Below, piece after piece: positions 1 to 64,000 of a stretch of 64,000 bases of DNA (position 1 is its first letter; the number at the start of each line of letters is the position of its first letter). This DNA comes from Cytobacillus firmus. Its GTDB lineage: Bacteria; Bacillota; Bacilli; Bacillales; Cytobacillaceae. The notes below the pieces were generated by a model. That model did no database searches, was not told the DNA's origin, and saw only the letters and a program-made list of their open reading frames with translations. The stretch is from contig NZ_CP086235.1 in NCBI RefSeq assembly GCF_023612095.1, forward strand, positions 1,013,001-1,077,000, in the 5' to 3' direction. A program made the position numbers and the translations under genes.

Positions 1-1179
1 AAATTTGTGATAGGCGGGAACGCAGATGGATGGATTGGTCTGGACGAGGAAATGAAAGAGGCTTCACCGGAACTATCATTGGCTGATACCTCCAGGGATG
101 ACATGGCATTCCTTTCCTATACATCAGGAACAACAGGAAATCCTAAAGGCGTCGTACATACACATGGCTGGGCATTTGCTCACCTAAAAACAGCAGCACC
201 TAACTGGTTATGCATTAACGAAGGTGATACAGTATGGGCAACGGCAGGTCCCGGCTGGCAAAAGTGGATTTGGAGCCCGTTCCTTTCCGTTCTGGGTTCT
301 GGTGCCACGGGAGTTGTCTACAATGGAAAGTTTGAACCGAAAAAATATTTGCAGCTATTAGAGGATAATCAGGTTAATGTCCTTTGCTGCACGCCGACTG
401 AATACAGGCTGATGGCAAAGGCTGACAATATTCATGAATACAAGCTTCCGGCCCTTCATAGTGCTGTTTCGGCGGGTGAACCGCTAAACCGGGAAGTGAT
501 TGATACATTTAAAAAGCATTTTAACGTAAATGTCCGTGATGGGTATGGACAGACTGAAAATACCCTGCTTGTCGGCATTACAAAGGATATGGAGCTAAAA
601 GCAGGCTCAATGGGAAAACCGACTCCAGGCAACAGAGTCGAAATAGTAAATGAACACGGTGAAGTATGTGCTGTAGGTGAGACAGGAGATATTGCTGTCC
701 ATGTAGAAACTCCTGCACTCTTTAAAAATTATTATAAAGACCCGGAAAGAACTGCTATGCAATTCCGGGGTGATTACTATATTACCGGAGATAAGGCAAA
801 GAAGGATGAAGATGGCTATTTCTGGTTTGAAGGCCGCGGTGATGATATTATTATCAGCTCTGGCTATACGATTGGACCATTCGAGGTGGAAGACGCACTC
901 GTAAAGCACCCATATGTAGCCGAATGTGCAGTTGTAGGAAGTCCTGATGAAGTGCGCGGATCGATCGTTAAAGCATTTGTTGTTTTAAGGGAGGGTGTCG
1001 ATCAGAATAACCCTAACCTTGTTTCAGAGCTCCAGGAGCATGTAAAAGACCTGACAGCTCCTTATAAATATCCTCGGAAAATTGAATTTTTATCTGAGCT
1101 GCCAAAAACGACGTCAGGAAAAATAATGCGTGTGGAATTGCGGAAAAAAGAAGCGGAAACTGCTTCAGCTCAAAACTGA
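1..1179 (+). CDS. ytcI: Acetyl-/acyl-CoA synthetase, 5'-truncated
   Basis: An AMP-forming ligase that activates a carboxylic acid (acetate or a short acyl chain) to its CoA thioester through an acyl-adenylate. The visible 392 codons are open from the first base, so the N-terminus lies outside the window. The P-loop-like motif YTSGTTGNPKG is near visible residue 40. GYGQTEN (adenine site), YITGDKA and the hinge region GRGDDIIISSGY follow. PKTTSGKIMR near the C-terminus supplies the catalytic lysine of the adenylation step. The order CoA ligase, amidohydrolase, NAD kinase, sppA matches the ytcI-ytcJ-ytdI-sppA region of B. subtilis, which is the basis for the symbol. The true acyl substrate cannot be read from the sequence. 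A strong terminator follows the stop. Confidence 0.88.
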   Translation, partial: KFVIGGNADGWIGLDEEMKEASPELSLADTSRDDMAFLSYTSGTTGNPKGVVHTHGWAFAHLKTAAPNWLCINEGDTVWATAGPGWQKWIWSPFLSVLGSGATGVVYNGKFEPKKYLQLLEDNQVNVLCCTPTEYRLMAKADNIHEYKLPALHSAVSAGEPLNREVIDTFKKHFNVNVRDGYGQTENTLLVGITKDMELKAGSMGKPTPGNRVEIVNEHGEVCAVGETGDIAVHVETPALFKNYYKDPERTAMQFRGDYYITGDKAKKDEDGYFWFEGRGDDIIISSGYTIGPFEVEDALVKHPYVAECAVVGSPDEVRGSIVKAFVVLREGVDQNNPNLVSELQEHVKDLTAPYKYPRKIEFLSELPKTTSGKIMRVELRKKEAETASAQN

Positions 1180-1190
1180 ATGCTTTGAAA

Positions 1191-1219
1191 AATACAGGCG
1201 GATTTCCGCCTGTATTTTT
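1191..1219 (+). terminator. Rho-independent terminator after the CoA ligase
   Basis: An 11-bp perfect stem (AATACAGGCGG with CCGCCTGTATT) around a 4-base loop is followed by a T run. It lies 12 bases after the stop codon. Confidence 0.85.
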
Positions 1220-1270
1220 GTTATACTATGGTAAATGTGAACTTTTACTTATTAAAGGAGAAAAGATTAT

Positions 1271-2865
1271 ATGGGAACGCTATGGCACGGGGGGCCGATA
1301 TATACCCTTCAGCAGGAAGGCCATCAGATAGAGGCCGTTTTTACAGTAGGCAGCCAAATTATTGAAATTGGCGCCTTGGGAGATTTAAGGGATAAGTATA
1401 AAGAAGAGATTCAAAAGGAGATTGATCTGGAGGGGAGCACCATGCTTCCGGGATTTGTGGATAGCCATATGCACCTCATCGGGCATGGCGAAAGGCTGAT
1501 AAGACTCGATTTGTCTGAGCACACGTCAAAGCAGGAAGTTCTTCTTGCTGTTAAGCAATTTTCAGAGACAATAGATGAGGGAGAATGGGTCATTGGGGAA
1601 GGCTGGAATGAGAATTTATGGGACCAGCCGGAGCCAATATATGCTTCTGAGCTGGACCAATATGTCCCCAATCACCCTGTCATCCTGAAACGTGTGTGCA
1701 GACATGCTCTTGCAGTCAATTCTCTTGGATTATCTAAAGCAAATATTACTGAAGATACTGAATGTCCTCCAGGAGGAGTAATTGAGAAAGATGAACTTGG
1801 AAAACTAAATGGACTTTTGAAGGATCAGGCCCAAGAGCTATTGTACAAGGTGATGCCTGCTGTCTCAGAAGGCTATTTAAGGAAGGCGCTTCACGCTGCC
1901 ATTAATGACGCCTATAAGCTTGGATTGACAGGAGGGCATACGGAGGACCTTAATTATTATGGAGGGTTCACCCAGACCTATCAGGCCTTCAGGCAGGTAA
2001 TTGAGGAGGAGGGTCTTTCTTTCCGGGCACATCTGCTGGTTCATCATGAAGTTGCTGATGAAATGAAGGAATCAGGCGGAGGATTTTTAGCGGGAAGTAA
2101 ACATATAGAGTTTGGTGCTATGAAGATATTTGCCGATGGAGCTTTGGGGGGAGGACGGCTTTGTTAAGCCATCCTTATGCAGATGATCCATCCACTTCAG
2201 GAGTTGCTATTTTCTCACAGAAGCAGCTTGATGCCTTAGTGGAGAAAGCCCGCAATCATGAAATGCCGGTTGCCATCCATACGATTGGAGATTTGGCATT
2301 TGAAATGGCATTAAATTCCATTGAAAAACATCCGTTAGAAGGTCTGGGGCGAGACAGACTGATTCATGCTCAAATATTGCGCAAGGAGCTTATTGAAAGG
2401 GCTAAAAAGCTGCCTTTAATTCTTGATATCCAGCCGAGATTTACTGCCTCCGACTTTCCTTGGGTGATCGACCGTATTGGTGAAGAAAATATGGAGTATT
2501 GCTACGCATGGAAAACACTGCTGAAAGAAGGAGTAAATTGTGCAGGAGGATCTGACGCACCGATTGAGCCGGCCAATCCCTTCCTTGGTATTCATGCAGC
2601 TGTTACAAGAACAAACATAGATGACCCGCATAACACAGTCTATTATCCAAGTGAGGCATTATCTGTGTATGAAGCAGTATGCTTATTCACTAAAGGCAGT
2701 GCATATGCTGCTTCCCATGAAAATGACAGAGGTGTCATAAAAGAAGGGTATCTGGCGGATTTCACTATTTTAAATGAAGATATTTTTAAAATGCCAATAG
2801 GGCAAATTGCGTCTGTTACCGTAAACAAAACCGTTATTGATGGAAAAATAGTATACGAGAGATAA
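1271..2865 (+). pseudogene. ytcJ: YtcJ-like amidohydrolase, interrupted by a one-base shift
   Basis: A metal-dependent amidohydrolase of the YtcJ/amidohydrolase-3 family. These are predicted zinc hydrolases with exo-enzyme-like TIM barrels; the substrate is unknown. The start follows AAAGGAG (1254-1260). The first part (298 codons) holds the metal-binding GFVDSHMHLIGHG near residue 60. It ends at a TGT TAA right after FADGALGGG. The second part continues in the -1 frame from about 2152 with RTALLSHPYADDP, contains GGSDAPIEPANP, and ends with the usual composite domain of the family. The joined length, about 531 residues, matches the family. The break is at a run of six G (2146-2151); seven G would restore the frame exactly. 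It may be a sequencing error, a recent mutation, or a site of slippage (the bases read G GGG GGA). Confidence 0.75.
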
Positions 2866-2870
2866 ACGAA

Positions 2871-2905
2871 AATGTCAGGTGCCTATCGCATGGGTGCCTG
2901 GCATT
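2871..2905. repeat. Palindromic hairpin between ytcJ and rarD
   Basis: A 13-bp stem allowing G-T pairs joins AATGTCAGGTGCC (2871-2883) and GGTGCCTGGCATT (2893-2905) with a 9-base loop. CACTTTTT follows, so it may act as a terminator for ytcJ. The GTGCCTGGCA core resembles short intergenic palindromes that recur in some Bacillus genomes, but no second copy was seen in this window. Confidence 0.5.
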
Positions 2906-2928
2906 CACTTTTTGGCAGGAAAAAATGA

Positions 2929-2958
2929 TTGCAAACATTTTTCTGGCAGACTTATAAT
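2929..2958 (+). promoter_or_regulatory. Candidate sigma-A promoter of rarD
   Basis: TTGCAA (2929-2934), an 18-base spacer and a perfect TATAAT (2953-2958) sit about 39 bases before the rarD start. Confidence 0.6.
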
Positions 2959-2996
2959 ATAAATATTTCGATACTAGAAAGAACTGGGGAAATGAA

Positions 2997-3929
2997 ATGA
3001 AAAATAATGAAGTACAATTGGGAGCTTTATATGCAGGGTTTGCTTACTTTTTATGGGGCATTTTGCCCGTATATTGGAAGTTAGTGGACCACGTGCAGGC
3101 AGATGAAATTTTGGCTAACAGGATTTTTTGGTCATTCTTCTTTATGCTGATTATTTTGCTGGTCTCAAAAAAGTGGAATGCCTTTGCTGCAACACTTAAA
3201 GGGTTTAAAACTAATAAGAAGCAGCTTTTCGCCCTTGTGATTGCCTCCATTCTGATCAGCACAAACTGGTTTTTATATATTTGGGCGGTCAATACCGATC
3301 AGATGATTGAGGCCAGTCTCGGCTATTATATTAATCCGCTCGTAAGTGTAATTCTGGGCATGCTGGTTTTTAAAGAGAAGCTGTCACCAGCGCAGTATGT
3401 ATCTTTTGGGATTGCGTTTGCGGGAGTGATGATTTTGACTTTCAGCTATGGGCGGTTCCCCTGGATAGCCATTGTTCTCGCTTTATCCTTTGGCCTTTAC
3501 GGGCTGGCCAAAAAGCTTATAAAAGTGGATTCGGCTGTTGGCTTAACGCTGGAAACATTAGTAGTGACTCCGATCGCATTTATTTATATGGTTATGCTTT
3601 TTATGAATGATAAGCAGGCTTTTCTGCATGTTTCGCTAAGCACCGATTTGCTTCTTATCGGGGCAGGTGCAGCCACAGCGGTGCCGCTATTGTACTTTGC
3701 CAAAGGAGCTCAGAAGATACCGATGTCTATGCTTGGCTTCCTTCAGTATATTGCACCGACAATTACCCTGATTCTGGGGATTTTCGTTTATCATGAGCAG
3801 TTTACAAAACTTCACATGCTTTCCTTTATGTTTATCTGGCTGGCTTTAACGATTTACTCTGTTTCGAAGACAAAGCTTTTTGCCCATCGGGAAACAAAAT
3901 TAAAGCGCGGAAAAGGTGTTGGGATATAG
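2997..3929 (+). CDS. rarD: RarD/EamA family permease
   Basis: A ten-segment inner-membrane transporter of the drug/metabolite (EamA) superfamily, RarD subfamily. The N-terminus (LGALYAGFAYFLWGILPVYW) is characteristic of RarD: the helix carries the FLWG motif and is followed by a conserved lysine and valine. The full length of 310 residues is usual for the family. Hydrophobic segments are spread evenly through the protein, with a duplicated EamA architecture. RarD proteins are named from a chloramphenicol-sensitive phenotype; their physiological substrate is not established. The gene is alone on its strand, with its own promoter and a terminator shared with the convergent NAD kinase gene. It is not part of the B. 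subtilis order at this position, so it is a lineage-specific insertion between ytcJ and the NAD kinase. Confidence 0.85.
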   Translation: MKNNEVQLGALYAGFAYFLWGILPVYWKLVDHVQADEILANRIFWSFFFMLIILLVSKKWNAFAATLKGFKTNKKQLFALVIASILISTNWFLYIWAVNTDQMIEASLGYYINPLVSVILGMLVFKEKLSPAQYVSFGIAFAGVMILTFSYGRFPWIAIVLALSFGLYGLAKKLIKVDSAVGLTLETLVVTPIAFIYMVMLFMNDKQAFLHVSLSTDLLLIGAGAATAVPLLYFAKGAQKIPMSMLGFLQYIAPTITLILGIFVYHEQFTKLHMLSFMFIWLALTIYSVSKTKLFAHRETKLKRGKGVGI

Positions 3930-3930
3930 A

Positions 3931-3968
3931 AAAAAGAGTTTCGCACAGACATGCGAAACTCTTTTTTT
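3931..3968. terminator. Bidirectional terminator between rarD and nadK2
   Basis: A 15-bp stem (AAAAAGAGTTTCGCA with TGCGAAACTCTTTTT) has T runs on both strands and lies between the two convergent stop codons. Confidence 0.9.
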
Positions 3969-4767
3969 ATAAAAATGTCCTCTTTACTTTTTCCCAGAAG
4001 GAATTGTCCTTCAGTTTTACGGTTTTGATGATTTTGCTGCTCAGTTTTATATCAATTTTTTCGACATGCTGAATGCTTAGGGCTTCATTGTCCATTCCCA
4101 TTGTAGGATGGTCATTGCCATCTTGAACCACTTTGAGGGTCAGCTGCCGGTCTCCGCTCAGAATAAAGGAGGATCCAAGTGTACGATAGCGGTTGTTATT
4201 CAGTGAAGCTAGTTCGCTCACCTGCATGCATGGCAGCAGCGGGTCAACAACTGCTCCGTTTACTGACTTATTATAAGCTGTGCTTCCTGTTGGAGTGGCA
4301 ACAATCATTCCGTCCCCGCGGAACGTTTCAAAATGTAAATCATCGATAAAGACATCGATTACAAATGTTTTAATTATGGCAGAGCGGATGCTGAATTCAT
4401 TTAAGCACTGAAAGGATGTCTGGTCATCAACTGTAACATCAATAGTTGGATAGCGCCTTACCTCTACTTGTTCGTTTGTCATTGCCTCCACCATCTTGTC
4501 TGTATCATCAAGATGGAAATCACAGTACAGGCTAAGGCTTCCGGTCGTCGAAATTCCGGCATACAGACAGTCATCTCTATAGCCGGTTTTCCGGACAGCC
4601 TGCAAAAACGTACCGTCTCCCCCTATGCTTACAATGATATTGGCTTTTTTGAAGTCATTGACAATCGTAAAGGCATGCTCCTCAGCCAGGCTGTAAAGAG
4701 GAGCTACTTTTCCCATCGTTTCTTCATCTTTTTTGTGATAGAAGTATATATTGCGTCTTTCAGGCAT
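3967..4767 (-). CDS. ppnKB: NAD kinase 2
   Basis: Phosphorylates NAD to NADP with ATP in the cytoplasm. The protein shows the NAD kinase signature SIGGDGTFLQAVRK and the second-half motif TPTGSTAYNKS that binds NAD. LNEFSIRS carries the NE pair of the active site. The C-terminus KLKDNSFWEKVKRTFL is nearly identical to B. subtilis PpnKB/YtdI. The start is placed at MPERRN (4767). On the minus strand a GGAGG lies 7 bases upstream of that ATG; the upstream in-frame ATG is too close to the same ribosome site. The resulting 266 residues match the family (about 267). It is divergent from sppA, as in B. subtilis. Confidence 0.93.
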   Translation of the reverse strand: MPERRNIYFYHKKDEETMGKVAPLYSLAEEHAFTIVNDFKKANIIVSIGGDGTFLQAVRKTGYRDDCLYAGISTTGSLSLYCDFHLDDTDKMVEAMTNEQVEVRRYPTIDVTVDDQTSFQCLNEFSIRSAIIKTFVIDVFIDDLHFETFRGDGMIVATPTGSTAYNKSVNGAVVDPLLPCMQVSELASLNNNRYRTLGSSFILSGDRQLTLKVVQDGNDHPTMGMDNEALSIQHVEKIDIKLSSKIIKTVKLKDNSFWEKVKRTFL

Positions 4768-4855
4768 ATTCATTCCTCCAAGCAGTAAGAAAGTCTTTCC
4801 CAAATAATTCAAATTTTGCTATGATTATGGTTGTTGAATTCAGTTTACCTTTTTT

Positions 4856-4884
4856 TGAAACATTTTTAAAGTTTTATACGTATG
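4856..4884 (+). promoter_or_regulatory. Candidate sigma-W promoter of sppA
   Basis: TGAAAC (4856-4861), a 17-base spacer and CGTATG (4879-4884) fit the sigma-W pattern TGAAAC-N16/17-CGTA. The sppA start is about 98 bases downstream. B. subtilis sppA is a known sigma-W gene of the envelope-stress regulon. Confidence 0.65.
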
Positions 4885-4981
4885 AAGAATATGTGACAAA
4901 CAGGTTTTCTGGGAATCATAATCAGTCTAACAAGGCGGCTGATTATGTTAGAAGAGGGCATTTTAAAAGGAGGATTTCTTA

Positions 4982-5992
4982 ATGAATGGAAAACGTTGGG
5001 CTGCACTGGGAATAGCAGCAGGATTGTTTGTATTTTCCGTTGTGCTGAATTTTGTGACTGCATTTGCATTTACAGATATTGAAAGCTCGGTAAATGAACT
5101 ATTTGCAGGAGGCAATGAAGCATTTTTGGAAGAAGTCATTGAAGAGGGCAATGCACAGAAAAAGATTGCTGTGCTGGACGTGAATGGAGTGATCCAGGAT
5201 ACGGGTGATGCAGCTTCTTTGTTTGCAAGTCCGGGTTATAATCACAAAGCATTCATGGATAATCTTGATTATGTAAAAGAAGACAGTACAGTAAAGGCGA
5301 TTGTCATAAAGGTTAATTCCCCAGGCGGAGGGGTAGTGGAAAGCGCCGAAATACATGATAAGATTACTGAAATCCAAAAAGAAACAAAGAAGCCGGTATA
5401 CATATCGATGGGATCAATGGCTGCCTCAGGGGGCTATTATATATCCGCTCCTGCTGACAAGATTTTTGCCAGTCCCGAAACATTGACCGGTTCGCTGGGT
5501 GTTATTATGCAGGGCTATAATTATGCGGGGCTTGCTGAAAAATATGGTGTGGAGTTTGTTACGATTAAGAGCGGTCCATATAAAGATATCATGAGCCCTA
5601 CCAGGGAGATGACGGATGAGGAAAGAAAGATCCTTCAATCCATGATTAATAATTCCTATCAGGGATTTGTTAAAGTTATTTCGGAAGGCCGGGGATTAAC
5701 CGAGGCACAAGTGAAGGAAATTGCGGACGGCCGCATTTATGACGGGCGTCAGGCGAAGGAACTGAATCTGATTGACGGTTTTGGCTATGACGATGATGTC
5801 ATTGAACAGTTGAAGAAAGACCATAAATTAAATGGTGCCCAGGTTGTAAAATATACTGAGAATTTCGGGTTCGGCTCCATGTTCAGCATGGGAGCGCGAA
5901 AAATCATGGGTGATGACCTGGAAATGGCAGGCGTGATGAAGTTGTTATCACAGCCAAACTCACCGCGTTTAATGTATCTTTATGCTGAATAG
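4982..5992 (+). CDS. sppA: Signal peptide peptidase SppA
   Basis: A membrane-anchored serine protease that degrades remnant signal peptides and, in Bacillus, contributes to resistance to membrane-active antimicrobials. One N-terminal transmembrane helix (residues about 6-30) is followed by the S49 peptidase domain. The nucleophile serine is in SMGSMAASGGYY and the general-base lysine in IKSGPYKDIMSP, the Ser-Lys dyad of the short bacterial type. VNSPGGGV forms the oxyanion region. The length of 336 matches B. subtilis SppA (335). The start follows AAAAGGAGG. It is followed 15 bases later by yteJ, forming a two-gene operon under the candidate sigma-W promoter. Confidence 0.93.
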   Translation: MNGKRWAALGIAAGLFVFSVVLNFVTAFAFTDIESSVNELFAGGNEAFLEEVIEEGNAQKKIAVLDVNGVIQDTGDAASLFASPGYNHKAFMDNLDYVKEDSTVKAIVIKVNSPGGGVVESAEIHDKITEIQKETKKPVYISMGSMAASGGYYISAPADKIFASPETLTGSLGVIMQGYNYAGLAEKYGVEFVTIKSGPYKDIMSPTREMTDEERKILQSMINNSYQGFVKVISEGRGLTEAQVKEIADGRIYDGRQAKELNLIDGFGYDDDVIEQLKKDHKLNGAQVVKYTENFGFGSMFSMGARKIMGDDLEMAGVMKLLSQPNSPRLMYLYAE

Positions 5993-6007
5993 GGAGGGGG
6001 AGAAAAG

Positions 6008-6592
6008 ATGACTTCAAATGATCCTAATGAAAGAGAGCTTCCTCGTCCTGATTTAAGTAAGGATGAAGGCGAGATTGAGTCACCCATTGATGAAGCAGCT
6101 CCGTCTGGTAAGGAAACGGTCACACAAGCAGAAACCCTCCCCATTCAAAAAGCTTTATCACCACTCAGATTTGCTGGTTTTTGGATGAGATTTTGGGCTT
6201 ATCTTTTAGATTTGGTTGTGGTTGGCAGTGTAGACCGGATATTGATCAATCCAATTTTTAGAGCATTGGATATTCCTTTGCATGAAAGCAGTTTGTTTGC
6301 TCCGATTTCCATAGCAACTGCCATTACGTTTTACGCCTATTTTGTGCTGATGACAAAGTTTTTTGGCCAGACGCTCGGGAAAATGGTATTTAGTTTAAAA
6401 GTAGTAGATCTTAAAGGGGAAAAGCTGACATGGGGCACAATTCTGTTCCGTGAATGGATCGGCCGTTTTATATCAGTGAGCATTTTTATCGGCTATGTCA
6501 TTGTAGCCTTCCTGCCTAAGAAACAGGGGCTGCATGATCTTTTTGCAGATACCTCTGTTGTTCACGAAGGGCAAAATGAACAAGTCATTTAA
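6008..6592 (+). CDS. yteJ: RDD family membrane protein YteJ
   Basis: A membrane protein with an acidic, disordered N-terminal tail of about 50 residues, then an RDD domain. The RDD-type start is FAGFWMRFWAYLLDLVVV, with R and D in the first helix. FGQTLGKMVFSLKVVD and LFREWIGRF are also typical. Three transmembrane helices are visible. In B. subtilis YteJ is co-transcribed with sppA and has been linked to control of SppA activity; the same adjacency here (15-base gap, no terminator between) supports that role. The N-terminal tail (rich in E, D and P) is longer than the minimal domain. A terminator follows closely. Confidence 0.88.
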   Translation: MTSNDPNERELPRPDLSKDEGEIESPIDEAAPSGKETVTQAETLPIQKALSPLRFAGFWMRFWAYLLDLVVVGSVDRILINPIFRALDIPLHESSLFAPISIATAITFYAYFVLMTKFFGQTLGKMVFSLKVVDLKGEKLTWGTILFREWIGRFISVSIFIGYVIVAFLPKKQGLHDLFADTSVVHEGQNEQVI

Positions 6593-6606
6593 TGGAGAAA
6601 TAGAAG

Positions 6607-6638
6607 CCTGTCACCGTCTGGTGGCAGGTTTATTTTTG
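6607..6638 (+). terminator. Terminator after sppA-yteJ
   Basis: A 9-bp stem (CCTGTCACC with GGTGGCAGG) with a 4-base loop is followed by a T-rich tail. Confidence 0.8.
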
Positions 6639-6679
6639 TTGAGTTGGGCATAATACAAAGCTGAAAGGGTGTGAAAAAA

Positions 6680-7375
6680 GTGAAGTGGCTCCTGATTGCC
6701 GTAATTGCCCTCATACTTCTTTTAATTCTAGTTATGATAACAAAACTAAAGATATATTTTCATTTTTACCATGGAAACGATAATGATCATTTGAAAATCC
6801 AATTGAAAGCCTGGTTCGGGCTGATCAGGTACAAAATAGAAGTTCCTCTAATAAAAGTAGACGATAATTCGCCAACTATCGTTGTTAAGGAAAAGACGGC
6901 GGCAGGACCACAGGAAAATGCTCCTGAAAAAGATACAAAGCAATACTCCGCAGGTGATCTTATTAATAGCTTGCATGATACAAAAGCAATGATAAATCAT
7001 ATCGTGTCTCTCCACAAAATAATACGTAAGTTTCTCAAGCGTGTGACAATCCGGAATCTTGAATGGCATACTTTTGCTGGCCTTGGGGATGCGGCCCATA
7101 CGGGGATGATCACCGGGGCTCTCTGGGCGATAAAAGGGAGCATTATTGGATTAATAAGTCATTATATGAAACTGAAAACGCATCCCAGCATCAGCGTCAC
7201 TCCCCATTTCCAATTTTCCGTCTCACAAACAGCCATTTCATGTATGATTCATTTTCGTCTCGGGCATGCTATGTTAGCAGGAATTAAACTGATCAAATAT
7301 TGGAAGGGCGGACGGCCGGATTTCAGGACAAAGCCGCTTTCTGCCTTATCTGATGATGGTACTAAAACTGTCTAA
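6680..7375 (+). CDS. ytfI: DUF2953 family protein YtfI
   Basis: Matches the YtfI/DUF2953 family, found next to ytfJ in many Bacillus species; its function is not established. One N-terminal transmembrane helix (WLLIAVIALILLLILVMITK) is followed by a soluble region. The region around TIRNLEWHTFAGLGDAAHTG carries the conserved W-x-T-x-x-G-x-G-D-A core. A second hydrophobic stretch follows at GALWAIKGSIIGLIS. The ribosome site GAAAGGG (6663-6669) is only one base from the first possible GTG (6671). The GTG at 6680, about 10 bases away, is therefore preferred. Co-transcribed with ytfJ (17-base gap), whose product is a spore protein, so a sporulation role is likely but inferred. Confidence 0.8.
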   Translation: MKWLLIAVIALILLLILVMITKLKIYFHFYHGNDNDHLKIQLKAWFGLIRYKIEVPLIKVDDNSPTIVVKEKTAAGPQENAPEKDTKQYSAGDLINSLHDTKAMINHIVSLHKIIRKFLKRVTIRNLEWHTFAGLGDAAHTGMITGALWAIKGSIIGLISHYMKLKTHPSISVTPHFQFSVSQTAISCMIHFRLGHAMLAGIKLIKYWKGGRPDFRTKPLSALSDDGTKTV

Positions 7376-7392
7376 AAGAGGAGGAGCAATGA

Positions 7393-7857
7393 ATGTCTGA
7401 CCATCCTATTCAAGGGCTTATGACAACTGCCATGGAAAACCTGAAAGAAATGATTGATGTTAACACAATAATAGGGGATCCAGTAGAAACCCCTGATGGC
7501 AGTGTAATTTTAACTGTTTCAAAGGTTGGCTTTGGCTTTGCAGCAGGAGGAAGCGAATTTATGCTTGATGGACAATCAGGCGAGGAAAAGGGCCACCCGT
7601 TTGGCGGGGGGAGCGGAGGCGGTGTCTCCATCACTCCAATCGCCTTTTTGATTGTCAATTCTCACGGGGTAAAAATGGTCCATCTTGATGAAAGCACTCA
7701 TTTGTATGAGAAAATTCTTGACCTTGCCCCGCAGGCAGTCGATAAAATTCAGCAGATGTTTAATAAGAAAGACGGTGGCTCCGGCAGCCAGCAAGGCCAG
7801 AACCAGCAGGAAAACAGTGATGAGTACAACGGACATAAGCAGGATCTGGATATCTAA
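7393..7857 (+). CDS. ytfJ: Spore protein YtfJ (GerW)
   Basis: A GerW/YtfJ-family sporulation protein of 154 residues. The conserved pattern includes HPIQGLMTTAMENLKEMIDV at the N-terminus, IIGDPVETPDGSVILTVSKV and a glycine-rich GGGSGGGVSITPIAF. The C-terminal 30 residues are low-complexity (Q, N, S, G), as is common in the family. In B. subtilis YtfJ is made in the forespore and affects germination in some nutrients. The start follows an AGAGGAGGAGC ribosome site. It is paired with ytfI, and a terminator follows. Confidence 0.9.
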   Translation: MSDHPIQGLMTTAMENLKEMIDVNTIIGDPVETPDGSVILTVSKVGFGFAAGGSEFMLDGQSGEEKGHPFGGGSGGGVSITPIAFLIVNSHGVKMVHLDESTHLYEKILDLAPQAVDKIQQMFNKKDGGSGSQQGQNQQENSDEYNGHKQDLDI

Positions 7858-7867
7858 GAGGAGAAGG

Positions 7868-7902
7868 AAGTTAACTGTCCTATGGAGAGTTAACTTTTTT
7901 CT
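7868..7902 (+). terminator. Terminator after ytfI-ytfJ
   Basis: An 8-bp stem AAGTTAAC / GTTAACTT, with a short inner stem TCC/GGA, is followed by TTTT. Confidence 0.7.
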
Positions 7903-7987
7903 TGGAATGCATCCTTAATAATTGCAAAAAAGATTCTGAAAAGATATGATTTACACTGTACATAAGTGATTAAGGAGGACGATTTAA

Positions 7988-8488
7988 ATGGCATCTATTA
8001 CGTTCAAAGGAAATCCTGTAACATTACTGGGCAATGAAGTTAAAGCAGGGGATAAAGCTCCTGAATTCAAGGTGCTGGCAAATGACCTTTCTGAAGTTAC
8101 ACTTGCTGATTCAAAAGGGCAAGTACGTCTTATAAGTGTAGTGCCTTCTATCGACACGGGCGTCTGTGATGCACAGACACGCCGTTTTAATGAAGAAGCT
8201 TCCAAGCTTGATAATGTAAAAATTCTTACTGTAAGCGTAGATCTTCCGTTTGCTCAAAAGCGCTGGTGTGCAGCAGCAGGCATTGAAAATGTTCAAACTG
8301 TTTCTGATCACCGCGACCTGTCTTTCGGAGAAGCTTATGGGGTAGGCATCCAGGAACTTCGCCTATTGGCCCGTGCCGTTTTTGTTGTCGATTCGAATGA
8401 CACTGTAACATATGCGGAATATGTCAGTGAAGCAACAGATCATCCAAACTATGAAGCAGCAGTGGAAGCAGCTAAACAAGCGAAATAA
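7988..8488 (+). CDS. tpx: Thiol peroxidase
   Basis: A two-cysteine atypical peroxiredoxin that reduces hydrogen peroxide and alkyl hydroperoxides using thioredoxin. The peroxidatic cysteine is Cys60 in [15 protein letters not shown]. The resolving cysteine is Cys94 in [12 protein letters not shown], the Tpx-type pairing within one subunit. The catalytic threonine and arginine are in the same motifs. The length of 166 is typical (B. subtilis 167). The start follows TTAAGGAGG. The gene is a single transcription unit with its own terminator and sits between ytfJ and ytxK, as in B. subtilis. Confidence 0.95.
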
Positions 8489-8501
8489 TATAGAAAATTG
8501 G

Positions 8502-8538
8502 AAGCTCCGGATTCGTTCCGGAGCTTTAATTTTTTTAT
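8502..8538 (+). terminator. Terminator after tpx
   Basis: A 9-bp stem AAGCTCCGG / CCGGAGCTT with a 7-base loop and a long T run. Confidence 0.88.
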
Positions 8539-8614
8539 TCCTCAGCACGAAACTTGTGAATGAACCAAAAGCCCGTTAAAATAGGAAAAAGAATAAGGAC
8601 GGGAGGAATATGCT

Positions 8615-9598
8615 GTGAAAATAACTCCGGTTGAGGATTTATTTACGATTTTAAACGAAACGGCTGTAATTATGCAGGAAGAACTGCATTGTACATACTT
8701 AGAAGCTCTTGCTGAAACAGGAGAGAATTTATTTCATGAAAGTATTCTTCAGGATGAGCTCAGTGAATTAACAGTTAAAAGGCTCAGGAAGAGTTATGAA
8801 TCCATTGACTTAAGCAGCTGCACAAAAGAAGAAATCAGAAAGTCCTTTCAGCTTGCAATATTAAAAGGCATGAAGGAAAATGTGCAGCCCAATCATCAGA
8901 TGACTCCTGATGCAGTAGGAATGCTGATGGGGTATCTTGTGGAAAAGTTCATTAAGGATAAAAGCTGCCGCCTGCTTGATCCTGCTGTAGGAACAGGAAA
9001 TTTATTGACCACTGTTATGAATCACCAAAGCGGTAAAGTAATTGAGGCAACTGGGATTGAGATTGATGACTTATTGATCAAGCTTGCTTATATAAATGCC
9101 AATTTACAGGAGCACGCCATTCAATTCTTCAACCAGGATAGTCTCGAACCGCTGTTTATCGAATCCGCTGATGCCGTAGTAAGTGATCTGCCTGTCGGGT
9201 ATTATCCGAATGATATCCGTTCGGCCGAGTATAAGCTAAAAGCGGATGAGGGGCATTCCTATTCTCATCACTTATTTATTGAGCAGAGCATGAACCATGT
9301 GAGATCTGGAGGCTATTTATTTTTTATCATTCCAAATGGAATGTTCGAAAGTGATCAGGCTCCTAAGCTTCATGAGTTCATCAAGGAAAATGCCTACATT
9401 CAAGGATTGATACAGCTGCCGCTCACTATGTTCAAAAATGAAAAAGCGGCAAAAAGCATATTCATCCTTCAGAAGAAAGGGGAAGGAGTCACTCCCCCTA
9501 AGCAGGCGCTCCTGGTCAACTTGCCAAGCTTGTCCAAAACAGCAGAAGCAGAAAAAATCCTCAAGAAAATTGATGTCTGGTTTAAAGAAAGTAAATAA
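8615..9598 (+). CDS. ytxK: Class I SAM-dependent methyltransferase YtxK
   Basis: A methyltransferase with an N6-adenine-type Rossmann fold. The SAM-binding motif LLDPAVGTGNLLTTV is at about residue 125. The catalytic motif, in the place of D/N-PP-Y/F, is SDLPVGYYP near residue 195. An N-terminal helical region of about 100 residues precedes the fold. Members next to ackA (ytxK) occur throughout Bacillus; there is no specificity (HsdS) or endonuclease gene nearby, so a restriction role is unlikely. The target is unknown. The divergent motif (LPVG in place of PPY) suggests a substrate other than standard DNA adenine. The start follows GGGAGGA. A terminator separates it from ackA. Confidence 0.83.
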   Translation: MKITPVEDLFTILNETAVIMQEELHCTYLEALAETGENLFHESILQDELSELTVKRLRKSYESIDLSSCTKEEIRKSFQLAILKGMKENVQPNHQMTPDAVGMLMGYLVEKFIKDKSCRLLDPAVGTGNLLTTVMNHQSGKVIEATGIEIDDLLIKLAYINANLQEHAIQFFNQDSLEPLFIESADAVVSDLPVGYYPNDIRSAEYKLKADEGHSYSHHLFIEQSMNHVRSGGYLFFIIPNGMFESDQAPKLHEFIKENAYIQGLIQLPLTMFKNEKAAKSIFILQKKGEGVTPPKQALLVNLPSLSKTAEAEKILKKIDVWFKESK

Positions 9599-9607
9599 GG
9601 ATAAACG

Positions 9608-9640
9608 AAAAAGAAGCTGTGTATTTGCCGGCTTCTTTTT
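9608..9640 (+). terminator. Terminator after ytxK
   Basis: A 10-bp stem AAAAAGAAGC / GCTTCTTTTT with a 13-base loop; the T run is part of the stem. Confidence 0.75.
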
Positions 9641-9658
9641 AAATGAATAAATATAAGG

Positions 9659-9673
9659 AAGTATCAGAAAATA
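9659..9673 (+). promoter_or_regulatory. CodY-like box upstream of ackA
   Basis: AAGTATCAGAAAATA matches 12 of 15 positions of the CodY consensus AATTTTCWGAAAATT. It lies just upstream of the cre site, the same order in which CodY and CcpA activate ackA in B. subtilis. Confidence 0.5.
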
Positions 9674-9684
9674 TTTAATTTAAC

Positions 9685-9700
9685 ATGAAAACGATATCAT
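9685..9700 (+). promoter_or_regulatory. cre site (CcpA) upstream of ackA
   Basis: ATGAAAACGATATCAT fits the catabolite-responsive element WTGNAANCGNWNNCA at every fixed position. It is about 190 bases before the ackA start, so it is placed for activation of the overflow (acetate) pathway rather than repression. Confidence 0.72.
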
Positions 9701-9887
9701 TGCAAGGTGATTCTTGAAATGTTTTGCATACAGTGTTTAAATGGAAAATTGAGAGATATTAATTGTGGCCGATGCACAAAATAAAGTTGTATGACTTTAT
9801 ATCGCCGTATCACACATTGTTATATAAAAGTATTGGTTTAAAGTGACAGATCAGTCCCTTTGAACATTCTAAAGGAGCGGTAGCTTT

Positions 9888-11075
9888 ATGGCAAAAATCA
9901 TTGCAATTAACGCCGGCAGTTCATCATTAAAGTTTCAATTATTTGACATGCCGAGTGAAGAAGTTATTACAAAAGGCTTAATCGAGCGTATTGGGCTGGA
10001 TAACGCAGTCTTCAATATTTCGGTAAATGGCGAAAAAATCAAGGAAGTAACAGATATTCCAGATCATGCAATAGCAGTTAAAATCCTTCTGGATAAATTA
10101 ACAACTCTGGGGATCATTAAATCTCTTGATGAAATCGAAGGCATTGGACATCGTGTTGTTCACGGCGGTGAAGCTTTCAATGATTCAGTTGTTATTACGG
10201 ACGAAGTGCTTGCAAAAATTGATGAACTATCTGAGCTTGCACCTCTTCACAACCCGGCTAATATTACAGGAATCAAGGCGTTCCAGCAGGTTCTTCCAAA
10301 TGTCCCTGCAGTGGCAGTATTCGATACTGCGTTCCATCAGACGATGCCTGAAAGCTCTTTCCTATATAGTTTGCCATATGAGTATTATGAGAAATATGGC
10401 ATTCGCAAGTATGGCTTCCATGGAACTTCCCATAAGTATGTTTCTGAGCGTGCAGCAGAAATGCTTGGACGTCCGCTTGATCAGCTTCGCCTCATCTCCT
10501 GTCACTTAGGAAATGGAGCAAGCATTACAGCTATTGAAGGTGGAAAGTCAATCGATACTTCAATGGGATTCACTCCATTAGCGGGTGTTACAATGGGTAC
10601 GCGATCAGGAAATCTGGACCCTGCTCTTATTCCATTCATTATGGAAAAGACAGGCTTGAACGCAGATGAAGTTCTTGATGTCCTTAATAAAAAGAGCGGT
10701 ATGCTAGGTGTTTCCGGCTTCTCGAGCGATCTTCGCGACATTGAAATTCAAGCTGTTGAAGGAAATGAAAGAGCAGAATTGGCTCTTGAAGTATTTGCAA
10801 ATAGAATCCATAAATATATCGGATCCTATGCATCCCGCATGTATGGCGTAGATGCTATCATTTTTACAGCCGGAATCGGTGAAAACAGTGATGTCATCCG
10901 TGAACGTGTTCTTCAGGGACTGGAATTCATGGGCGTATACTGGGATCCTGCATTAAACAAAGTGCGCGGTGAAGAAGCATTCATCAACTACCCTCATTCA
11001 CCAGTTAAAGTCATGATTATCCCGACAAATGAGGAAGTTATGATCGCGCGTGATGTTGTGAGATTGGCAAAATAG
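9888..11075 (+). CDS. ackA: Acetate kinase
   Basis: Interconverts acetyl phosphate plus ADP and acetate plus ATP, the last step of overflow metabolism. The ASKHA-fold signatures are clear: [13 protein letters not shown] at the N-terminus, [18 protein letters not shown], the active-site region [12 protein letters not shown] and the phosphate loop [25 protein letters not shown] is near the C-terminus. The length of 395 matches B. subtilis AckA. The start follows AAAGGAGCGG. A leader of about 235 bases carries cre and CodY-like sites. A terminator follows. A phosphotransacetylase gene is not adjacent, as in B. subtilis. Confidence 0.97.
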
Positions 11076-11085
11076 TATTGATAAC

Positions 11086-11117
11086 AAGGCAAGGGCTTAG
11101 CGCTCTTGTCTTTTTTT
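11086..11117 (+). terminator. Terminator after ackA
   Basis: An 11-bp stem AAGGCAAGGGC / GCTCTTGTCTT with G-T pairs and a T run. Confidence 0.8.
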
Positions 11118-11207
11118 ATTTGATTATTGCCCATCAGCCGGAAGGAGAATTTCCCATCCAACTTATGCTATACTGAGTCCAAGAAAAATGTTTTGGGAGG
11201 AATTGCG

Positions 11208-12047
11208 ATGCCATTGAACGAACGGGAAGGAAGTGTTTTGGCCGGAATTCAGGAGTGGGAGAACAAGCTGCTGAATTATGAGCCCAATGACTTGGAGATG
11301 GTTTATGATAAATCATTGGAAAGGTCTTTTTCACTATTGCCTGAAGAAGTTCAGCAGCAATTTTTTTCAGCAATGGATAGCTGGCTGTTTCATCTGCATG
11401 CGCTTATTCAGGGTTCACAGCTTCAAATGGATGCGAAAGAGCGTATATTGACGGCAGGCCGTGTTTTTCATTCTGATATAGAGACGATTGAAGATCTGAA
11501 GCAATTGAATATCGACCAGCTTCAATACATAGCTCAACAGCAGATTGCCCGTCATCGTCTTTATTCGTTTGCACAGGGCGGTATTGCGGGTTCGGGCAGC
11601 TCACTCATGCTGGGTGCTGATATTCCCGCTATGGCGGTTATTAATCTGCGTGCCGTACAGCTGATTGCCATGACCTATGGCTTTGAAGTCAATACTCCAT
11701 TCGAAATGATGAGTTCTCTTAAGGTTTTTCACGCTGCCACATTGCCGCCCAGGATGCAGAGCAGTGCATGGGAAGAATTAATGAACGAGCTGAAGAACCA
11801 GGAGGAATTTTATTTTTATGAAGGAAAAGAAGAGTTGACTGATATCAGCTGGATTGAGCAGCCAATGAAGCAGCTTCTTAAAGGAATGGCTATTTACTTT
11901 TTCCGGAGAAAATCAATTCAGGGAATTCCCTTTATCAGCATGGCCATTGGAGCAGGGACCAACTACCAGCTGACAAGAAAAGTAACAGAATTTGCCCATA
12001 AATATTATCAGATGAGATATCTGCAAAGAAAGAATGATCAGCAGTAA
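11208..12047 (+). CDS. EcsC family protein
   Basis: Resembles the EcsC domain family, named from the third gene of the ecs ABC transporter operon; the family's biochemical role is unknown. The middle holds the typical glycine-rich hydrophobic stretch FAQGGIAGSGSSLMLGADIPAM followed by a helix starting INLRAVQLIAMTYG. The C-terminus ends with a second hydrophobic region, QGIPFISMAIGAGTNYQLTR. No signal peptide is seen, so it is probably a peripheral or embedded membrane protein. The start at 11208 follows GGGAGG with a 7-base gap; longer in-frame extensions upstream lack a ribosome site. It lies between ackA and moaB with no ecsA or ecsB nearby. Confidence 0.75.
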   Translation: MPLNEREGSVLAGIQEWENKLLNYEPNDLEMVYDKSLERSFSLLPEEVQQQFFSAMDSWLFHLHALIQGSQLQMDAKERILTAGRVFHSDIETIEDLKQLNIDQLQYIAQQQIARHRLYSFAQGGIAGSGSSLMLGADIPAMAVINLRAVQLIAMTYGFEVNTPFEMMSSLKVFHAATLPPRMQSSAWEELMNELKNQEEFYFYEGKEELTDISWIEQPMKQLLKGMAIYFFRRKSIQGIPFISMAIGAGTNYQLTRKVTEFAHKYYQMRYLQRKNDQQ

Positions 12048-12088
12048 ACTCAGGTTAACTATGATTTTCAAGCAAAGGTGGTGCCAAT

Positions 12089-12601
12089 ATGAGTACATTT
12101 GAGCATAAAAAGGAAGCGCCTAAAAAAGTCAGATGTAAAGTGATTACCGTAAGTGATACGAGAGATGAAGAAACGGATAAAAGCGGAAAGCTGATGATTC
12201 AGCTGCTCGAAGAGGCGGGACATATTATTGCCGACTATGAAATCGTCAAGGATGAAGGAACTCTAATTCGTGAGGCCGTATTAAAAGGCTGCGAAAATCC
12301 TGGCATTGACGCTATTCTAACAAATGGGGGCACAGGTATTGCTCTCCGGGACGTAACGATCGAGACGGTTAGAGAATTATTTGATAAAGAAATCGACGGA
12401 TTCGGTGAATTGTTCAGGATGCTGAGCTACACTGAAGATATCGGGTCTGCGGCCATTCTTTCACGGGCTGCTGCAGGCACCGTACGAAATAAAGCAGTTT
12501 TCTCAACACCGGGATCATCCGGGGCAGTCCGCCTTGCGATGAATAAACTGGTTTTGCCTGAACTCGGGCATATCATCAGGGAACTAAGAAAAGATTTATA
12601 A
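12089..12601 (+). CDS. moaB: Molybdenum cofactor biosynthesis protein MoaB
   Basis: A MoaB/Mog-family protein that binds molybdopterin; by homology it adenylates molybdopterin before molybdenum insertion. The family core is visible as ITVSDTRDEETDKSG, then ILTNGGTGIALRDVTIETVREL and FSTPGSSGAVRLAMNKLVLP. The length of 170 is typical. The N-terminal 13 residues are charged and probably flexible. The start follows AAAGGTGG. It lies at the same place as B. subtilis moaB, between ackA and argG. No other molybdenum cofactor genes are in the window. Confidence 0.92.
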   Translation: MSTFEHKKEAPKKVRCKVITVSDTRDEETDKSGKLMIQLLEEAGHIIADYEIVKDEGTLIREAVLKGCENPGIDAILTNGGTGIALRDVTIETVRELFDKEIDGFGELFRMLSYTEDIGSAAILSRAAAGTVRNKAVFSTPGSSGAVRLAMNKLVLPELGHIIRELRKDL

Positions 12602-12607
12602 AGGGCC

Positions 12608-12638
12608 AAAAACCTTTCCGCTGCGGAAAGGTTTTTCT
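12608..12638. terminator. Bidirectional terminator after moaB
   Basis: A 14-bp inverted repeat AAAAACCTTTCCGC / GCGGAAAGGTTTTT lies between the convergent stop codons of moaB and the small gene that follows. Confidence 0.88.
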
Positions 12639-12952
12639 TATGAATGCATCTTTCCTGTAATATCCTGATTCGTTCGATACCATAGCCACAAATCATTAAT
12701 GACGGATGCGAGCTCTGAAATTTCACTGTTGAGTCTGCATGATCTTTCGAAATTGCCTTCATCCGAAAGCTCAGCCTGTTTCCTGTTAATATCCGCTTCA
12801 AGCTCTGCAATGCGGTCAGGAATCCTGCCTCTTATTTTTTCCCATTGAAACAGGATCATCTGCTGTGTTTTTGGTGAATATTCATCCCAATCCCGATCAA
12901 AGGCGGGTATAGGAATGCCAAGACGGCCATTATGCGAAAAATGCTCCTCCAT
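12638..12952 (-). CDS. Conserved-looking hypothetical protein, 104 aa
   Basis: I do not recognise this family. The ATG at 12952 follows GGGGG on the minus strand with a good gap. The protein begins MEEHFSHNGRLGIPIPAFD and has an amphipathic, charge-rich centre (WEKIRGRIPDRIAELEADI) likely to form a coiled coil, ending at ITGKMHS. It has no signal peptide, membrane helix or cysteine motif. A real gene is supported by the start site, codon use like its neighbours, and a terminator directly after its stop. The IPAFDRDWDEYS segment and the run of helices suggest a small cytoplasmic adaptor-like protein, but no function can be assigned. Confidence 0.7.
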   Translation of the reverse strand: MEEHFSHNGRLGIPIPAFDRDWDEYSPKTQQMILFQWEKIRGRIPDRIAELEADINRKQAELSDEGNFERSCRLNSEISELASVINDLWLWYRTNQDITGKMHS

Positions 12953-13193
12953 TATGAATCCCCCATACAATAATCTTGTTTTTATTTTACTATAAAGATG
13001 TTTTCGGTGCATGGATGTTTTAGTATTCAATCGTTTTCTGCAGATAATACTATGGAACTAATATGAAAATAAATGAACGTGGTTCACAAGAACTGATTTA
13101 ATAGAAAGGCTAAGGTATTGGTTTACAGCTTAAATGGATATCAAATAACATATTGACTATTAAGAATATTAAAATAAATAAGAGGAGGAGAAT

Positions 13194-14582
13194 ATGAAAA
13201 GATTTTTAGCGCAATTAACAGTTTTATGCCTAATGCTGGGTTTGGTTTTGCCTTACCCCGCTGCAGCCCTGGGAGAAGAATTGGACAGAACAGGAAGCAG
13301 ACCAGTAGAGCAAGTATCTAAACATAAAAAAGCTTTAGAATATCCAACCTTGTCAAAAGCAAAGCGCCCCGAGGATGCAGGCTTTTCTTCCAAAAAGCTC
13401 AAAGAGGTTGATAAGCTTATCGAGGAGGAAATCGAAAATGGTTTTCCAGGAGCTGCTTTAGTCGTTATTAAAGATGGCAAGATTGTTAAAAACTCTGCAT
13501 ATGGTTCAGCCAAAGTCTTTGATGAATCTGATCCTTTAAATCAGCCGCAGAAAATGAAAACAAAAACCATGTTTGATTTAGCATCAAATACGAAAATGTA
13601 TGCCGTTAATTTTTCACTGCAGCATCTTGTGAGTGAAGGAAAGATCAATCTTGAAGAAAAAATTCAGCATTATTTTCCTGAATTTAAAGATTCAGCGGAC
13701 GATGAGATAAAAGGGAAAGGTGAACTCCGGATCATCGACTTGCTTCATCATACAGCCGGGTTTCCTTCAAGCGTCCATTATCATAATCCTGAAAGGGCGG
13801 GAGAGTTGTATTCACAGGAACGCAATAAAACACTTTCCATGATTTTAAAAACTCCCCTTCAGTATGAACCTGGCACCAAACAGGTTTACAGTGATATTGA
13901 CTATATGCTGCTTGGATTTATTATTGAAAAAATTACTGGAGAGAGGCTGGACCGTTATACTGAGAATCATATCTATAAACCTTTAGGGTTAAAGCATACT
14001 TTATTTAATCCTCTCCGCAAGGGATTCAAAGAAAAGGATTTCGCTGCAACTGAACTGCACGGCAACACCAGGGATGGCGTCATTTCATTTCCTAATATAC
14101 GCACCTATACTCTCCAGGGAGAGGTTCACGATGAGAAGTCCTTTTATTCAATGGATGGAATATCCGGGCATGCAGGTCTCTTTTCCACGACTTCAGATCT
14201 TGCTGTACTGATGCAGGTGATGCTTAATGATGGGGGCTATGGAAATATAAAGTTATTTGATAAACAAACAATTGATAAATTTGTAAAACCTTATGATATG
14301 AATCCTACATATGGGTTAGGGTGGCGTTTGAACGGAGATTCAAGTATGGAGTGGATGTTCAGCGAGCATGCCGGGAAAGAAGTATTTGGGCATACCGGCT
14401 GGACAGGAACAGTAACGGTGATAGACAGAGAAAATAATTTAGCAATCGCTCTCCTGACAAATAAAAAACATTCTCCTGTCATCGATCCATTAAAAGATCC
14501 GCACAAGTTTCAAGGTGACACATACAGTATTAGTCAATATGGAAGTGTAATTACAGCGGTTTATGAAGCATTAAAACATTAA
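13194..14582 (+). CDS. Secreted serine hydrolase (class C beta-lactamase/PBP4* type)
   Basis: A beta-lactamase-fold serine hydrolase, family S12. A signal peptide covers residues 1-26 (helix LTVLCLMLGLVLPYPAAA, cleavage probably after AAA). The active-site SxxK is S131-N-T-K134 in FDLASNTKMYAV. The second motif is YSD in KQVYSDIDYML, the variant of YxN seen in esterase and carboxypeptidase members. The KTG-like triad appears as HTG in FGHTGWTGT. Such enzymes are D-aminopeptidases, carboxypeptidases or esterases acting on cell-wall fragments; the substrate cannot be fixed here. Resistance to beta-lactams should not be assumed. The start follows AAGAGGAGGAG. It forms a single unit with its own terminator and is not part of the B. 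subtilis order here. Confidence 0.85.
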   Translation: MKRFLAQLTVLCLMLGLVLPYPAAALGEELDRTGSRPVEQVSKHKKALEYPTLSKAKRPEDAGFSSKKLKEVDKLIEEEIENGFPGAALVVIKDGKIVKNSAYGSAKVFDESDPLNQPQKMKTKTMFDLASNTKMYAVNFSLQHLVSEGKINLEEKIQHYFPEFKDSADDEIKGKGELRIIDLLHHTAGFPSSVHYHNPERAGELYSQERNKTLSMILKTPLQYEPGTKQVYSDIDYMLLGFIIEKITGERLDRYTENHIYKPLGLKHTLFNPLRKGFKEKDFAATELHGNTRDGVISFPNIRTYTLQGEVHDEKSFYSMDGISGHAGLFSTTSDLAVLMQVMLNDGGYGNIKLFDKQTIDKFVKPYDMNPTYGLGWRLNGDSSMEWMFSEHAGKEVFGHTGWTGTVTVIDRENNLAIALLTNKKHSPVIDPLKDPHKFQGDTYSISQYGSVITAVYEALKH

Positions 14583-14591
14583 CCTATACTG

Positions 14592-14628
14592 CAGGCAAAA
14601 GCTGAATACAGGGCTTTTGCCTTTTTTT
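14592..14628 (+). terminator. Terminator after the serine hydrolase
   Basis: A 10-bp stem AGGCAAAAGC / GCTTTTGCCT with a 10-base loop and seven T. Confidence 0.88.
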
Positions 14629-14714
14629 ATTGGAATAACTGTATTTATTTTTATACATTTTTAAGAATAAGTATTGATTTTTAAATAAAAGGTTGTTAAA
14701 GTAAGAGAATAATA

Positions 14715-14753
14715 AATGAATAAAAATATAATTAAATTGTATATTTATACGTA
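14715..14753 (+). promoter_or_regulatory. Tandem ARG boxes upstream of argG
   Basis: Two 18-base matches to the arginine repressor box WNTGAATWWWWATTCANW lie at 14715-14732 (two mismatches) and 14736-14753 (three mismatches). Their centres are 21 bases apart, two helical turns, which suits an ArgR/AhrC hexamer. They are directly before the argG ribosome site, so arginine repression of argGH is expected. Confidence 0.72.
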
Positions 14754-14774
14754 TAATCTAAGGAGGAAAAATAA

Positions 14775-15983
14775 ATGTCACAAAATAAAGTTGTTCTTGC
14801 ATACTCAGGCGGTCTGGATACATCAGTTGCGGTTAAATGGCTGCAGGATCAAGGTTATGCTGTTGTTGCATGCTGCCTTGACGTTGGAGAAGGAAAAGAT
14901 CTGAACTTTATCCAGAAAAAAGCTTTAACTGTTGGAGCAGTCCAATCCTATGTGATTGATGCAAAAGAGGAATTTGCTAATGAATATGCATTAATTGCGC
15001 TTCAGGCACATGCTTTATATGAAAACAAGTATCCATTGATTTCTGCACTTTCACGCCCACTGATCGCCAAAAAGCTTGTTGAAGTAGCAGAAAAAGAAGG
15101 TGCAGTAGCAGTAGCGCATGGATGTACCGGCAAAGGAAATGACCAGGTTCGTTTTGAAGTGGCAATTCAGGCTTTAAATCCTGATCTTCAGGTTTTAGCT
15201 CCGGTTCGTGAATGGAGCTGGTCACGTGAGGAAGAAATTGAATATGCAAAACAAAACAATATACCTATCCCAATTAACCTGGATTCTCCATACAGCATTG
15301 ATCAAAACTTATGGGGCAGAAGCAATGAGTGCGGAGTTCTGGAAGATCCATGGGCTGCTCCTCCGGAAGATGCATACGATCTTACCGTGTCTCTTGAAAA
15401 AGCTCCTGATACATCTGATACGGTTGAAATCGGTTTTGAAAAGGGTGTGCCAGTCAGCTTGAATGGCAATAGTATGAAACTTTCCGAGCTTATTGCCGAA
15501 CTGAATGAGATTGCAGGCAAGCATGGGGTGGGGCGCATCGACCATGTGGAAAATCGCCTTGTCGGCATCAAATCACGTGAAGTTTACGAGTGTCCGGGAG
15601 CGATGACGCTTCTTAAAGCACATAAAGAGCTTGAGGACTTAACGATGGTAAAAGAAATGGCCCACTTTAAACCGGTTATTGAGAAAAAAGTGGCTGAGCT
15701 TATATATGAAGGATTGTGGTTCTCCCAGCTTAACAATGCGTTAACGGCTTTCCTGAAAGAAACACAAACATTTGTAACAGGAACAGTCAGAGTAAAGCTC
15801 TTTAAAGGCCATGCAATTGTTGAAGGAAGAAAATCTCCTTTTTCCCTATACGACGAAAAGTTAGCAACCTATACTTCAGATGATGAATTTGACCATAATG
15901 CGGCTGTTGGCTTTATTAAGCTATGGGGGCTGCCGACAAAAGTGCAGAGCATTGTTCAAAACAGCAAGAAGGTGACAGTGTGA
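14775..15983 (+). CDS. argG: Argininosuccinate synthase
   Basis: Joins citrulline and aspartate, with ATP cleaved to AMP, in arginine synthesis. The ATP pyrophosphatase P-loop [11 protein letters not shown] is at residues 9-19. [14 protein letters not shown] binds citrulline and aspartate. [20 protein letters not shown] is also typical of the family. The length of 402 matches B. subtilis ArgG (403). The start follows AAGGAGG. It is translationally coupled to argH through a 4-base overlap. The tandem ARG boxes upstream indicate repression by arginine. Confidence 0.97.
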
Positions 15984-17374
15984 AAAAGCTATGGGGAGGC
16001 AGATTTACAAAATCTGCTGAAGAATGGGTAGATGAATTCGGAGCATCGATTTCGTTTGACCAGGAATTGGTTATGGAAGATATCCAAGGAAGCATGGCCC
16101 ACGTTTCCATGCTTTCTAAAACAGGAATTATTACTGAGAAAGAAGCAGAAAAAATCAAAACAGGCCTTCAGCAGCTAAAAGAAAAAGCTGAAAAGGATGA
16201 GCTGGATTACTCAGTAAAGCTTGAAGATATTCATTTAAATCTCGAGAGCCATTTGACTGAACTGACGGGACCTGTCGGCGGCAAACTTCATACAGCAAGA
16301 AGCAGAAATGACCAGGTGGCAACAGACATGCATTTATATCTGCGCAAGCAGGTGGAGCAGATTGTTTTATTGATTCAGGAAATGCAGGAGGAGTTAATCA
16401 TCCAGGCTGAAAATAATGTGGAAACCATCATGCCGGGCTATACGCATCTGCAGCGTGCACAGCCGATCTCTTTCGGCCACCATCTGATGGCATATTTCTG
16501 GATGCTTGAGAGAGACAAAGAGCGCTTTACTGAAAGTCTAAAGAGAATTAACGTATCACCTCTTGGGGCTGGGGCGCTGGCTGGCACAACTTTCCCGATT
16601 GACCGTGAGTATACGGCTGAGCTTCTCGGATTTGAAGGCATTTATGAGAACAGCCTGGATGCTGTCAGCGACAGAGACTTTATATTGGAGTTCCTGTCTT
16701 CAAGCTCCATCCTGATGATGCATCTGTCACGTTTAAGTGAAGAATTCATCCTTTGGTCAAGCCAGGAATTTCAATTCATTGAACTCGATGACAGCTTTGC
16801 AACAGGCTCAAGCATCATGCCGCAGAAGAAGAACCCCGACATGGCGGAGCTCATACGCGGTAAAACGGGACGTGTCTACGGAAACCTCATGGGTCTCTTG
16901 ACGGTATTGAAAGGACTTCCCCTTGCCTATAACAAAGATATGCAGGAAGATAAGGAAGGGATGTTTGATACTGTAAAGACAGTCACAGGTTCACTTAAAA
17001 TCTTTGCGGGGATGATCCGCACTATGAAGGTTAAAACCGGGCAGATGGAAAAAGCGACTAAAAATGATTTTTCCAATGCTACTGAACTGGCGGATTATCT
17101 CTCTGATAAAGGCATTCCATTCAGAGAAGCACATGAGATTGTCGGGAAACTGGTCCTTGTTTGTGTTCAAAAGGGATGCTTCCTTGGAGATTTACCGCTA
17201 AATGATTTCAAGGACGCTCATACATTGTTCGAAGAAGATATTTATGAAGTACTGGATCCATATACAGCTGTCAAAAGAAGAAATAGTGCAGGCGGAACAG
17301 GATTCAAACAAGTAAGCCTCGCGATTGAAAAAGCGAAGGAATACGTCAGCAGTAAAGAGTTTGCCAATAAATAA
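15980..17374 (+). CDS. argH: Argininosuccinate lyase
   Basis: Splits argininosuccinate into arginine and fumarate. The start is the GTG at 15980, giving [11 protein letters not shown], the standard N-terminus. It overlaps the argG stop as GTGA. A longer reading frame begins inside argG but does not fit the family. The fumarase/aspartase superfamily signature [19 protein letters not shown] contains the catalytic serine loop. [10 protein letters not shown] and [15 protein letters not shown] are also conserved. The length is 464 residues. A strong bidirectional terminator follows. Confidence 0.97.
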
Positions 17375-17376
17375 TG

Positions 17377-17413
17377 AAAAAAATGGCGCTGCAGCATGCA
17401 GCGCCATTTTTTC
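17377..17413. terminator. Bidirectional terminator between argH and the stress protein
   Basis: A 15-bp inverted repeat AAAAAATGGCGCTGC / GCAGCGCCATTTTTT has T runs on both strands between convergent genes. Confidence 0.9.
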
Positions 17414-17865
17414 TATTCTTCTTCTTTATCCGTTCTGACTACGAGGACATCACAGCGGGCATAGCGGGTAATATGTTCAGATACACTGCCGATGATGAAA
17501 CGTTCAACCGCGTTCATGCCTGTTGCCCCGCAAATGATCAGGTCAACATTGTGCTTTCTGGCAATATCCTTTGGAACCTTCACTTTAGGAGAACCATAGT
17601 CAACTTCATATGTTACATTCTCGATGCCTGCATCCATAGCCGTTCTTTTGTATTTTTCCATTAATTCTGTTGCGAAACGGTCAGCTCTTTCGGCAATCGT
17701 GCGGTCATAGGCTTCAACAGTGGCAAACGTGCGGGTATCAATGATATGTGCCAATACCAGAGAAGCGTTATTGCGCTTGGCAATTTCAATTGCCTTTTTA
17801 AAAGCCCATTCTGCTTCAGTTGAACCATCTACAGCGACTAAAATATTTTTATACTTCATGCCCAT
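17413..17865 (-). CDS. Universal stress protein, UspA family
   Basis: A small cytoplasmic nucleotide-binding protein. The Usp fold is shown by YKNILVAVDGSTEAEWAFKK at the N-terminus. The ATP-binding pattern G-x2-G-x9-G-S appears as CGATGMNAVERFIIGSVSEH at the C-terminus, followed by CDVLVVR. The length is 150 residues. The start follows GGAGGAGATTCAA on the minus strand. The ATP-binding residues are intact, so it probably binds ATP, but a specific role is not known for these members. It is convergent with argH. In B. subtilis no usp gene sits exactly here between argH and ald. Confidence 0.9.
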   Translation of the reverse strand: MGMKYKNILVAVDGSTEAEWAFKKAIEIAKRNNASLVLAHIIDTRTFATVEAYDRTIAERADRFATELMEKYKRTAMDAGIENVTYEVDYGSPKVKVPKDIARKHNVDLIICGATGMNAVERFIIGSVSEHITRYARCDVLVVRTDKEEE

Positions 17866-17970
17866 TTGAATCTCCTCCTTTACCTATATTATACATCTAT
17901 AAAAACTGAATATCTGTAACAGAAAATCGAACAATAGTAAGGCTGATAAAAATTTTATGAAAAGGAGCAG

Positions 17971-18144
17971 ATGAAGATGGAAAAGAGAGAGCCAAAAGCA
18001 GAATCCGGATATTTTTTTGATGAGCAGGGTGCAAATGAGGTTAGCGCACAGATCATGAATGCGTATAACAGCGGTGTTATTGATCAGCCAAATGCCGAGT
18101 TTGACATGGAAGCTCACGAACGGAATGAAGGCAATCTGCAATAA
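17971..18144 (+). CDS. Small acidic protein, 57 aa
   Basis: A short gene with a strong AAAGGAG site four bases before ATG 17971 and a terminator 9 bases after its stop. The product starts MKMEKREPKAESGYFFDEQG, has a helix around NEVSAQIMNAYNSGVID, and ends NEGNLQ. It is acidic, soluble, and has no cysteine. The QIMNAYNSGVID segment recalls short YozQ/DUF4025-type Bacillus proteins, but that match is from memory and weak. Co-location with a terminator and the stress protein suggests a single-gene unit; its function is unknown. Confidence 0.68.
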   Translation: MKMEKREPKAESGYFFDEQGANEVSAQIMNAYNSGVIDQPNAEFDMEAHERNEGNLQ

Positions 18145-18152
18145 GAAAAGCG

Positions 18153-18180
18153 AGCTCTCATAAATACATGAGGGCTTTTT
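18153..18180 (+). terminator. Terminator after the 57-aa protein
   Basis: A 9-bp stem AGCTCTCAT / ATGAGGGCT with a 6-base loop and a T run. Confidence 0.78.
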
Positions 18181-18288
18181 ATATGATTGTTTGGGAGGAG
18201 AAAAATAGGCAAAGGAATTGTATACTTTTCCCTAAAATAGCCATATAAAGTTAATAGCGGTATCACTAAAAATACGGAGGTGTGCAGA

Positions 18289-19410
18289 ATGCGCATCGGA
18301 GTTCCCAAGGAAGTAAAAAACAATGAAAACAGGGTTGCCATGACTCCTGCCGGTATTATGAACCTTATCCAATTTGGCCATGAAGTCTATATGGAAACGG
18401 GTGCCGGGATCGGATCGGGCTTTTCTGACAGCGACTATATGAGTGCAGGCGCACATATTGTTCAGACAGCAGAAGAGGCATGGGCCATGGAAATGGTCAT
18501 GAAGGTAAAGGAGCCGATACAGAGCGAATATGTGTATTTTCGGGAAGGGTTAATTCTCTTTACATATTTGCATTTGGCTGCTGAACCTGATTTGACTAAT
18601 GCTTTAATAAATAAAAAGGTTGCAGGCATAGCCTATGAAACAGTCCAGCTTCCCAACCGGACTTTGCCTCTATTGACTCCAATGAGTGAAGTAGCGGGAA
18701 GGATGGCAGCTCAGGTAGGCGCACAGTTCCTTGAAAAAATACATGGCGGGAAAGGAATCCTCCTATCGGGTGTCCCGGGTGTACAGCGTGGGAAAGTTAC
18801 AATAATCGGCGGCGGTGTAGCTGGGACTAATGCGGCAAAAATGGCAATTGGTCTTGGTGCCAAGGTGACTATGATCGATTTGAATCCAGATCGCCTTCGG
18901 CAGCTTGATGATATCTTTGGAAGAGAAGTAACAACTTTAATCTCAAATCCTTATAATATCGCTGAAGCTGTTAAGGAGTCAGACCTCGTTATTGGAGCAG
19001 TACTGATTCCGGGTGCTAAAGCTCCTAAGCTTGTGACAGAGGAAATGATCAAAACGATGAGCCCGGGTTCTGTTATCGTGGATATTGCCATTGATCAGGG
19101 AGGGATTTTTGAAACAACTGATCGAATTACTACCCATGACCATCCAACATATGAAAAACATGGTGTCGTTCATTATGCGGTAGCTAATATGCCGGGGGCA
19201 GTTCCGAGAACATCAACTATGGCACTGACAAACGTGACGGTACCTTATGCAGTTCAAATAGCAAATAAAGGCTATAAACAGGCTTGCCTGGATAATGAAG
19301 CTTTATTAAAGGGAATCAATACATTAAATGGCTACGTGACATACAAGGCTGTAGCTGAGGCCCATAGCCTTGACTATTCAGATGCGAGAACACAATTGGA
19401 GCAGCAATAG
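18289..19410 (+). CDS. ald: Alanine dehydrogenase
   Basis: Oxidatively deaminates L-alanine to pyruvate and ammonium with NAD. The start at 18289 ([18 protein letters not shown]) is the family N-terminus; a GGAGG lies 8 bases upstream, and the earlier in-frame GTG would overlap that site. The NAD-binding loop [20 protein letters not shown] is at about residue 170. The catalytic lysine and histidine regions ([15 protein letters not shown]) are present. [17 protein letters not shown] is near the C-terminus. The length is 373 residues, compared with 378 in B. subtilis. It is needed for alanine use and for sporulation in B. subtilis. A bidirectional terminator follows. Confidence 0.96.
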
Positions 19411-19465
19411 GAAAAGCTTAAGGCCCCGCTTGTCTGGGATACTGATCTAATTCAGAAATTATATA

Positions 19466-19498
19466 AAAAATCCGGAGCTTGCTAGCCCCGGATTTTCT
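19466..19498. terminator. Bidirectional terminator between ald and the M24 peptidase
   Basis: An inverted repeat AAAATCCGG / CCGGATTTT around a GC-rich loop lies between convergent genes. Confidence 0.78.
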
Positions 19499-19517
19499 GC
19501 CTGAATTGTTCGACTCT

Positions 19518-20615
19518 CTATTTTATAATTTGAAGTTCTTTCGGGAATTTGGTCAAAATTTCTACCCCGTCTGCTGTTACAGCAAGGTCATCTTCAATCC
19601 TCACTCCGGCCACACCTGGAACATAGATACCCGGTTCGATGGTGAAGACCATACCTTCTTCAAGCAAAAGCGGGTTTGTTTCTGTTAATGAAGGGTACTC
19701 ATGCACGCTCACACCCAGCCCATGGCCTAATCGATGAGGGAAATAGTCGCCGTATCCGGCTTCTGCTATCAGATTTCTTGCTGTCAGGTCAATATCTGCG
19801 CAAGTGACTCCCGGCTTGCTCGCTTCCACCGCTGCAAGCTGAGCTTTTAAGACTGTATCATAAATTTCTTTCTGTTTATCATTGATATCACCGTAAGCTA
19901 CAGTTCTTGTAATATCTGAGCAATAGCCATTCCAGACAACTCCGAGGTCAAACAGGACTAAATCCCCTTTTTGAATCTTCGTCATTCCTGGTGTGCCATG
20001 AGGTGAAGCTCCGTTAGCCCCGGTCAGAACCATGGTAGAAAAAGACATTTCATTAACGCCTTTTTTCTTTAACGCATATTCTACTGCAGCCAGAACATCC
20101 AGTTCCGTTTTTCCTTCCTGAATCTCTGCACAGCCTGTTTCAATCGCAAAATCAGCCAGTGCACATGCTTCGCGGATGATTTCCAATTCTTTTTCATCCT
20201 TAACCATACGAAGCTGACGCAGCTTTGCTTCAGCCGAAACGAATGAAGCACCGCTGAACAGGCCGGAGATTGATTCATAGCGCTCCACATTCATATGCTC
20301 TTTTTCAATTGCTGTTTTATTTATTTTTCCAATTCTTTTATGTATGGATGTCTGGATAAATTCCCAAGGATTTTGAATATCGCTGTACCCAATAATTTCA
20401 TGGCTCCAGCCGGCATTCTTGGCATCTTCTTTTTCCATAGCCGGACATACGAGGAATGGCTCCTCTTCCTGGAAAACAGCCAGTCCAAGCAAGCGCTCAT
20501 GAGGGTCGCTTAAAAAGCCGCTTAAATAAAATACATTATCCGGTGATGTGACAAAAGTGACTTGTATATCATTTTCCTTCATCCACTGTGACAGTTTCTG
20601 CAATCTGTTATTCAT
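19518..20615 (-). CDS. M24 family Xaa-Pro dipeptidase/aminopeptidase
   Basis: A cytoplasmic metallopeptidase with a creatinase N-terminal domain (to about residue 120) and a pita-bread catalytic domain. Metal ligands are visible: Asp in VLFDLGVVWNGY, Asp in CSDITRTVAYG, His in HRLGHGLGVSVHEY, Glu in FTIEPGIYV and Glu in VRIEDDLAV. It is expected to cleave X-Pro dipeptides or N-terminal residues before proline. The start at 20615 (MNNRLQKL) is set by AAGGAGGT on the minus strand. An ORF extending 13 codons further upstream has no ribosome site. The length is 365 residues, usual for PepQ/YqhT types. A structured repeat begins 45 bases upstream of its start. Confidence 0.88.
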   Translation of the reverse strand: MNNRLQKLSQWMKENDIQVTFVTSPDNVFYLSGFLSDPHERLLGLAVFQEEEPFLVCPAMEKEDAKNAGWSHEIIGYSDIQNPWEFIQTSIHKRIGKINKTAIEKEHMNVERYESISGLFSGASFVSAEAKLRQLRMVKDEKELEIIREACALADFAIETGCAEIQEGKTELDVLAAVEYALKKKGVNEMSFSTMVLTGANGASPHGTPGMTKIQKGDLVLFDLGVVWNGYCSDITRTVAYGDINDKQKEIYDTVLKAQLAAVEASKPGVTCADIDLTARNLIAEAGYGDYFPHRLGHGLGVSVHEYPSLTETNPLLLEEGMVFTIEPGIYVPGVAGVRIEDDLAVTADGVEILTKFPKELQIIK

Positions 20616-20660
20616 AGTGAACCTCCTTATATATTCATACTTTGAGAGTAGCAACTAAAA

Positions 20661-20908
20661 TCGAAAAGCGCAAGCGCCTTGGTCACCCCCGACAAGCACA
20701 AGACGAGCCTCCCGGAAAGGCGTTCTTTGCCTTTTTGGGAGGATTGCCCGAAATGTGGAGGCGACTGCTCAGGGACGACAGGCATAAGACGGTTCCTGTA
20801 AGAAGGCGTTTTTCCTTCTGAAAGGAAACGGCTTATGACCCCGAGTCCCTAGGAGCCGAAACAAGACAAGCTTGTGACCTCGAGGGGGTAGGCGCTGGAG
20901 CTAGACAG
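20661..20908 (+). repeat. Modular hairpin repeat, copy A (full length)
   Basis: A GC-rich element of about 248 bases in an otherwise AT-rich intergenic gap. It is closed by GCGCC...CCCCC at the left and GGGGG...GGCGC at the right. Inside are a 14-bp hairpin, CCTCCCGGAAAGGC / GCCTTTTTGGGAGG, and a second interrupted hairpin, CATAAG...CTTATG around AGAAGG...CCTTCT. Close relatives lie at 23501-23803, 49419-49577 (short, reversed) and 61363-61604 (reversed). It separates the divergent pepQ-like gene and ytkL. Read towards the peptidase gene, its end is GCGCTTGCGCTTTTC, shared with the polA and thrS copies. Confidence 0.85.
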
Positions 20909-21056
20909 TTATCTAACTTCAGAAATATACCTTTAACCATAGATATTGTAAACTTTTTAAAGATTTCCAATTCAGGTATATATTAAAAGAAAGCAGGAAT
21001 AACTTGTTTTTCGTTGAAGTAACTTACATAACTTAAAATAGGAGAGGAGCATCCAA

Positions 21057-21737
21057 TTGAAAGTATCATTTCATGGCCATTCAGTAGTAAAAATCGAATC
21101 ACAGGGAAAAACCATTTTAATAGACCCCTTTATTACCGGAAATAGTTTGACAGACTTAAAAGCTGAGGATCAGAAGCCGGACGTCATCATTGTCACCCAT
21201 GGACATGGTGACCATCTCGGGGACACGATTGAGCTGGCAAAGCGCAATGATTCTCTTGTCATTGCCAACTTTGAGCTTGCCACCTATCTTGAGTGGCAGG
21301 GAGTAAGAACGCATGGAATGTCGATCGGCGGCGGATATAATTTTGACTTTGGAAGAGTGAAGCTGACACCTGCATTTCATGGAACAGGCCTCGAGACGGA
21401 AAACCAGGAAATCATCTACCTGGGAATGCCTGCAGGTGTGCTCATCACAATAGAAGGAAAAACCATTTATCATGCAGGAGATACTGGACTTTTCTCTGAT
21501 ATGAAGCTAATTGGCGACCGCCATCCGATCGATTTGGCATTTCTGCCGATTGGAGACAATTTTACAATGGGGCCGGATGATGCAGCATACGCAGCAGAAC
21601 TTTTAGGTGCCAAAAAGGTTGTTCCCATTCACTTCAACACATTTCCGCCAATCAGGCAGGATCCACATAAATTCATCAGCATGCTCGAAGGTGGAGTCGG
21701 GCAGGTTCTCGAAGCAGGGGAATCAATCGAATTGTAA
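21057..21737 (+). CDS. ytkL: Metal-dependent hydrolase, UPF0173 (YtkL)
   Basis: A beta-lactamase-fold metallohydrolase. The zinc motif is [10 protein letters not shown] (HxHxDH) at about residue 48-57. Further ligands lie in [14 protein letters not shown] and VPIHFNT. The length is 226 residues, the UPF0173 standard. The physiological substrate is not established. The start is a TTG at 21057 after GGAGAGG; the product [14 protein letters not shown] matches the family N-terminus. It has its own terminator and precedes a small membrane protein gene and ytoI, as in B. subtilis. Confidence 0.92.
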
Positions 21738-21741
21738 TATG

Positions 21742-21779
21742 AAAACGCAGCTTCTGATGGAGGCTGCGTTTGTTTTTTT
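21742..21779 (+). terminator. Terminator after ytkL
   Basis: A stem AAACGCAGC / GCTGCGTTT with an 11-base loop and a long T run. Confidence 0.85.
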
Positions 21780-21842
21780 ATAACTAAATCCCGGCCTGTC
21801 CGCATACATTTTAGGGAGGACAGGATAAAGGAGGAAGCGAAA

Positions 21843-22091
21843 TTGAACAAAAACCGATATTTGCTATGCTTGCTGCTTTGCGGCTTGATGCTTTATTATG
21901 CAGCTCCAAAAATGGGTGTATTTAATGGAGGGACGGAAGGGATCTTTGCCATCAGCTGGCTGGCCCTTGCGCTTTTTGTCATTGCCGGAAACCTGACTGC
22001 ATTGCTCTATGCACCGAAAAAAGCGGCTGTTTCGGGAAAGCAGGTGCGCAAATTGGCAGACAGGAAGCGGGCGCACTCCTTAGGCAGGTAA
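21843..22091 (+). CDS. Small membrane protein, 82 aa
   Basis: I do not recognise the family. A TTG start at 21843 follows GGAGGAAGCGAAA. The product has two predicted transmembrane helices (about residues 6-22 and 35-58) separated by a short loop with NGGTEG. It ends in a basic tail rich in K and R (KQVRKLADRKRAHSLGR). The positive tail suggests both ends face the cytoplasm, in a helical hairpin. Its size, start and spacing between ytkL and ytoI support a real gene; its function is unknown. Confidence 0.65.
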   Translation: MNKNRYLLCLLLCGLMLYYAAPKMGVFNGGTEGIFAISWLALALFVIAGNLTALLYAPKKAAVSGKQVRKLADRKRAHSLGR

Positions 22092-22173
22092 TGAAGATTG
22101 CCGGAGTCAATTGTATCAAGGCCTCTTTACCCTTATAATGAAAATAAGGAATAATTTGTAGAGGGTGAAAGTC

Positions 22174-23493
22174 TTGGCTACTAAGCATGAGCAAATATTA
22201 CAATATATTGATGAACTGCCAATTGGAGAAAAGATATCGGTCAGACAGATCGCCAAGGCGCTCGCTGTGAGTGAAGGTACGGCATACAGAGCGATTAAGG
22301 ATGCTGAAAATAAGGGATATGTCAGTACAATAGAACGTGTTGGGACCATAAGAATCGAGCGGAAAAAGAAAGAGAATATTGAGAAGCTTACTTTTGCAGA
22401 AGTTGTTAATATCGTTGACGGCCAGGTGCTCGGTGGAAGAGCAGGCCTTCATAAAACTTTGAATAAATTTGTTATTGGCGCGATGAAGCTTGAAGCGATG
22501 ATGAGATACACAGATGCCGGAAATCTGCTGATCGTCGGAAACCGGACACAGGCACACGAATTAGCTTTGAAGGCTGGCGCTGCGGTATTAATTACCGGGG
22601 GATTTGATACAGAAGACCATGTCAAAAAACTGGCTGACGATTTGCAGATGCCTGTGATCTCAAGCAGTTATGATACCTTCACAGTGGCGACTATGATCAA
22701 TCGAGCTATTTATGACCAGCTGATTAAAAAAGAGATTGTACTTGTTGAAGATATCCTCACTCCTCTGCAAGAGGCGATCTTCCTGAAAACAACCGATACA
22801 ATTGCAGATTGGATGACATATAATCGCGAAACCGGCCACAGCCGATTCCCGGTTGTCGACAATAACCTCAAGGTGCAGGGAGTAGTTACTTCCAAGGATA
22901 TCATGGGACATGACAAGGAAACGCTAATCGAAAAAATCATGACTAAAAACCCAATGACAGTTGGAGGAAAGACGAGTGTTGCTTCTTCCTCGCATATGAT
23001 GGTGTGGGAAGGAATTGAATTGCTTCCAGTGGTGGATGAAGGGAATAAACTCGAAGGCATTGTAAGCCGCCAGGATGTTCTGAAGGCTTTACAGATGATA
23101 CAAAGGCAGCCGCAGGTGGGGGAAACAATTGACGATATTGTCACCAGCCAGCTGGTTATGACAAGGGGGAAAACAAAAGGGGATGACGTCTACCGCTGCG
23201 AGGTTACTCCGCAGATGACCAACCACCTTGGAACGATTTCCTATGGAGTCTTTACAACCATTGTATCGGAAGCGGCGAACAGAGTGTTAAGAAGCTATAA
23301 AAAGGGAGATCTCGTAGTTGAAAATATGACTGTCTACTTTATAAAACCTGTGCAGATTGAAAGCATGCTTGAAATCAATCCTAAAGTCCTGGAAGTAGGG
23401 CGGAAGTTCGGTAAAGTGGATGTTGAAGTTTTTAACGAAGGTGTCCTTGTTGGCAAGGCGATGATGATGTGCCAGCTGATTGATAGGCATTAA
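22174..23493 (+). CDS. ytoI: CBS-domain regulator YtoI
   Basis: A multidomain protein thought to be a nucleotide-sensing regulator. An N-terminal winged helix (about 1-65; ISVRQIAKALAVSEGTAYRAIK) is followed by a DRTGG domain (about 75-180). Two CBS motifs come next (about 195-310; GHSRFPVVDNN, WEGIELLPVVDEGN), then a C-terminal hotdog thioesterase-like domain (about 320-439; MTNHLGTISYGVF). The TTG at 22174 gives MATKHEQILQYID and 439 residues, the length of B. subtilis YtoI; an in-frame GTG nine bases upstream sits on the ribosome site. The function is inferred: CBS and DRTGG domains usually bind adenosyl ligands. A repeat element begins 8 bases after the stop. Confidence 0.9.
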   Translation: MATKHEQILQYIDELPIGEKISVRQIAKALAVSEGTAYRAIKDAENKGYVSTIERVGTIRIERKKKENIEKLTFAEVVNIVDGQVLGGRAGLHKTLNKFVIGAMKLEAMMRYTDAGNLLIVGNRTQAHELALKAGAAVLITGGFDTEDHVKKLADDLQMPVISSSYDTFTVATMINRAIYDQLIKKEIVLVEDILTPLQEAIFLKTTDTIADWMTYNRETGHSRFPVVDNNLKVQGVVTSKDIMGHDKETLIEKIMTKNPMTVGGKTSVASSSHMMVWEGIELLPVVDEGNKLEGIVSRQDVLKALQMIQRQPQVGETIDDIVTSQLVMTRGKTKGDDVYRCEVTPQMTNHLGTISYGVFTTIVSEAANRVLRSYKKGDLVVENMTVYFIKPVQIESMLEINPKVLEVGRKFGKVDVEVFNEGVLVGKAMMMCQLIDRH

Positions 23494-23500
23494 AAGAAAT

Positions 23501-23803
23501 GCGGAAGTGCCTTGCCCACGAAGGAACGCAGACTAAGAACGCCACGTCCTGTGGCAACGTCTGCATGACCCCCATCCTGGGGGCCCCAAGCACAAGACGA
23601 GCCTCCCGGAAAGGCGTCCTTTGCCTTTTTGGGAGGATTGTAGGAAATGTGGAGGCGACTGCCCAGGGACGACAGGCATAAGACGGTTCCTGTAAGAAGG
23701 CGTTTTTCCTTCTGAAAGGAAACGGCTTATGACCCCGAGTCCCTAGGAGCCGCAACTAGACAAGCTTGTGACCTCGAGGGGGTAGGCGCTGGAGCTAGAC
23801 AGT
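23501..23803 (+). repeat. Modular hairpin repeat, copy B (with inserted module)
   Basis: The same scaffold as copy A, in the same orientation, but the left arm loop (GTCACCCCCGAC in copy A) is replaced by a 65-base module (23520-23584). The module holds nested stems GCAGAC/GTCTGC and GCCAC/GTGGC, then CCCCC/GGGGG. From 23586 onward the sequence matches copy A almost base for base. It lies directly after ytoI. Confidence 0.85.
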
Positions 23804-23840
23804 CATCCACGTTCAAAGTTTAACTTTCATACAAATAAAC

Positions 23841-23871
23841 AAAAAGCCGCTCAAATTGAACGGCTTTTTTG
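23841..23871. terminator. Bidirectional terminator between ytoI and ytpI
   Basis: An inverted repeat AAAAAGCCG / CGGCTTTTT with an 11-base loop and T runs on both strands. Confidence 0.8.
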
Positions 23872-23900
23872 CATGGCTTCTTCCGGAAGTCCGGGTATCT

Positions 23901-24206
23901 TTAATTCTTCCTTGCTGCTTCAGCTTCTTTCACAGCATGGGGCGTATAAAATTTGTATGCTTTTATGCCGCCCCAAATGCTTAATCCGCCAATTAGTATA
24001 AACACAATTGCCACAATGAGAGCAGTTGTTGTGTCGTATAAAAACAGCTGGTTAAGGCCAAATATGGCAACAAATGACCCGAGGGCAATTCTGGACTTGG
24101 CTGATATCCATTGTCTTTCAGCCGGCTGTCTGCTTCTGAAGAACTTTACTTTGTAGAAAATATAGAAAGAAAAAGAGAGTATAATCAGGATAACAAAAAT
24201 AGGCAT
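23901..24206 (-). CDS. ytpI: YtpI-like membrane protein
   Basis: A 101-residue protein of the YtpI family with three hydrophobic helices: MPIFVILIILSFSFYIFYKV, ALGSFVAIFGLNQLFLY and ALIVAIVFILIGGLSIWGG. A conserved charged segment, FRSRQPAERQWISAKSRIA, follows the first helix. The function is unknown. The start at 24206 follows GGAGG on the minus strand with a 7-base gap; eight further in-frame codons upstream would overlap that site. It is convergent with ytoI and divergent from nrnA, the B. subtilis arrangement. Confidence 0.85.
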   Translation of the reverse strand: MPIFVILIILSFSFYIFYKVKFFRSRQPAERQWISAKSRIALGSFVAIFGLNQLFLYDTTTALIVAIVFILIGGLSIWGGIKAYKFYTPHAVKEAEAARKN

Positions 24207-24344
24207 TTCATAACCTCCAAGTTTCGACAATCTCTTATTATTCTACCTGCATTAATAAAAAAATGCCATAAGCGTGCAGTGTTTTCTTTTTCTTTTCATG
24301 GTGGTATGGTAAAAATATAGTATTCAGAATAAAAGGAGCGCGCC

Positions 24345-25283
24345 ATGAAACAGAAGATATTAGATGAAATAATAAAATATGAAACAATCATTATTCATAG
24401 GCATGTCCGTCCGGACCCGGATGCGTATGGTTCACAGGGGGGCCTTGCTGAAATCCTTAAGGCTTCATTTCCGGAAAAAGCGATCTTTACTGTCGGGCAG
24501 GAAGAAGAAACACTTCATTATATGAGAAGGCTTGATGAAATATCTGATGATACATATAAAGGTGCGCTGGTCATTGTCTGTGATACAGCAAATGCAGAGC
24601 GGATATGTGATGATAGATATGGAACGGGCAGCAAGCTGATTAAAATTGATCATCATCCTAATATGGATCCGTATGGGGATTTAATGTGGGTGGATACAGA
24701 TGCAAGCTCTACAAGTGAAATGATTTATGAGTTTTATCTTTTCGGCAAAGAACAGGGACTGAAAATGTCTGATGAGGCGGCCAGGCTCTTATTTGCTGGA
24801 ATAGTCGGCGACACCGGCCGTTTCCTTTATCCCAGCACAACAGAAAAGACTTTTGCCTTTGCAGGTGAACTGATCCGTTATAATTTTTCACGTCCGGAAC
24901 TGTTTGATAAGATGTACGAGCTGGATGCGAATATTGTTAAACTGAAGGGATATGTACTGCAGAATTTTGAGATGAAATCCAGTGGAGCTGCTGTAATGGT
25001 CCTGAAAAAGGAATTGCTCGAAGAATTTAAGGCGGTACCTTCCAAAGCATCCCTGCTCGTAAGCACTCTTGGCGATGTGAAGGGGATAAAAGCATGGGTT
25101 TTCTTTATCGAGGAAAGCGATCAAATCCGTGTACGGTTCCGTTCTAAGGGTCCAATCATTAATGAAATTGCAAGGAAGTATAAAGGCGGAGGTCATCCTC
25201 TTGCTGCCGGTGCTTCCATATATTCATGGGATGAGATGGAATCCGTTGTAAGAGACCTTGAGGCTGTCTGCATAGACAGCTGA
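24345..25283 (+). CDS. nrnA: Oligoribonuclease/pAp phosphatase NrnA
   Basis: A DHH/DHHA1 phosphoesterase that degrades nano-RNAs and hydrolyses 3'-phosphoadenosine 5'-phosphate to AMP. Manganese ligands appear in order: HRHVRPDPDAYGSQ (residues 17-30), VCDTANAERI, the DHH motif IDHHPNMDPYG at about residue 104, and GIVGDTGRF. The DHHA1 domain ends with the substrate-binding KGGGHPLAAG. The length of 312 matches B. subtilis YtqI/NrnA (313). The start follows AAAGGAGCGCGCC. It is convergent with ytrI. Confidence 0.94.
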   Translation: MKQKILDEIIKYETIIIHRHVRPDPDAYGSQGGLAEILKASFPEKAIFTVGQEEETLHYMRRLDEISDDTYKGALVIVCDTANAERICDDRYGTGSKLIKIDHHPNMDPYGDLMWVDTDASSTSEMIYEFYLFGKEQGLKMSDEAARLLFAGIVGDTGRFLYPSTTEKTFAFAGELIRYNFSRPELFDKMYELDANIVKLKGYVLQNFEMKSSGAAVMVLKKELLEEFKAVPSKASLLVSTLGDVKGIKAWVFFIEESDQIRVRFRSKGPIINEIARKYKGGGHPLAAGASIYSWDEMESVVRDLEAVCIDS

Positions 25284-25290
25284 CATATGA

Positions 25291-25312
25291 TGCCCGGCAA
25301 AAAAGCCGGGCA
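25291..25312. terminator. Hairpin between nrnA and ytrI
   Basis: A perfect 8-bp stem TGCCCGGC / GCCGGGCA with a loop of six A. There is no long T tract, so it may be a weak terminator or an mRNA end-protecting hairpin. Confidence 0.5.
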
Positions 25313-25813
25313 TTAATCCAGCATTATATTCAATTCAATTGAGATAGTGGTATAAATCACCAATTCTTTAACTTCCACCCGGTATCTTTTTTCGTTTACG
25401 CGGTGTGACTTATTCTCTATGATTTTCTTGATCAGTTCACTGCTTTTATATACAGTATCCATGTCTTTGGCAATCATCATGCTGATATCCTCTTTTATTT
25501 TATCTTCCAGCTGGAAAACACTGAAGGAATCCAGTTTATATTTTTCGCCGTTGACAATTTTAATGGAAATATCCTGGACAGTCAGTTTTTTCTGGTTTTC
25601 TTTATTTAATTTTTTGAATTCCTCTTGCCAGATTTCTTTATCTTTTTCCAATTCATAAATAGCATCCTGCTGAAGCTTGATTTCTTTGCTGTATCTCTCC
25701 TGCCATTGCCCAAAGATAAATAAAAAAATAAACCAGCTGATGATGCCTCCCAGGGCCATTCCTGCAAAAAAACGCTGCCAGGATGGCAATCGGTAGTAAG
25801 GCGGTATCCTCAT
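25313..25813 (-). CDS. ytrI: Sporulation membrane protein YtrI
   Basis: A 166-residue protein of the YtrI family, which is required for efficient sporulation in B. subtilis. One N-terminal transmembrane helix (FFAGMALGGIISWFIFLFIF, residues about 15-34) is preceded by IPPYYRLPSWQR. A coiled-coil stretch follows (residues about 45-75). A soluble domain with repeated KV and YRVEVKEL strands comes last. It is predicted to be a single-pass membrane protein with most of its mass on one side. The start overlaps the ytrH stop by 4 bases (ATGA), so ytrH-ytrI is one operon on the minus strand. Confidence 0.9.
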   Translation of the reverse strand: MRIPPYYRLPSWQRFFAGMALGGIISWFIFLFIFGQWQERYSKEIKLQQDAIYELEKDKEIWQEEFKKLNKENQKKLTVQDISIKIVNGEKYKLDSFSVFQLEDKIKEDISMMIAKDMDTVYKSSELIKKIIENKSHRVNEKRYRVEVKELVIYTTISIELNIMLD

Positions 25814-26148
25814 GCCGAAATGTTCTCCTGAGTCAGCCAGTTAATGAGCATGGCGCCGGTCTGGGCCCCGCCGAGAGCAGACAGAATCAGCATTAATTGT
25901 TTGAAGACATCCTTAGTCTGGCCGTCCATAACGCCTCTTTCAAAGCTGTAAACTGTATCAAAGGTCCCCCCTATCGCTGCAATGATGGCCCAAATGCGAA
26001 TCATATTGGAAATCTGGAAGATTTGATTTAAAGGAGGCTTGCCTGTCAGAAAAGCAGCCATGCCGCCAATGATTGAACCTCCAATTAAAACACCGAACGC
26101 AATGAAATAGCTCTCAATTAAAGTGGAGAAAAAGGGCTGGGTATTCAT
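25810..26148 (-). CDS. ytrH: Sporulation membrane protein YtrH
   Basis: A 112-residue membrane protein with three helices (about residues 10-32, 50-66, 81-104). The family core is IWAIIAAIGGTFDTVYSFERG, written here as its IAAIGGTFD and YSFERG parts, followed by GGAQTGAMLI near the C-terminus. The start at 26148 (MNTQPFF) gives the family length; an earlier in-frame ATG would sit directly on the GAGG ribosome site. Mother-cell expression is known for B. subtilis ytrHI, and a sigma-E-like promoter lies upstream here. It is divergent from dnaE. Confidence 0.9.
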   Translation of the reverse strand: MNTQPFFSTLIESYFIAFGVLIGGSIIGGMAAFLTGKPPLNQIFQISNMIRIWAIIAAIGGTFDTVYSFERGVMDGQTKDVFKQLMLILSALGGAQTGAMLINWLTQENISA

Positions 26149-26200
26149 ATCATCCATCCTCGCTGCAGGAGTGGTCCTGCCAGAATTATCTTGATACTTC

Positions 26201-26229
26201 ATCATATGGACAAACTTAATAAAATATGT
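26201..26229 (-). promoter_or_regulatory. Candidate sigma-E promoter of ytrH-ytrI
   Basis: Read on the minus strand: ACATATT, a 14-base spacer, then CATATGAT. This resembles the sigma-E pattern KMATATT-N13/15-CATACAMT, about 53 bases before the ytrH start. Confidence 0.5.
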
Positions 26230-26319
26230 TTTTTAGGTGCTGTTAAAAAGAGAACATATTTTCTTTTTGGAAACGGGCGTTCTATAATGAAAATAGCAGA
26301 AATTAAGGGTGTGAGAAAC

Positions 26320-29300
26320 ATGTCATTTATTCACCTTCATGTATATAGCGCATATAGCCTGCTGTCGAGCACGGCAAGAATAGAGCAGCTTGTGGCGAGC
26401 GCCAGGGAAAATAGCTTTCCTGCCCTGGCTCTGACCGACCGAAATGTCATGTACGGGGCAGTCGCCTTTTATAAAGAGTGTCTTAAGCAGTCCATAAAGC
26501 CGATCCTGGGACTCTCTGTGGATGTACTAAGCGAGATATCTGAAGACGAAGCTTATCCATTGGTCCTCCTGGCTAAAAACCGGCAGGGGTTTCAGAATCT
26601 ATTAAAAATCACGAGCACGGTCCAGACAAAATCGCCTGAAGGCATTCCTGTTAAATGGCTTAAACACTATGCCGGAGGATTGTTTGCTTTAACTCCAGGC
26701 ATGGATGGGGAGATCGAACAATCTCTTATGGCAGGTGAATACAGCCAGGCAAAAAGAACAGCTGACCTTTTCAGCAGTATTTTCGAGCAAAATTCTTTCT
26801 TCTTAGCATTACAGGATCACGGTCTGCATGAAGAAAAAAAAATCCATGGCTCTCTGGTTAAGCTTTCAGAAGAAACCGGGATTGGCCTGGCGGCTTCAAA
26901 TGGTGTCTGTTACATAAAAAAGAGGAAGCTTTTGCCCATGAATGCCTGCTGGCCATAAAAAATGGAGAAAAGCTGCAGGATGAAGAAAGAGAACGGCTGA
27001 AGAGCAATGAGTATTACTTAAAGTCATCCGGGGAAATGGCAGAACTGTTATCAGGGTATCCGGATGCTTTAGAGAATACGATTATGATTGCTGAGCAATG
27101 CAATGTAATGCTTGAGCTGGATAAACAGAATCTTCCTAAATACCCTGCTGCAGGAGGCATGAGTGCGGATGAGCTATTGGAAGAAGTATGCTGGCAGGGC
27201 TTTGCTGACAGGTATCCGGATGGCGATGATGGGCATAAGAAACGGTTGCGGTATGAGCTGAACATAATCAGAAACATGAAATTCAGTGATTACTTTCTAA
27301 TTGTTTGGGATTTTATGAAGTTCTCGAGGGAAAATGGCATTTTAACTGGTCCGGGGCGGGGATCTGCAGCCGGTTCAATGGTTGCTTATGTCCTCTATAT
27401 AACAGATGTGGATCCCATTGAGCATCAGCTCCTATTTGAGCGGTTCCTTAATCCGGAAAGAATTTCCATGCCTGATATTGATATTGATTTCCCGGATCAC
27501 AAAAGGGATGAGGTAATCCGGTATGTATCCCAAAAATATGGAGAACGGCATGTGGCACAAATTCTTACATTTGGGACCCTTGCTGCCAAAGCGGCACTCC
27601 GGGATGTCGGCAGGGCATTTGGGCTTAATCCTAAAGAGCTTGACATGCTTTCAAAAAGAATACCTTCCAAATTGGGCATCACCCTCAAAGAGGCCTATAA
27701 AGAATCTGAGCCTTTAAGAAGATTTACCCAGGAATCCGATTTAAATCGAAGACTATTTGAAACAGCTGTCAAACTGGAAGGACTCCCAAGGCATACATCG
27801 ACCCATGCTGCCGGGGTTGTCATCAGTGAGCATCCGCTTGTGGAGGCCATTCCTATTCAAAAAGGGCATGAAAATGTTTATTTGACCCAATATTCTATGG
27901 AGCATCTCGAGGATGTCGGCCTTTTAAAAATGGATTTTCTAGGTCTTAGAAACCTTACATTAATTGAGAATATTTTAAGCTCTATACAGAGAAAGACAGG
28001 CACACAGATTGATATCAAACAAATTCCCCTGGATGATGAGGATGTATACAGTCTGTTGGGAAGAGGAGATACAACAGGTATTTTCCAGCTTGAATCTGAT
28101 GGGATGCGCAGTGTCCTGACAAGGCTTCAGCCAACGCGGTTTGAGGATATTGTGGCTGTCAATGCTCTTTATCGACCAGGCCCAATGGAAAATATCCCTC
28201 TTTTTATTGACAGGAAGCACGGAAGGAAGCCAATCATATATCCTCATCCTGACTTGAAGCCTATTCTTGAAAATACGTATGGTGTCATCGTGTATCAGGA
28301 ACAAATTATGCAAATCGCTGCAAAACTGGCCGGATTTTCATTGGGTGAAGCAGATTTGCTTCGGAGAGCGGTCAGCAAGAAGCAAAAAGAAGTGCTTGAC
28401 CGTGAGCGTGTCCATTTTGTTGGGGGAGCAGTCAATAAAGGATATCATGAGCAAACCGCTCATGATATATATGACTTAATCGTCCGGTTCGCAAATTATG
28501 GATTCAACCGGAGTCATGCTGTTGCATATAGCTTCATAGCCTATCAGCTGGCTTATTTAAAAACTCATTATCCTCTTCACTTTATGGCTTCCCTGCTGAC
28601 TTCAGCTATCGGAAATGAAGGCAGGATTGCCCAATATATCGGAGAACTGAGGCAGATGGGCTTAACGCTCAGCCCGCCTTCCATTAATAAAAGTGGCTAC
28701 TCCTTTCTGGCAGAGAAAAATTCTATCAGATATAGCCTGGCTGCTATAAAAGGAATCGGTGCTGCAGCTTTAAGAGATATTTTTCAGGCGAGAAAAAACA
28801 AGCGCTTTGAAGATCTGTTTGATTTTTGCATAAGGGTTTCCACAAAAGCGGTAAATCGCAAGATCCTTGAATCGCTTGTTCATTCAGGCAGCTTTGATGA
28901 ATTTGGAGAAGATAGAGCTGTGCTTCTGGCAAGCCTGGATGTAGCTGCGGAGCATGCCCAGCTTGTTTTGCCGGAAGATGATCAAGCTGATTTCTTTGAA
29001 GATGATGAATTTTTTCCTAAGCCTAAATATACAGAAGTAGATCCGATCCGTTCAGAGGATAAGCTGAGATTTGAAAAAGATGTGCTCGGCCTGTATTTAT
29101 CAGATCATCCAGTTTCAATTTACGAATCCTATTTTTCCCTGCTGGAAGCCTATCCGCTGACTGAACTCGAGAATACGGATAAAAAGCCAAAAACAGTTGC
29201 TTACTTATCCGAAGTGAAAAAAATCCGTACGAAAAAAGGCGAACCAATGGCATTTCTTTCCTTGAGCGATCAGACGGGAGATATGGAGGCAGTTGTGTTT

Positions 29301-29678
29301 CCAAAGGTGTTTAACCGGTTTTCCTTACTCTGCTCTCAGGGAAACATCGTCTTAGCGGAGGGGAAGCTTGAGGAACGGGACGGAAAAAAGCAGCTGATTG
29401 TACAGCACCTCGATGATGTGAAGGAAGCCATTGAAAAAATGCAAAATAAAGATCCCGTATTGTATTTAAGGATTACTGAGGATCGGGAGACAACGGAAAA
29501 TCTTCGTTTGCTCAAAGAATTATTTAAGAAAAATGAAGGCAGTGTTCAAGTGGTTTTGTATTATGAAACCTCCCGAAAAACCATTCGCCTGGGTGAAGAG
29601 GACCTGGTCTCTCCGACAGAGGATTTCCTGAATTTACTTATGAAGCTGCTTGGCCGGAATAACGTCGTTTTAAAGTAA
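26320..29678 (+). CDS. dnaE: DNA polymerase III alpha subunit DnaE, interrupted by a -1 shift
   Basis: The error-prone replicative polymerase that extends RNA primers before PolC takes over. The PHP domain begins at MSFIHLHVYSAYSLLSS. The catalytic aspartates are in MPDIDIDFPDHKRDEV and the KMDFLGLRNL region. A helix-hairpin-helix and an OB domain (LSDQTGDMEAVVFPKVF) follow. The frame breaks after VCYIKK: the zero frame stops at 26958 (212 codons, PHP only), while homology continues at once in the -1 frame as EEAFAHECLLAIKNGEKL. The break is at A AAA AAG (26916-26922). A -1 slip there gives YIKKEEAF with no residue lost. The joined product of about 1,119 residues has the family length. Since dnaE is essential, the shift must be bypassed, programmed, or a sequencing error. 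Promoter and ytrH are divergent. Confidence 0.9.
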
Positions 29679-29684
29679 TTACCC

Positions 29685-29712
29685 TTTACAACAATAACAA
29701 TTATGGTATATT
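29685..29712 (+). promoter_or_regulatory. Candidate sigma-A promoter of ytsJ-gntR
   Basis: TTTACA (29685-29690), a 16-base spacer and TATATT (29707-29712). The GntR operator starts 20 bases after the -10 box, a position suited to repression. Confidence 0.6.
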
Positions 29713-29731
29713 TGTAAGAAGAAAAATAAAC

Positions 29732-29742
29732 TGGTCTGACCA
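29732..29742. promoter_or_regulatory. GntR-type operator upstream of ytsJ
   Basis: The palindrome TGGTCTGACCA fits the FadR-subfamily operator TGGTNNNACCA. The same 11 bases recur at 31841-31851 upstream of accD. A gene for such a regulator lies between the two. Confidence 0.75.
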
Positions 29743-29867
29743 CTGTGAGCGAAAGAAAAGCCCTGTTTATTCTGATACTGAAACAGAACTGCAGCAGGGT
29801 TTAAAGCATGTATTCGTCATGTCTATGTTTATATATAATCCTATCCGGAATATGAGGAGTGAAAATT

Positions 29868-31106
29868 TTGACCTTACGCGAAGAAGCTTTGCATATGCAT
29901 AGAGCTAATAAAGGGAAATTGGAATCTAAATCTAAAGTACAGGTGCGAAATGCCAAAGACTTAAGTCTTGCTTACTCACCGGGGGTTGCTGAGCCCTGCA
30001 AGGAAATTTATGATAAGCCCGAAACTGTCTATGAATATACGATGAAAGGCAACATGGTCGCGGTTGTTTCCGATGGAACAGCAGTGCTGGGATTGGGAAA
30101 TATCGGGCCGGAAGCTGCCCTGCCTGTAATGGAAGGAAAAGCTGTACTTTTCAAAAGTTTTGCAGGAGTGGATGCATTTCCAATTTGCCTTAATACGACA
30201 GACGTAGATAAAATTGTTGAGACTGTAAAACTTCTCGAGCCTACATTTGGAGGCGTAAACCTTGAAGACATTGCTGCTCCCAATTGCTTTTATGTAGAAG
30301 AGCGATTAAAGAAGGAAACAAACATTCCCGTTTTTCATGATGATCAGCATGGGACTGCCATTGTAACTGTTGCAGGCCTAGTAAATGCCCTGAAGCTTTC
30401 CGGGAAGAAAATGAATGAAATTAAGGTAGTCGCAAATGGTGCCGGTGCTGCCGGGATTGCCATTATTAAACTTTTATACAGCTACGGTGTTCGCGATATC
30501 ATTATGTGTGACACTAAAGGTGCTATTTATGAAGGCCGCCCGCAGGGTATGAATGAAATTAAAAATGAAGTTGCAAAGTACACGAATCGCGAGAATGCGA
30601 ATGGAAGCCTTGCAGATGTTATTAAAGGGGCTGACGTATTCATCGGGGTTTCTGCTGCCGGAGCACTGACGGCTGAGATGATTGGCACTATGAATCAGGA
30701 TCCGATTATATTCGCCATGGCTAATCCAACTCCTGAAATTATGCCTGAAGAAGCGAAAGCGGCTGGAGCAATGGTGGTTGGAACCGGAAGATCTGATTTT
30801 CCAAACCAGGTAAACAATGTACTGGCTTTCCCTGGGATTTTCCGCGGAGCACTGGATGTCCGTGCAACTCATATCAATGAGAAAATGAAAGTGGCTGCTG
30901 TAGAAGCCATTGCTAATCTTGTGCATCAGGATGAATTGAATGCTGATTATGTCATCCCGGGGCCATTCGATCCCCGTGTCGCACCTGAAGTGGCAGCTGC
31001 TGTAGCAAAGGCAGCTATGGAGACTGGCGTTGCCCGCATTAAAGTTGATCCTGAAGAAGTGAAGGAAAAAACGAAGCAACTTGCAGTCATTGGAAAAGGT
31101 GAGTGA
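29868..31106 (+). CDS. ytsJ: NADP-dependent malic enzyme YtsJ
   Basis: Oxidatively decarboxylates malate to pyruvate and makes NADPH. The malic enzyme N-terminal domain holds LAYSPGVAEPCKEI. The catalytic metal site is VFHDDQHGTAIVT, with the paired Asp. The nucleotide loop NGAGAAGIAIIKLL and the region VSAAGALTAEMI follow. The length is 412 residues (B. subtilis YtsJ 410). The TTG at 29868 gives MTLREEALHMH, matching the family, and is 8 bases from GAGGAG; an in-frame GTG at 29859 overlaps that site. It is co-transcribed with the gntR gene 8 bases downstream. YtsJ supplies NADPH for fatty-acid synthesis in B. subtilis, which fits its position before accDA. Confidence 0.94.
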   Translation: MTLREEALHMHRANKGKLESKSKVQVRNAKDLSLAYSPGVAEPCKEIYDKPETVYEYTMKGNMVAVVSDGTAVLGLGNIGPEAALPVMEGKAVLFKSFAGVDAFPICLNTTDVDKIVETVKLLEPTFGGVNLEDIAAPNCFYVEERLKKETNIPVFHDDQHGTAIVTVAGLVNALKLSGKKMNEIKVVANGAGAAGIAIIKLLYSYGVRDIIMCDTKGAIYEGRPQGMNEIKNEVAKYTNRENANGSLADVIKGADVFIGVSAAGALTAEMIGTMNQDPIIFAMANPTPEIMPEEAKAAGAMVVGTGRSDFPNQVNNVLAFPGIFRGALDVRATHINEKMKVAAVEAIANLVHQDELNADYVIPGPFDPRVAPEVAAAVAKAAMETGVARIKVDPEEVKEKTKQLAVIGKGE

Positions 31107-31114
31107 TTCCATAA

Positions 31115-31738
31115 TTGAATTCACCTCAAAATAACACGAAGGTTTATATCGGCATTGTCAAACAGCTTAGGACCATGATTGAACATGATGGCCTTAAGCC
31201 TGGAGATCGATTGCCTTCCGAAAGAGAGCTGTCAGAGCGCCTGGGTGTCGGGCGCTCTTCCGTTCGGGAAGCATTAAGAGCCCTTGAACTTCTTGGCTTA
31301 ATTGAGACAAGGAGAGGCGAGGGGACTTTTATGAGGGATTTTAGGGGGCATCAGCTCGTACAGCTGCTCAGCACTTTCATTCTTCAGGATAAGAAATCTA
31401 TAAGAGATGTTAAAGAAACCAAGTTTCTGATCGAACTTGATTGTTTATGGCTAATAATTCAAAAGGCTGGTGAAGATCGGCTTCTCAGGTTCAAAAAATG
31501 GACCCTGGAAGCAGACTACACAGATGATGACTTTTTTCTTGAAATCGTCACACTTGCAGATAATCATCTTTTCCTCCGTATTTGGATCATTCTCAAAGAT
31601 TATTACAATTCTTTGGATTTAGAGAAAATGGTGATAACCAAGCAGCAATATGTGGAACTGATTGATACCTTGATTTCCAGAAAAGATTCCGAAGTTATTC
31701 GTGTATATAGAAATTTAAGAAATTTGTCGAAGGATTAA
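31115..31738 (+). CDS. GntR family regulator, FadR subfamily
   Basis: A DNA-binding regulator of 207 residues. The winged helix covers residues about 8-75: VYIGIVKQLRTMIEHDGLKP, then DRLPSERELSERLGVGRSSV, then REALRALELLGLIETRRGEG, which together form the canonical GntR motif. The C-terminal helical domain (about 100-207) is shorter than the classical FCD domain. The TTG start at 31115 follows AAAAGGTGAG. It begins 8 bases after ytsJ and is flanked by operators before ytsJ (29732) and accD (31836), so it probably represses or tunes both and itself. The ligand is unknown; malonyl-CoA, acyl-CoA, malate or pyruvate are candidates by context. Confidence 0.88.
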   Translation: MNSPQNNTKVYIGIVKQLRTMIEHDGLKPGDRLPSERELSERLGVGRSSVREALRALELLGLIETRRGEGTFMRDFRGHQLVQLLSTFILQDKKSIRDVKETKFLIELDCLWLIIQKAGEDRLLRFKKWTLEADYTDDDFFLEIVTLADNHLFLRIWIILKDYYNSLDLEKMVITKQQYVELIDTLISRKDSEVIRVYRNLRNLSKD

Positions 31739-31798
31739 CGACAATTTTTTGCAGAATTTATTTTTCATATCATCTATATTTAAATAATCAGTCAAGCA

Positions 31799-31834
31799 TA
31801 AATGAAGCCTAGAAAAGTTAGGCATTCATTTTTA
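31799..31834 (+). terminator. Terminator after the gntR gene
   Basis: A 12-bp stem with one bulged A: AAATGAAGCCTA pairs with TAGGC-A-TTCATTT, followed by TTTA. It ends just before the accD operator. Confidence 0.7.
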
Positions 31835-31835
31835 A

Positions 31836-31856
31836 ATCAGTGGTCTGACCACTGAT
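31836..31856. promoter_or_regulatory. GntR-type operator upstream of accD
   Basis: A perfect 21-base palindrome: arms ATCAGTGGTC and GACCACTGAT around a central T. It contains the same TGGTCTGACCA core as the ytsJ operator and is 45 bases before the accD start. Confidence 0.8.
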
Positions 31857-31900
31857 GAAATTAATGGAAATGATTCAGCGATTATCAGGGAGGTTTCATC

Positions 31901-32779
31901 TTGCTTAAAGATATTTTTACTAAGACGAAGAAGAAGAAATATGCAACCATTCCATCGGAAACGGCAAAGCAGGATGTGCCGGAAGGAATCATGACAAAGT
32001 GTCCAAACTGCAAGAAAATCATGTATACCAAAGAATTGGTCAAGAATCTTAAAGTGTGTTTCCATTGTCATTACCACCACACCATGAATTCAAAAGAGCG
32101 CTTGGCAAGCTTTTTGGATGCTAATAGCTTTGAAGAAATTAACGCGAACATGATTTCAGAAAATCCTCTGAATTTCCCGGATTATATTGAAAAGCTGGAG
32201 AAGGATCGGGAAAAGACAAAGATAAATGAAGCGGTAGTGACTGGGACAGGCACTGTAGATGGTCAAAAGATTGCAGTAGCTGTTATGGATTCCACATTCA
32301 GAATGGGAAGCATGGGTTCAGTAGTGGGAGAGAAAATTACCCGTGCCATTGAAAAAGCTGATGAATTGCGAGTTCCTTTTATAATATTTACCGCTTCAGG
32401 CGGTGCAAGAATGCAGGAAGGCGTCTTAAGCCTGATGCAAATGGCCAAGACAAGTGTGGCACTAAAAAGATTCAGTGATAATGGAGGCCTTATTATTTCA
32501 ATCATGACTCATCCGACAACTGGCGGTGTGTCTGCAAGCTTTGCTTCACTAGGGGACTATAATCTGGCAGAACCTGGTGCTTTGATTGGATTTGCGGGGC
32601 GGAGGATCATTGAACAAACGATCCGTGAAGAATTGCCGGAAGACTTCCAGACAGCAGAATTCTTATTGAAATGCGGTCAATTGGATGCAGTAATTCCGAG
32701 AACAGAGTTAAAAGACAAGATATCAGCTATTTTATCCATACATCAACCAGGAGGTGACTTCCAATGGCAGGAGAATTAG
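31901..32779 (+). CDS. accD: Acetyl-CoA carboxylase carboxyltransferase beta subunit
   Basis: Half of the carboxyltransferase that moves CO2 from biotin carboxyl carrier to acetyl-CoA, giving malonyl-CoA for fatty-acid synthesis. A four-cysteine zinc ribbon (CPNCKK and CFHCHYHH) is at residues about 30-55. The crotonase-like fold follows, with [20 protein letters not shown] and [14 protein letters not shown]. The length is 292 (B. subtilis 290). The start is TTG 31901 after GGGAGG. The stop overlaps accA by 16 bases. The GntR operator upstream suggests control by the neighbouring regulator. No FapR-like box was seen. Confidence 0.96.
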
Positions 32780-33741
32780 AATTTGAGCGTCCGGTAATGG
32801 AACTGAAAAAAAAGATTGCTGAATTAAAAGAGTTTACCAAAACAGCCGATGTAGACCTATCTTCTGAGATAGAGAAACTGGAAGCGCGCTTGGAAAAATT
32901 AGAAGCCGATATATATGAAAATATGAAACCGTGGGATCGTGTGCAGATTGCAAGGCATCCCGCAAGGCCGACTACACTGGATTATATCTCTCACCTTTTT
33001 GAGGATTTTTTCGAGTGTCACGGGGATCGTGCTTTTGGTGATGATGAGGCGATTGTTGGCGGTATCGCAAAGTTTAAGGGGATTCCTGTTACTGTCATCG
33101 GCCATCAGCGTGGAAAAGACACAAAAGAAAATATCCGCAGGAATTTTGGCATGCCGCATCCTGAAGGCTACCGCAAAGCATTAAGGCTTATGAAGCAGGC
33201 CGATAAATTCCGGAGGCCTATTATCTGTTTCATTGATACAAAGGGTGCCTATCCTGGAAAAGCAGCAGAGGAACGGGGACAGAGTGAGGCAATTGCCAAG
33301 AACCTGTTTGAAATGGCAAGCCTTAGAGTCCCGGTTATCTGTATCGTCATTGGTGAAGGCGGAAGCGGCGGAGCTCTGGCTCTTGGTGTAGGAAACCATA
33401 TTCATATGCTCGAAAACTCCACATATTCCGTTATTTCTCCAGAAGGAGCGGCAGCCATTCTCTGGAAAGATGCATCTCAGGCAAAAAAGGCTGCAGAATC
33501 CATGAGAATCACTGCACCGGACTTAAAAGAACTGGGTGTGGTGGATGAGATTATTGAAGAGGTAAAGGGCGGAGCCCACAAAGATGTCAAGGTTCAGGCT
33601 GAGGAAATCGGAGAAGTCCTTACTCAATCATTGAAGGATCTGATGGATCTTACTGAAGACCAGCTGATCGATCACCGGTACAACAAGTTCAAATCTATTG
33701 GCCAATATTCGTTTTTAAAGGAATTTATTGGGGTAAAATAA
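32764..33741 (+). CDS. accA: Acetyl-CoA carboxylase carboxyltransferase alpha subunit
   Basis: Pairs with AccD in an alpha2-beta2 carboxyltransferase. A coiled-coil N-terminus (residues about 1-55, [12 protein letters not shown] and [16 protein letters not shown]) is typical. It is followed by [39 protein letters not shown] and the oxyanion region [15 protein letters not shown]. The length of 325 is usual. The ATG at 32764 follows GGAGGTG and lies inside the end of accD, so translation is coupled. A strong terminator follows immediately. Confidence 0.96.
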
Positions 33742-33768
33742 AAGCGTGCTTTCGGGCACGCTTTTTAT
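33740..33768 (+). terminator. Terminator after accDA
   Basis: A 10-bp stem AAAAGCGTGC / GCACGCTTTT with a 6-base loop and an A/T tail. Confidence 0.85.
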
Positions 33769-35086
<1,318 letters not shown>

Positions 35087-35171
35087 TTTTGCCGCATATA
35101 AACCCGCACGCGGCTCCCGAAAGCCGCATGTGCCGGTAATCTAGCTGCACTAAATCAGGAGGTAAATTATA

Positions 35172-36932
35172 ATGCGTAAAACGAAGATCGTTTGTACTAT
35201 TGGACCTGCCAGTGAAAGTGTTGAAAAGTTAACACAGCTTATTGAAGCAGGAATGAATGTTGCCCGGTTAAATTTTTCCCATGGTGATTTCGTGGAACAT
35301 GGCCAGCGAATTCAGAATATCCGTGAAGCTTCAGCAAAGACTGGCAAGACTGTAGCCATCCTTTTAGACACTAAAGGACCTGAAATCCGCACAAATAATA
35401 TGGTGGATGGCGCGGTTGAACTTAGAGCTGGGGAAAACATTATTATTTCCATGAACGAGGTTGAAGGAACAGCAGAAAAGTTTTCTGTTACATATGCAGG
35501 CCTTATTGAAGATGTGGACACAGGAAGCAAAATATTGCTTGATGACGGTTTAATTGGTCTGGAAGTGACAAAAATTGATAAGGCCAACAGTGAAATCCAC
35601 ACAAAAATTTTAAATAGCGGAACACTTAAAAATAAAAAAGGCGTCAATGTTCCAGGTGTTTCTGTGAATCTTCCCGGCATAACAGAGAAAGATGCACAGG
35701 ATATCATCTTTGGAATTGAACAGGGCGTCGATTTCATTGCCGCTTCTTTTGTCCGCAGAGCAACTGATGTTTTGGAAATCAGACAGCTGCTTGAAGAGCA
35801 CAATGCATCATATATCAACATCATTCCTAAGATTGAAAATCAGGAAGGTGTAGATAATATTGAAGAAATTCTTGAAATTTCTGATGGACTAATGGTAGCG
35901 CGAGGAGACCTTGGAGTGGAAATTCCAGCTGAAGAGGTGCCGCTCGTACAAAAGAAATTAATTAAAAAATGCAATGCACAGGGAAAACCAGTCATTACTG
36001 CAACGCAAATGCTCGATTCCATGCAGCGTAACCCGCGTCCTACACGCGCAGAAGCGAGTGATGTAGCAAATGCCATTTTTGATGGTACTGATGCGATCAT
36101 GTTATCCGGTGAGACAGCTGCAGGCTCTTATCCTGTTGAAGCTGTGCAGACAATGCACAACATTGCATCAAGAGCGGAATCTGCATTAGATCATAAAGAG
36201 ATTTTGTCAAATCGCAGCAAAGATAATGAGCATAACATTACTGATGCCATCGGAGAATCAGTGGCACATACAGCTCTAAACCTGGATGTCAACGCAATTA
36301 TCACTCCAACTGAAAGCGGCCATACAGCTAGGATGATTTCCAAGTACCGTCCTAAAGCACCAATCATTGCCGTTACTTCTAATGATCATGTGTCTCGGCG
36401 TTTATCTTTAACATGGGGTGTATACCCTCAAATTGGCCAAAAAGCGGCTACCACAGACGATATGCTTGATATCGCCGTTGAAGAAAGCTTGAACAGCGGA
36501 ATTGTTGCTTCAGGAGATTTAGTTGTAATTACAGCAGGAGTTCCTGTGGGTGAAGCGGGTACCACCAACTTAATGAAAATTCATGTAGTGGGAGACATTC
36601 TTGCTAAGGCACAAGGAATCGGTCGGAAATCAGCCTTTGGAAAAGTCGTTGTAGCAAGAAATGCAGAGGAAGCATTAGCGAAGGTAACAGAAGGCTCTAT
36701 TTTGGTTACTATCGGCTCAGACCGTGAAATGGTGCCTGCGATTGAGAAATGCAGTGCGCTTATTACAGAAGAAGGCGGGCTTACAAGCCATGCCGCTGTT
36801 GTCGGCCTTAATATTGGCATACCTGTCATTGTAGGAGTTGAAAATGCAACAAGCCTTCTAATGGATGGGCAGGAAATCACTGTTGACTCTCAGCGAGGTG
36901 TAATTTATAACGGCCACGCAAGTGTATTATAA
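35172..36932 (+). CDS. pyk: Pyruvate kinase with C-terminal PEP-utiliser domain
   Basis: Converts phosphoenolpyruvate and ADP to pyruvate and ATP. The substrate and metal motifs are [38 protein letters not shown] and [17 protein letters not shown]. The catalytic lysine is in IPKIENQ. The length of 586 reflects the Bacillus type with an extra C-terminal swivelling domain (about residues 480-586; [20 protein letters not shown]), which lacks the phosphohistidine function of PEP synthase. The start follows AGGAGGT. A small GC-rich hairpin (GCGGCT/AGCCGC, about 35112-35130) lies between pfkA and pyk without a T run. A terminator follows. Confidence 0.97.
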
Positions 36933-36945
36933 TTTGAATTTGTAG

Positions 36946-36972
36946 AAGGAAGGGTGCTCCCTTCCTTTTTTT
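36946..36972 (+). terminator. Terminator after pfkA-pyk
   Basis: A 9-bp stem AAGGAAGGG / CCCTTCCTT with a 4-base loop and a T run. Confidence 0.88.
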
Positions 36973-37054
36973 ACTTTGCCGGACAAATAGTTATATTCTC
37001 AGTGCCTTGTTTGATATAATAATGGTAAGTCTTAAACAAAATAGAGGTGGCTTA

Positions 37055-37441
37055 ATGCGCTACATTCTCCTGCTGATGATAATCGTTCCAGCTGCTGAAA
37101 TTGGAGTTTTACTTCTTTCAGGCAATACCATTGGGCTATGGCCTACACTTGCGATTATCCTGCTTACAGGTGTTCTCGGTGCTTATCTCGCTAAAAAGCA
37201 GGGTCTTGAAACAATCAGAAAAATCCAGGAACAGCTGCGATACGGGCAAATGCCTGGTGACGCTATTCTTGAAGGGGCCTGCATCCTTATTGGGGGTACA
37301 CTGCTTCTGGCACCCGGTTTCATTACAGATGCATTAGGATTTACTTTGCTTCTTCCTTCTGCAAGAAAAGTCCTTAAAAACATCCTATATATAGGGTTGA
37401 AAAAATGGATGAACAAGGGAACGATCACGATAATCAGGTAA
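37055..37441 (+). CDS. fxsA: FxsA family membrane protein
   Basis: A 128-residue membrane protein of the FxsA family. Four hydrophobic stretches are visible: ILLLMIIVPAAEIGVLLLSG, LWPTLAIILLTGVLGAYLA, IIGGT-type LEGACILIGGTLLLAPGF and LGFTLLLPSARK. The GxxxAPGFITDALG pattern and the following LLP segment are conserved. E. coli FxsA relieves F-plasmid exclusion of phage T7; the role in Bacillus is unknown. The start at 37055 follows GAGGTGG; the longer reading frame upstream lacks a site. It lies next to pyk, as in other Bacillus. Confidence 0.88.
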   Translation: MRYILLLMIIVPAAEIGVLLLSGNTIGLWPTLAIILLTGVLGAYLAKKQGLETIRKIQEQLRYGQMPGDAILEGACILIGGTLLLAPGFITDALGFTLLLPSARKVLKNILYIGLKKWMNKGTITIIR

Positions 37442-37456
37442 AGATAGCTATATATA

Positions 37457-37493
37457 TAGCCGCTCCGATATACTGGAGCGGCTTGTTAATTTT
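37457..37493 (+). terminator. Terminator after fxsA
   Basis: A 9-bp stem AGCCGCTCC / GGAGCGGCT with an 8-base loop and a T-rich tail. Confidence 0.75.
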
Positions 37494-37544
37494 AATGGAG
37501 GATTATAATCATATTGACTGATGGCGATGCACAGATTTTTCATC

Positions 37545-38664
37545 CTAATCGGCTTCTTCATTGCCTTTTATAAACATCCAGATATCCCTGAATACCCCAG
37601 CTTTATGAAGAGTAGTGATGAGTACAAGAGTAACCGGGCCTGCAATTAAGCCCAGAAAACCAATCAATTTAAAACCGGCAAATAAAGCAATCAGGGTAGC
37701 TAAAGGATCAAGCCCGATGCTTGATGAAAGAATCTTTGGCTCCATTATCTGGCGCTGGACCAAAACGATGATATAAAGAATGCCGAGCCCGAGTGCCCTG
37801 CTCATTTCTCCGCCGATTGCCTCATATATAATCCACGGCACAAAAATCAGCCCTGTTCCGAGATAGGGAATAATATCGACAAGGCCAGTCACAAGTGCTA
37901 TTGTGATGGCGTAATCGACACGCAGAATCAGAAGCCCGATAAGTATGATAACAGTAGTTATAGATACTAAAGTAGCCTGAGCCTTAACGAAACCAAATAA
38001 AGCCTTCTGCAGATCAGCAAATACGGTTCTGCCGCTTTTTTGCGCGGCTGGGCAGCATGCGGCTGAATATACCTGAAAGCCTGTGCCAATCCTTGCTGAT
38101 AAAAAAAGTGGCCAGCAGCGAGAAGATCAGGACAGTGGCAGCATTGGGAAACCATGAAAGAATGTTAGGGATTTTCTCGAAAAACGCCTGGATAAAATCT
38201 CCCAGTGTAGAGCCAAATTGCTTCCCGACGTTTTCTATATTCGTCATGATGGTATCCTGCTGTCCTGTTCCCAGATTATTAAATAAACTTGCCAGCTGGT
38301 TATAAAGAGGGATGATTTGCCCTGCAAAGAACTGCTCAACAAAATCAATTAAGGTATCGAGGTGCTGCGGAACTACTTCTGCCAAATAATCCGCACCTGA
38401 TACGATCTCTGCGACCAGTAAAGTGATTAATCCGGCAAAAATGGCAAAGATAAGAATCAGTGCAATGAGGACTGCAAGAGCCCTTGGTATTTTCCATTTA
38501 ACCTCCATTATATTGACCAAAGGGTTAATCAGAAAGGCAATAGCCAGTCCGATAATAAAAGGATAAGTCACTTTGGATAAATATAAGAAAGCATAGAGAC
38601 TTAAGATCACCACTCCAATGACAAAGAAAAATCTTACGGTCCGATAGATATATGCCGGGTTCAA
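37545..38664 (-). pseudogene. ytvI: YtvI-type AI-2E family transporter, interrupted
   Basis: A multi-pass membrane protein of the AI-2E/PerM family; B. subtilis YtvI is linked to sporulation. The TTG start at 38664 follows AAGGAGG with a 7-base gap. The first part (216 codons) has four or five helices and ends RAKKRQNRIC. Without the shift, the sequence would continue RTVFADLQKALFGFVKAQAT into the second part (TGLVDIIPYLGTG, LGLIAGPVTLVLIT). The joined length of about 372 matches B. subtilis YtvI (371). The break is at a run of six A on the coding strand (38036-38041); removing one A restores the frame. Sequencing error, mutation or transcript slippage are all possible. Confidence 0.75.
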
Positions 38665-38726
38665 GTAATAGCCTCCTTATTAAATTTGAACAGACTAAGT
38701 CATTGCAGCTTTGTTGTATCGCAGTC

Positions 38727-38917
38727 TAACGGGCAGTAAGCCCCCACTTTAAGACTCAGAGGAACCAAAAGAGGATAAGTGGGGGGCAAACTGCCCGTAA
38801 AGGCCCGAAAAGAAGAACAAAGACTAAGAACGCCACGTCCTGTGGCAATGTCTTTGTGACCCACTTCCTGTGGGCCTCAACTAACAATCAGTGGGGATAA
38901 AGCCCCCCCACTGATTG
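38727..38917. repeat. Hairpin repeat C carrying the same inserted module
   Basis: A GC-rich element in the gap between ytvI and ytwI. A long hairpin (38728-38799) pairs ACGGGCAG with CTGCCCGT and GCCCCCACT with AGTGGGGGGC. It is followed by a module (38811-38875) related to the one inside copy B: CAAAGAC/GTCTTTG, GCCAC/GTGGC and CCCAC/GTGGG. The element ends with a third hairpin CAATCAGTGGGG...CCCCACTGATTG (38885-38917). The outer scaffold differs from copies A, B, D and E. Confidence 0.75.
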
Positions 38918-39100
38918 AAGTTTCACTTTATGTAATGTTATTAGTCATATCATACATCATTTTTTCAAGAGCTAAAAATAATTAGATATATTCTATTAGT
39001 ACTTATTCTATTTTAAAATATCCGGCAAAGAACCCGGAAATTATTAAATTGATTTAAATTATGTTACGATAATATAGAAAGCTGGCAGGTGAATTAGCAG

Positions 39101-39562
39101 ATGTTTTCCCAATCACTCATTTTTTTGTTTCTATTGCTGGGGATAGGTTTAATTGCAAAAAATCAATCACTGATCATTGCTGTCTTTGTTTTGATTATCC
39201 TTAAAGCAGTCGGCCTGGATTCAAAAGCCTTTTCATTCCTGCAGTCCAAGGGAATTAACTGGGGTGTAACTATTATTACCATTGCTGTCCTTGCACCTAT
39301 AGCCAGTGGTGAAATCGGCTTCCGGGATTTAGGAGGGGCATTTAAATCCCCGTATGCGTGGGTTGCTCTAGTCTCAGGGATTGCAGTTGCTCTTCTGGCA
39401 AAAGGCGGCATCGTATTGCTGGCTGAAGATCCCCATATTACAACTGCTCTTGTCCTGGGGACCATTCTTGCTGTCTCCCTTTTTAAAGGCATTGCCGTTG
39501 GTCCTCTGATAGGAGCAGGGATTGCATATATGGCAATGAAAGTCTTTGAGCTTTTTAAATGA
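39101..39562 (+). CDS. ytwI: UPF0756 (DUF441) membrane protein YtwI
   Basis: A 153-residue membrane protein of the DUF441 family. Four or five helices are visible: LIFLFLLLGIGLIAKN, SLIIAVFVLIILKAV, WGVTIITIAVLAPIASG and a C-terminal glycine-rich pair (LVLGTILAVSLFKGIAVGPLIGAGIA in two helices). The conserved GLIAKNQSLI and APIASGEIGFRDL segments identify it. The function is unknown. The start ATG at 39101 follows TGGCAGGTG. It precedes citZ, as in B. subtilis. Confidence 0.9.
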   Translation: MFSQSLIFLFLLLGIGLIAKNQSLIIAVFVLIILKAVGLDSKAFSFLQSKGINWGVTIITIAVLAPIASGEIGFRDLGGAFKSPYAWVALVSGIAVALLAKGGIVLLAEDPHITTALVLGTILAVSLFKGIAVGPLIGAGIAYMAMKVFELFK

Positions 39563-39652
39563 ATGTTCTTAGATCCTTCATTGCCTTTGGGCAAAAATGC
39601 AAATAAACTTTTCTTGAAAAATAATATTTTTTAACAAATTAAGTGCTTTTCA

Positions 39653-39681
39653 TTCACAAAAGTCAGATAATTGTTTATAAT
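39653..39681 (+). promoter_or_regulatory. Sigma-A promoter of citZ
   Basis: TTCACA (39653-39658), a 17-base spacer and TATAAT (39676-39681). Transcription would start near 39688 and give a leader of about 400 bases. Confidence 0.7.
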
Positions 39682-39686
39682 AGGAC

Positions 39687-39701
39687 TTGTAAGCGTAACC
39701 T
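39687..39701 (+). promoter_or_regulatory. cre site (CcpA) at the citZ start point
   Basis: TTGTAAGCGTAACCT fits WTGNAANCGNWNNCW at every fixed position. It overlaps the predicted start of transcription, so repression is expected. A weaker match with one central mismatch (ATGTAAGCATTTTCT) lies at 39779-39793. Confidence 0.72.
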
Positions 39702-40080
39702 ATTTCACGGTACCTATTAAATTCAGTTAAGCCCTATTAAAATGTTATTAATATATTTATTTTTTCATTTTTGGAAAAATGTAAGCATTTTCTTTTTTTT
39801 AAGAGAGTACCGAGCAACCGCTCGATTAATGCAGTTTATTTCTTCCATATATCGGGAGTTCGCCAAATGAAGGTTTCACCTTTCATAAATTTGGTCTGTA
39901 GATCGGCAGATAAAGCCGGCTTTTAATGGCTGTCCTGCAGCCCTATAAAAGTGTCCCAAAAAAGATAAAGCAGAATGTGGACATGACGAGGAAGCTTTTC
40001 TGAAAGATGAAAGATCAGGTTCGGCTTACTTATGTTTAATGTACAGACAAAAATGGGTATGGGGAAATTTTATTATGTAA
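39702..40080 (+). other. Structured 5' leader of citZ
   Basis: A leader of about 380 bases with no gene. It contains a long hairpin at 39863-39894 (CCAAAT...ATTTGG with an inner GAAGGT/ACCTTTC) and smaller GC stems near 39905-39942 (GCCGGC and GGCTG/CAGCC). B. subtilis citZ mRNA also has a long leader that aconitase can bind; a similar role here is only an inference. Confidence 0.5.
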
Positions 40081-40094
40081 AGGAGAGATTCGGT

Positions 40095-41216
40095 ATGACA
40101 GTAACACGCGGTCTTGAAGGGGTAGTAGCTACTACTTCGTCTATCAGCTCCATCATAGACGATACATTAACCTATGCTGGCTACAATATTGATGATTTGG
40201 CTGAAAATGCAAGCTTTGAAGAGGTTATTTATCTTTTATGGCACAGAAAGCTTCCTGCTCAAGCCCAACTGGATGAGTTAAAGAGTCAGCTTGCAGCAAA
40301 CTACTCTCTTCCAGAGGAAGTTCTGAACCATTTTAAAACATATCCAATTGACAAAGTGCATCCAATGGCTGCCCTTCGTTCTGCAGTGTCTCTATTGGGA
40401 CTTTATGATGAAGAAGCAGACCAGATGGATGTAGAAGCGAACTATAAAAAAGCAATTCGCCTTCAAGCTAAAATGCCTGCTATCGTAACGGCATTTGCAA
40501 GAGTAAGAAAAGGTCTTGAACCAATTGCTCCTAGAACAGATCTTGGATTTGCAGCCAACTTCCTATACATGCTTACAGGCGAAGAGCCTGAAGCAATCGC
40601 AATTGAAGCGTTTAATAAAGCGCTGGTTCTTCATGCGGACCATGAATTGAATGCCTCCACGTTCACTGCGCGGGTATGTGTAGCTACTTTGTCTGATATT
40701 TATTCAGGAGTTACAGCGGCTATTGGTGCATTGAAAGGACCCTTGCATGGCGGTGCCAATGAGGCGGTAATGAAGATGCTTACTGATATCGGCACTCTTG
40801 AAAATGTTGAGCCGTATATTCGTGAAAAGCTTGAAAAGAAAGAGAAAATCATGGGCTTTGGCCATCGTGTTTACCGTCAGGGCGATCCTCGTGCCAAGCA
40901 CTTAAGAGAAATGTCTAAAAAGCTTACAGAGCTTACCGGCGAACCACACTGGTACGAAATGTCCACGCAAATTGAAGCGATCGTTACCGGGGAGAAAAAA
41001 CTTCCGCCAAATGTCGACTTCTATTCTGCGTCTGTATATCATAGCCTGGGAATCGACCATGACCTGTTCACGCCGATTTTTGCTGTAAGCCGTGTATCTG
41101 GCTGGCTGGCTCATATTCTCGAGCAATATGAAAATAACCGTTTGATCCGTCCGCGTGCAGACTATACAGGCCCGGGAATGCAAAAATACGTGCCAGTAGA
41201 GCAAAGAAGTCTGTAA
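40095..41216 (+). CDS. citZ: Citrate synthase II
   Basis: Condenses oxaloacetate and acetyl-CoA to citrate, the entry to the TCA cycle. The start at 40095 (MTVTRGLEGVVATTS) follows AGGAGAG with a 7-base gap; an ORF extending 21 codons upstream has no site. The catalytic histidines are in HADHELNASTF and the region LKGPLHGGANE. GFGHRVYRQGDPRAK contains another active-site histidine, and the catalytic aspartate lies in PNVDFYSASVYHSLG. The length is 373 residues. It heads citZ-icd-mdh. CcpA and possibly aconitase regulation are suggested by the leader. Confidence 0.97.
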   Translation: MTVTRGLEGVVATTSSISSIIDDTLTYAGYNIDDLAENASFEEVIYLLWHRKLPAQAQLDELKSQLAANYSLPEEVLNHFKTYPIDKVHPMAALRSAVSLLGLYDEEADQMDVEANYKKAIRLQAKMPAIVTAFARVRKGLEPIAPRTDLGFAANFLYMLTGEEPEAIAIEAFNKALVLHADHELNASTFTARVCVATLSDIYSGVTAAIGALKGPLHGGANEAVMKMLTDIGTLENVEPYIREKLEKKEKIMGFGHRVYRQGDPRAKHLREMSKKLTELTGEPHWYEMSTQIEAIVTGEKKLPPNVDFYSASVYHSLGIDHDLFTPIFAVSRVSGWLAHILEQYENNRLIRPRADYTGPGMQKYVPVEQRSL

Positions 41217-41426
41217 TAGGCTGAAAAAACAGATTAAAAACTAAAATTACTACTCAGCATTTTACTTTTTATCAAAAAATTGCTGTAATAGAGAGAGCAG
41301 GGAAAAGGTTAGGGGCAAATGCCTTCTAACCTTTGAATCTGATATACTGATGCAGCATTGCGCCGACCGAAGACTATATAAATAAAAAGGCTGATGCATG
41401 CACTTTTCAAAATGGAGGGTATAACA

Positions 41427-42695
41427 ATGCAAGGTGAAAAAATCACAGTTACTAATGGTGTACTAAACGTACCAAACAATCCAATCGTTCCTTTTATCGA
41501 AGGAGACGGAACAGGACCTGATATTTGGGCCGCAGCTTCCCGTGTATTGGATGCATCTGTAGAAAAAGCATATAATGGTGAGCGCAAGCTTGTCTGGAAA
41601 GAAGTGTTAGCAGGAGAAAAAGCCTTCAACCAGACTGGCGAGTGGCTTCCTTCCGAAACACTTGATATGATCAATGAATATCTTATTGCCATTAAAGGCC
41701 CATTAACAACACCAATCGGCGGCGGAATCCGTTCTCTTAACGTTGCGCTTCGCCAGGAGCTTGACCTGTTTGTGTGCCTGCGTCCGGTTCGCTGGTTTGA
41801 AGGTGTTCCTTCACCAGTCAAACGCCCTCAGGATACTGATATGGTTATTTTCCGTGAAAATACTGAAGATATTTATGCCGGCATTGAGTATGCTAAAGGC
41901 TCTGATGAGGTTAAAAAACTGATTTCATTCCTTCAGGATGAGATGGGTGTTAATAAGATCCGCTTCCCGGAAACTTCAGGCATCGGCATTAAGCCTGTTT
42001 CAGAAGAGGGAACCAGCCGCCTTGTACGTGCTGCTATTGAGTATGCCATTAAAGAGGGCCGTAAATCCCTAACACTTGTACATAAAGGCAATATCATGAA
42101 ATTTACTGAAGGTGCCTTTAAGAACTGGGGTTATGAGCTTGCTGAAAGAGAGTACGGAGAAAAAGTATTCACTTGGGCTCAATATGACCGCATTAAGGAT
42201 GAGCAGGGTGTTGAAGCTGCAAACAAAGCACAGGCAGATGCAGAAGCAGCCGGCAAAATTATTGTTAAAGATGCGATTGCTGATATTTTCCTTCAGCAGA
42301 TCCTTACCCGTCCAAAAGAGTTTGATGTTGTTGCAACAATGAACTTGAATGGTGATTATATTTCTGATGCTCTTGCTGCACAGGTAGGCGGAATTGGTAT
42401 TGCTCCTGGAGCAAACATTAACTATGAAACTGGACATGCGATCTTCGAAGCAACACATGGTACAGCTCCGAAGTATGCCGGTCTTGATAAGGTTAATCCT
42501 TCATCTGTTATTCTTTCAGGTGTATTAATGCTTGAGCACCTTGGATGGAACGAAGCTGCAAACATGATCGTTAAATCTATGGAGAAATCTATTGCTTCTA
42601 AAGTCGTAACATATGACTTTGCGCGTCTAATGGATGGAGCAACTGAAGTAAAATGCTCTGAATTTGCCGACGAACTAATTAAAAACATGGAATAA
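41427..42695 (+). CDS. icd: NADP-dependent isocitrate dehydrogenase
   Basis: Oxidatively decarboxylates isocitrate to 2-oxoglutarate and makes [18 protein letters not shown] is at residues about 25-37. The substrate serine lies in [20 protein letters not shown] with its arginines. [20 protein letters not shown] carries the metal-binding aspartates. [13 protein letters not shown] binds NADP. The length of 422 matches B. subtilis (423). The start follows GGAGGGTATAAC. The 210-base gap after citZ has a hairpin at about 41307-41336 (AAAGGTTAG/CTAACCTTT) and a TATACT box near 41342, consistent with an extra promoter, but no clear -35 was found. Confidence 0.96.
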
Positions 42696-42701
42696 AAAAG
42701 T

Positions 42702-42735
42702 AAAAGCGCCTTTAATAAAAGGCGCTTTTGATTAA
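42702..42735 (+). terminator. Terminator or processing hairpin after icd
   Basis: A stem AAAAGCGCCTT / AAGGCGCTTTT with a short loop. The T tract is short, so partial read-through into mdh is likely. Confidence 0.6.
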
Positions 42736-42902
42736 TATACTATTCATGCAGTACATTTAGTGTACTTCCCTGAGGAAACTTCTTTTGCCGGGCAGCTGGC
42801 GATTCTCTGAAATTGTGTATATAGGAAGGCTGTTCCTTGAAACAGCCTCTTACATAAAGGATGCAAATCCTGAACTTTCATTTCCAAAAGGAGGAACTGC
42901 TC

Positions 42903-43844
42903 ATGTCATTGAAACGCAAAAAGATTTCTGTAATCGGTGGAGGATTTACTGGAGCAACAACTGCATTCTTACTGGCTCAAAAGGAACTTGGGGATGTCGT
43001 ATTGGTCGATATTCCGCAAATGGAAAATCCTACAAAGGGAAAAGCTCTTGATATGCTTGAAGCAAGTCCTGTTCAGGGATTCGATTCAAATATCACAGGA
43101 ACTTCAAGCTATGAAGATACACAAGACTCCGACATTGTTGTTATTACAGCAGGCATTGCACGAAAGCCGGGCATGAGCCGTGATGACCTTGTACAAACGA
43201 ACCAGAAGATTATGAAAAGTGTAGCCCAGGAGATTGCAAAACATTCTCCAAATAGCTATATTGTTGTGCTTACTAATCCAGTGGATGCGATGACTTATAC
43301 AGTTTTCAAGGAATCAGGCTTCCCGAAAAACCGTGTAATAGGACAATCGGGTGTTCTTGACACAGCCCGCTTCCGGACATTTGTCGCGCAGGAACTGAAT
43401 TTGTCTGTTAAAGACATTACAGGATTTGTACTTGGAGGACATGGTGATGACATGGTTCCGCTAGTCCGCTATTCATATGCTGGCGGCATTCCTTTAGAAT
43501 CATTAATTTCAAAAGATCGTCTGGATGCCATTGTCGAGCGTACACGCAAAGGCGGAGGAGAGATCGTTAACTTATTAGGCAATGGAAGTGCCTACTATGC
43601 TCCAGCAGCTTCCCTTGTGGAAATGTGTGAAGCTATCCTTAAAGATCAGCGCCGCGTACTGCCTTCCATTGCTTACCTTGAAGGAGAATATGGCTACGAA
43701 GGAATCTATCTGGGTGTGCCTGCAATCCTTGGAGCAAACGGAATCGAAAAAGTAATAGAGCTTGAACTGACAAGTGAAGAAAAAGCTGCCCTCGATAAGT
43801 CGGCAGATTCAGTTCGCAAGGTAATGGAAGTATTAGCTTACTAG
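42903..43844 (+). CDS. mdh: Malate dehydrogenase
   Basis: Interconverts malate and oxaloacetate with NAD. The start at 42903 ([14 protein letters not shown]) is set by AAAGGAGG. The NAD loop [14 protein letters not shown] is at residues about 12-25, followed by the acidic VLVDIP. Substrate arginines are in [12 protein letters not shown], and [10 protein letters not shown] and the catalytic histidine motif [14 protein letters not shown] follow. The length is 313 (B. subtilis 312). It is the lactate-dehydrogenase-like bacterial type. It completes the citZ-icd-mdh set; a strong terminator follows. Confidence 0.97.
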
Positions 43845-43864
43845 GGTGATCTAATCTATGTGAA

Positions 43865-43898
43865 GAAAATCCGGGGAATTTCTCCCGGATTTTTTTTA
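43865..43898 (+). terminator. Terminator after mdh
   Basis: A 9-bp stem AAAATCCGG / CCGGATTTT with a long T run. Confidence 0.87.
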
Positions 43899-43966
43899 CT
43901 GGAAGCCCTTTTGGGAAATAGTATAAAATGATATCATAGAGAGAATAGACTGAATAATTTAAAATA

Positions 43967-43995
43967 TTGAACAGTCTATTTTTTACAGTTATTAT
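43967..43995 (+). promoter_or_regulatory. Sigma-A promoter of the MaoC-like gene
   Basis: TTGAAC (43967-43972), a 17-base spacer and TATTAT (43990-43995). Confidence 0.68.
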
Positions 43996-44008
43996 GTAAA
44001 CGGTTACA
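43994..44008 (+). promoter_or_regulatory. cre site overlapping the maoC promoter
   Basis: ATGTAAACGGTTACA contains the perfect palindrome TGTAAACGGTTACA without exceptions to the cre consensus. It begins on the last two bases of the -10 box, a classic position for repression by CcpA. Confidence 0.8.
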
Positions 44009-44028
44009 ACACTCGGAGGTGCTTAGCT

Positions 44029-44505
44029 ATGCTGCTTGGAAAGAAAAGAAAACTGGGAAGAACAATAGAAGAAATATCTGTGGGCGAAAAATTGACGCTA
44101 ACAGAAAAAATAGAAGATAAGGATCTATTGCTGTACCTGGGTCTGACAAACGATGCAAACCCATTATATATTCAGCATGATTATGCTTCACAAACACCTT
44201 ATAAAAAGCCAATTGTACCAAGTGTTATGCTGAATGGCATCATAAACTCTGCCATATCGAAATATTTGCCGGGCCCAGGAAGCCATGTTTTAAAACAGGA
44301 AATCGAGTACACGAAGCCTGTCTATCATTATGGTACGGTTCAATTTTTATTTGAAGTAACAGAAGTGAACACCTCAAATCATACCGTGCAAATTAAGGTC
44401 CAGGGAACAAATGAAGAGGACCAGACGGTTATTAATGGACAGCTCCTTGTATGCCCGCCATACAAGCCTCAGCCTATGGATGGCAATGCTTTGGATAATT
44501 TCTGA
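44029..44505 (+). CDS. MaoC-like hotdog-fold (enoyl-CoA hydratase type) protein
   Basis: A single-domain hotdog protein of the MaoC dehydratase family. The hydratase-2-like motif is YLGLTNDANPLYIQHDYAS, containing the catalytic Asp and a position often held by His in the family (here IQHD). TPYKKPIVPSVMLNGII and GTVQFLFEVTEVN give the rest of the fold. The length is 158. Such proteins hydrate trans-2-enoyl-CoA to (R)-3-hydroxyacyl-CoA, or act on other acyl thioesters; the substrate is not known here. The start follows GGAGGTG. It lies between mdh and phoP, is absent from B. subtilis there, and is probably repressed by glucose through the cre site. Confidence 0.82.
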   Translation: MLLGKKRKLGRTIEEISVGEKLTLTEKIEDKDLLLYLGLTNDANPLYIQHDYASQTPYKKPIVPSVMLNGIINSAISKYLPGPGSHVLKQEIEYTKPVYHYGTVQFLFEVTEVNTSNHTVQIKVQGTNEEDQTVINGQLLVCPPYKPQPMDGNALDNF

Positions 44506-44510
44506 TAGTC

Positions 44511-44542
44511 AAAAGATGTGCAGCATATGCACATCTTTTTTG
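44511..44542 (+). terminator. Terminator after the MaoC-like gene
   Basis: An 11-12-bp stem AAAAGATGTGCA / TGCACATCTTTT with a T run. Confidence 0.85.
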
Positions 44543-44710
44543 ATGAATCCTCCCTTTACAGCAATTGACCCGAAAAAAATCATGAACTATATTATAATAA
44601 AGATATGTGGCAAAAGGGGTTTAATAGGCAGGAGGGATACCTGCTTTTTATAAGTGAGAGTCAACCAATTGAAGTACAAAGAGGGGTAATTCATTCACTC
44701 GGAGGATCGC

Positions 44711-45427
44711 ATGGATAAGAAAATTCTAGTTGTAGATGACGAACAATCTATTGTAACTTTACTTCAATACAACCTGCAGCAGGCGGGCTATGAAGTACTT
44801 ACGGCCATAGATGGCCAGGAGGGCAAAGATCTGGCCATTTCTGAAAAGCCGGATCTTATTGTTCTTGATCTTATGCTGCCAAAGCTTGATGGAATAGAAG
44901 TATGCAAACAGCTTAGACAGCAGAAAATAGCGACGCCTATTTTAATGCTGACGGCCAAGGATGATGAGTTTGATAAGGTTCTTGGTCTTGAACTGGGTGC
45001 AGATGATTACATGACAAAACCTTTCAGCCCGCGGGAAGTGGTTGCCAGAGTTAAAGCGATCTTGCGGAGAACACAATTTGTGCCTGAAGCTTCCGAAGAG
45101 AAAGCAGAAGATGGTGATTCTTTTAGGATTGGCGGTCTTAAAATCTTTCCACAGCATTATGAAGCTTATTTTGAAGAAGAACTCCTTGAATTAACTCCTA
45201 AGGAATTTGAATTGCTATTATATCTTGCCAAGAATAAAAGCCGTGTCCTTACAAGGGATCAGCTGCTTAGTGCAGTCTGGAATTATGATTTTGCAGGAGA
45301 CACGAGAATCGTTGATGTACATATTAGCCATTTAAGAGAGAAAATTGAAGCAAACACCAAAAAACCTGTATATATTAAGACCATTCGCGGACTGGGCTAC
45401 AAATTGGAGGAGCCTAAAGGAGAATGA
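44711..45427 (+). CDS. phoP: Phosphate response regulator PhoP
   Basis: OmpR-type response regulator for phosphate starvation. The receiver domain (1-120) has the acidic pair in VVDDEQSI, the phosphoacceptor Asp53 in LIVLDLMLPKLDG, the switch threonine in MLTAKDDEF and the lysine in YMTKPFSPREV. The winged helix (about 135-235) includes LTPKEFELLLYLA and VDVHISHLREKIE. The length is 238. The start follows GGAGG. It overlaps phoR by 4 bases (ATGA), giving a two-gene operon. Four PhoP-type hexamers lie just downstream of phoR. Confidence 0.96.
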   Translation: MDKKILVVDDEQSIVTLLQYNLQQAGYEVLTAIDGQEGKDLAISEKPDLIVLDLMLPKLDGIEVCKQLRQQKIATPILMLTAKDDEFDKVLGLELGADDYMTKPFSPREVVARVKAILRRTQFVPEASEEKAEDGDSFRIGGLKIFPQHYEAYFEEELLELTPKEFELLLYLAKNKSRVLTRDQLLSAVWNYDFAGDTRIVDVHISHLREKIEANTKKPVYIKTIRGLGYKLEEPKGE

Positions 45428-47184
45428 CGACCTTTCGCACCCGCCTGCTTTTCGCATTGCTTTCATTAATTCTGGTTGTATTAATTGCATTAGGCCTTCT
45501 TTTAGGCCAGCTTTTTAAAAGCTATTATTTAAATACATTTGATGCACGTCTTCAAAAAGAGACTGAAATGGCGGCGAGCTATATTGAGGGCAATGGAGGA
45601 ATTGGATCCATTAGTATTGAGAGAATCAATGAGCTTGGTGACATACTTGATGTGCATGTAACTGCTACTGATAGCAAGGGCAGAATATTAATGGATAGCA
45701 GCATAAAAAGTGAGACAACGCAAAACAGGCACCAGGAAATCATATTTGAAGTATTAAAAAAGAAATCTGCATATGAATCAGGATGGGAAGTGGCCGGAGG
45801 GTTTAATCTGCACTATTATTGGCAGCCTGTCATGGTAAATGGCGAGAAGGAAGGCTATATCTTCTTAAGCACAAAGCTGGCTGAATTCCAAAAGGCCTAT
45901 CAGCAGATTTGGTGGATTTTAGCTGTCAGTCTTGGGCTGTCTTTATTTATGATTATTCTGCTCGGGTCAAGAATTATGGCACGATATACAAAGCCTATCG
46001 AGTCAGCAACACAGGTTGCGATTGAACTTACTAAGGGGAACTATCGGGCAAGGACTTATGAAGATCAGGAAGATGAAACAGGTATGCTGAGTAAGTCTAT
46101 TAACGTACTGGCTAGGAATCTTCAGGAAATGGTGAAATCCCAGGAAATGCAGCAGGACAGACTTGGGGCGCTTATTGAAAACATGGGAAGCGGTTTGATT
46201 CTAATTGACAGCAGAGGCTATATTAATTTAGTGAACCGGCCATATAAAGAGGTTTTCAATGTCAATCCCTCCGAATACCTTTACAAGCTTTATTATGAAG
46301 TGATAGAACATAAAGGTATTACCGAAGTGGTTGAAGAAATTTTCATGACCGAGCAGAAAGTAAAAAAACAGCTCATTATTCCCGTCAATATCGAAAGACG
46401 TTATTTTGAAGTATATGGAGTTCCAATTATCGGCACGAATGATGAATGGAAAGGGATATTGCTGGTTTTTCATGATATTACAGAACTGAAGAAGCTTGAG
46501 CAAATGAGGAAGGATTTTGTAGCGAACGTTTCTCATGAATTGAAAACACCTATTACCTCTATAAAGGGCTTCTCTGAAACTCTTTTGGATGGTGCGATGG
46601 AAAACAAACAGATTCTTAATGATTTCCTTAACATCATTTTAAAGGAAAGTGATCGCCTGCAATCTCTTATTCAGGAATTGCTGGATCTGTCGAAAATCGA
46701 AAAACAAGGCTTTAGTTTGTCCATTCAGCAGCTGGATCTGGCTGATGTGCTCGAGGATGTGGTAGCCATCATGAAAGGAAAAGCAGCGGAAAAGGAAATC
46801 GTTTTGGAATATAAGAGAGTGGATAAACCTGTATATATTGTAGGTGATGTTCACCGGCTTAAGCAGGTGTTTATAAATATTATATCAAATGCAATTTCAT
46901 ATACACCAAATCAAGGGGTCGTCTATATTTCGTCTGCAGATACAGGCAGCACGGTTATAACCGAAATAAGGGATACGGGGATTGGAATTGAAGCCGGAGA
47001 AATTCCGCGTATCTTTGAACGTTTTTATCGGGTTGATAAAGCCAGAAGCAGAAACTCCGGCGGAACAGGGCTGGGGCTTGCAATCGTAAAGCATCTCGTT
47101 GAAGCACATAAGGGAACCATCTCAGTAAAAAGCGAGGTCGGCAAAGGCACCGCCTTTATTATTGAACTTCCGAAAAAGATGTAG
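45424..47184 (+). CDS. phoR: Phosphate sensor histidine kinase PhoR
   Basis: Membrane histidine kinase that phosphorylates PhoP on phosphate starvation. A first transmembrane helix (residues about 9-30) and a second (about 163-183) bracket an extracytoplasmic domain of about 130 residues. HAMP follows (about 185-240; ARYTKPIESATQ), then PAS (about 245-350). The HisKA box with the phosphohistidine is FVANVSHELKTPITSIKGF. The N, G1 and G2 boxes are FINIISNAISYTP, IRDTGIGIEAGEI and GGTGLGLAIVKHLVEAH. The length of 586 is typical of Bacillus PhoR (579). It overlaps phoP. Confidence 0.96.
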   Translation: MTTFRTRLLFALLSLILVVLIALGLLLGQLFKSYYLNTFDARLQKETEMAASYIEGNGGIGSISIERINELGDILDVHVTATDSKGRILMDSSIKSETTQNRHQEIIFEVLKKKSAYESGWEVAGGFNLHYYWQPVMVNGEKEGYIFLSTKLAEFQKAYQQIWWILAVSLGLSLFMIILLGSRIMARYTKPIESATQVAIELTKGNYRARTYEDQEDETGMLSKSINVLARNLQEMVKSQEMQQDRLGALIENMGSGLILIDSRGYINLVNRPYKEVFNVNPSEYLYKLYYEVIEHKGITEVVEEIFMTEQKVKKQLIIPVNIERRYFEVYGVPIIGTNDEWKGILLVFHDITELKKLEQMRKDFVANVSHELKTPITSIKGFSETLLDGAMENKQILNDFLNIILKESDRLQSLIQELLDLSKIEKQGFSLSIQQLDLADVLEDVVAIMKGKAAEKEIVLEYKRVDKPVYIVGDVHRLKQVFINIISNAISYTPNQGVVYISSADTGSTVITEIRDTGIGIEAGEIPRIFERFYRVDKARSRNSGGTGLGLAIVKHLVEAHKGTISVKSEVGKGTAFIIELPKKM

Positions 47185-47213
47185 AAAAAAATGGATGAAG
47201 TGGCAGGATTAAC

Positions 47214-47267
47214 TTTACATTATTTTTACAGGAGATTTATGTTCCCTTTACATTCCGCTGATAAAAT
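47214..47267 (+). promoter_or_regulatory. PhoP-box array and -10 element downstream of phoR
   Basis: Four hexamers, TTTACA (47214), TTTACA (47225), TTTATG (47236) and TTTACA (47247), are spaced exactly 11 bases apart. This fits the PhoP pattern of TT(A/T/C)ACA repeats separated by about 5 bases. TAAAAT at 47262-47267 makes a -10 box. With a start near 47274, the array covers -60 to -22, the core binding zone of PhoP-activated promoters. A terminator lies only 30 bases downstream. Confidence 0.7.
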
Positions 47268-47303
47268 CATAATTGTTAAACCCCCTTCATCCAAGGAGCA
47301 TAG

Positions 47304-47347
47304 AAAAAGGTGAAAGCTGACCCCGCTTTCGCCTTTTTCATTTTTTA
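47304..47347 (+). terminator. Terminator after phoPR and the PhoP-box promoter
   Basis: A 14-bp stem AAAAAGGTGAAAGC / GCTTTCGCCTTTTT with a 7-base loop and a second T run. It would end phoR transcripts and also any RNA from the PhoP-box promoter at about 70 bases. Confidence 0.85.
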
Positions 47348-47446
47348 CGACTTTCCCTTTTTTTTAACTTTTGTCATATTTATGAAACCTTTACGTAAAT
47401 AAATCGTATGAAAAGTTATAGAAAGTGCATGGAAGGGGAGAGAGAA

Positions 47447-48412
47447 ATGATCAGCTTAAAGCGGATTTATACAATCGCAGGGCTAATTATCGCAATTGTT
47501 ATTTTAAGTATAGTTGCCTTTACAACATGGTATACCGTCGATGAATCAGATCAGGCAGTCATTTTAACATTTGGAAAAGTTGAGGAAGGCATTACGGAGC
47601 CGGGACTTCACTTTAAGCTGCCGTGGCCTGTCCAAAGCGTGGAGAAGCTTTCGAAGGAAACCTTTTCGCTGCAGTTTGGATATGAAGAAAAAGATGGAAA
47701 AATAAAGGATTTTCCCGATGAGACAAAGATGATAACCGGGGATGAAAATATCGTTCTTGCAGATCTGGTTGTACAGTGGAAAATTACTGATCCGGAAAAA
47801 TACCTTTATAATGCTGAGGAGCCGGAAGAAATTCTATATGATGCTACTTCCTCATCCTTAAGAAGTATTATCGGAGGATCTAAGATAGATGACGCGCTGA
47901 CTTCAGGTAAAGCAGATATCGAAGCAGATGTCAGAGAGCTCCTAACCACTTTAATTGGCAAATATGATATTGGCATATCCATTCTTGCAGTAAAACTTCA
48001 GGATGTCGAGCTGCCGAATGATGATGTAAGAAAAGCTTTTACAGATGTAACCGATGCGAGGGAAACCGCCAATACTAAAAAAAATGAAGCAGATAAATAT
48101 AAGAATCAGAGAATGAATGAAGCAGAAGGTGAGAAGAAAGCCCTTATCTCTAAAGCAAATGGGGAAAAGGCAGCCCGTCTCGAAAGAGCACGTGGAGATG
48201 TAGCAGTCTTTAATAAATTGTATGGGGAATATAAAAATAATCCTGATATAACAAGGGAGCGTCTTGTTATTGAAACGCTTGAGCAGGTTCTTCCAGGTGC
48301 AGAGATTTACATTATGAATGACGATGGAAACACTATGAAGTATTTCCCGATCAGGCCTCTGGAGAAAGAACAGGCTAAACCGAAAGAGGAGGGAGGCACG
48401 GATAATGAGTGA
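47447..48412 (+). CDS. hflK: FtsH-modulating protein HflK (SPFH family)
   Basis: A single-pass membrane protein of the SPFH/band 7 family. An N-terminal helix (residues about 6-26) is followed by the band 7 domain: VDESDQAVILTFGKV, EPGLHFKLPWPVQSVEKL and LVVQWKITDPEKYLYN. A long basic-acidic coiled coil (about 200-275; ARETANTKKNEADKYKNQ) follows, with a charged tail. In E. coli HflK and HflC form a cage around FtsH and limit its proteolysis. The start at 47447 follows GGGGAGAG; upstream ORF extension has no site. The stop overlaps hflC by 8 bases. hflKC is not at this place in B. subtilis. Confidence 0.88.
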   Translation: MISLKRIYTIAGLIIAIVILSIVAFTTWYTVDESDQAVILTFGKVEEGITEPGLHFKLPWPVQSVEKLSKETFSLQFGYEEKDGKIKDFPDETKMITGDENIVLADLVVQWKITDPEKYLYNAEEPEEILYDATSSSLRSIIGGSKIDDALTSGKADIEADVRELLTTLIGKYDIGISILAVKLQDVELPNDDVRKAFTDVTDARETANTKKNEADKYKNQRMNEAEGEKKALISKANGEKAARLERARGDVAVFNKLYGEYKNNPDITRERLVIETLEQVLPGAEIYIMNDDGNTMKYFPIRPLEKEQAKPKEEGGTDNE

Positions 48413-49337
48413 TCAAAATATTGTGAATATCAATGAACGAGGCGGAAATTTCAAGTGGAGAAGCTATACCAAACTGGGAATCATCCTGGTGCTCATCATT
48501 GCAGGACTAGGGATATTGTTCAGCAACCTGTTTATTGTAAAGGAAGGGGAATACAAGGTTATCCGTCAATTTGGAGAGGTGGTCAGGATTGAGAAAGAAC
48601 CTGGATTAGCGTATAAAATACCATTCATCCAAAGTGTTACCACACTCCCAAAATATCAAATGACTTATGACGTGTCTGAAGCTGAAATCAATACAAAAGA
48701 CAAAAAAGTCATGATAATCGATAACTATGCTGTCTGGAAGATTGAGGATCCGAAGAAAATGATCTCCAACGCCAGAACATTGGAGGGAGCAGAGGCCAGA
48801 ATGGAAGAGTTCATCTACTCCGTGACCCGCTCCGAACTGGGCCGGCTGAATTATGAAGAAATCATCAATGATGAAAAATCTTCACGAGGATCATTGAATG
48901 ATCAAATCACCACAAAAGTGAATGAGCTGCTTGGAAATGATAATTATGGAATCACAGTAACGGATGTTCGCATTAAAAGGACTGATCTGCCGTCTGAAAA
49001 TGAACAGTCTGTGTATACCAGAATGATTTCCGAGCGCCAGTCGACAGCCCAGGAATATTTGTCCAGGGGTGATGCCCAGAAGAATGTTATTATTGCTGAA
49101 ACAGACAGGACCGTCAGGGAAATGCTTGCGAAGGCCCAGGCAGATGCTGAAGTCATTCGGGCAGAAGGGGAAGCGGGAGCCGCGAAGGTCTACAATGAAG
49201 CCTTCTCAAAAGATCCTGAATTCTATTCCTTATTCCGGACACTTGAATCCTATAAAAAGACTATCAATGGCGAGACTGTAATTGTTCTGCCTTCTAATTC
49301 ACCATATGCCCGTCTGCTGATGGGGAATACTAATTAG
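48405..49337 (+). CDS. hflC: FtsH-modulating protein HflC (SPFH family)
   Basis: The partner of HflK, with the same layout: a short cytoplasmic tail, a membrane helix (residues about 24-44), the band 7 domain starting VKEGEYKVIRQFGEVVR, and a coiled coil with YLSRGDAQKNVIIAETDRT. The C-terminal region IKRTDLPSENEQSVYTRM and the conserved RTLESYKKT are typical of HflC. The length is 310. The start follows GAGGGAGGC and overlaps hflK, so the two are co-translated and probably assemble together. Its role in this species is inferred from E. coli. Confidence 0.88.
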   Translation: MSDQNIVNINERGGNFKWRSYTKLGIILVLIIAGLGILFSNLFIVKEGEYKVIRQFGEVVRIEKEPGLAYKIPFIQSVTTLPKYQMTYDVSEAEINTKDKKVMIIDNYAVWKIEDPKKMISNARTLEGAEARMEEFIYSVTRSELGRLNYEEIINDEKSSRGSLNDQITTKVNELLGNDNYGITVTDVRIKRTDLPSENEQSVYTRMISERQSTAQEYLSRGDAQKNVIIAETDRTVREMLAKAQADAEVIRAEGEAGAAKVYNEAFSKDPEFYSLFRTLESYKKTINGETVIVLPSNSPYARLLMGNTN

Positions 49338-49353
49338 ATAGCCTTTAAATGGA

Positions 49354-49411
49354 AAGCCGTTATTTTTCTTTCTCTATCTGCTCATGATAGAATAAAGGAA
49401 AATAACGGCTT
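49354..49411 (+). terminator. Hairpin after hflKC
   Basis: A 13-bp perfect stem AAGCCGTTATTTT / AAAATAACGGCTT with a 32-base loop. It lacks a good T tract after the stem, so it may be an mRNA end structure. Confidence 0.45.
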
Positions 49412-49418
49412 ATTAATT

Positions 49419-49577
49419 GTGGACAAGGCGCTTCCGCGTTTCAAGCTAGACAATTGTCTAGCTCCAGCGCCTACCCCCTCGAGGTCACAAGCCAATCCTC
49501 CCAAAAGGCAAAGAACGCCTTTCCGGGAGGCTCGTCTTGTGCTTGTCGGGGGTGGACAAGGCGCTTCCGCTTTTCTA
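49419..49577 (-). repeat. Modular hairpin repeat, copy D (short, reversed)
   Basis: Reverse orientation to copy A. It keeps the outer arm (GCGCCTACCCCCTCGAGG) and the 14-bp hairpin but lacks the second hairpin region of about 100 bases. Two 19-base direct repeats, GTGGACAAGGCGCTTCCGC, flank it (49419-49437 and 49552-49570). A perfect palindrome AGCTAGACAATTGTCTAGCT (49442-49461) lies inside. It ends about 10 bases before the polA ribosome site. Confidence 0.82.
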
Positions 49578-49595
49578 ATAAGGAGGAGATATTAG

Positions 49596-52229
49596 TTGGA
49601 TAAAAAAAAGCTTGTTCTGATAGATGGCAACAGCATCGCTTATCGGGCATTTTTTGCTTTGCCGCTCTTAAACAATGATAAAGGAATACATACCAATGCT
49701 GTTTACGGATTTACCATGATGCTGCAGAGGATTCTGGAGGATGAAAAACCGACTCATCTCCTAGTGGCGTTTGATGCCGGAAAAACAACCTTCCGCCATA
49801 AAACCTTTAGCGAATATAAAGGCGGCCGTCAGAAAACCCCGCCTGAGCTATCAGAGCAGTTTCCTTATATAAGAGAGCTTCTGGATGCTTACGGAATCTC
49901 CAGATATGAACTGGAAAATTATGAAGCGGATGATATCATTGGAACACTGTCCCTACATGCCGAAAAAGATGGCTATGAAGTTAAAGTTATATCAGGGGAT
50001 AAGGATTTAACGCAGTTAAGTTCCGATTCTGTCACAGTCAGCATCACCCGCAAAGGAATTACAGATATTGAAGAATACACGCCGGCTCATATAGATGAGA
50101 AATACGGAATCACACCTGACAGGATTATTGATATGAAAGGCCTGATGGGGGATAGTTCAGATAATATTCCGGGTGTGCCGGGAGTTGGCGAAAAAACAGC
50201 CCTTAAATTGCTGAAAGAGTTTGGGACCCTTGAAGAGCTCTTGGAATCTGTTGATAAGGTGAATGGAAAAAAACTGAAAGAAAAGCTGGAAGAATTCAGA
50301 GATCAAGCTTTAATGAGCAAAGAATTAGCTACTATCACGAGGGAAGCCCCCGTTGAAATAAAAATTGAAGACATTGAATATGAAGGTTTTGAAAAAGAGA
50401 AAGTTAAAGGCATCTTTAAAGAACTTGGCTTTAACTCGCTGCTTGAAAAAATCGGCGGGGACACTGAAGCAATCGAAGAGGATTTGGATGAAATTGAATT
50501 TAACATTGCAGACGAAATTAAAGAAGATATGTTTTCTGATGAAAATGCATTTTATGTTGAGCTTCTAGAGGATAATTACCACTATGCAGACATCATTGGT
50601 TTTTCCGTTGCGAATGAAAAAGGGAATTTCTTCTTCTCCAAAGATAAGGCACTGGAGTCAGATGTTTTTATAAGATGGGCTGAAGATGAAACGAAAAAGA
50701 AGACAGTGTATGATGCAAAAAGGTCTGAAGTGTCACTGCGGCATCATGGGATTCATCTAAAGGGAGCAGACTTTGATCTTTATATTGCTTCATATATTAT
50801 TAACCCGTCTCAAACTATTGAGGATATAGCATCTATAGCAAAAAATCATGGCTATCATGCGATTCAATCTGATGAAGCTTTCTACGGCAAAGGAGCAAAA
50901 AGGCGGATTCCGGAAGAAAAAGAACTTGGCGGACATTTAGCAAGAAAAGCAGCAACCTTGATGACATTGAGGGAAAAGCTTGATAGTGATTTAAAGGAAA
51001 ACCAGCAATCCGAGCTGTTTTATGACCTGGAAATGCCACTTTCTTTAATATTAGCAGATATGGAATCAACTGGAGTTAAAGTGGATTTAGAACGCCTGAG
51101 GACGATGGGACAGGATCTGCTCTCCAAATTGGATGAAATTGAAAAGCGGATACATGATCTTGCCGGGGAAGCTTTTAATATCAATTCTCCAAAACAGCTC
51201 GGTGTAATCCTTTTTGAAAAATTGGGGCTGCCAGTCATTAAAAAAACGAAGACAGGCTATTCCACTTCGGCAGACGTTCTTGAAAAACTTGAGAACGATC
51301 ATGAAATAATCCGGGATATCCTGCACTACCGCCAGCTTGGCAAGCTTCAGTCCACTTATATTGAAGGCCTGCTGAAGGTAGTTAACAAAGAAACAGGCAA
51401 AGTCCACACCAGGTTCAATCAGGCTCTTACACAGACAGGAAGATTAAGCTCAACAGATCCGAACCTGCAAAACATTCCCATCCGTCTGGAGGAAGGGCGA
51501 AAAATCAGGCAGGCATTTGTCCCTTCAGAACCCGGCTGGGCTATCTTTGCTGCAGACTATTCCCAGATTGAATTGAGAGTGCTGGCCCATATTGCAGATG
51601 ATGAAAAGCTGATTGAAGCCTTTATGGAAGATATGGATATTCACACCAAAACGGCAATGGAAGTATTCCACGTTAATGCCGATGAAGTTACGTCCAATAT
51701 GCGGCGCCATGCTAAGGCAGTTAACTTCGGGATAGTATACGGAATCAGTGATTACGGTCTTTCCCAAAGCCTTGGCATCACACGGAAAGAAGCCGGAAAA
51801 TTTATTGACAGGTATCTTGAAAGCTATCCGGGTGTTAAGCAGTACATGGACGATATCATCCATGAGGCAAAACAGAAAGGATATGTCTCAACCCTTCTTC
51901 ACAGAAGAAGATATCTGCCAGAAATCACAAGCCGAAACTTTAACCTGCGAAGCTTTGCAGAACGCACCGCCATGAACACACCAATTCAGGGCAGTGCAGC
52001 GGATATAATTAAAAAGGCGATGATTGACATGGCTGACCGCTTAAGAAAAGAAGGACTCAAAGCACGCCTTCTGCTCTCAGTACACGATGAACTGATCTTT
52101 GAAGCACCTGAGGATGAAATAGAAACACTCAAAAAAATTGTGCCGGACGTAATGGAAAATACAGTAGAACTGAAAGTTCCGCTCAAAGTTGATTACTCCT
52201 ATGGTCCGACATGGTTTGATGCGAAATAA
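49596..52229 (+). CDS. polA: DNA polymerase I
   Basis: Repair and gap-filling polymerase with 5'-3' exonuclease. Residues about 1-290 form the FEN-like nuclease: LIDGNSIAYRAFFALP, NYEADDIIGTLS, SGDKDLTQL and DSSDNIPGVPGVGEKTA. The middle 3'-5' exonuclease fold (about 300-470) lacks most of the DEDD carboxylates, as in other Bacillus Pol I, so proofreading is probably absent. Polymerase motifs A (AADYSQIELRVLAHIADD), B (RRHAKAVNFGIVYGIS) and C (LLSVHDELIFEAP) are intact. The length is 877. A TTG start at 49596 follows AAGGAGGAG. Repeat copy D lies directly upstream. Confidence 0.97.
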   Translation: MDKKKLVLIDGNSIAYRAFFALPLLNNDKGIHTNAVYGFTMMLQRILEDEKPTHLLVAFDAGKTTFRHKTFSEYKGGRQKTPPELSEQFPYIRELLDAYGISRYELENYEADDIIGTLSLHAEKDGYEVKVISGDKDLTQLSSDSVTVSITRKGITDIEEYTPAHIDEKYGITPDRIIDMKGLMGDSSDNIPGVPGVGEKTALKLLKEFGTLEELLESVDKVNGKKLKEKLEEFRDQALMSKELATITREAPVEIKIEDIEYEGFEKEKVKGIFKELGFNSLLEKIGGDTEAIEEDLDEIEFNIADEIKEDMFSDENAFYVELLEDNYHYADIIGFSVANEKGNFFFSKDKALESDVFIRWAEDETKKKTVYDAKRSEVSLRHHGIHLKGADFDLYIASYIINPSQTIEDIASIAKNHGYHAIQSDEAFYGKGAKRRIPEEKELGGHLARKAATLMTLREKLDSDLKENQQSELFYDLEMPLSLILADMESTGVKVDLERLRTMGQDLLSKLDEIEKRIHDLAGEAFNINSPKQLGVILFEKLGLPVIKKTKTGYSTSADVLEKLENDHEIIRDILHYRQLGKLQSTYIEGLLKVVNKETGKVHTRFNQALTQTGRLSSTDPNLQNIPIRLEEGRKIRQAFVPSEPGWAIFAADYSQIELRVLAHIADDEKLIEAFMEDMDIHTKTAMEVFHVNADEVTSNMRRHAKAVNFGIVYGISDYGLSQSLGITRKEAGKFIDRYLESYPGVKQYMDDIIHEAKQKGYVSTLLHRRRYLPEITSRNFNLRSFAERTAMNTPIQGSAADIIKKAMIDMADRLRKEGLKARLLLSVHDELIFEAPEDEIETLKKIVPDVMENTVELKVPLKVDYSYGPTWFDAK

Positions 52230-52280
52230 CAGTGAACTGTATTTTGAATGCAGAAAATGCATGACAAAGGAGGGATAACC

Positions 52281-53108
52281 ATGCCCGAACTTCCTGAAGT
52301 TGAAACAGTCAGAAGAACATTGCAGGAATTGGTGGTCGGCAAAACCATTTCACATGTATCGGTTTTCTGGCCAAAAATGGTTAAGCATCCCGAAGAGCTT
52401 GCGCAATTCCAGGATGCTTTAGCAGGCCAAACCTTTCAGGATATTGGCAGGAGAGGGAAATTCCTAATCCTTTACACCAATGAGTATGCACTAGTATCCC
52501 ACCTGAGAATGGAGGGCAGGTACGGCCTTTACGCTAAAGAAGAACCTGTGGAAAAACACACTCATGTGATTTTTCACTTTACAGATGACACTGAACTCAG
52601 GTACAAAGATGTCCGTAAATTTGGAACGATGCACCTATATACAAAGGGGGAAGAACTTAAGACACTTCCGCTGGCCCATCTGGGACCGGAACCATTTGCA
52701 GAAGAATTTACGGTGGAAGACCTTGCTGCTAGACTTTCCCGGACCTCCCGCCATGTCAAAACTGCGCTTCTCGACCAGAAAACGATCGTAGGGCTTGGCA
52801 ATATATATGTGGATGAAGCTTTATTCCGTTCACGAATTCATCCTGAAAGAGCGGCAAATAGCTTAACAAGAAGCGAATTGGAGACACTTCACAAAGAAAT
52901 TGCAGATACCCTGAAAGAAGCGGTAGATAAAGGAGGGAGCACCATTCGCTCCTATGTTAATTCCCAGGGACAAATGGGCATGTTCCAGCTCGAGCTTTTT
53001 GTTTATGGGCGAAAAGGGGAAGATTGCAAAGTCTGCGGAAGCACACTTGAGCGGATCATAACTGGAGGCAGGGGCACGGTCTATTGTCCGGCTTGCCAGA
53101 GAAAATAA
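52281..53108 (+). CDS. mutM: Formamidopyrimidine-DNA glycosylase
   Basis: Removes 8-oxoguanine and formamidopyrimidines and cleaves the abasic site. The start at 52281 gives MPELPEVETVRRTL: after loss of Met, Pro1 is the nucleophile, with Glu2 beside it. The H2TH region includes LLDQKTIVGLGNIYVDEAL. A C-terminal zinc finger uses CKVCGSTLERI and VYCPACQ. The length is 275. The GGAGGG site lies 8 bases upstream. The order polA-mutM-ytaF-coaE matches B. subtilis and suggests a common repair/CoA operon, with short gaps and no terminator until after coaE. Confidence 0.96.
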   Translation: MPELPEVETVRRTLQELVVGKTISHVSVFWPKMVKHPEELAQFQDALAGQTFQDIGRRGKFLILYTNEYALVSHLRMEGRYGLYAKEEPVEKHTHVIFHFTDDTELRYKDVRKFGTMHLYTKGEELKTLPLAHLGPEPFAEEFTVEDLAARLSRTSRHVKTALLDQKTIVGLGNIYVDEALFRSRIHPERAANSLTRSELETLHKEIADTLKEAVDKGGSTIRSYVNSQGQMGMFQLELFVYGRKGEDCKVCGSTLERIITGGRGTVYCPACQRK

Positions 53109-53202
53109 TAATTCCGAATAGAGCTTAACTGCGTTTCGAATAACATTGGATGGGCTCCTTCCATATACTATCGTAGCGATTGACAGGGAGGAGCTCTATT
53201 CT

Positions 53203-53838
53203 ATGGCGCATATTTTCTCACTTTTGATACTTGCTTTTGCTGTCAGTCTTGACAGTTTTAGTGTCGGTTTAACCTATGGTTTGAGGAAAATGAGCATACC
53301 ATTTAAATCGATCAGTATAATCGCTTGCTGTTCAGCTATTACATTAATGGCTGCCATGACAATCGGCCATTTAATAGAAGCCTTTTTATCTCCGGCTTTA
53401 GCTGAAAGTTTAGGAGGAGTCATTCTTATTTTTCTCGGTGCCTGGGTCCTATATCAATTTTTCAGGCCGGAAAAGGTGAAGGATGTCCTGCCGCATGAAA
53501 AGACAATTGTAAATCTGGAAATCAAATCTCTTGGGCTTGTCATTAATATCCTGAAAAAGCCGATGTCCGCCGATTTTGATAAATCCGGTGCCATCACAGG
53601 AATTGAAGCGCTAATGCTCGGGCTAGCCCTATCACTTGATGCTTTTGGAGCTGGGATCGGTGCAGCTATGTTGGGCTACTCGCCTTTCTACCTGGCAATG
53701 ACGGTCGCCGCTATGAGCTCTCTGTTTGTGTTTATGGGAATGCAAGTGGGGTCTATTTTCTCAAAAAGCGGATGGGTCCATAAATTTTCATTCATACCTG
53801 GCATTATTTTGATCGTAATCGGGATACTAAAAATTTAG
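53203..53838 (+). CDS. ytaF: Sporulation membrane protein YtaF (MntP-like)
   Basis: A 211-residue integral membrane protein of the MntP/YtaF family with six helices arranged as two repeats. Each repeat carries the conserved acidic motif SLDSFSVGLTYG (residues about 16-27) and SLDAFGAGIGAAM (about 145-157). These Asp residues resemble the manganese path of MntP exporters, so metal transport is plausible but not proven. B. subtilis YtaF is a sporulation protein. The start at 53203 is set by GGGAGGAG; an upstream extension of 19 codons has no site. Confidence 0.88.
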   Translation: MAHIFSLLILAFAVSLDSFSVGLTYGLRKMSIPFKSISIIACCSAITLMAAMTIGHLIEAFLSPALAESLGGVILIFLGAWVLYQFFRPEKVKDVLPHEKTIVNLEIKSLGLVINILKKPMSADFDKSGAITGIEALMLGLALSLDAFGAGIGAAMLGYSPFYLAMTVAAMSSLFVFMGMQVGSIFSKSGWVHKFSFIPGIILIVIGILKI

Positions 53839-53861
53839 CATTTTTTTGAAAGGAACACACT

Positions 53862-54461
53862 ATGTCACTTACTGTAGGTTTGACAGGCGGAATAGCAAGC
53901 GGGAAAAGCACCGTTTCATCTCTCCTGATCGAAAAAGGATATACTGTAATAGACGCGGATATAGAAGCCAGATTAGCTGTTGAAAAAGGAGAGGAAGCTT
54001 ATCAGGAAATTGTCCGTCATTTTGGGGAAAGGGTTCTTCTTAAAGATGGTTCAATTGATCGCGGAGAACTGGGCTCCATTATTTTTCACGATGAAAAAGA
54101 GCGGAAGGTCCTGAATAGCATAGTACACCCTGCAGTCCGCAAAAGGATGACAGCCAAAAAGGAACAGGCAATCAGCCACAATGAACAACTGATCATACTT
54201 GATATACCGCTTTTATTTGAAAGCAAATTACAATACATGTGCGACAAAACCTTATTAGTATATGCAGATGAAGATATACAGCTGCAAAGGCTGATGCAAA
54301 GAAATCAGCTGTCCGAGAAAGAAGCGATGGCAAGAATTCAATCCCAGTTACCTTTAAGAGAGAAGAAGGAATTGGCCGATGCTGTAATCGATAATAATGG
54401 CACAATTGAAGAAACAGAAAAACAATTATGGAGCATTTTTAAAAAATGGAATGCTATCTGA
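53862..54461 (+). CDS. coaE: Dephospho-CoA kinase
   Basis: The last step of coenzyme A synthesis: ATP-dependent phosphorylation of the ribose 3'-OH of dephospho-CoA. The P-loop GLTGGIASGKSTVS is at residues 6-19. IDADIEAR and HPAVRKRM hold the substrate residues. LDIPLLFESKL marks the lid region, and RLMQRNQLSEKEAMARI supplies lid arginines. The length is 199. The start follows GAAAGGAAC. A terminator overlaps the stop region and ends the polA-to-coaE block. Confidence 0.94.
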   Translation: MSLTVGLTGGIASGKSTVSSLLIEKGYTVIDADIEARLAVEKGEEAYQEIVRHFGERVLLKDGSIDRGELGSIIFHDEKERKVLNSIVHPAVRKRMTAKKEQAISHNEQLIILDIPLLFESKLQYMCDKTLLVYADEDIQLQRLMQRNQLSEKEAMARIQSQLPLREKKELADAVIDNNGTIEETEKQLWSIFKKWNAI

Positions 54462-54487
54462 GGGGCCTGTGACAGGCTCTTTTTTTG
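54461..54487 (+). terminator. Terminator after coaE
   Basis: A 7-bp stem GGGCCTG / CAGGCTC with a 3-base loop and seven T. Confidence 0.82.
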
Positions 54488-54641
54488 ATGCATTTAAAGC
54501 TCAATTAGTATGACAAAATAATCAGCATGCGTCTGTATGATAGACCATAATCCTATAATAATTAGAAAAAGTATGAGCTGATATTTCTGAATTGTTGAAC
54601 ATTAAAAAATCCGCATTTTATTCATCACAAATGATCTTCAA

Positions 54642-54686
54642 TATGTTATACTAATTACATCTTAGGGTAATAAAAAGTATAACACT
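54642..54686 (+). promoter_or_regulatory. Paired CcpN operators at the gapB promoter
   Basis: TATGTTATACT (54642-54652) is a perfect match to the CcpN consensus TRTGHYATAYW. AGTATAACACT (54676-54686) is the same motif reversed, with one mismatch. The first contains a TATACT -10 box. CcpN represses gapB on glycolytic carbon sources in B. subtilis. Confidence 0.78.
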
Positions 54687-54706
54687 AATGCGGAAGGGGC
54701 CGTAAC

Positions 54707-55738
54707 ATGAAGGCGAAAATAGCGATTAATGGTTTTGGAAGAATTGGACGTATGGTTTTTAGAAAAGCCATCCTTGATGAAAATCTTGAAGTGGCTGCCA
54801 TAAATGCAAGCTATCCGGCTGAAACTTTGGCACACTTAATTAAATATGATACAAACCATGGACCATTCGAAGGAAGCGTTGTTCCGGAAGATGATGCTAT
54901 TGTTGTGAACGGTAAAAGAGTTCAGCTTGTCAGCAGCCGGAATCCTGAAGAACTTCCCTGGAAAGAAATGAATATCGATATCGTTATTGAAGCTACAGGA
55001 AAGTTTAATTCCCGTGATAAAGCGGCTCTACATCTTGATGCCGGAGCTAAAAAGGTCATACTTACTGCTCCTGGAAAAAATGAAGATGTGACTATTGTTA
55101 TGGGCGTAAATGAAAGCGCATTAAAAATCGAAGAACATGATATTATTTCAAATGCATCCTGTACAACAAACTGCCTTGCACCTGTTGCAAAAGTCCTTGA
55201 TGAACAATTCGGCATTGAAAACGGACTTATGACAACAGTTCATGCATATACAAATGATCAAAAAAATATTGATAACCCGCATAAGGACCTGCGCCGTGCA
55301 CGTGCTTGCGGACAGTCGATCATCCCGACTTCCACTGGTGCTGCCAAAGCTTTGTCGCTGGTATTGCCTCATTTAAAGGGCAAATTGCATGGAATGGCAC
55401 TGCGTGTGCCAACTCCTAACGTTTCCTTAGTTGACCTCGTGGTAGACTTAAAGCGCGACGTTACAATTGAAGAAGTGAATGCGGCATTCGCAACAGCTTC
55501 ACAAGGGTCTCTGCATGGTATCCTGGATATTACTGACGAACCTTTAGTGTCAATCGATTTCAACACAAATGAACACTCTGCCATCATTGATGGATTATCT
55601 ACTATGGTAATCGGCACCAGCAAAGTGAAAGTGCTTGCCTGGTACGATAATGAGTGGGGCTATTCTTGCCGTGTCGTAGACTTGACAAAATATGTTGCAC
55701 AGGAACTTTTTCAGGCATCTGCCGTAAAGGTTGGATAA
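54707..55738 (+). CDS. gapB: Gluconeogenic glyceraldehyde-3-phosphate dehydrogenase
   Basis: The NADP-preferring GAPDH used for gluconeogenesis. INGFGRIGRMVFRKAIL forms the nucleotide site. The catalytic cysteine is in SNASCTTNCLAPVAKV at about residue 153, with the active-site His in the VHAYTNDQ region. The residue region after the second strand (NASYPAETLA) lacks the acidic NAD-selecting Asp of GapA, in line with NADP use. The length is 343 (B. subtilis GapB 340). The start follows GGAAGGGGCC. CcpN operators upstream and the speD gene downstream match the B. subtilis arrangement. A terminator separates gapB and speD. Confidence 0.95.
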   Translation: MKAKIAINGFGRIGRMVFRKAILDENLEVAAINASYPAETLAHLIKYDTNHGPFEGSVVPEDDAIVVNGKRVQLVSSRNPEELPWKEMNIDIVIEATGKFNSRDKAALHLDAGAKKVILTAPGKNEDVTIVMGVNESALKIEEHDIISNASCTTNCLAPVAKVLDEQFGIENGLMTTVHAYTNDQKNIDNPHKDLRRARACGQSIIPTSTGAAKALSLVLPHLKGKLHGMALRVPTPNVSLVDLVVDLKRDVTIEEVNAAFATASQGSLHGILDITDEPLVSIDFNTNEHSAIIDGLSTMVIGTSKVKVLAWYDNEWGYSCRVVDLTKYVAQELFQASAVKVG

Positions 55739-55778
55739 TTGCCAATCTCTTTTAATATAAAACTACCCATACCCTTAA

Positions 55779-55810
55779 AGCCTGCCATTCCCCGGCAGGC
55801 TCCTTTTATT
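55779..55810 (+). terminator. Terminator after gapB
   Basis: An 8-bp stem AGCCTGCC / GGCAGGCT with a 7-base loop and CCTTTTATT tail. Confidence 0.75.
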
Positions 55811-55877
55811 GGACAAAATTAATCCTGAGAAGGAAAAGTCTTCAGAAATTTTGCCGAAAAAAATGTAAAACAATGTG

Positions 55878-55906
55878 TTGCAAAAAAAAATTAAACAAAG
55901 TATACT
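55878..55906 (+). promoter_or_regulatory. Sigma-A promoter of speD
   Basis: TTGCAA (55878-55883), a 17-base spacer and TATACT (55901-55906). It sets a leader of about 148 bases before the speD start. Confidence 0.75.
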
Positions 55907-55908
55907 AA

Positions 55909-56053
55909 TCCTCGTGAACTTCTCCGAGGTTTTGGTATGGTAGCTACTTAAAGGGTTAGGACCTCTCTGGACTAACTTTCCCCCGTGGTAGTTATAGACC
56001 AGTATAAATCTGGAATTTCATTAATTAATAGCTTAAAAGTTTAAAGGGGGAAA
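55909..56053 (+). ncRNA. Structured speD leader with anti-Shine-Dalgarno segment
   Basis: A candidate cis-regulatory RNA. A 5-bp hairpin CCTCG/CGAGG (55910-55929) comes first. TAGCTACT (55941-55948) pairs with GGTAGTTA (55987-55994), allowing G-U pairs, as a closing helix. An inner 8-bp helix joins AGGGTTAG (55952-55959) and CTAACTTT (55972-55979), with a small loop inside. TTTCCCCC (55977-55984) is exactly complementary to GGGGGAAA (56046-56053), which is the ribosome site of speD. The same three T bases are used by the inner helix, so two forms compete. I do not recognise this as a named family. Confidence 0.6.
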
Positions 56054-56060
56054 TTTGAAT

Positions 56061-56435
56061 ATGGAAACTATGGGTCGTCACGTTATCTCAGAACTTTGGG
56101 GATGCGATTTTGAAAAGTTAAATGATATGGATTTTATTGAGCAGACATTTGTAAATGCTGCATTAAAATCTGGTGCTGAAATTCGCGAGGTTGCATTTCA
56201 TAAGTTTGCGCCACAGGGTGTAAGCGGAGTGGTGATCATCTCTGAATCTCATTTAACTATTCACAGCTTCCCGGAGCATGGCTATGCCAGCATTGATGTG
56301 TATACGTGTGGAGATCTTGACCCTAACATCGCTGCAGACTTTATTGCAGAAGCGTTAGGAGCTCAAACGCGTGAGAATATCGAAATTCCTCGCGGTATGG
56401 GTCCAGTTCAAGTTAAACAAGCTCAAGTACTTTAA
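56061..56435 (+). CDS. speD: S-adenosylmethionine decarboxylase proenzyme
   Basis: Makes decarboxylated SAM, the aminopropyl donor for spermidine. It is the small bacterial class that cleaves itself to form a pyruvoyl cofactor. The cleavage pair is Glu62-Ser63 in [17 protein letters not shown], and the proton donor His68 and Cys in VYTCGDLDP are present. The length of 124 matches (B. subtilis 126). The ATG at 56061 ([12 protein letters not shown]) fits the family and is 10 bases from GGGGG; a TTG at 56055 is too close. The structured leader probably controls its translation. Confidence 0.95.
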
Positions 56436-56458
56436 TAAAGAATAATCTTAGGCAATCC

Positions 56459-56490
56459 AGAGGTGTATCTAATACACCTCTTTTTATTTT
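56459..56490 (+). terminator. Terminator after speD
   Basis: A 10-bp stem AGAGGTGTAT / ATACACCTCT with a 3-base loop and a T run. Confidence 0.88.
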
Positions 56491-56568
56491 GCCTAAAATC
56501 CCATTGCCTTTAGTATCTCTATAAAAAATAGTACAATAAGGATACAAATAATATACGGAGGAAAGAGA

Positions 56569-56973
56569 ATGTCAATTTTCAGGCAGCTTGCCAGCCGCTA
56601 TAAAAAGCAGTGTGAAACAAACGAAAACCACTCTGATCCTGAGCTCACTACAAGATACTATAGAACCAATACAGCACAAATGATGCAGACGATTGAAGAG
56701 TTATTCAAAGCAGACCATAATGTGAATATTCTCAGCACTTCCAAAGAACACGGCGAGATTGCAGCAGAACTTAAAAAAGACAAATCCTGTTTTGCCATTG
56801 TGACAGTCGTGACTGTCAGGCCATTTGAAACGGCTGTAGATATCAATATTTCAACTGAGCAGTCCTCACCGGCAGGTGTGCATCCAATTCTTAAGAGAGA
56901 AGTTCTTTCGATTTATGAAAAATTAAATAAACGGCATGATTTTCTCGGTTCTGCAAGAAACGCAGATAAATAG
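56569..56973 (+). CDS. Conserved-looking cytosolic protein, 134 aa
   Basis: I do not recognise a named family, though similar proteins are often labelled cytosolic protein. The protein starts MSIFRQLASRYKKQCETNEN. It has a strand-rich centre with SCFAIVTVVTVRPFETAVDI and an amphipathic C-terminus, EVLSIYEKLNKRHDFLG. There is no signal peptide, membrane helix or metal motif. A GGAGG site eight bases before the ATG and codon use like its neighbours support it. It lies alone between the speD terminator and nrdR. The alternation of beta strands and helices suggests a small alpha/beta fold; its function is unknown. Confidence 0.72.
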   Translation: MSIFRQLASRYKKQCETNENHSDPELTTRYYRTNTAQMMQTIEELFKADHNVNILSTSKEHGEIAAELKKDKSCFAIVTVVTVRPFETAVDINISTEQSSPAGVHPILKREVLSIYEKLNKRHDFLGSARNADK

Positions 56974-57075
56974 TTCTACTTGTACTGTCAACTCCTTTTT
57001 TATAAGATAAGAGTATCAAATAATATTCGGTAATTAGTCTAAAGCCAACTTATAAAAAAATTCGGAGCTGATTGT

Positions 57076-57540
57076 ATGAGATGCCCTTCATGCCAAAACA
57101 ATAATACCCGTGTGCTCGATTCCCGTCCTGTGGATGACAGCCGGTCCATCCGCCGCAGAAGGGAATGCGAGAAATGCGGATACCGGTTTACGACTTTTGA
57201 GAAAGTGGAAGAAATTCCATTAATCGTTGTGAAAAAAGAAGGAACGAGAGAGGAATTCAGCCGGGAAAAAATTCTGAGAGGCCTTATTAAAGCATGTGAA
57301 AAGAGGCCGGTAGCCCTTAAAGATCTGGAGGACATTACTTTTGAAGTGGAGAAGGAACTCCGCAGCAATGGTGTCTCTGAAATAAAAAGCGATGAAATTG
57401 GCGAAATGGTCATGGACAGACTCGCAAATGTGGACGAGGTCGCATATGTCCGTTTCGCATCAGTATACAGGCAATTTAAAGATATCAATGTGTTTATTAA
57501 TGAACTCAAGGAACTTATTAAAAAAGAGCAACAATCATAA
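57076..57540 (+). CDS. nrdR: Ribonucleotide reductase regulator NrdR
   Basis: An ATP-cone repressor of ribonucleotide reductase genes. The zinc ribbon uses Cys3, Cys6, Cys31 and Cys34 ([17 protein letters not shown] and [13 protein letters not shown]). The ATP cone (about residues 49-139) begins [20 protein letters not shown] and senses ATP against dATP. The length of 154 is standard. The start follows TTCGGAGC. It precedes dnaB-dnaI, as in B. subtilis, tying dNTP supply to replication initiation proteins. Confidence 0.95.
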
Positions 57541-57680
57541 TCAGGTCAGTTTTGCCGCTGCCTCTGATTTTTGATGAATTAGGCTGATGGGCTGAAGGTT
57601 TTTCTTTGGCTCTTTTTTTTGCGGGATATGCTTTTGATGAACAGCCTGAAAAAAATTTTAAATAGAAAAAGGTGAACACC

Positions 57681-59111
57681 ATGGCCCAGCATTGGCAGGA
57701 GATGCTCCCCATTGATCGATATACAGTAGCAGCCAGTGGGCTTTTGCATGATTATGACCGGAAAGTGCTGACACTGTTATACCAGCCGCTCATTGGCTCT
57801 GTGTGCTTCAGTCTGTATATGACTTTATGGGCAGAGCTTGAAGAAAACCGGCTATGGTCATCTTCAAATTCACACCATAGTTTAATGAATTTTATGGGGA
57901 TGGGGCTTAAAGATATTTATGAAGCCCGTCTCAAGCTTGAAGGAATAGGACTCTTAAAGGTATATGTTAATAAGGATGAAGAAACAAGGTCATTCGTTTA
58001 CGAACTTCTTCCACCGCTGACACCTGAACAATTCTTCCTTGACGGCATGCTCAATATCTATCTTTATAAGAAGTTGGGCAAAAATCAATTTATGAGACTC
58101 AAGCGTTTCTTCTCAGATCAGAAGGTGCAGCCGGCCAGAGGGTATAAGGAAGTAACGAAAGCTTTCCAGGATGTATTTCAATCCGGGCACCCTGGTTCGT
58201 TTGACGATGAAGTGGTACAGCTGATGAATGAAACAGATGAGGAAGGGTATATTGGAAGGCGGGAGCAGGAAGGCATCCAAATCGGGAATGAAGATTTTAA
58301 TTTTGAATTGCTTCAGGCAGGACTGAACGAATCGCTTGTACCAAAAAAAGCCCTTACAATTAAAGTGAAGGAATCCATCAGCAATCTTGCCTTTTTATAT
58401 GGAATTGACCCCATCCAGATGAAAAACATTGTCATCAGCGCCGTGAATGAAGATAATGAGATAAACATTGATGAATTAAGAAAATCGGCACGTGATTGGT
58501 ATCAATTCCAAAACCAGGATATGCTTCCATCCCTGATTGACAGGGTTCAGCCTGCTATCCATCAGGCTCAAAAAAAACAGCCTGAAACACAGGAGGAAGA
58601 ATTGATCCGTTATTTGGAAATTACCTCACCAAGGCAGCTTTTAAAAGATATATCCGGGGGAGCGGAACCTTCGAAAGGCGATCTGCAGATTATAGAAGAT
58701 GTCATGTTCCAGCAAAAGCTTTTACCCGGGGTAATTAATGTGCTGATTCAATATGTTATGCTCAAAACAGATATGAAGCTGACCAAAGGGTACGTAGAAA
58801 AAATAGCAGGCCACTGGGCAAGAAAGAAAATTAAGACACCCCAGGAAGCCATTGAATTAGCTAAAAAAGAACATCGCCAATACCTTGATTGGGCAGAAGG
58901 AAAGAAAACAGCAGGCCCAACGGGGAACAAAAGGAAGCCGATCAGGACAGAGATGCTTCCGGACTGGTTTGATGAAAATAGCAGCAAAGCCGCCAAGAAG
59001 GAACAGGCCCAACAGGAAAACAGCGAGAAGGAACAGTATGAGCGGGAATTGAAAAAAAGGGAACTTAAAGAAAAATTAAAAAAACTGCGATCACAGGAGG
59101 TGACTGATTGA
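57681..59111 (+). CDS. dnaB: Replication initiation membrane protein DnaB
   Basis: The Gram-positive DnaB (not the helicase), which with DnaD and DnaI loads the replicative helicase at oriC and at restart sites. The start at 57681 (MAQHWQEMLPIDRY) fits the B. subtilis protein and follows AAAGGTG. The DDBH1 region (about residues 10-110) includes LYQPLIGSVCFSLYMTLWAE. A DDBH2/DnaD-like region spans about 310-390 (RYLEITSPRQLLKD; LPPGVINVLIQY-like helix). The C-terminal tail (about 420-476) is charged and coiled. The length is 476 (B. subtilis 472). It overlaps dnaI by one base. Confidence 0.93.
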   Translation: MAQHWQEMLPIDRYTVAASGLLHDYDRKVLTLLYQPLIGSVCFSLYMTLWAELEENRLWSSSNSHHSLMNFMGMGLKDIYEARLKLEGIGLLKVYVNKDEETRSFVYELLPPLTPEQFFLDGMLNIYLYKKLGKNQFMRLKRFFSDQKVQPARGYKEVTKAFQDVFQSGHPGSFDDEVVQLMNETDEEGYIGRREQEGIQIGNEDFNFELLQAGLNESLVPKKALTIKVKESISNLAFLYGIDPIQMKNIVISAVNEDNEINIDELRKSARDWYQFQNQDMLPSLIDRVQPAIHQAQKKQPETQEEELIRYLEITSPRQLLKDISGGAEPSKGDLQIIEDVMFQQKLLPGVINVLIQYVMLKTDMKLTKGYVEKIAGHWARKKIKTPQEAIELAKKEHRQYLDWAEGKKTAGPTGNKRKPIRTEMLPDWFDENSSKAAKKEQAQQENSEKEQYERELKKRELKEKLKKLRSQEVTD

Positions 59112-60040
59112 TGAAAAAAATTAACGAGACATTAAGGCGCCTTGCGGGCAATGAAGGTTTTCAAAAAAGATATGAAATGATGAGGGACCAAACGCTTAAT
59201 CACCCTGAAGTGAAGGCTTTTATCCAAACTCATCGGGATGAATTGACATCTGAAATGGTTGAAAAGAGTCTTAGCAAGCTCTTTGAATATACGCAGCAGA
59301 GCAAGGAATGCAATAAATGTCCGAGCCTGGAGGGCTGTGTGAATTTTATGCAGGGCTATCATCCGGAACTTGTGATTCAAAGAGGATCAATCGATCTGAA
59401 GTATGATAAGTGCCCGCGCAAGATCATGCACGATGAAAAGCGGAGAAATGAAAAATTAATTCAGAGTTTATATGTGCCAACAGATATCCTTCATGCCACT
59501 TTTGATTCGATATATGATGATGACGACCGCATTGAGGCTGTGGATAAGGCTGCATCCTTTGTAATGGACTACCAGCCGGGGTCCAAGCAAAAGGGGATTT
59601 ACTTTTACGGCAAGTTCGGTGTAGGCAAATCTTATTTGCTTGGTGCTATTGCCAATAAGCTTGCAAGCCGGAAAGTATCGTCCATGATTGTCTATGTTCC
59701 TGAATTATTCAGGGAATTGAAAAATTCAATTGGAGATCAGACTCTGAACAGCAAGATGGAAACCATTAAGAAAGCGCCTGTTTTAATGTTTGACGACCTT
59801 GGTGCAGAAACCATGTCCAGCTGGACAAGGGATGAGATTTTAGGGCCGATTCTGCAGTTCCGCATGCAGGAAAGCCTCCCAACCTTCTTCACTTCCAATT
59901 TCGACCTGCAGGGCCTCGAACATCATTTATCCTACAGCCAGCGCGGCGAGGAAGAGAAAATGAAGGCAAGAAGAATCATGGAACGCATTAAATACCTTGC
60001 TGAACCGGTGCTTGTAGAAGGACCGAACAGGAGAGTATAA
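59111..60040 (+). CDS. dnaI: Helicase loader DnaI
   Basis: AAA+ ATPase that places the DnaC helicase on single-stranded DNA. The N-terminal domain (about 1-100) binds the helicase and holds a zinc site, CNKCPSLEGC with KCPRK. The ATPase shows Walker A YGKFGVGKSYLL at about residue 163, Walker B PVLMFDDLGAE and the sensor region FFTSNFD. The arginine finger lies in SYSQRGEEE. The ATG at 59111 overlaps the dnaB stop (TGATG); AGGAGG is 10 bases upstream. An alternative TTG at 59108 cannot be excluded. The length is 309 residues. A terminator follows. Confidence 0.94.
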   Translation: MKKINETLRRLAGNEGFQKRYEMMRDQTLNHPEVKAFIQTHRDELTSEMVEKSLSKLFEYTQQSKECNKCPSLEGCVNFMQGYHPELVIQRGSIDLKYDKCPRKIMHDEKRRNEKLIQSLYVPTDILHATFDSIYDDDDRIEAVDKAASFVMDYQPGSKQKGIYFYGKFGVGKSYLLGAIANKLASRKVSSMIVYVPELFRELKNSIGDQTLNSKMETIKKAPVLMFDDLGAETMSSWTRDEILGPILQFRMQESLPTFFTSNFDLQGLEHHLSYSQRGEEEKMKARRIMERIKYLAEPVLVEGPNRRV

Positions 60041-60044
60041 TCTG

Positions 60045-60076
60045 AAAGCTGCCGATAAAAACATCGGCAGCTTTTT
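60045..60076 (+). terminator. Terminator after dnaB-dnaI
   Basis: A 12-bp stem AAAGCTGCCGAT / ATCGGCAGCTTT with a 6-base loop and T run. Confidence 0.88.
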
Positions 60077-60152
60077 AGACCAAACCCCACTTCTAAATTG
60101 GCCAAGTCCGCCATATACATAGAACAGAGATTTGTATAAAGGGGGGATTTGG

Positions 60153-61037
60153 TTGATCGAAATCATTTTCCAGAGCAGCTCAGATGCGAGGAACTTCTAT
60201 GAGCATCTTTTTGAACAGCTGCAGTCTTTTTGTCAATGTGATAATAATACTCTTCATTTTGAAGATCAACATATAGTCAGAGTTTCTGCTGAAAATAGCG
60301 GCAATGTCCTGAGTACTGTTAAGACAGCATTTTTTCAATTTATCGTGAACCAGAAGCAGGATGATTGGTTTAAACGGATACTGATGGAGCATTATTATTA
60401 TGATGATGAAGGCGAGCAGCAGCAGATCCTTGAAATTATTCACTCTATCCTGGAAGGAAGCCGTGAGGATCTTGCTGCGTTTGTCAGCGGACTGGATGTA
60501 AAAGAAAGCTTAAAAAGCGCAATTGATCAGCTGTTTCAAAATAACATTTCCTTTTCTTTTGATTCATTCGTAAAATTCCGGATGCGCCCGCTTATGAATG
60601 AAATGACCAAGTATGTGGAAGTCTCCATCGATGAGTACAAAATGGAACAGGAATATCAGATGTTCATTCATACATTGAGAGATTTCCTGTCAGGCAAGCA
60701 GCCAAAAATGAGTGCGATCCATGTCCTTATGGATGAAGGTATTTATTTTTATGATGAGCAATTGTGTGAAATTAAACGCGGAGAGCTCATTAGGATGATT
60801 GACCGCAAGCTATTGTCCAATCATCCTGTATATGTGGATTCTGTTACAATTGCGCCGCTGCTCTCTATAGCGCCTTCAGCTATTTATCTCTATTCAGATG
60901 ATTTTGACCAGCCGCTGGTCAGAACAATCCGCAATATTTTTGAAGAAAGGCTTCAATTAAGCCCTCTTGCAGCTTTTTATCATTATCAAAACGCCCATTC
61001 TTATGCCGTTGATGAAAAATGTAAAAGATACCCTTGA
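60153..61037 (+). CDS. ytxC: YtxC-like sporulation-associated protein
   Basis: A protein of the YtxC family, found in spore formers next to thrS; its biochemical role is unknown. The TTG start at 60153 follows GGGGGGAT with about 6 bases between; an upstream in-frame extension would read through that site. The product begins MIEIIFQSSSDARNFYEHLF. It is rich in charged helices and lacks signal or membrane segments. A central region, SFDSFVKFRMRPLMNEMTKY, is typical, and YVDSVTIAPLLSIAPSAIYL comes near the end. The length is 294 residues. It is the last gene before the thrS T-box, and the thrS promoter overlaps its end. Confidence 0.85.
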   Translation: MIEIIFQSSSDARNFYEHLFEQLQSFCQCDNNTLHFEDQHIVRVSAENSGNVLSTVKTAFFQFIVNQKQDDWFKRILMEHYYYDDEGEQQQILEIIHSILEGSREDLAAFVSGLDVKESLKSAIDQLFQNNISFSFDSFVKFRMRPLMNEMTKYVEVSIDEYKMEQEYQMFIHTLRDFLSGKQPKMSAIHVLMDEGIYFYDEQLCEIKRGELIRMIDRKLLSNHPVYVDSVTIAPLLSIAPSAIYLYSDDFDQPLVRTIRNIFEERLQLSPLAAFYHYQNAHSYAVDEKCKRYP

Positions 61038-61062
61038 TTTTCCTGAAATAACAAACTATAAT
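61034..61062 (+). promoter_or_regulatory. Sigma-A promoter of thrS
   Basis: TTGATT (61034-61039), a 17-base spacer and TATAAT (61057-61062). It overlaps the ytxC stop codon. Confidence 0.75.
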
Positions 61063-61084
61063 AACGTACATATTACAATAATCA

Positions 61085-61320
61085 AGCAAAAGTTGCGATG
61101 AGGATACGGGTATTCTAATACGGTTTAAAGAGAGGGAAGGCAAGGCTGAAACCTTCCTAACACGATCTGAATGCTTACCGCCTCTGAACTCCAGCCAGGA
61201 AATGGGCTGGCGGGAAAAGACCGTTATCTTACTACAGAGTCGTTTGTCTTTATGAAGGCGAGAAGTAGGGTGGAACCGCGTGTTAATAATAACTCGTCCC
61301 TTTTTTAGGGACGGGTTTTT
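61085..61320 (+). ncRNA. T-box leader of thrS (threonine)
   Basis: A tRNA-sensing leader. The T-box sequence AGGGTGGAACCGCG is at 61267-61280. Stem I spans about 61085-61190, with ACC (a threonine codon) at 61177-61179 in the expected specifier position on the 3' side. The terminator is AACTCGTCCC / GGGACGGGTT (61291-61317) plus T run. Uncharged tRNA-Thr pairing should favour the antiterminator. Unusually, a repeat element lies between it and the thrS ribosome site. Confidence 0.92.
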
Positions 61321-61362
61321 TTATTTTTTTGTGTAAAACGCGTTTTAGGAGCAAAATCTGAA

Positions 61363-61604
61363 TCCAGCTCCAGCGCCTAGCCCCTCGAGGTCACAAGTTT
61401 GTCCAGTTGCGGCTCCTAGGGACTCGAGACATAAACCAATCCCTTTCAGAAGGAGAAAACGCCTTCTTGCAGGGCTTGTCTTATGCTTGTCGTCCCTGGG
61501 CAGTCGCCTCCACATTTCGGGCAATCCTCCAAAAAAGGAAAGAACGCCTTTTTAGGAGGCTCGCCTTGTGCTTGTCGGGGCTGATCGAGGCGCTTGCGCT
61601 TTAT
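61363..61604 (-). repeat. Modular hairpin repeat, copy E (full length, reversed)
   Basis: Reverse orientation to copy A and nearly full length. It has AGCTCCAGCGCCTAGCCCCTCG at the left in two parts (61369-61388), both hairpins in the middle and GGCGCTTGCGCTTT at the right. It sits between the T-box terminator and the thrS ribosome site, so it is part of the transcribed leader when the T-box reads through. Confidence 0.85.
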
Positions 61605-61623
61605 AAAAAAGGGAGGAAATATC

Positions 61624-63555
61624 ATGTCAGAAGTTGTTAAAGTTTCGTTTCCAGATGGAGCTGTAAAGGAGTTTCCCAAGGGAACGACAACAGAAGATAT
61701 TGCAGCTTCGATCAGCCCGGGCCTAAAGAAAAAGGCAATTGCCGGCAAGCTGGATGGAGAAATGTATGATCTTCGCCGTCCAATCGAAAAGGATGGAGCT
61801 ATTGAAATTGTAACCCCGGACTCAAGCGATGCGCTGGAGGTTCTTCGCCACAGCACTGCCCATTTGATGGCTCAGGCGATCAAGCGTTTATATAAAAATG
61901 TAAAGCTTGGGGTAGGACCAGTTATTGAAGGCGGATTTTACTATGATATCGACCTGGAAGAATCGCTTTCACCAGAAGATCTTCCAGTGATTGAGAAAGA
62001 AATGAAAAAAATTATTAATGAAAACCTTGATATTGTCCGCAAAGAGGTCAGCCGCAATGAAGCGGTAGAAATGTACAAGGAAATAGATGACGAATATAAG
62101 CTTGAACTGATCGAGGCTATTCCTGAAGATGAAACAGTGACAATCTATGAGCAGGGCGAATTTTTTGACCTCTGCCGCGGTGTTCATGTTCCTTCTACAG
62201 GCAAATTGAAAGAGTTCAAACTATTAAGCATTGCCGGAGCGTATTGGAGAGGCGACAGTGACAATAAGATGCTTCAGCGGATCTATGGAACAGCTTTCTT
62301 CAAGAAAGAAGACCTGGCAGAGCATTTGCGTCTCCTTGAGGAAGCAAAAGAGCGTGACCACCGTAAAATCGGCAAAGAGCTTAACCTGTTCATGAATTCG
62401 CAAAAAGTAGGCCAGGGCCTTCCAATGTGGCTTCCAAAAGGGGCGACAATCCGCCGCAATATCGAGCGCTATATCGTGGATAAGGAAGAAAGACTGGGCT
62501 ATGACCATGTCTATACTCCAATCATGGGGAGCGTGGATCTTTATAAAACATCCGGCCACTGGGATCATTACCAGGAAGACATGTTCCCTGTAATGGAGAT
62601 GGATAACGAACAGCTTGTTCTGCGTCCAATGAACTGCCCGCATCATATGATGATCTATAAGAATGGCATCCACAGCTACCGCGAACTGCCAATCCGTATT
62701 GCAGAGCTTGGAACAATGCACCGCTATGAAATGTCAGGTGCCCTGTCAGGCCTTCAGCGTGTACGAGGCATGACTTTAAATGATGCACATATCTTTGTTC
62801 GACCTGACCAGATCAAGGAAGAGTTTAAGCGCGTAGTACATTTGATCCTCGAAGTATATAAAGACTTCGATATCAATGACTACTCATTCCGTCTTTCCTA
62901 TAGAGACCCTCAGGATACTGAGAAGTACTTTGATGACGATGAAATGTGGGAAAAAGCACAGGCGATGCTTAAAGAAGCGATGGATGAAATTGGCCTCGAT
63001 TATTTTGAGGCAGAAGGCGAAGCGGCTTTCTACGGTCCTAAATTGGATGTACAAGTTAAAACTGCGCTTGGCAAGGATGAGACACTATCCACTGTCCAGC
63101 TGGACTTCCTGCTTCCTGAACGTTTTGACCTGACATATGTAGGGGAAGATGGAAAGCCTCATCGCCCGGTCGTTATCCACCGCGGAGTAGTTTCGACTAT
63201 GGAGCGTTTTGTGGCATTCCTGATTGAGGAGTACAAGGGAGCGTTTCCAACCTGGCTTGCCCCAGTTCAAATCCAAGTCATTCCGGTTTCTCCTGATATT
63301 CACTTTGATTATGCGAAAAAAGTCCAGGAGCAGCTTCAGGCAGAGGGCTTCCGCGTTGAGCTGGATGACCGCAATGAAAAAATCGGATATAAGATCCGTG
63401 AAGCGCAAATGCAAAAAACTCCATACATGCTTGTTGTTGGAGACAATGAAGCAGCTGAAAAAGCTGTCAATGTCCGCAAATATGGAGAGCAAAAATCAGA
63501 AACTGTATCATTTGAAGACTTCATCTCAGCACTAAAAGCTGAAGTAAAACGATAA
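61624..63555 (+). CDS. thrS: Threonyl-tRNA synthetase
   Basis: Charges tRNA-Thr. The order is TGS domain (about residues 1-64; [16 protein letters not shown]), editing domain (about 65-225; [17 protein letters not shown] with zinc-like HxxxH, and [12 protein letters not shown]), class II catalytic core (about 240-535) and anticodon-binding domain (about 540-643; [20 protein letters not shown]). Core zinc ligands are in [13 protein letters not shown] (Cys and His). Motif 2 is [20 protein letters not shown] and motif 3 lies in [17 protein letters not shown]. The length of 643 matches B. subtilis ThrS. The start at 61624 follows GGGAGGAAATATC. The T-box controls it. Confidence 0.97.
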
Positions 63556-63560
63556 TAATC

Positions 63561-63593
63561 AAAAAGGGCTGCACGTGCTGCAGCCCTTTTTGA
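63561..63593 (+). terminator. Terminator after thrS
   Basis: A 13-bp stem AAAAAGGGCTGCA / TGCAGCCCTTTTT with a 5-base loop. Confidence 0.9.
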
Positions 63594-63738
63594 TAAGTTA
63601 TTCATTAGAACATTTAAGAGCCGGATGAGACAAACGAAAGAGCTGGCATTAAATTCATTATGAAAAAATATTAAAATTGTATTGCCAAAATCAATTAAGT
63701 TTGTTATGCTTTTCTTCGTTGTGATAAAAGTTATTCGT

Positions 63739-63768
63739 TTGACACGGAATCATTCTTTGTGATATAGT
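63739..63768 (+). promoter_or_regulatory. Sigma-A promoter upstream of the ribosomal-protein leader
   Basis: A perfect TTGACA (63739-63744), an 18-base spacer and TATAGT (63763-63768). Confidence 0.75.
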
Positions 63769-63789
63769 AGCTAAGGTAATTGAATACAG

Positions 63790-63911
63790 TTTGAGGAAAA
63801 GAAGAAGCACCCGCTTCTCACCTGATTGACGCAAAGCGCAGTTGGCAGGTTTTACGTGAACATTTTCTGTTTATATACGTAAGTGTGGGTGTTTTCATCC
63901 GCACTTTTTTA
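63790..63911 (+). ncRNA. L20-type leader of the infC-rpmI-rplT operon
   Basis: A structured leader rich in conserved pieces: ACCCGCTTCTCACCTGATTG, the CGCAAAGCGCAGTTGGCAGG segment, and a terminator AGTGTGGGTG / CATCCGCACT with T run at 63882-63911. This matches my recollection of the Bacillus infC leader, where L20 binding causes termination. infC itself would lie beyond the window, and its position after thrS is usual in Bacillus. The 89 bases after it hold no gene start. Confidence 0.75.
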
Positions 63912-64000
63912 TTTGGTTAAAACAGCTCTGATTCCGTCACGGAAGAGAAATGTTTCATAACTTGCGATTCAGCTTTGGTCCGGTGCAGCTTACAGCTTTA

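Follow-up and report, generated by a model that had tools for sequence, protein, structure and literature searches.

The speD locus and its leader

The window, that is the whole stretch of 64,000 nucleotides that was analysed, comes from a genome of 4.38 Mb (G000), in which SpeD has mostly Cytobacillus proteins as its closest named relatives. It contains a gene for S-adenosylmethionine decarboxylase, speD, preceded by an ORF for glyceraldehyde-3-phosphate dehydrogenase (54707-55738) which, from its position, we take to be gapB. The features that delimit the speD leader are the following:

55878..55906, + strand: promoter-like sequence, TTGCAA - 17 nt - TATACT (sequence scan)
56061..56435, + strand: speD, S-adenosylmethionine decarboxylase, 124 aa (NCBIfam TIGR03330, 137.6 bits against a cut-off of 75.65)

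A preliminary description of this region had placed a promoter in front of a leader of about 148 bases, and both were recovered. TTGCAA (55878-55883) and TATACT (55901-55906) are separated by a spacer of 17 nt, which is a match and not a proof, 0.5 such sites being expected in shuffled sequences. With a predicted transcription start near 55912 and the ATG at 56061, the leader measures about 148 nt. Among 168 distinct leaders of relatives, 161 have TATACT 35 to 110 nt upstream of the conserved core. No intrinsic terminator pattern was found in 55800-56100, which fits a translational rather than a transcriptional control of speD. The folding energy of the whole leader is ordinary (z 0.02; 92 of 200 shuffles were at least as stable), so that the case for this RNA stands on conservation and covariation, not on stability.

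A conserved element upstream of speD in the Bacilli

In 80 relatives fetched by SpeD similarity, a core of the leader was found almost unchanged between variable flanks. Of 397 genomes from the order of the host, 314 (104 of 135 genera) contained a 35-nt pattern of this core (at most 3 mismatches), with one copy per positive genome in the rows listed; the reversed pattern, used as a control, matched none of the 397. Of the 83 core-negative genomes of the order, 80 were checked: 47 had no SpeD match and 33 had a SpeD-like match, and diverged versions of the element were recognised among the latter (L221, L223-L226, L228 and L232). Replacement by an RNA of the SAM-I type in core-negative genomes was considered and rejected, as no match reached the cut-off in 20 SpeD-gene loci.

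In a draw of 398 genomes over the phylum, the core pattern occurred in 8, all of them within the class. A covariance model (R1), built from 118 core segments (alignment A2, 62 columns), matched 190 of 398 class genomes (88 of 146 genera), and did so in 20 families outside the order. The filters of this search were strict and weak members may be missed; 208 of the 398 genomes, including at least five from the order of the host, went unmatched. In a phylum draw of 249 genomes R1 matched 5, four within the class; the match outside it (G461, E 0.0075) was taken as due to chance, no AdoMet decarboxylase signature being found around it. No match was obtained in phages, and a single one in plasmids, on NZ_CP015439.1 of Anoxybacillus amylolyticus, at a gene annotated speD. 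The element is carried by the B. subtilis group (e.g. L057, L058, L063, L068 and L070). The Bacillaceae, to which the preliminary description had looked for relatives, do carry it, but it reaches well beyond them into other families of the class, and as far as seen the RNA family belongs to the class Bacilli.

The core was present in 213 of 220 loci, and in every one of the 213 a SpeD start, recognised by pattern, follows. Many of the 220 loci were fetched through SpeD and are not independent in this respect; for 78 of them (L143-L220) the RNA pattern served as the query. Seven loci are without the core: L137, a SpeD gene with 73% identity, and L002 and L138-L142, which are more distant second homologues. 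L002 (G000:C1:2393441-2393821) is a second, weaker match to the AdoMet decarboxylase domain in the source genome (54.9 bits, in a frame of 297 residues), devoid of the leader core. The covariance model matched in 75 of 80 further loci, 68 of these (L301-L368) having been fetched by the model. A SpeD start follows by pattern in 72 of the 75, and in L315, L316 and L323 a SpeD start with one changed residue lies downstream of the element. Loci found by the RNA alone and preceding an AdoMet decarboxylase start amount to 146, in a reading that leaves out L271-L300 (class search) and L369-L370 (phylum draw). All six downstream proteins tested, five of them from distant families, were scored as NCBIfam TIGR03330 above cut-off. 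The RNA precedes two divergent SpeD types, with MDTMGRH and MEYSTFGRH starts.

Helices of the leader and their covariation

The preliminary description had proposed two nested helices of 8 bp each. The closing one is real and covaries (P2 below), whereas the inner one had to be redrawn as GGGUUAG/CUAACUU (P3). The set was also incomplete, further helices being P1 and, in Bacillus-type leaders, an outer P0:

55914..55923, + strand: P0 5' strand, GUGAACUUCU, outer helix of Bacillus-type leaders, partner 56012-56021
55933..55936, + strand: P1 5' strand, UGGU, partner 55998-56001
55941..55947, + strand: P2 5' strand, UAGCUAC (covariation)
55953..55959, + strand: P3 5' strand, GGGUUAG (RNAalifold, A3 covariation)
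55962..55970, + strand: P3a, apical hairpin CC-UCUCU-GG (loop of 4 to 6 nt in relatives, L221 and L223)
55972..55978, + strand: P3 3' strand, CUAACUU (RNAalifold, A3 covariation)
55988..55994, + strand: P2 3' strand, GUAGUUA (covariation)
55998..56001, + strand: P1 3' strand, ACCA, partner 55933-55936
56012..56021, + strand: P0 3' strand, GGAAUUUCAU, partner 55914-55923

Three alignments were used. A1 holds 86 leaders, from 98 thinned ones minus 12 with long or unclear 5' parts (L125, L136, L150, L153-L158, L160, L180 and L217). A2 holds the 118 core segments on 62 columns, 19 of 137 distinct segments having been dropped: 12 for a shifted P2 register (L131, L149, L161-L163 and L194-L200), L096, which has one C fewer, and six near-duplicates. 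A3 holds 61 sequences, mostly from distant families; the 75 loci matched by the model minus 5 (L313, L237, L232, L224 and L228) gave 70, which were thinned to 56 and completed with 5 Bacillus-type rows.

On A2, 88.7% of the P2 cells are paired and double changes occur in 5 of the 7 P2 pairs. When all 1711 column pairs were ranked by an APC-corrected G-test, 8-55 and 10-53 of P2 came out at the top (ranks 1 and 2), and the remaining P2 pairs at 9, 60, 551, 822 and 1697. Over the whole structure, 51 double-change cells were counted on A2 against 14.6 +/- 3.2 in shuffles, which ignore relatedness. The number of pairs with double changes is unremarkable on A2 (5 against 3.9 shuffled, reached in 124 of 500) as on A1 (10 against 7.7, reached in 63 of 500), and stands out on A3, relatedness being ignored (13 against 9.6, reached in 1 of 500). 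These 13 are 5 of 5 pairs in P1, 5 of 7 in P2 and 3 of 9 in P3. P1 to P3 have 111 double-change cells on A3 against 37.7 +/- 5.6 in shuffles that likewise ignore relatedness. The covariation score is 0.294, against 0.155 +/- 0.008 shuffled and at most 0.087 for slid structures, a comparison that favours the test structure, as it was drawn from the A3 sequences themselves. RNAalifold gave a poor fold on A3, which was therefore judged with the named structure. We conclude that the P1, P2 and P3 structure is supported by covariation.

P3 as found by RNAalifold includes two G-U pairs. One of them is replaced by G-C in 15 of the 61 diverse relatives of A3, which makes the alternative drawing, AAA/UUU with a GG bulge, less likely. 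The P3 changes scored on A3 were this G-U to G-C exchange (15), A-U to G-U (21), and U-A to G-C in 3 sequences, 4 others being unpaired there. The apical hairpin reads CCAA/UUGG in L225, and the apical part of P3 is unrecognisable in one family (L324-L328). In L313, an insertion of about 50 nt lies in the apical loop, a natural insertion point.

The outer helices vary more between groups. P1, with 72.0% of cells paired on A3, is weak in Bacillus-type leaders, where it reaches p <= 0.05 in 18 of 98. P0 has 78.8% of cells paired on A1, and a helix with an empirical p <= 0.05 was found in 38 of 98 leaders; it is not universal. P0, and P1 in Bacillus-type leaders, are weakly supported. At the 5' end of the leader, a local hairpin CCUCG...CGAGG (window 55910-55929) overlaps P0; it was seen in the window and some close relatives and is absent from most of the 80 loci.

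A C-run in the internal loop mirrors the speD ribosome site

Two further segments of the leader, one in the loop between P2 and P3 and the other in front of the speD start, tend to be conserved jointly:

55979..55984, + strand: anti-Shine-Dalgarno UCCCCC, P2/P3 internal loop (CCCCC conservation)
56046..56050, + strand: speD Shine-Dalgarno GGGGG, proposed pseudoknot partner of CCCCC (GGGGG conservation)

The exact 8-base complementarity reported earlier between 55977-55984 (TTTCCCCC) and 56046-56053 (GGGGGAAA) was confirmed. In dinucleotide shuffles of the leader, TTTCCCCC appeared in 20 of 5000 and CCCCC in 328 of 5000. The competition that had been suggested between the inner helix and exposure of the anti-Shine-Dalgarno is weak: P3 uses UU at 55977-55978 and leaves the U and CCCCC of 55979-55984 free, so that P3 and the pairing with the ribosome site can mostly coexist.

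CCCCC is present in 167 of the 168 distinct leaders, the exception being L096 with CCCC, and GGGGG lies within the 30 nt upstream of the speD start in all 168 (GGGGG in 155, GGGGGG in 13). For comparison, GGGGG was found at -22 to -4 in 30 of 357 host ORFs, and GGAGG in 120; these background ORFs were taken from the window and twenty 20-kb host stretches, with starts chosen by the best ribosome-site match. Both runs were also seen in 74 of the 75 further loci, CCCCC within the element and GGGGG in the stretch from there to the start. The sole exception, L232, has CCCUC and GGUGG, which would pair in part only.

Leaders of genomes negative for the strict core allowed the two runs to be scored separately. 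In 27 such SpeD leaders (30 SpeD loci of core-negative genomes minus three far homologues, L248-L250), both runs were present in 9, neither in 15, GGGGG only in 3 (L222, L229 and L235) and CCCCC only in none. Fisher's test of joint occurrence, which ignores relatedness, gave p 4.7×10−5 for the 27 leaders, 2.7×10−4 without four displaced rows (match starting inside the protein), 1.0×10−3 when two siblings were also removed, relatedness being otherwise ignored, and 0.03 when positives were restricted to the three leaders without a recognisable core (L227, L230 and L237). In these three, CCCCC and GGGGG are kept and the core is changed or unrecognisable; they may be members that have diverged, or may form a second class. 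In most cases the two runs are retained or lost jointly, which, with the conservation of GGGGG before speD, points to pairing in cis. RNAalifold, run on the 86 leaders of A1 with no structure supplied, picked P3 together with UCCCCC:GGGGGA.

The pseudoknot-type layout proposed in the preliminary description therefore stands insofar as the C-run of the loop can cover the speD ribosome site. Compensatory changes in relatives are another matter: P2 and P3 show them, but for CCCCC/GGGGG joint presence or absence was the only signal. No compensatory pair was found in that helix by RNAalifold on A1 (86 leaders), where invariant sites cannot prove pairing.

Comparison with known RNAs

The preliminary description knew of no named RNA family here, and none of the Rfam 15 models matched the leader. 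A gathering scan of the window gave nothing at the speD leader; the matches lay elsewhere, a ribosomal protein L20 leader (RF00558) at 63793-63916 and two Bacillaceae-1 RNAs (RF01690) at 23517-23583 and 38808-38874. A further Bacillaceae-1 RNA (RF01690) was seen in L244, a locus around a SpeD homologue. Scanning 55800-56150 to E 10 yielded two chance eukaryotic or viral matches on the opposite strand, and five distant relatives scanned to E 1 gave no match. With the Rfam 15 models of SAM-I, SAM-II, SAM-III, SAM-V, preQ1-II and preQ1-III, the speD leader was not at or near the gathering cut-off.

In being a conserved, covarying structured RNA upstream of a metabolic gene, the leader shows one general mark of a pseudoknot-type translational riboswitch. 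In switches of the SAM-II and preQ1-II type, a loop pairs with the Shine-Dalgarno sequence of a gene related to the ligand, and the speD leader would resemble them in its proposed pseudoknot layout. It differs in its stacked helices, in the placing of the anti-Shine-Dalgarno in an internal loop and in its conserved core, as well as by the lack of an Rfam match.

Two other RNAs bear on the same pathway. The spermidine riboswitch, as presented in PMC10853860, is a near variant of the SAM-I aptamer, is represented by 13 examples and controls polyamine genes in some Gram-positive genera. It has the SAM-I aptamer architecture, whereas the speD leader has P1-P2-P3 with a C-run loop, and neither this leader nor five distant relatives matched RF00162. 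The SDC motif, according to PMC5640933, is likewise a structured RNA in a SAM decarboxylase mRNA and represses translation; it is fungal. Its authors report, as data not shown, that neither spermidine nor spermine was bound by in-line probing (PMC5640933).

The leader of the same gene in B. subtilis is listed as a transcript in PMC3574147, whose passages on it offer no structure, family, conservation or function. PMC4448311 and PMC2743287 mention speD in other contexts, and PMC4634765 does not name it. No description of the speD leader RNA was found in the open-access literature among the matches listed; an earlier one in subscription papers on B. subtilis leaders is possible. We conclude that the speD leader RNA probably acts as a switch for polyamine synthesis, and one hitherto undescribed.

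A model for the control of speD, and its alternatives

We propose that the speD leader RNA is probably a new class of pseudoknot-type translational regulator, and a riboswitch for a metabolite of the SpeD pathway. P1, P2 and P3 would stack and present the CCCCC of the P2/P3 internal loop to the speD ribosome site, and its pairing with GGGGG would create a pseudoknot and so prevent initiation of translation. A small-molecule signal may bind at the nearly invariant P2/P3 loop region and would shift the balance between the knotted (off) and open (on) states. The signal would most likely be a metabolite of the SpeD pathway, spermidine in the first place, then decarboxylated SAM or SAM. Comparable pseudoknots mostly turn genes off upon binding. 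Since SpeD commits SAM to spermidine, feedback repression of speD by spermidine or decarboxylated SAM is our first guess as to direction.

That a cis-acting speD leader RNA family, present in much of the Bacilli, controls translation through the CCCCC:GGGGG pseudoknot in answer to a SpeD-pathway signal seems to us rather likely on comparative grounds. The narrower version is put forward tentatively: a new riboswitch class, widespread in the Bacilli with the Bacillus subtilis group included, would have spermidine (or decarboxylated SAM) as its ligand and use this pseudoknot to repress the translation of SpeD.

One branch (L334, L315, L336 and similar loci) shows a possible switch. In 27 of 74 outer loci, the P1-side strand UCCUAG is accompanied, by pattern, by CUAGG beside the ribosome site, and 17 of these 27 also have UAGGA on the 5' side of P1 (e.g. 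L334). As the strand UCCUAG is shared, formation of P1 would be incompatible with that of a hairpin beside the ribosome site.

Among the alternatives, the most serious is a leader answering to a protein, SpeD itself or another RNA-binding protein, which closes or opens the ribosome site with no small molecule bound by the RNA. A core that hardly varies would be expected for recognition by a protein just as for a ligand pocket, and in B. subtilis Hfq co-purifies a 79-nt RNA given as 'Unknown or speD leader region' (PMC3574147, Table 2), although the authors hold non-specific association to be likeliest for known regulatory leaders in the same Hfq data. The present data indicate no protein partner, and binding by SpeD would have to survive the divergence of the two SpeD types, so we regard this explanation as unlikely. 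A constitutive structured leader, setting mRNA stability or a fixed low translation rate with no switching, would agree with an anti-Shine-Dalgarno that hardly varies, the switching signal being itself a conjecture; yet it gives no obvious reason for the loop sequence to stay almost the same in 104 genera of the order, and appears improbable. The Hfq co-purification reported in PMC3574147 would also suit a leader, or a piece of it, acting in trans, with the UCCCCC loop as a seed covering the ribosome sites of other mRNAs. That all 168 leaders have GGGGG as speD's own site, compared with 30 of 357 host ORFs, speaks against this reading, as do the joint keeping or loss of CCCCC and GGGGG, which points to cis pairing, and the lack of a terminator pattern after the element. 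C-rich seeds are used by sRNAs of Gram-positive bacteria, which counts in favour of trans action; on balance we give it little credence.

Control by a leader peptide, in which stalling of the ribosome on core frame A (GLGPLWTNFPPW-stop) governs speD, draws on the first stop coming, as counted from the core, after 12 codons in 133 of 168 leaders, and on the core frame joining a conserved GTG in the B. subtilis group (L057). Of 156 substitutions, 93 hit third, 45 first and 18 second codon positions, a leaning to the third; 118 of the 156 sit on two neighbouring variable loop sites. Against it, 102 of the 168 leaders have no in-frame ATG, GTG, TTG or CTG between the upstream stop and the core, a conserved GTG or TTG stands in open frame in 13 of the 135 leaders having it, the window has an in-frame TAG three codons upstream of the core GGG, and some P2 compensations abolish the stop codon (e.g. 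L129 and L136). As a general mechanism it is refuted by the lack of a conserved short ORF with a start codon in those 102 leaders, and we hold it to be very improbable. In L057, a B. tequilensis record, the conserved 5' GTG and the core share one reading frame, 25 codons long and ending in NFPPW-stop; this frame of the B. subtilis group is not kept in most other leaders. Least probable of all is a DNA operator, the imperfect palindrome GTTAG...CTAAC serving as a transcription-factor site just 3' of the promoter. The inverted repeat is near-invariant and lies about 45 nt past the predicted transcription start, but the compensatory exchanges in P1, P2 and P3 fit an RNA and not a double-stranded operator, and led us to reject it; the extra stretch of about 50 nt within the L313 apical loop also fits an RNA.

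Significance

Whether bacteria widely sense polyamines by RNA is an open question, and earlier evidence for such sensing is called unconvincing in the abstract of PMC10853860. The speD leader bears on this question: it belongs to the gene for the enzyme committing SAM to spermidine synthesis, it has hardly changed over 104 genera of a single order, and it can be tested directly in a laboratory strain. If the narrower proposal is true, the leader would be a widespread bacterial polyamine riboswitch with an architecture of its own.
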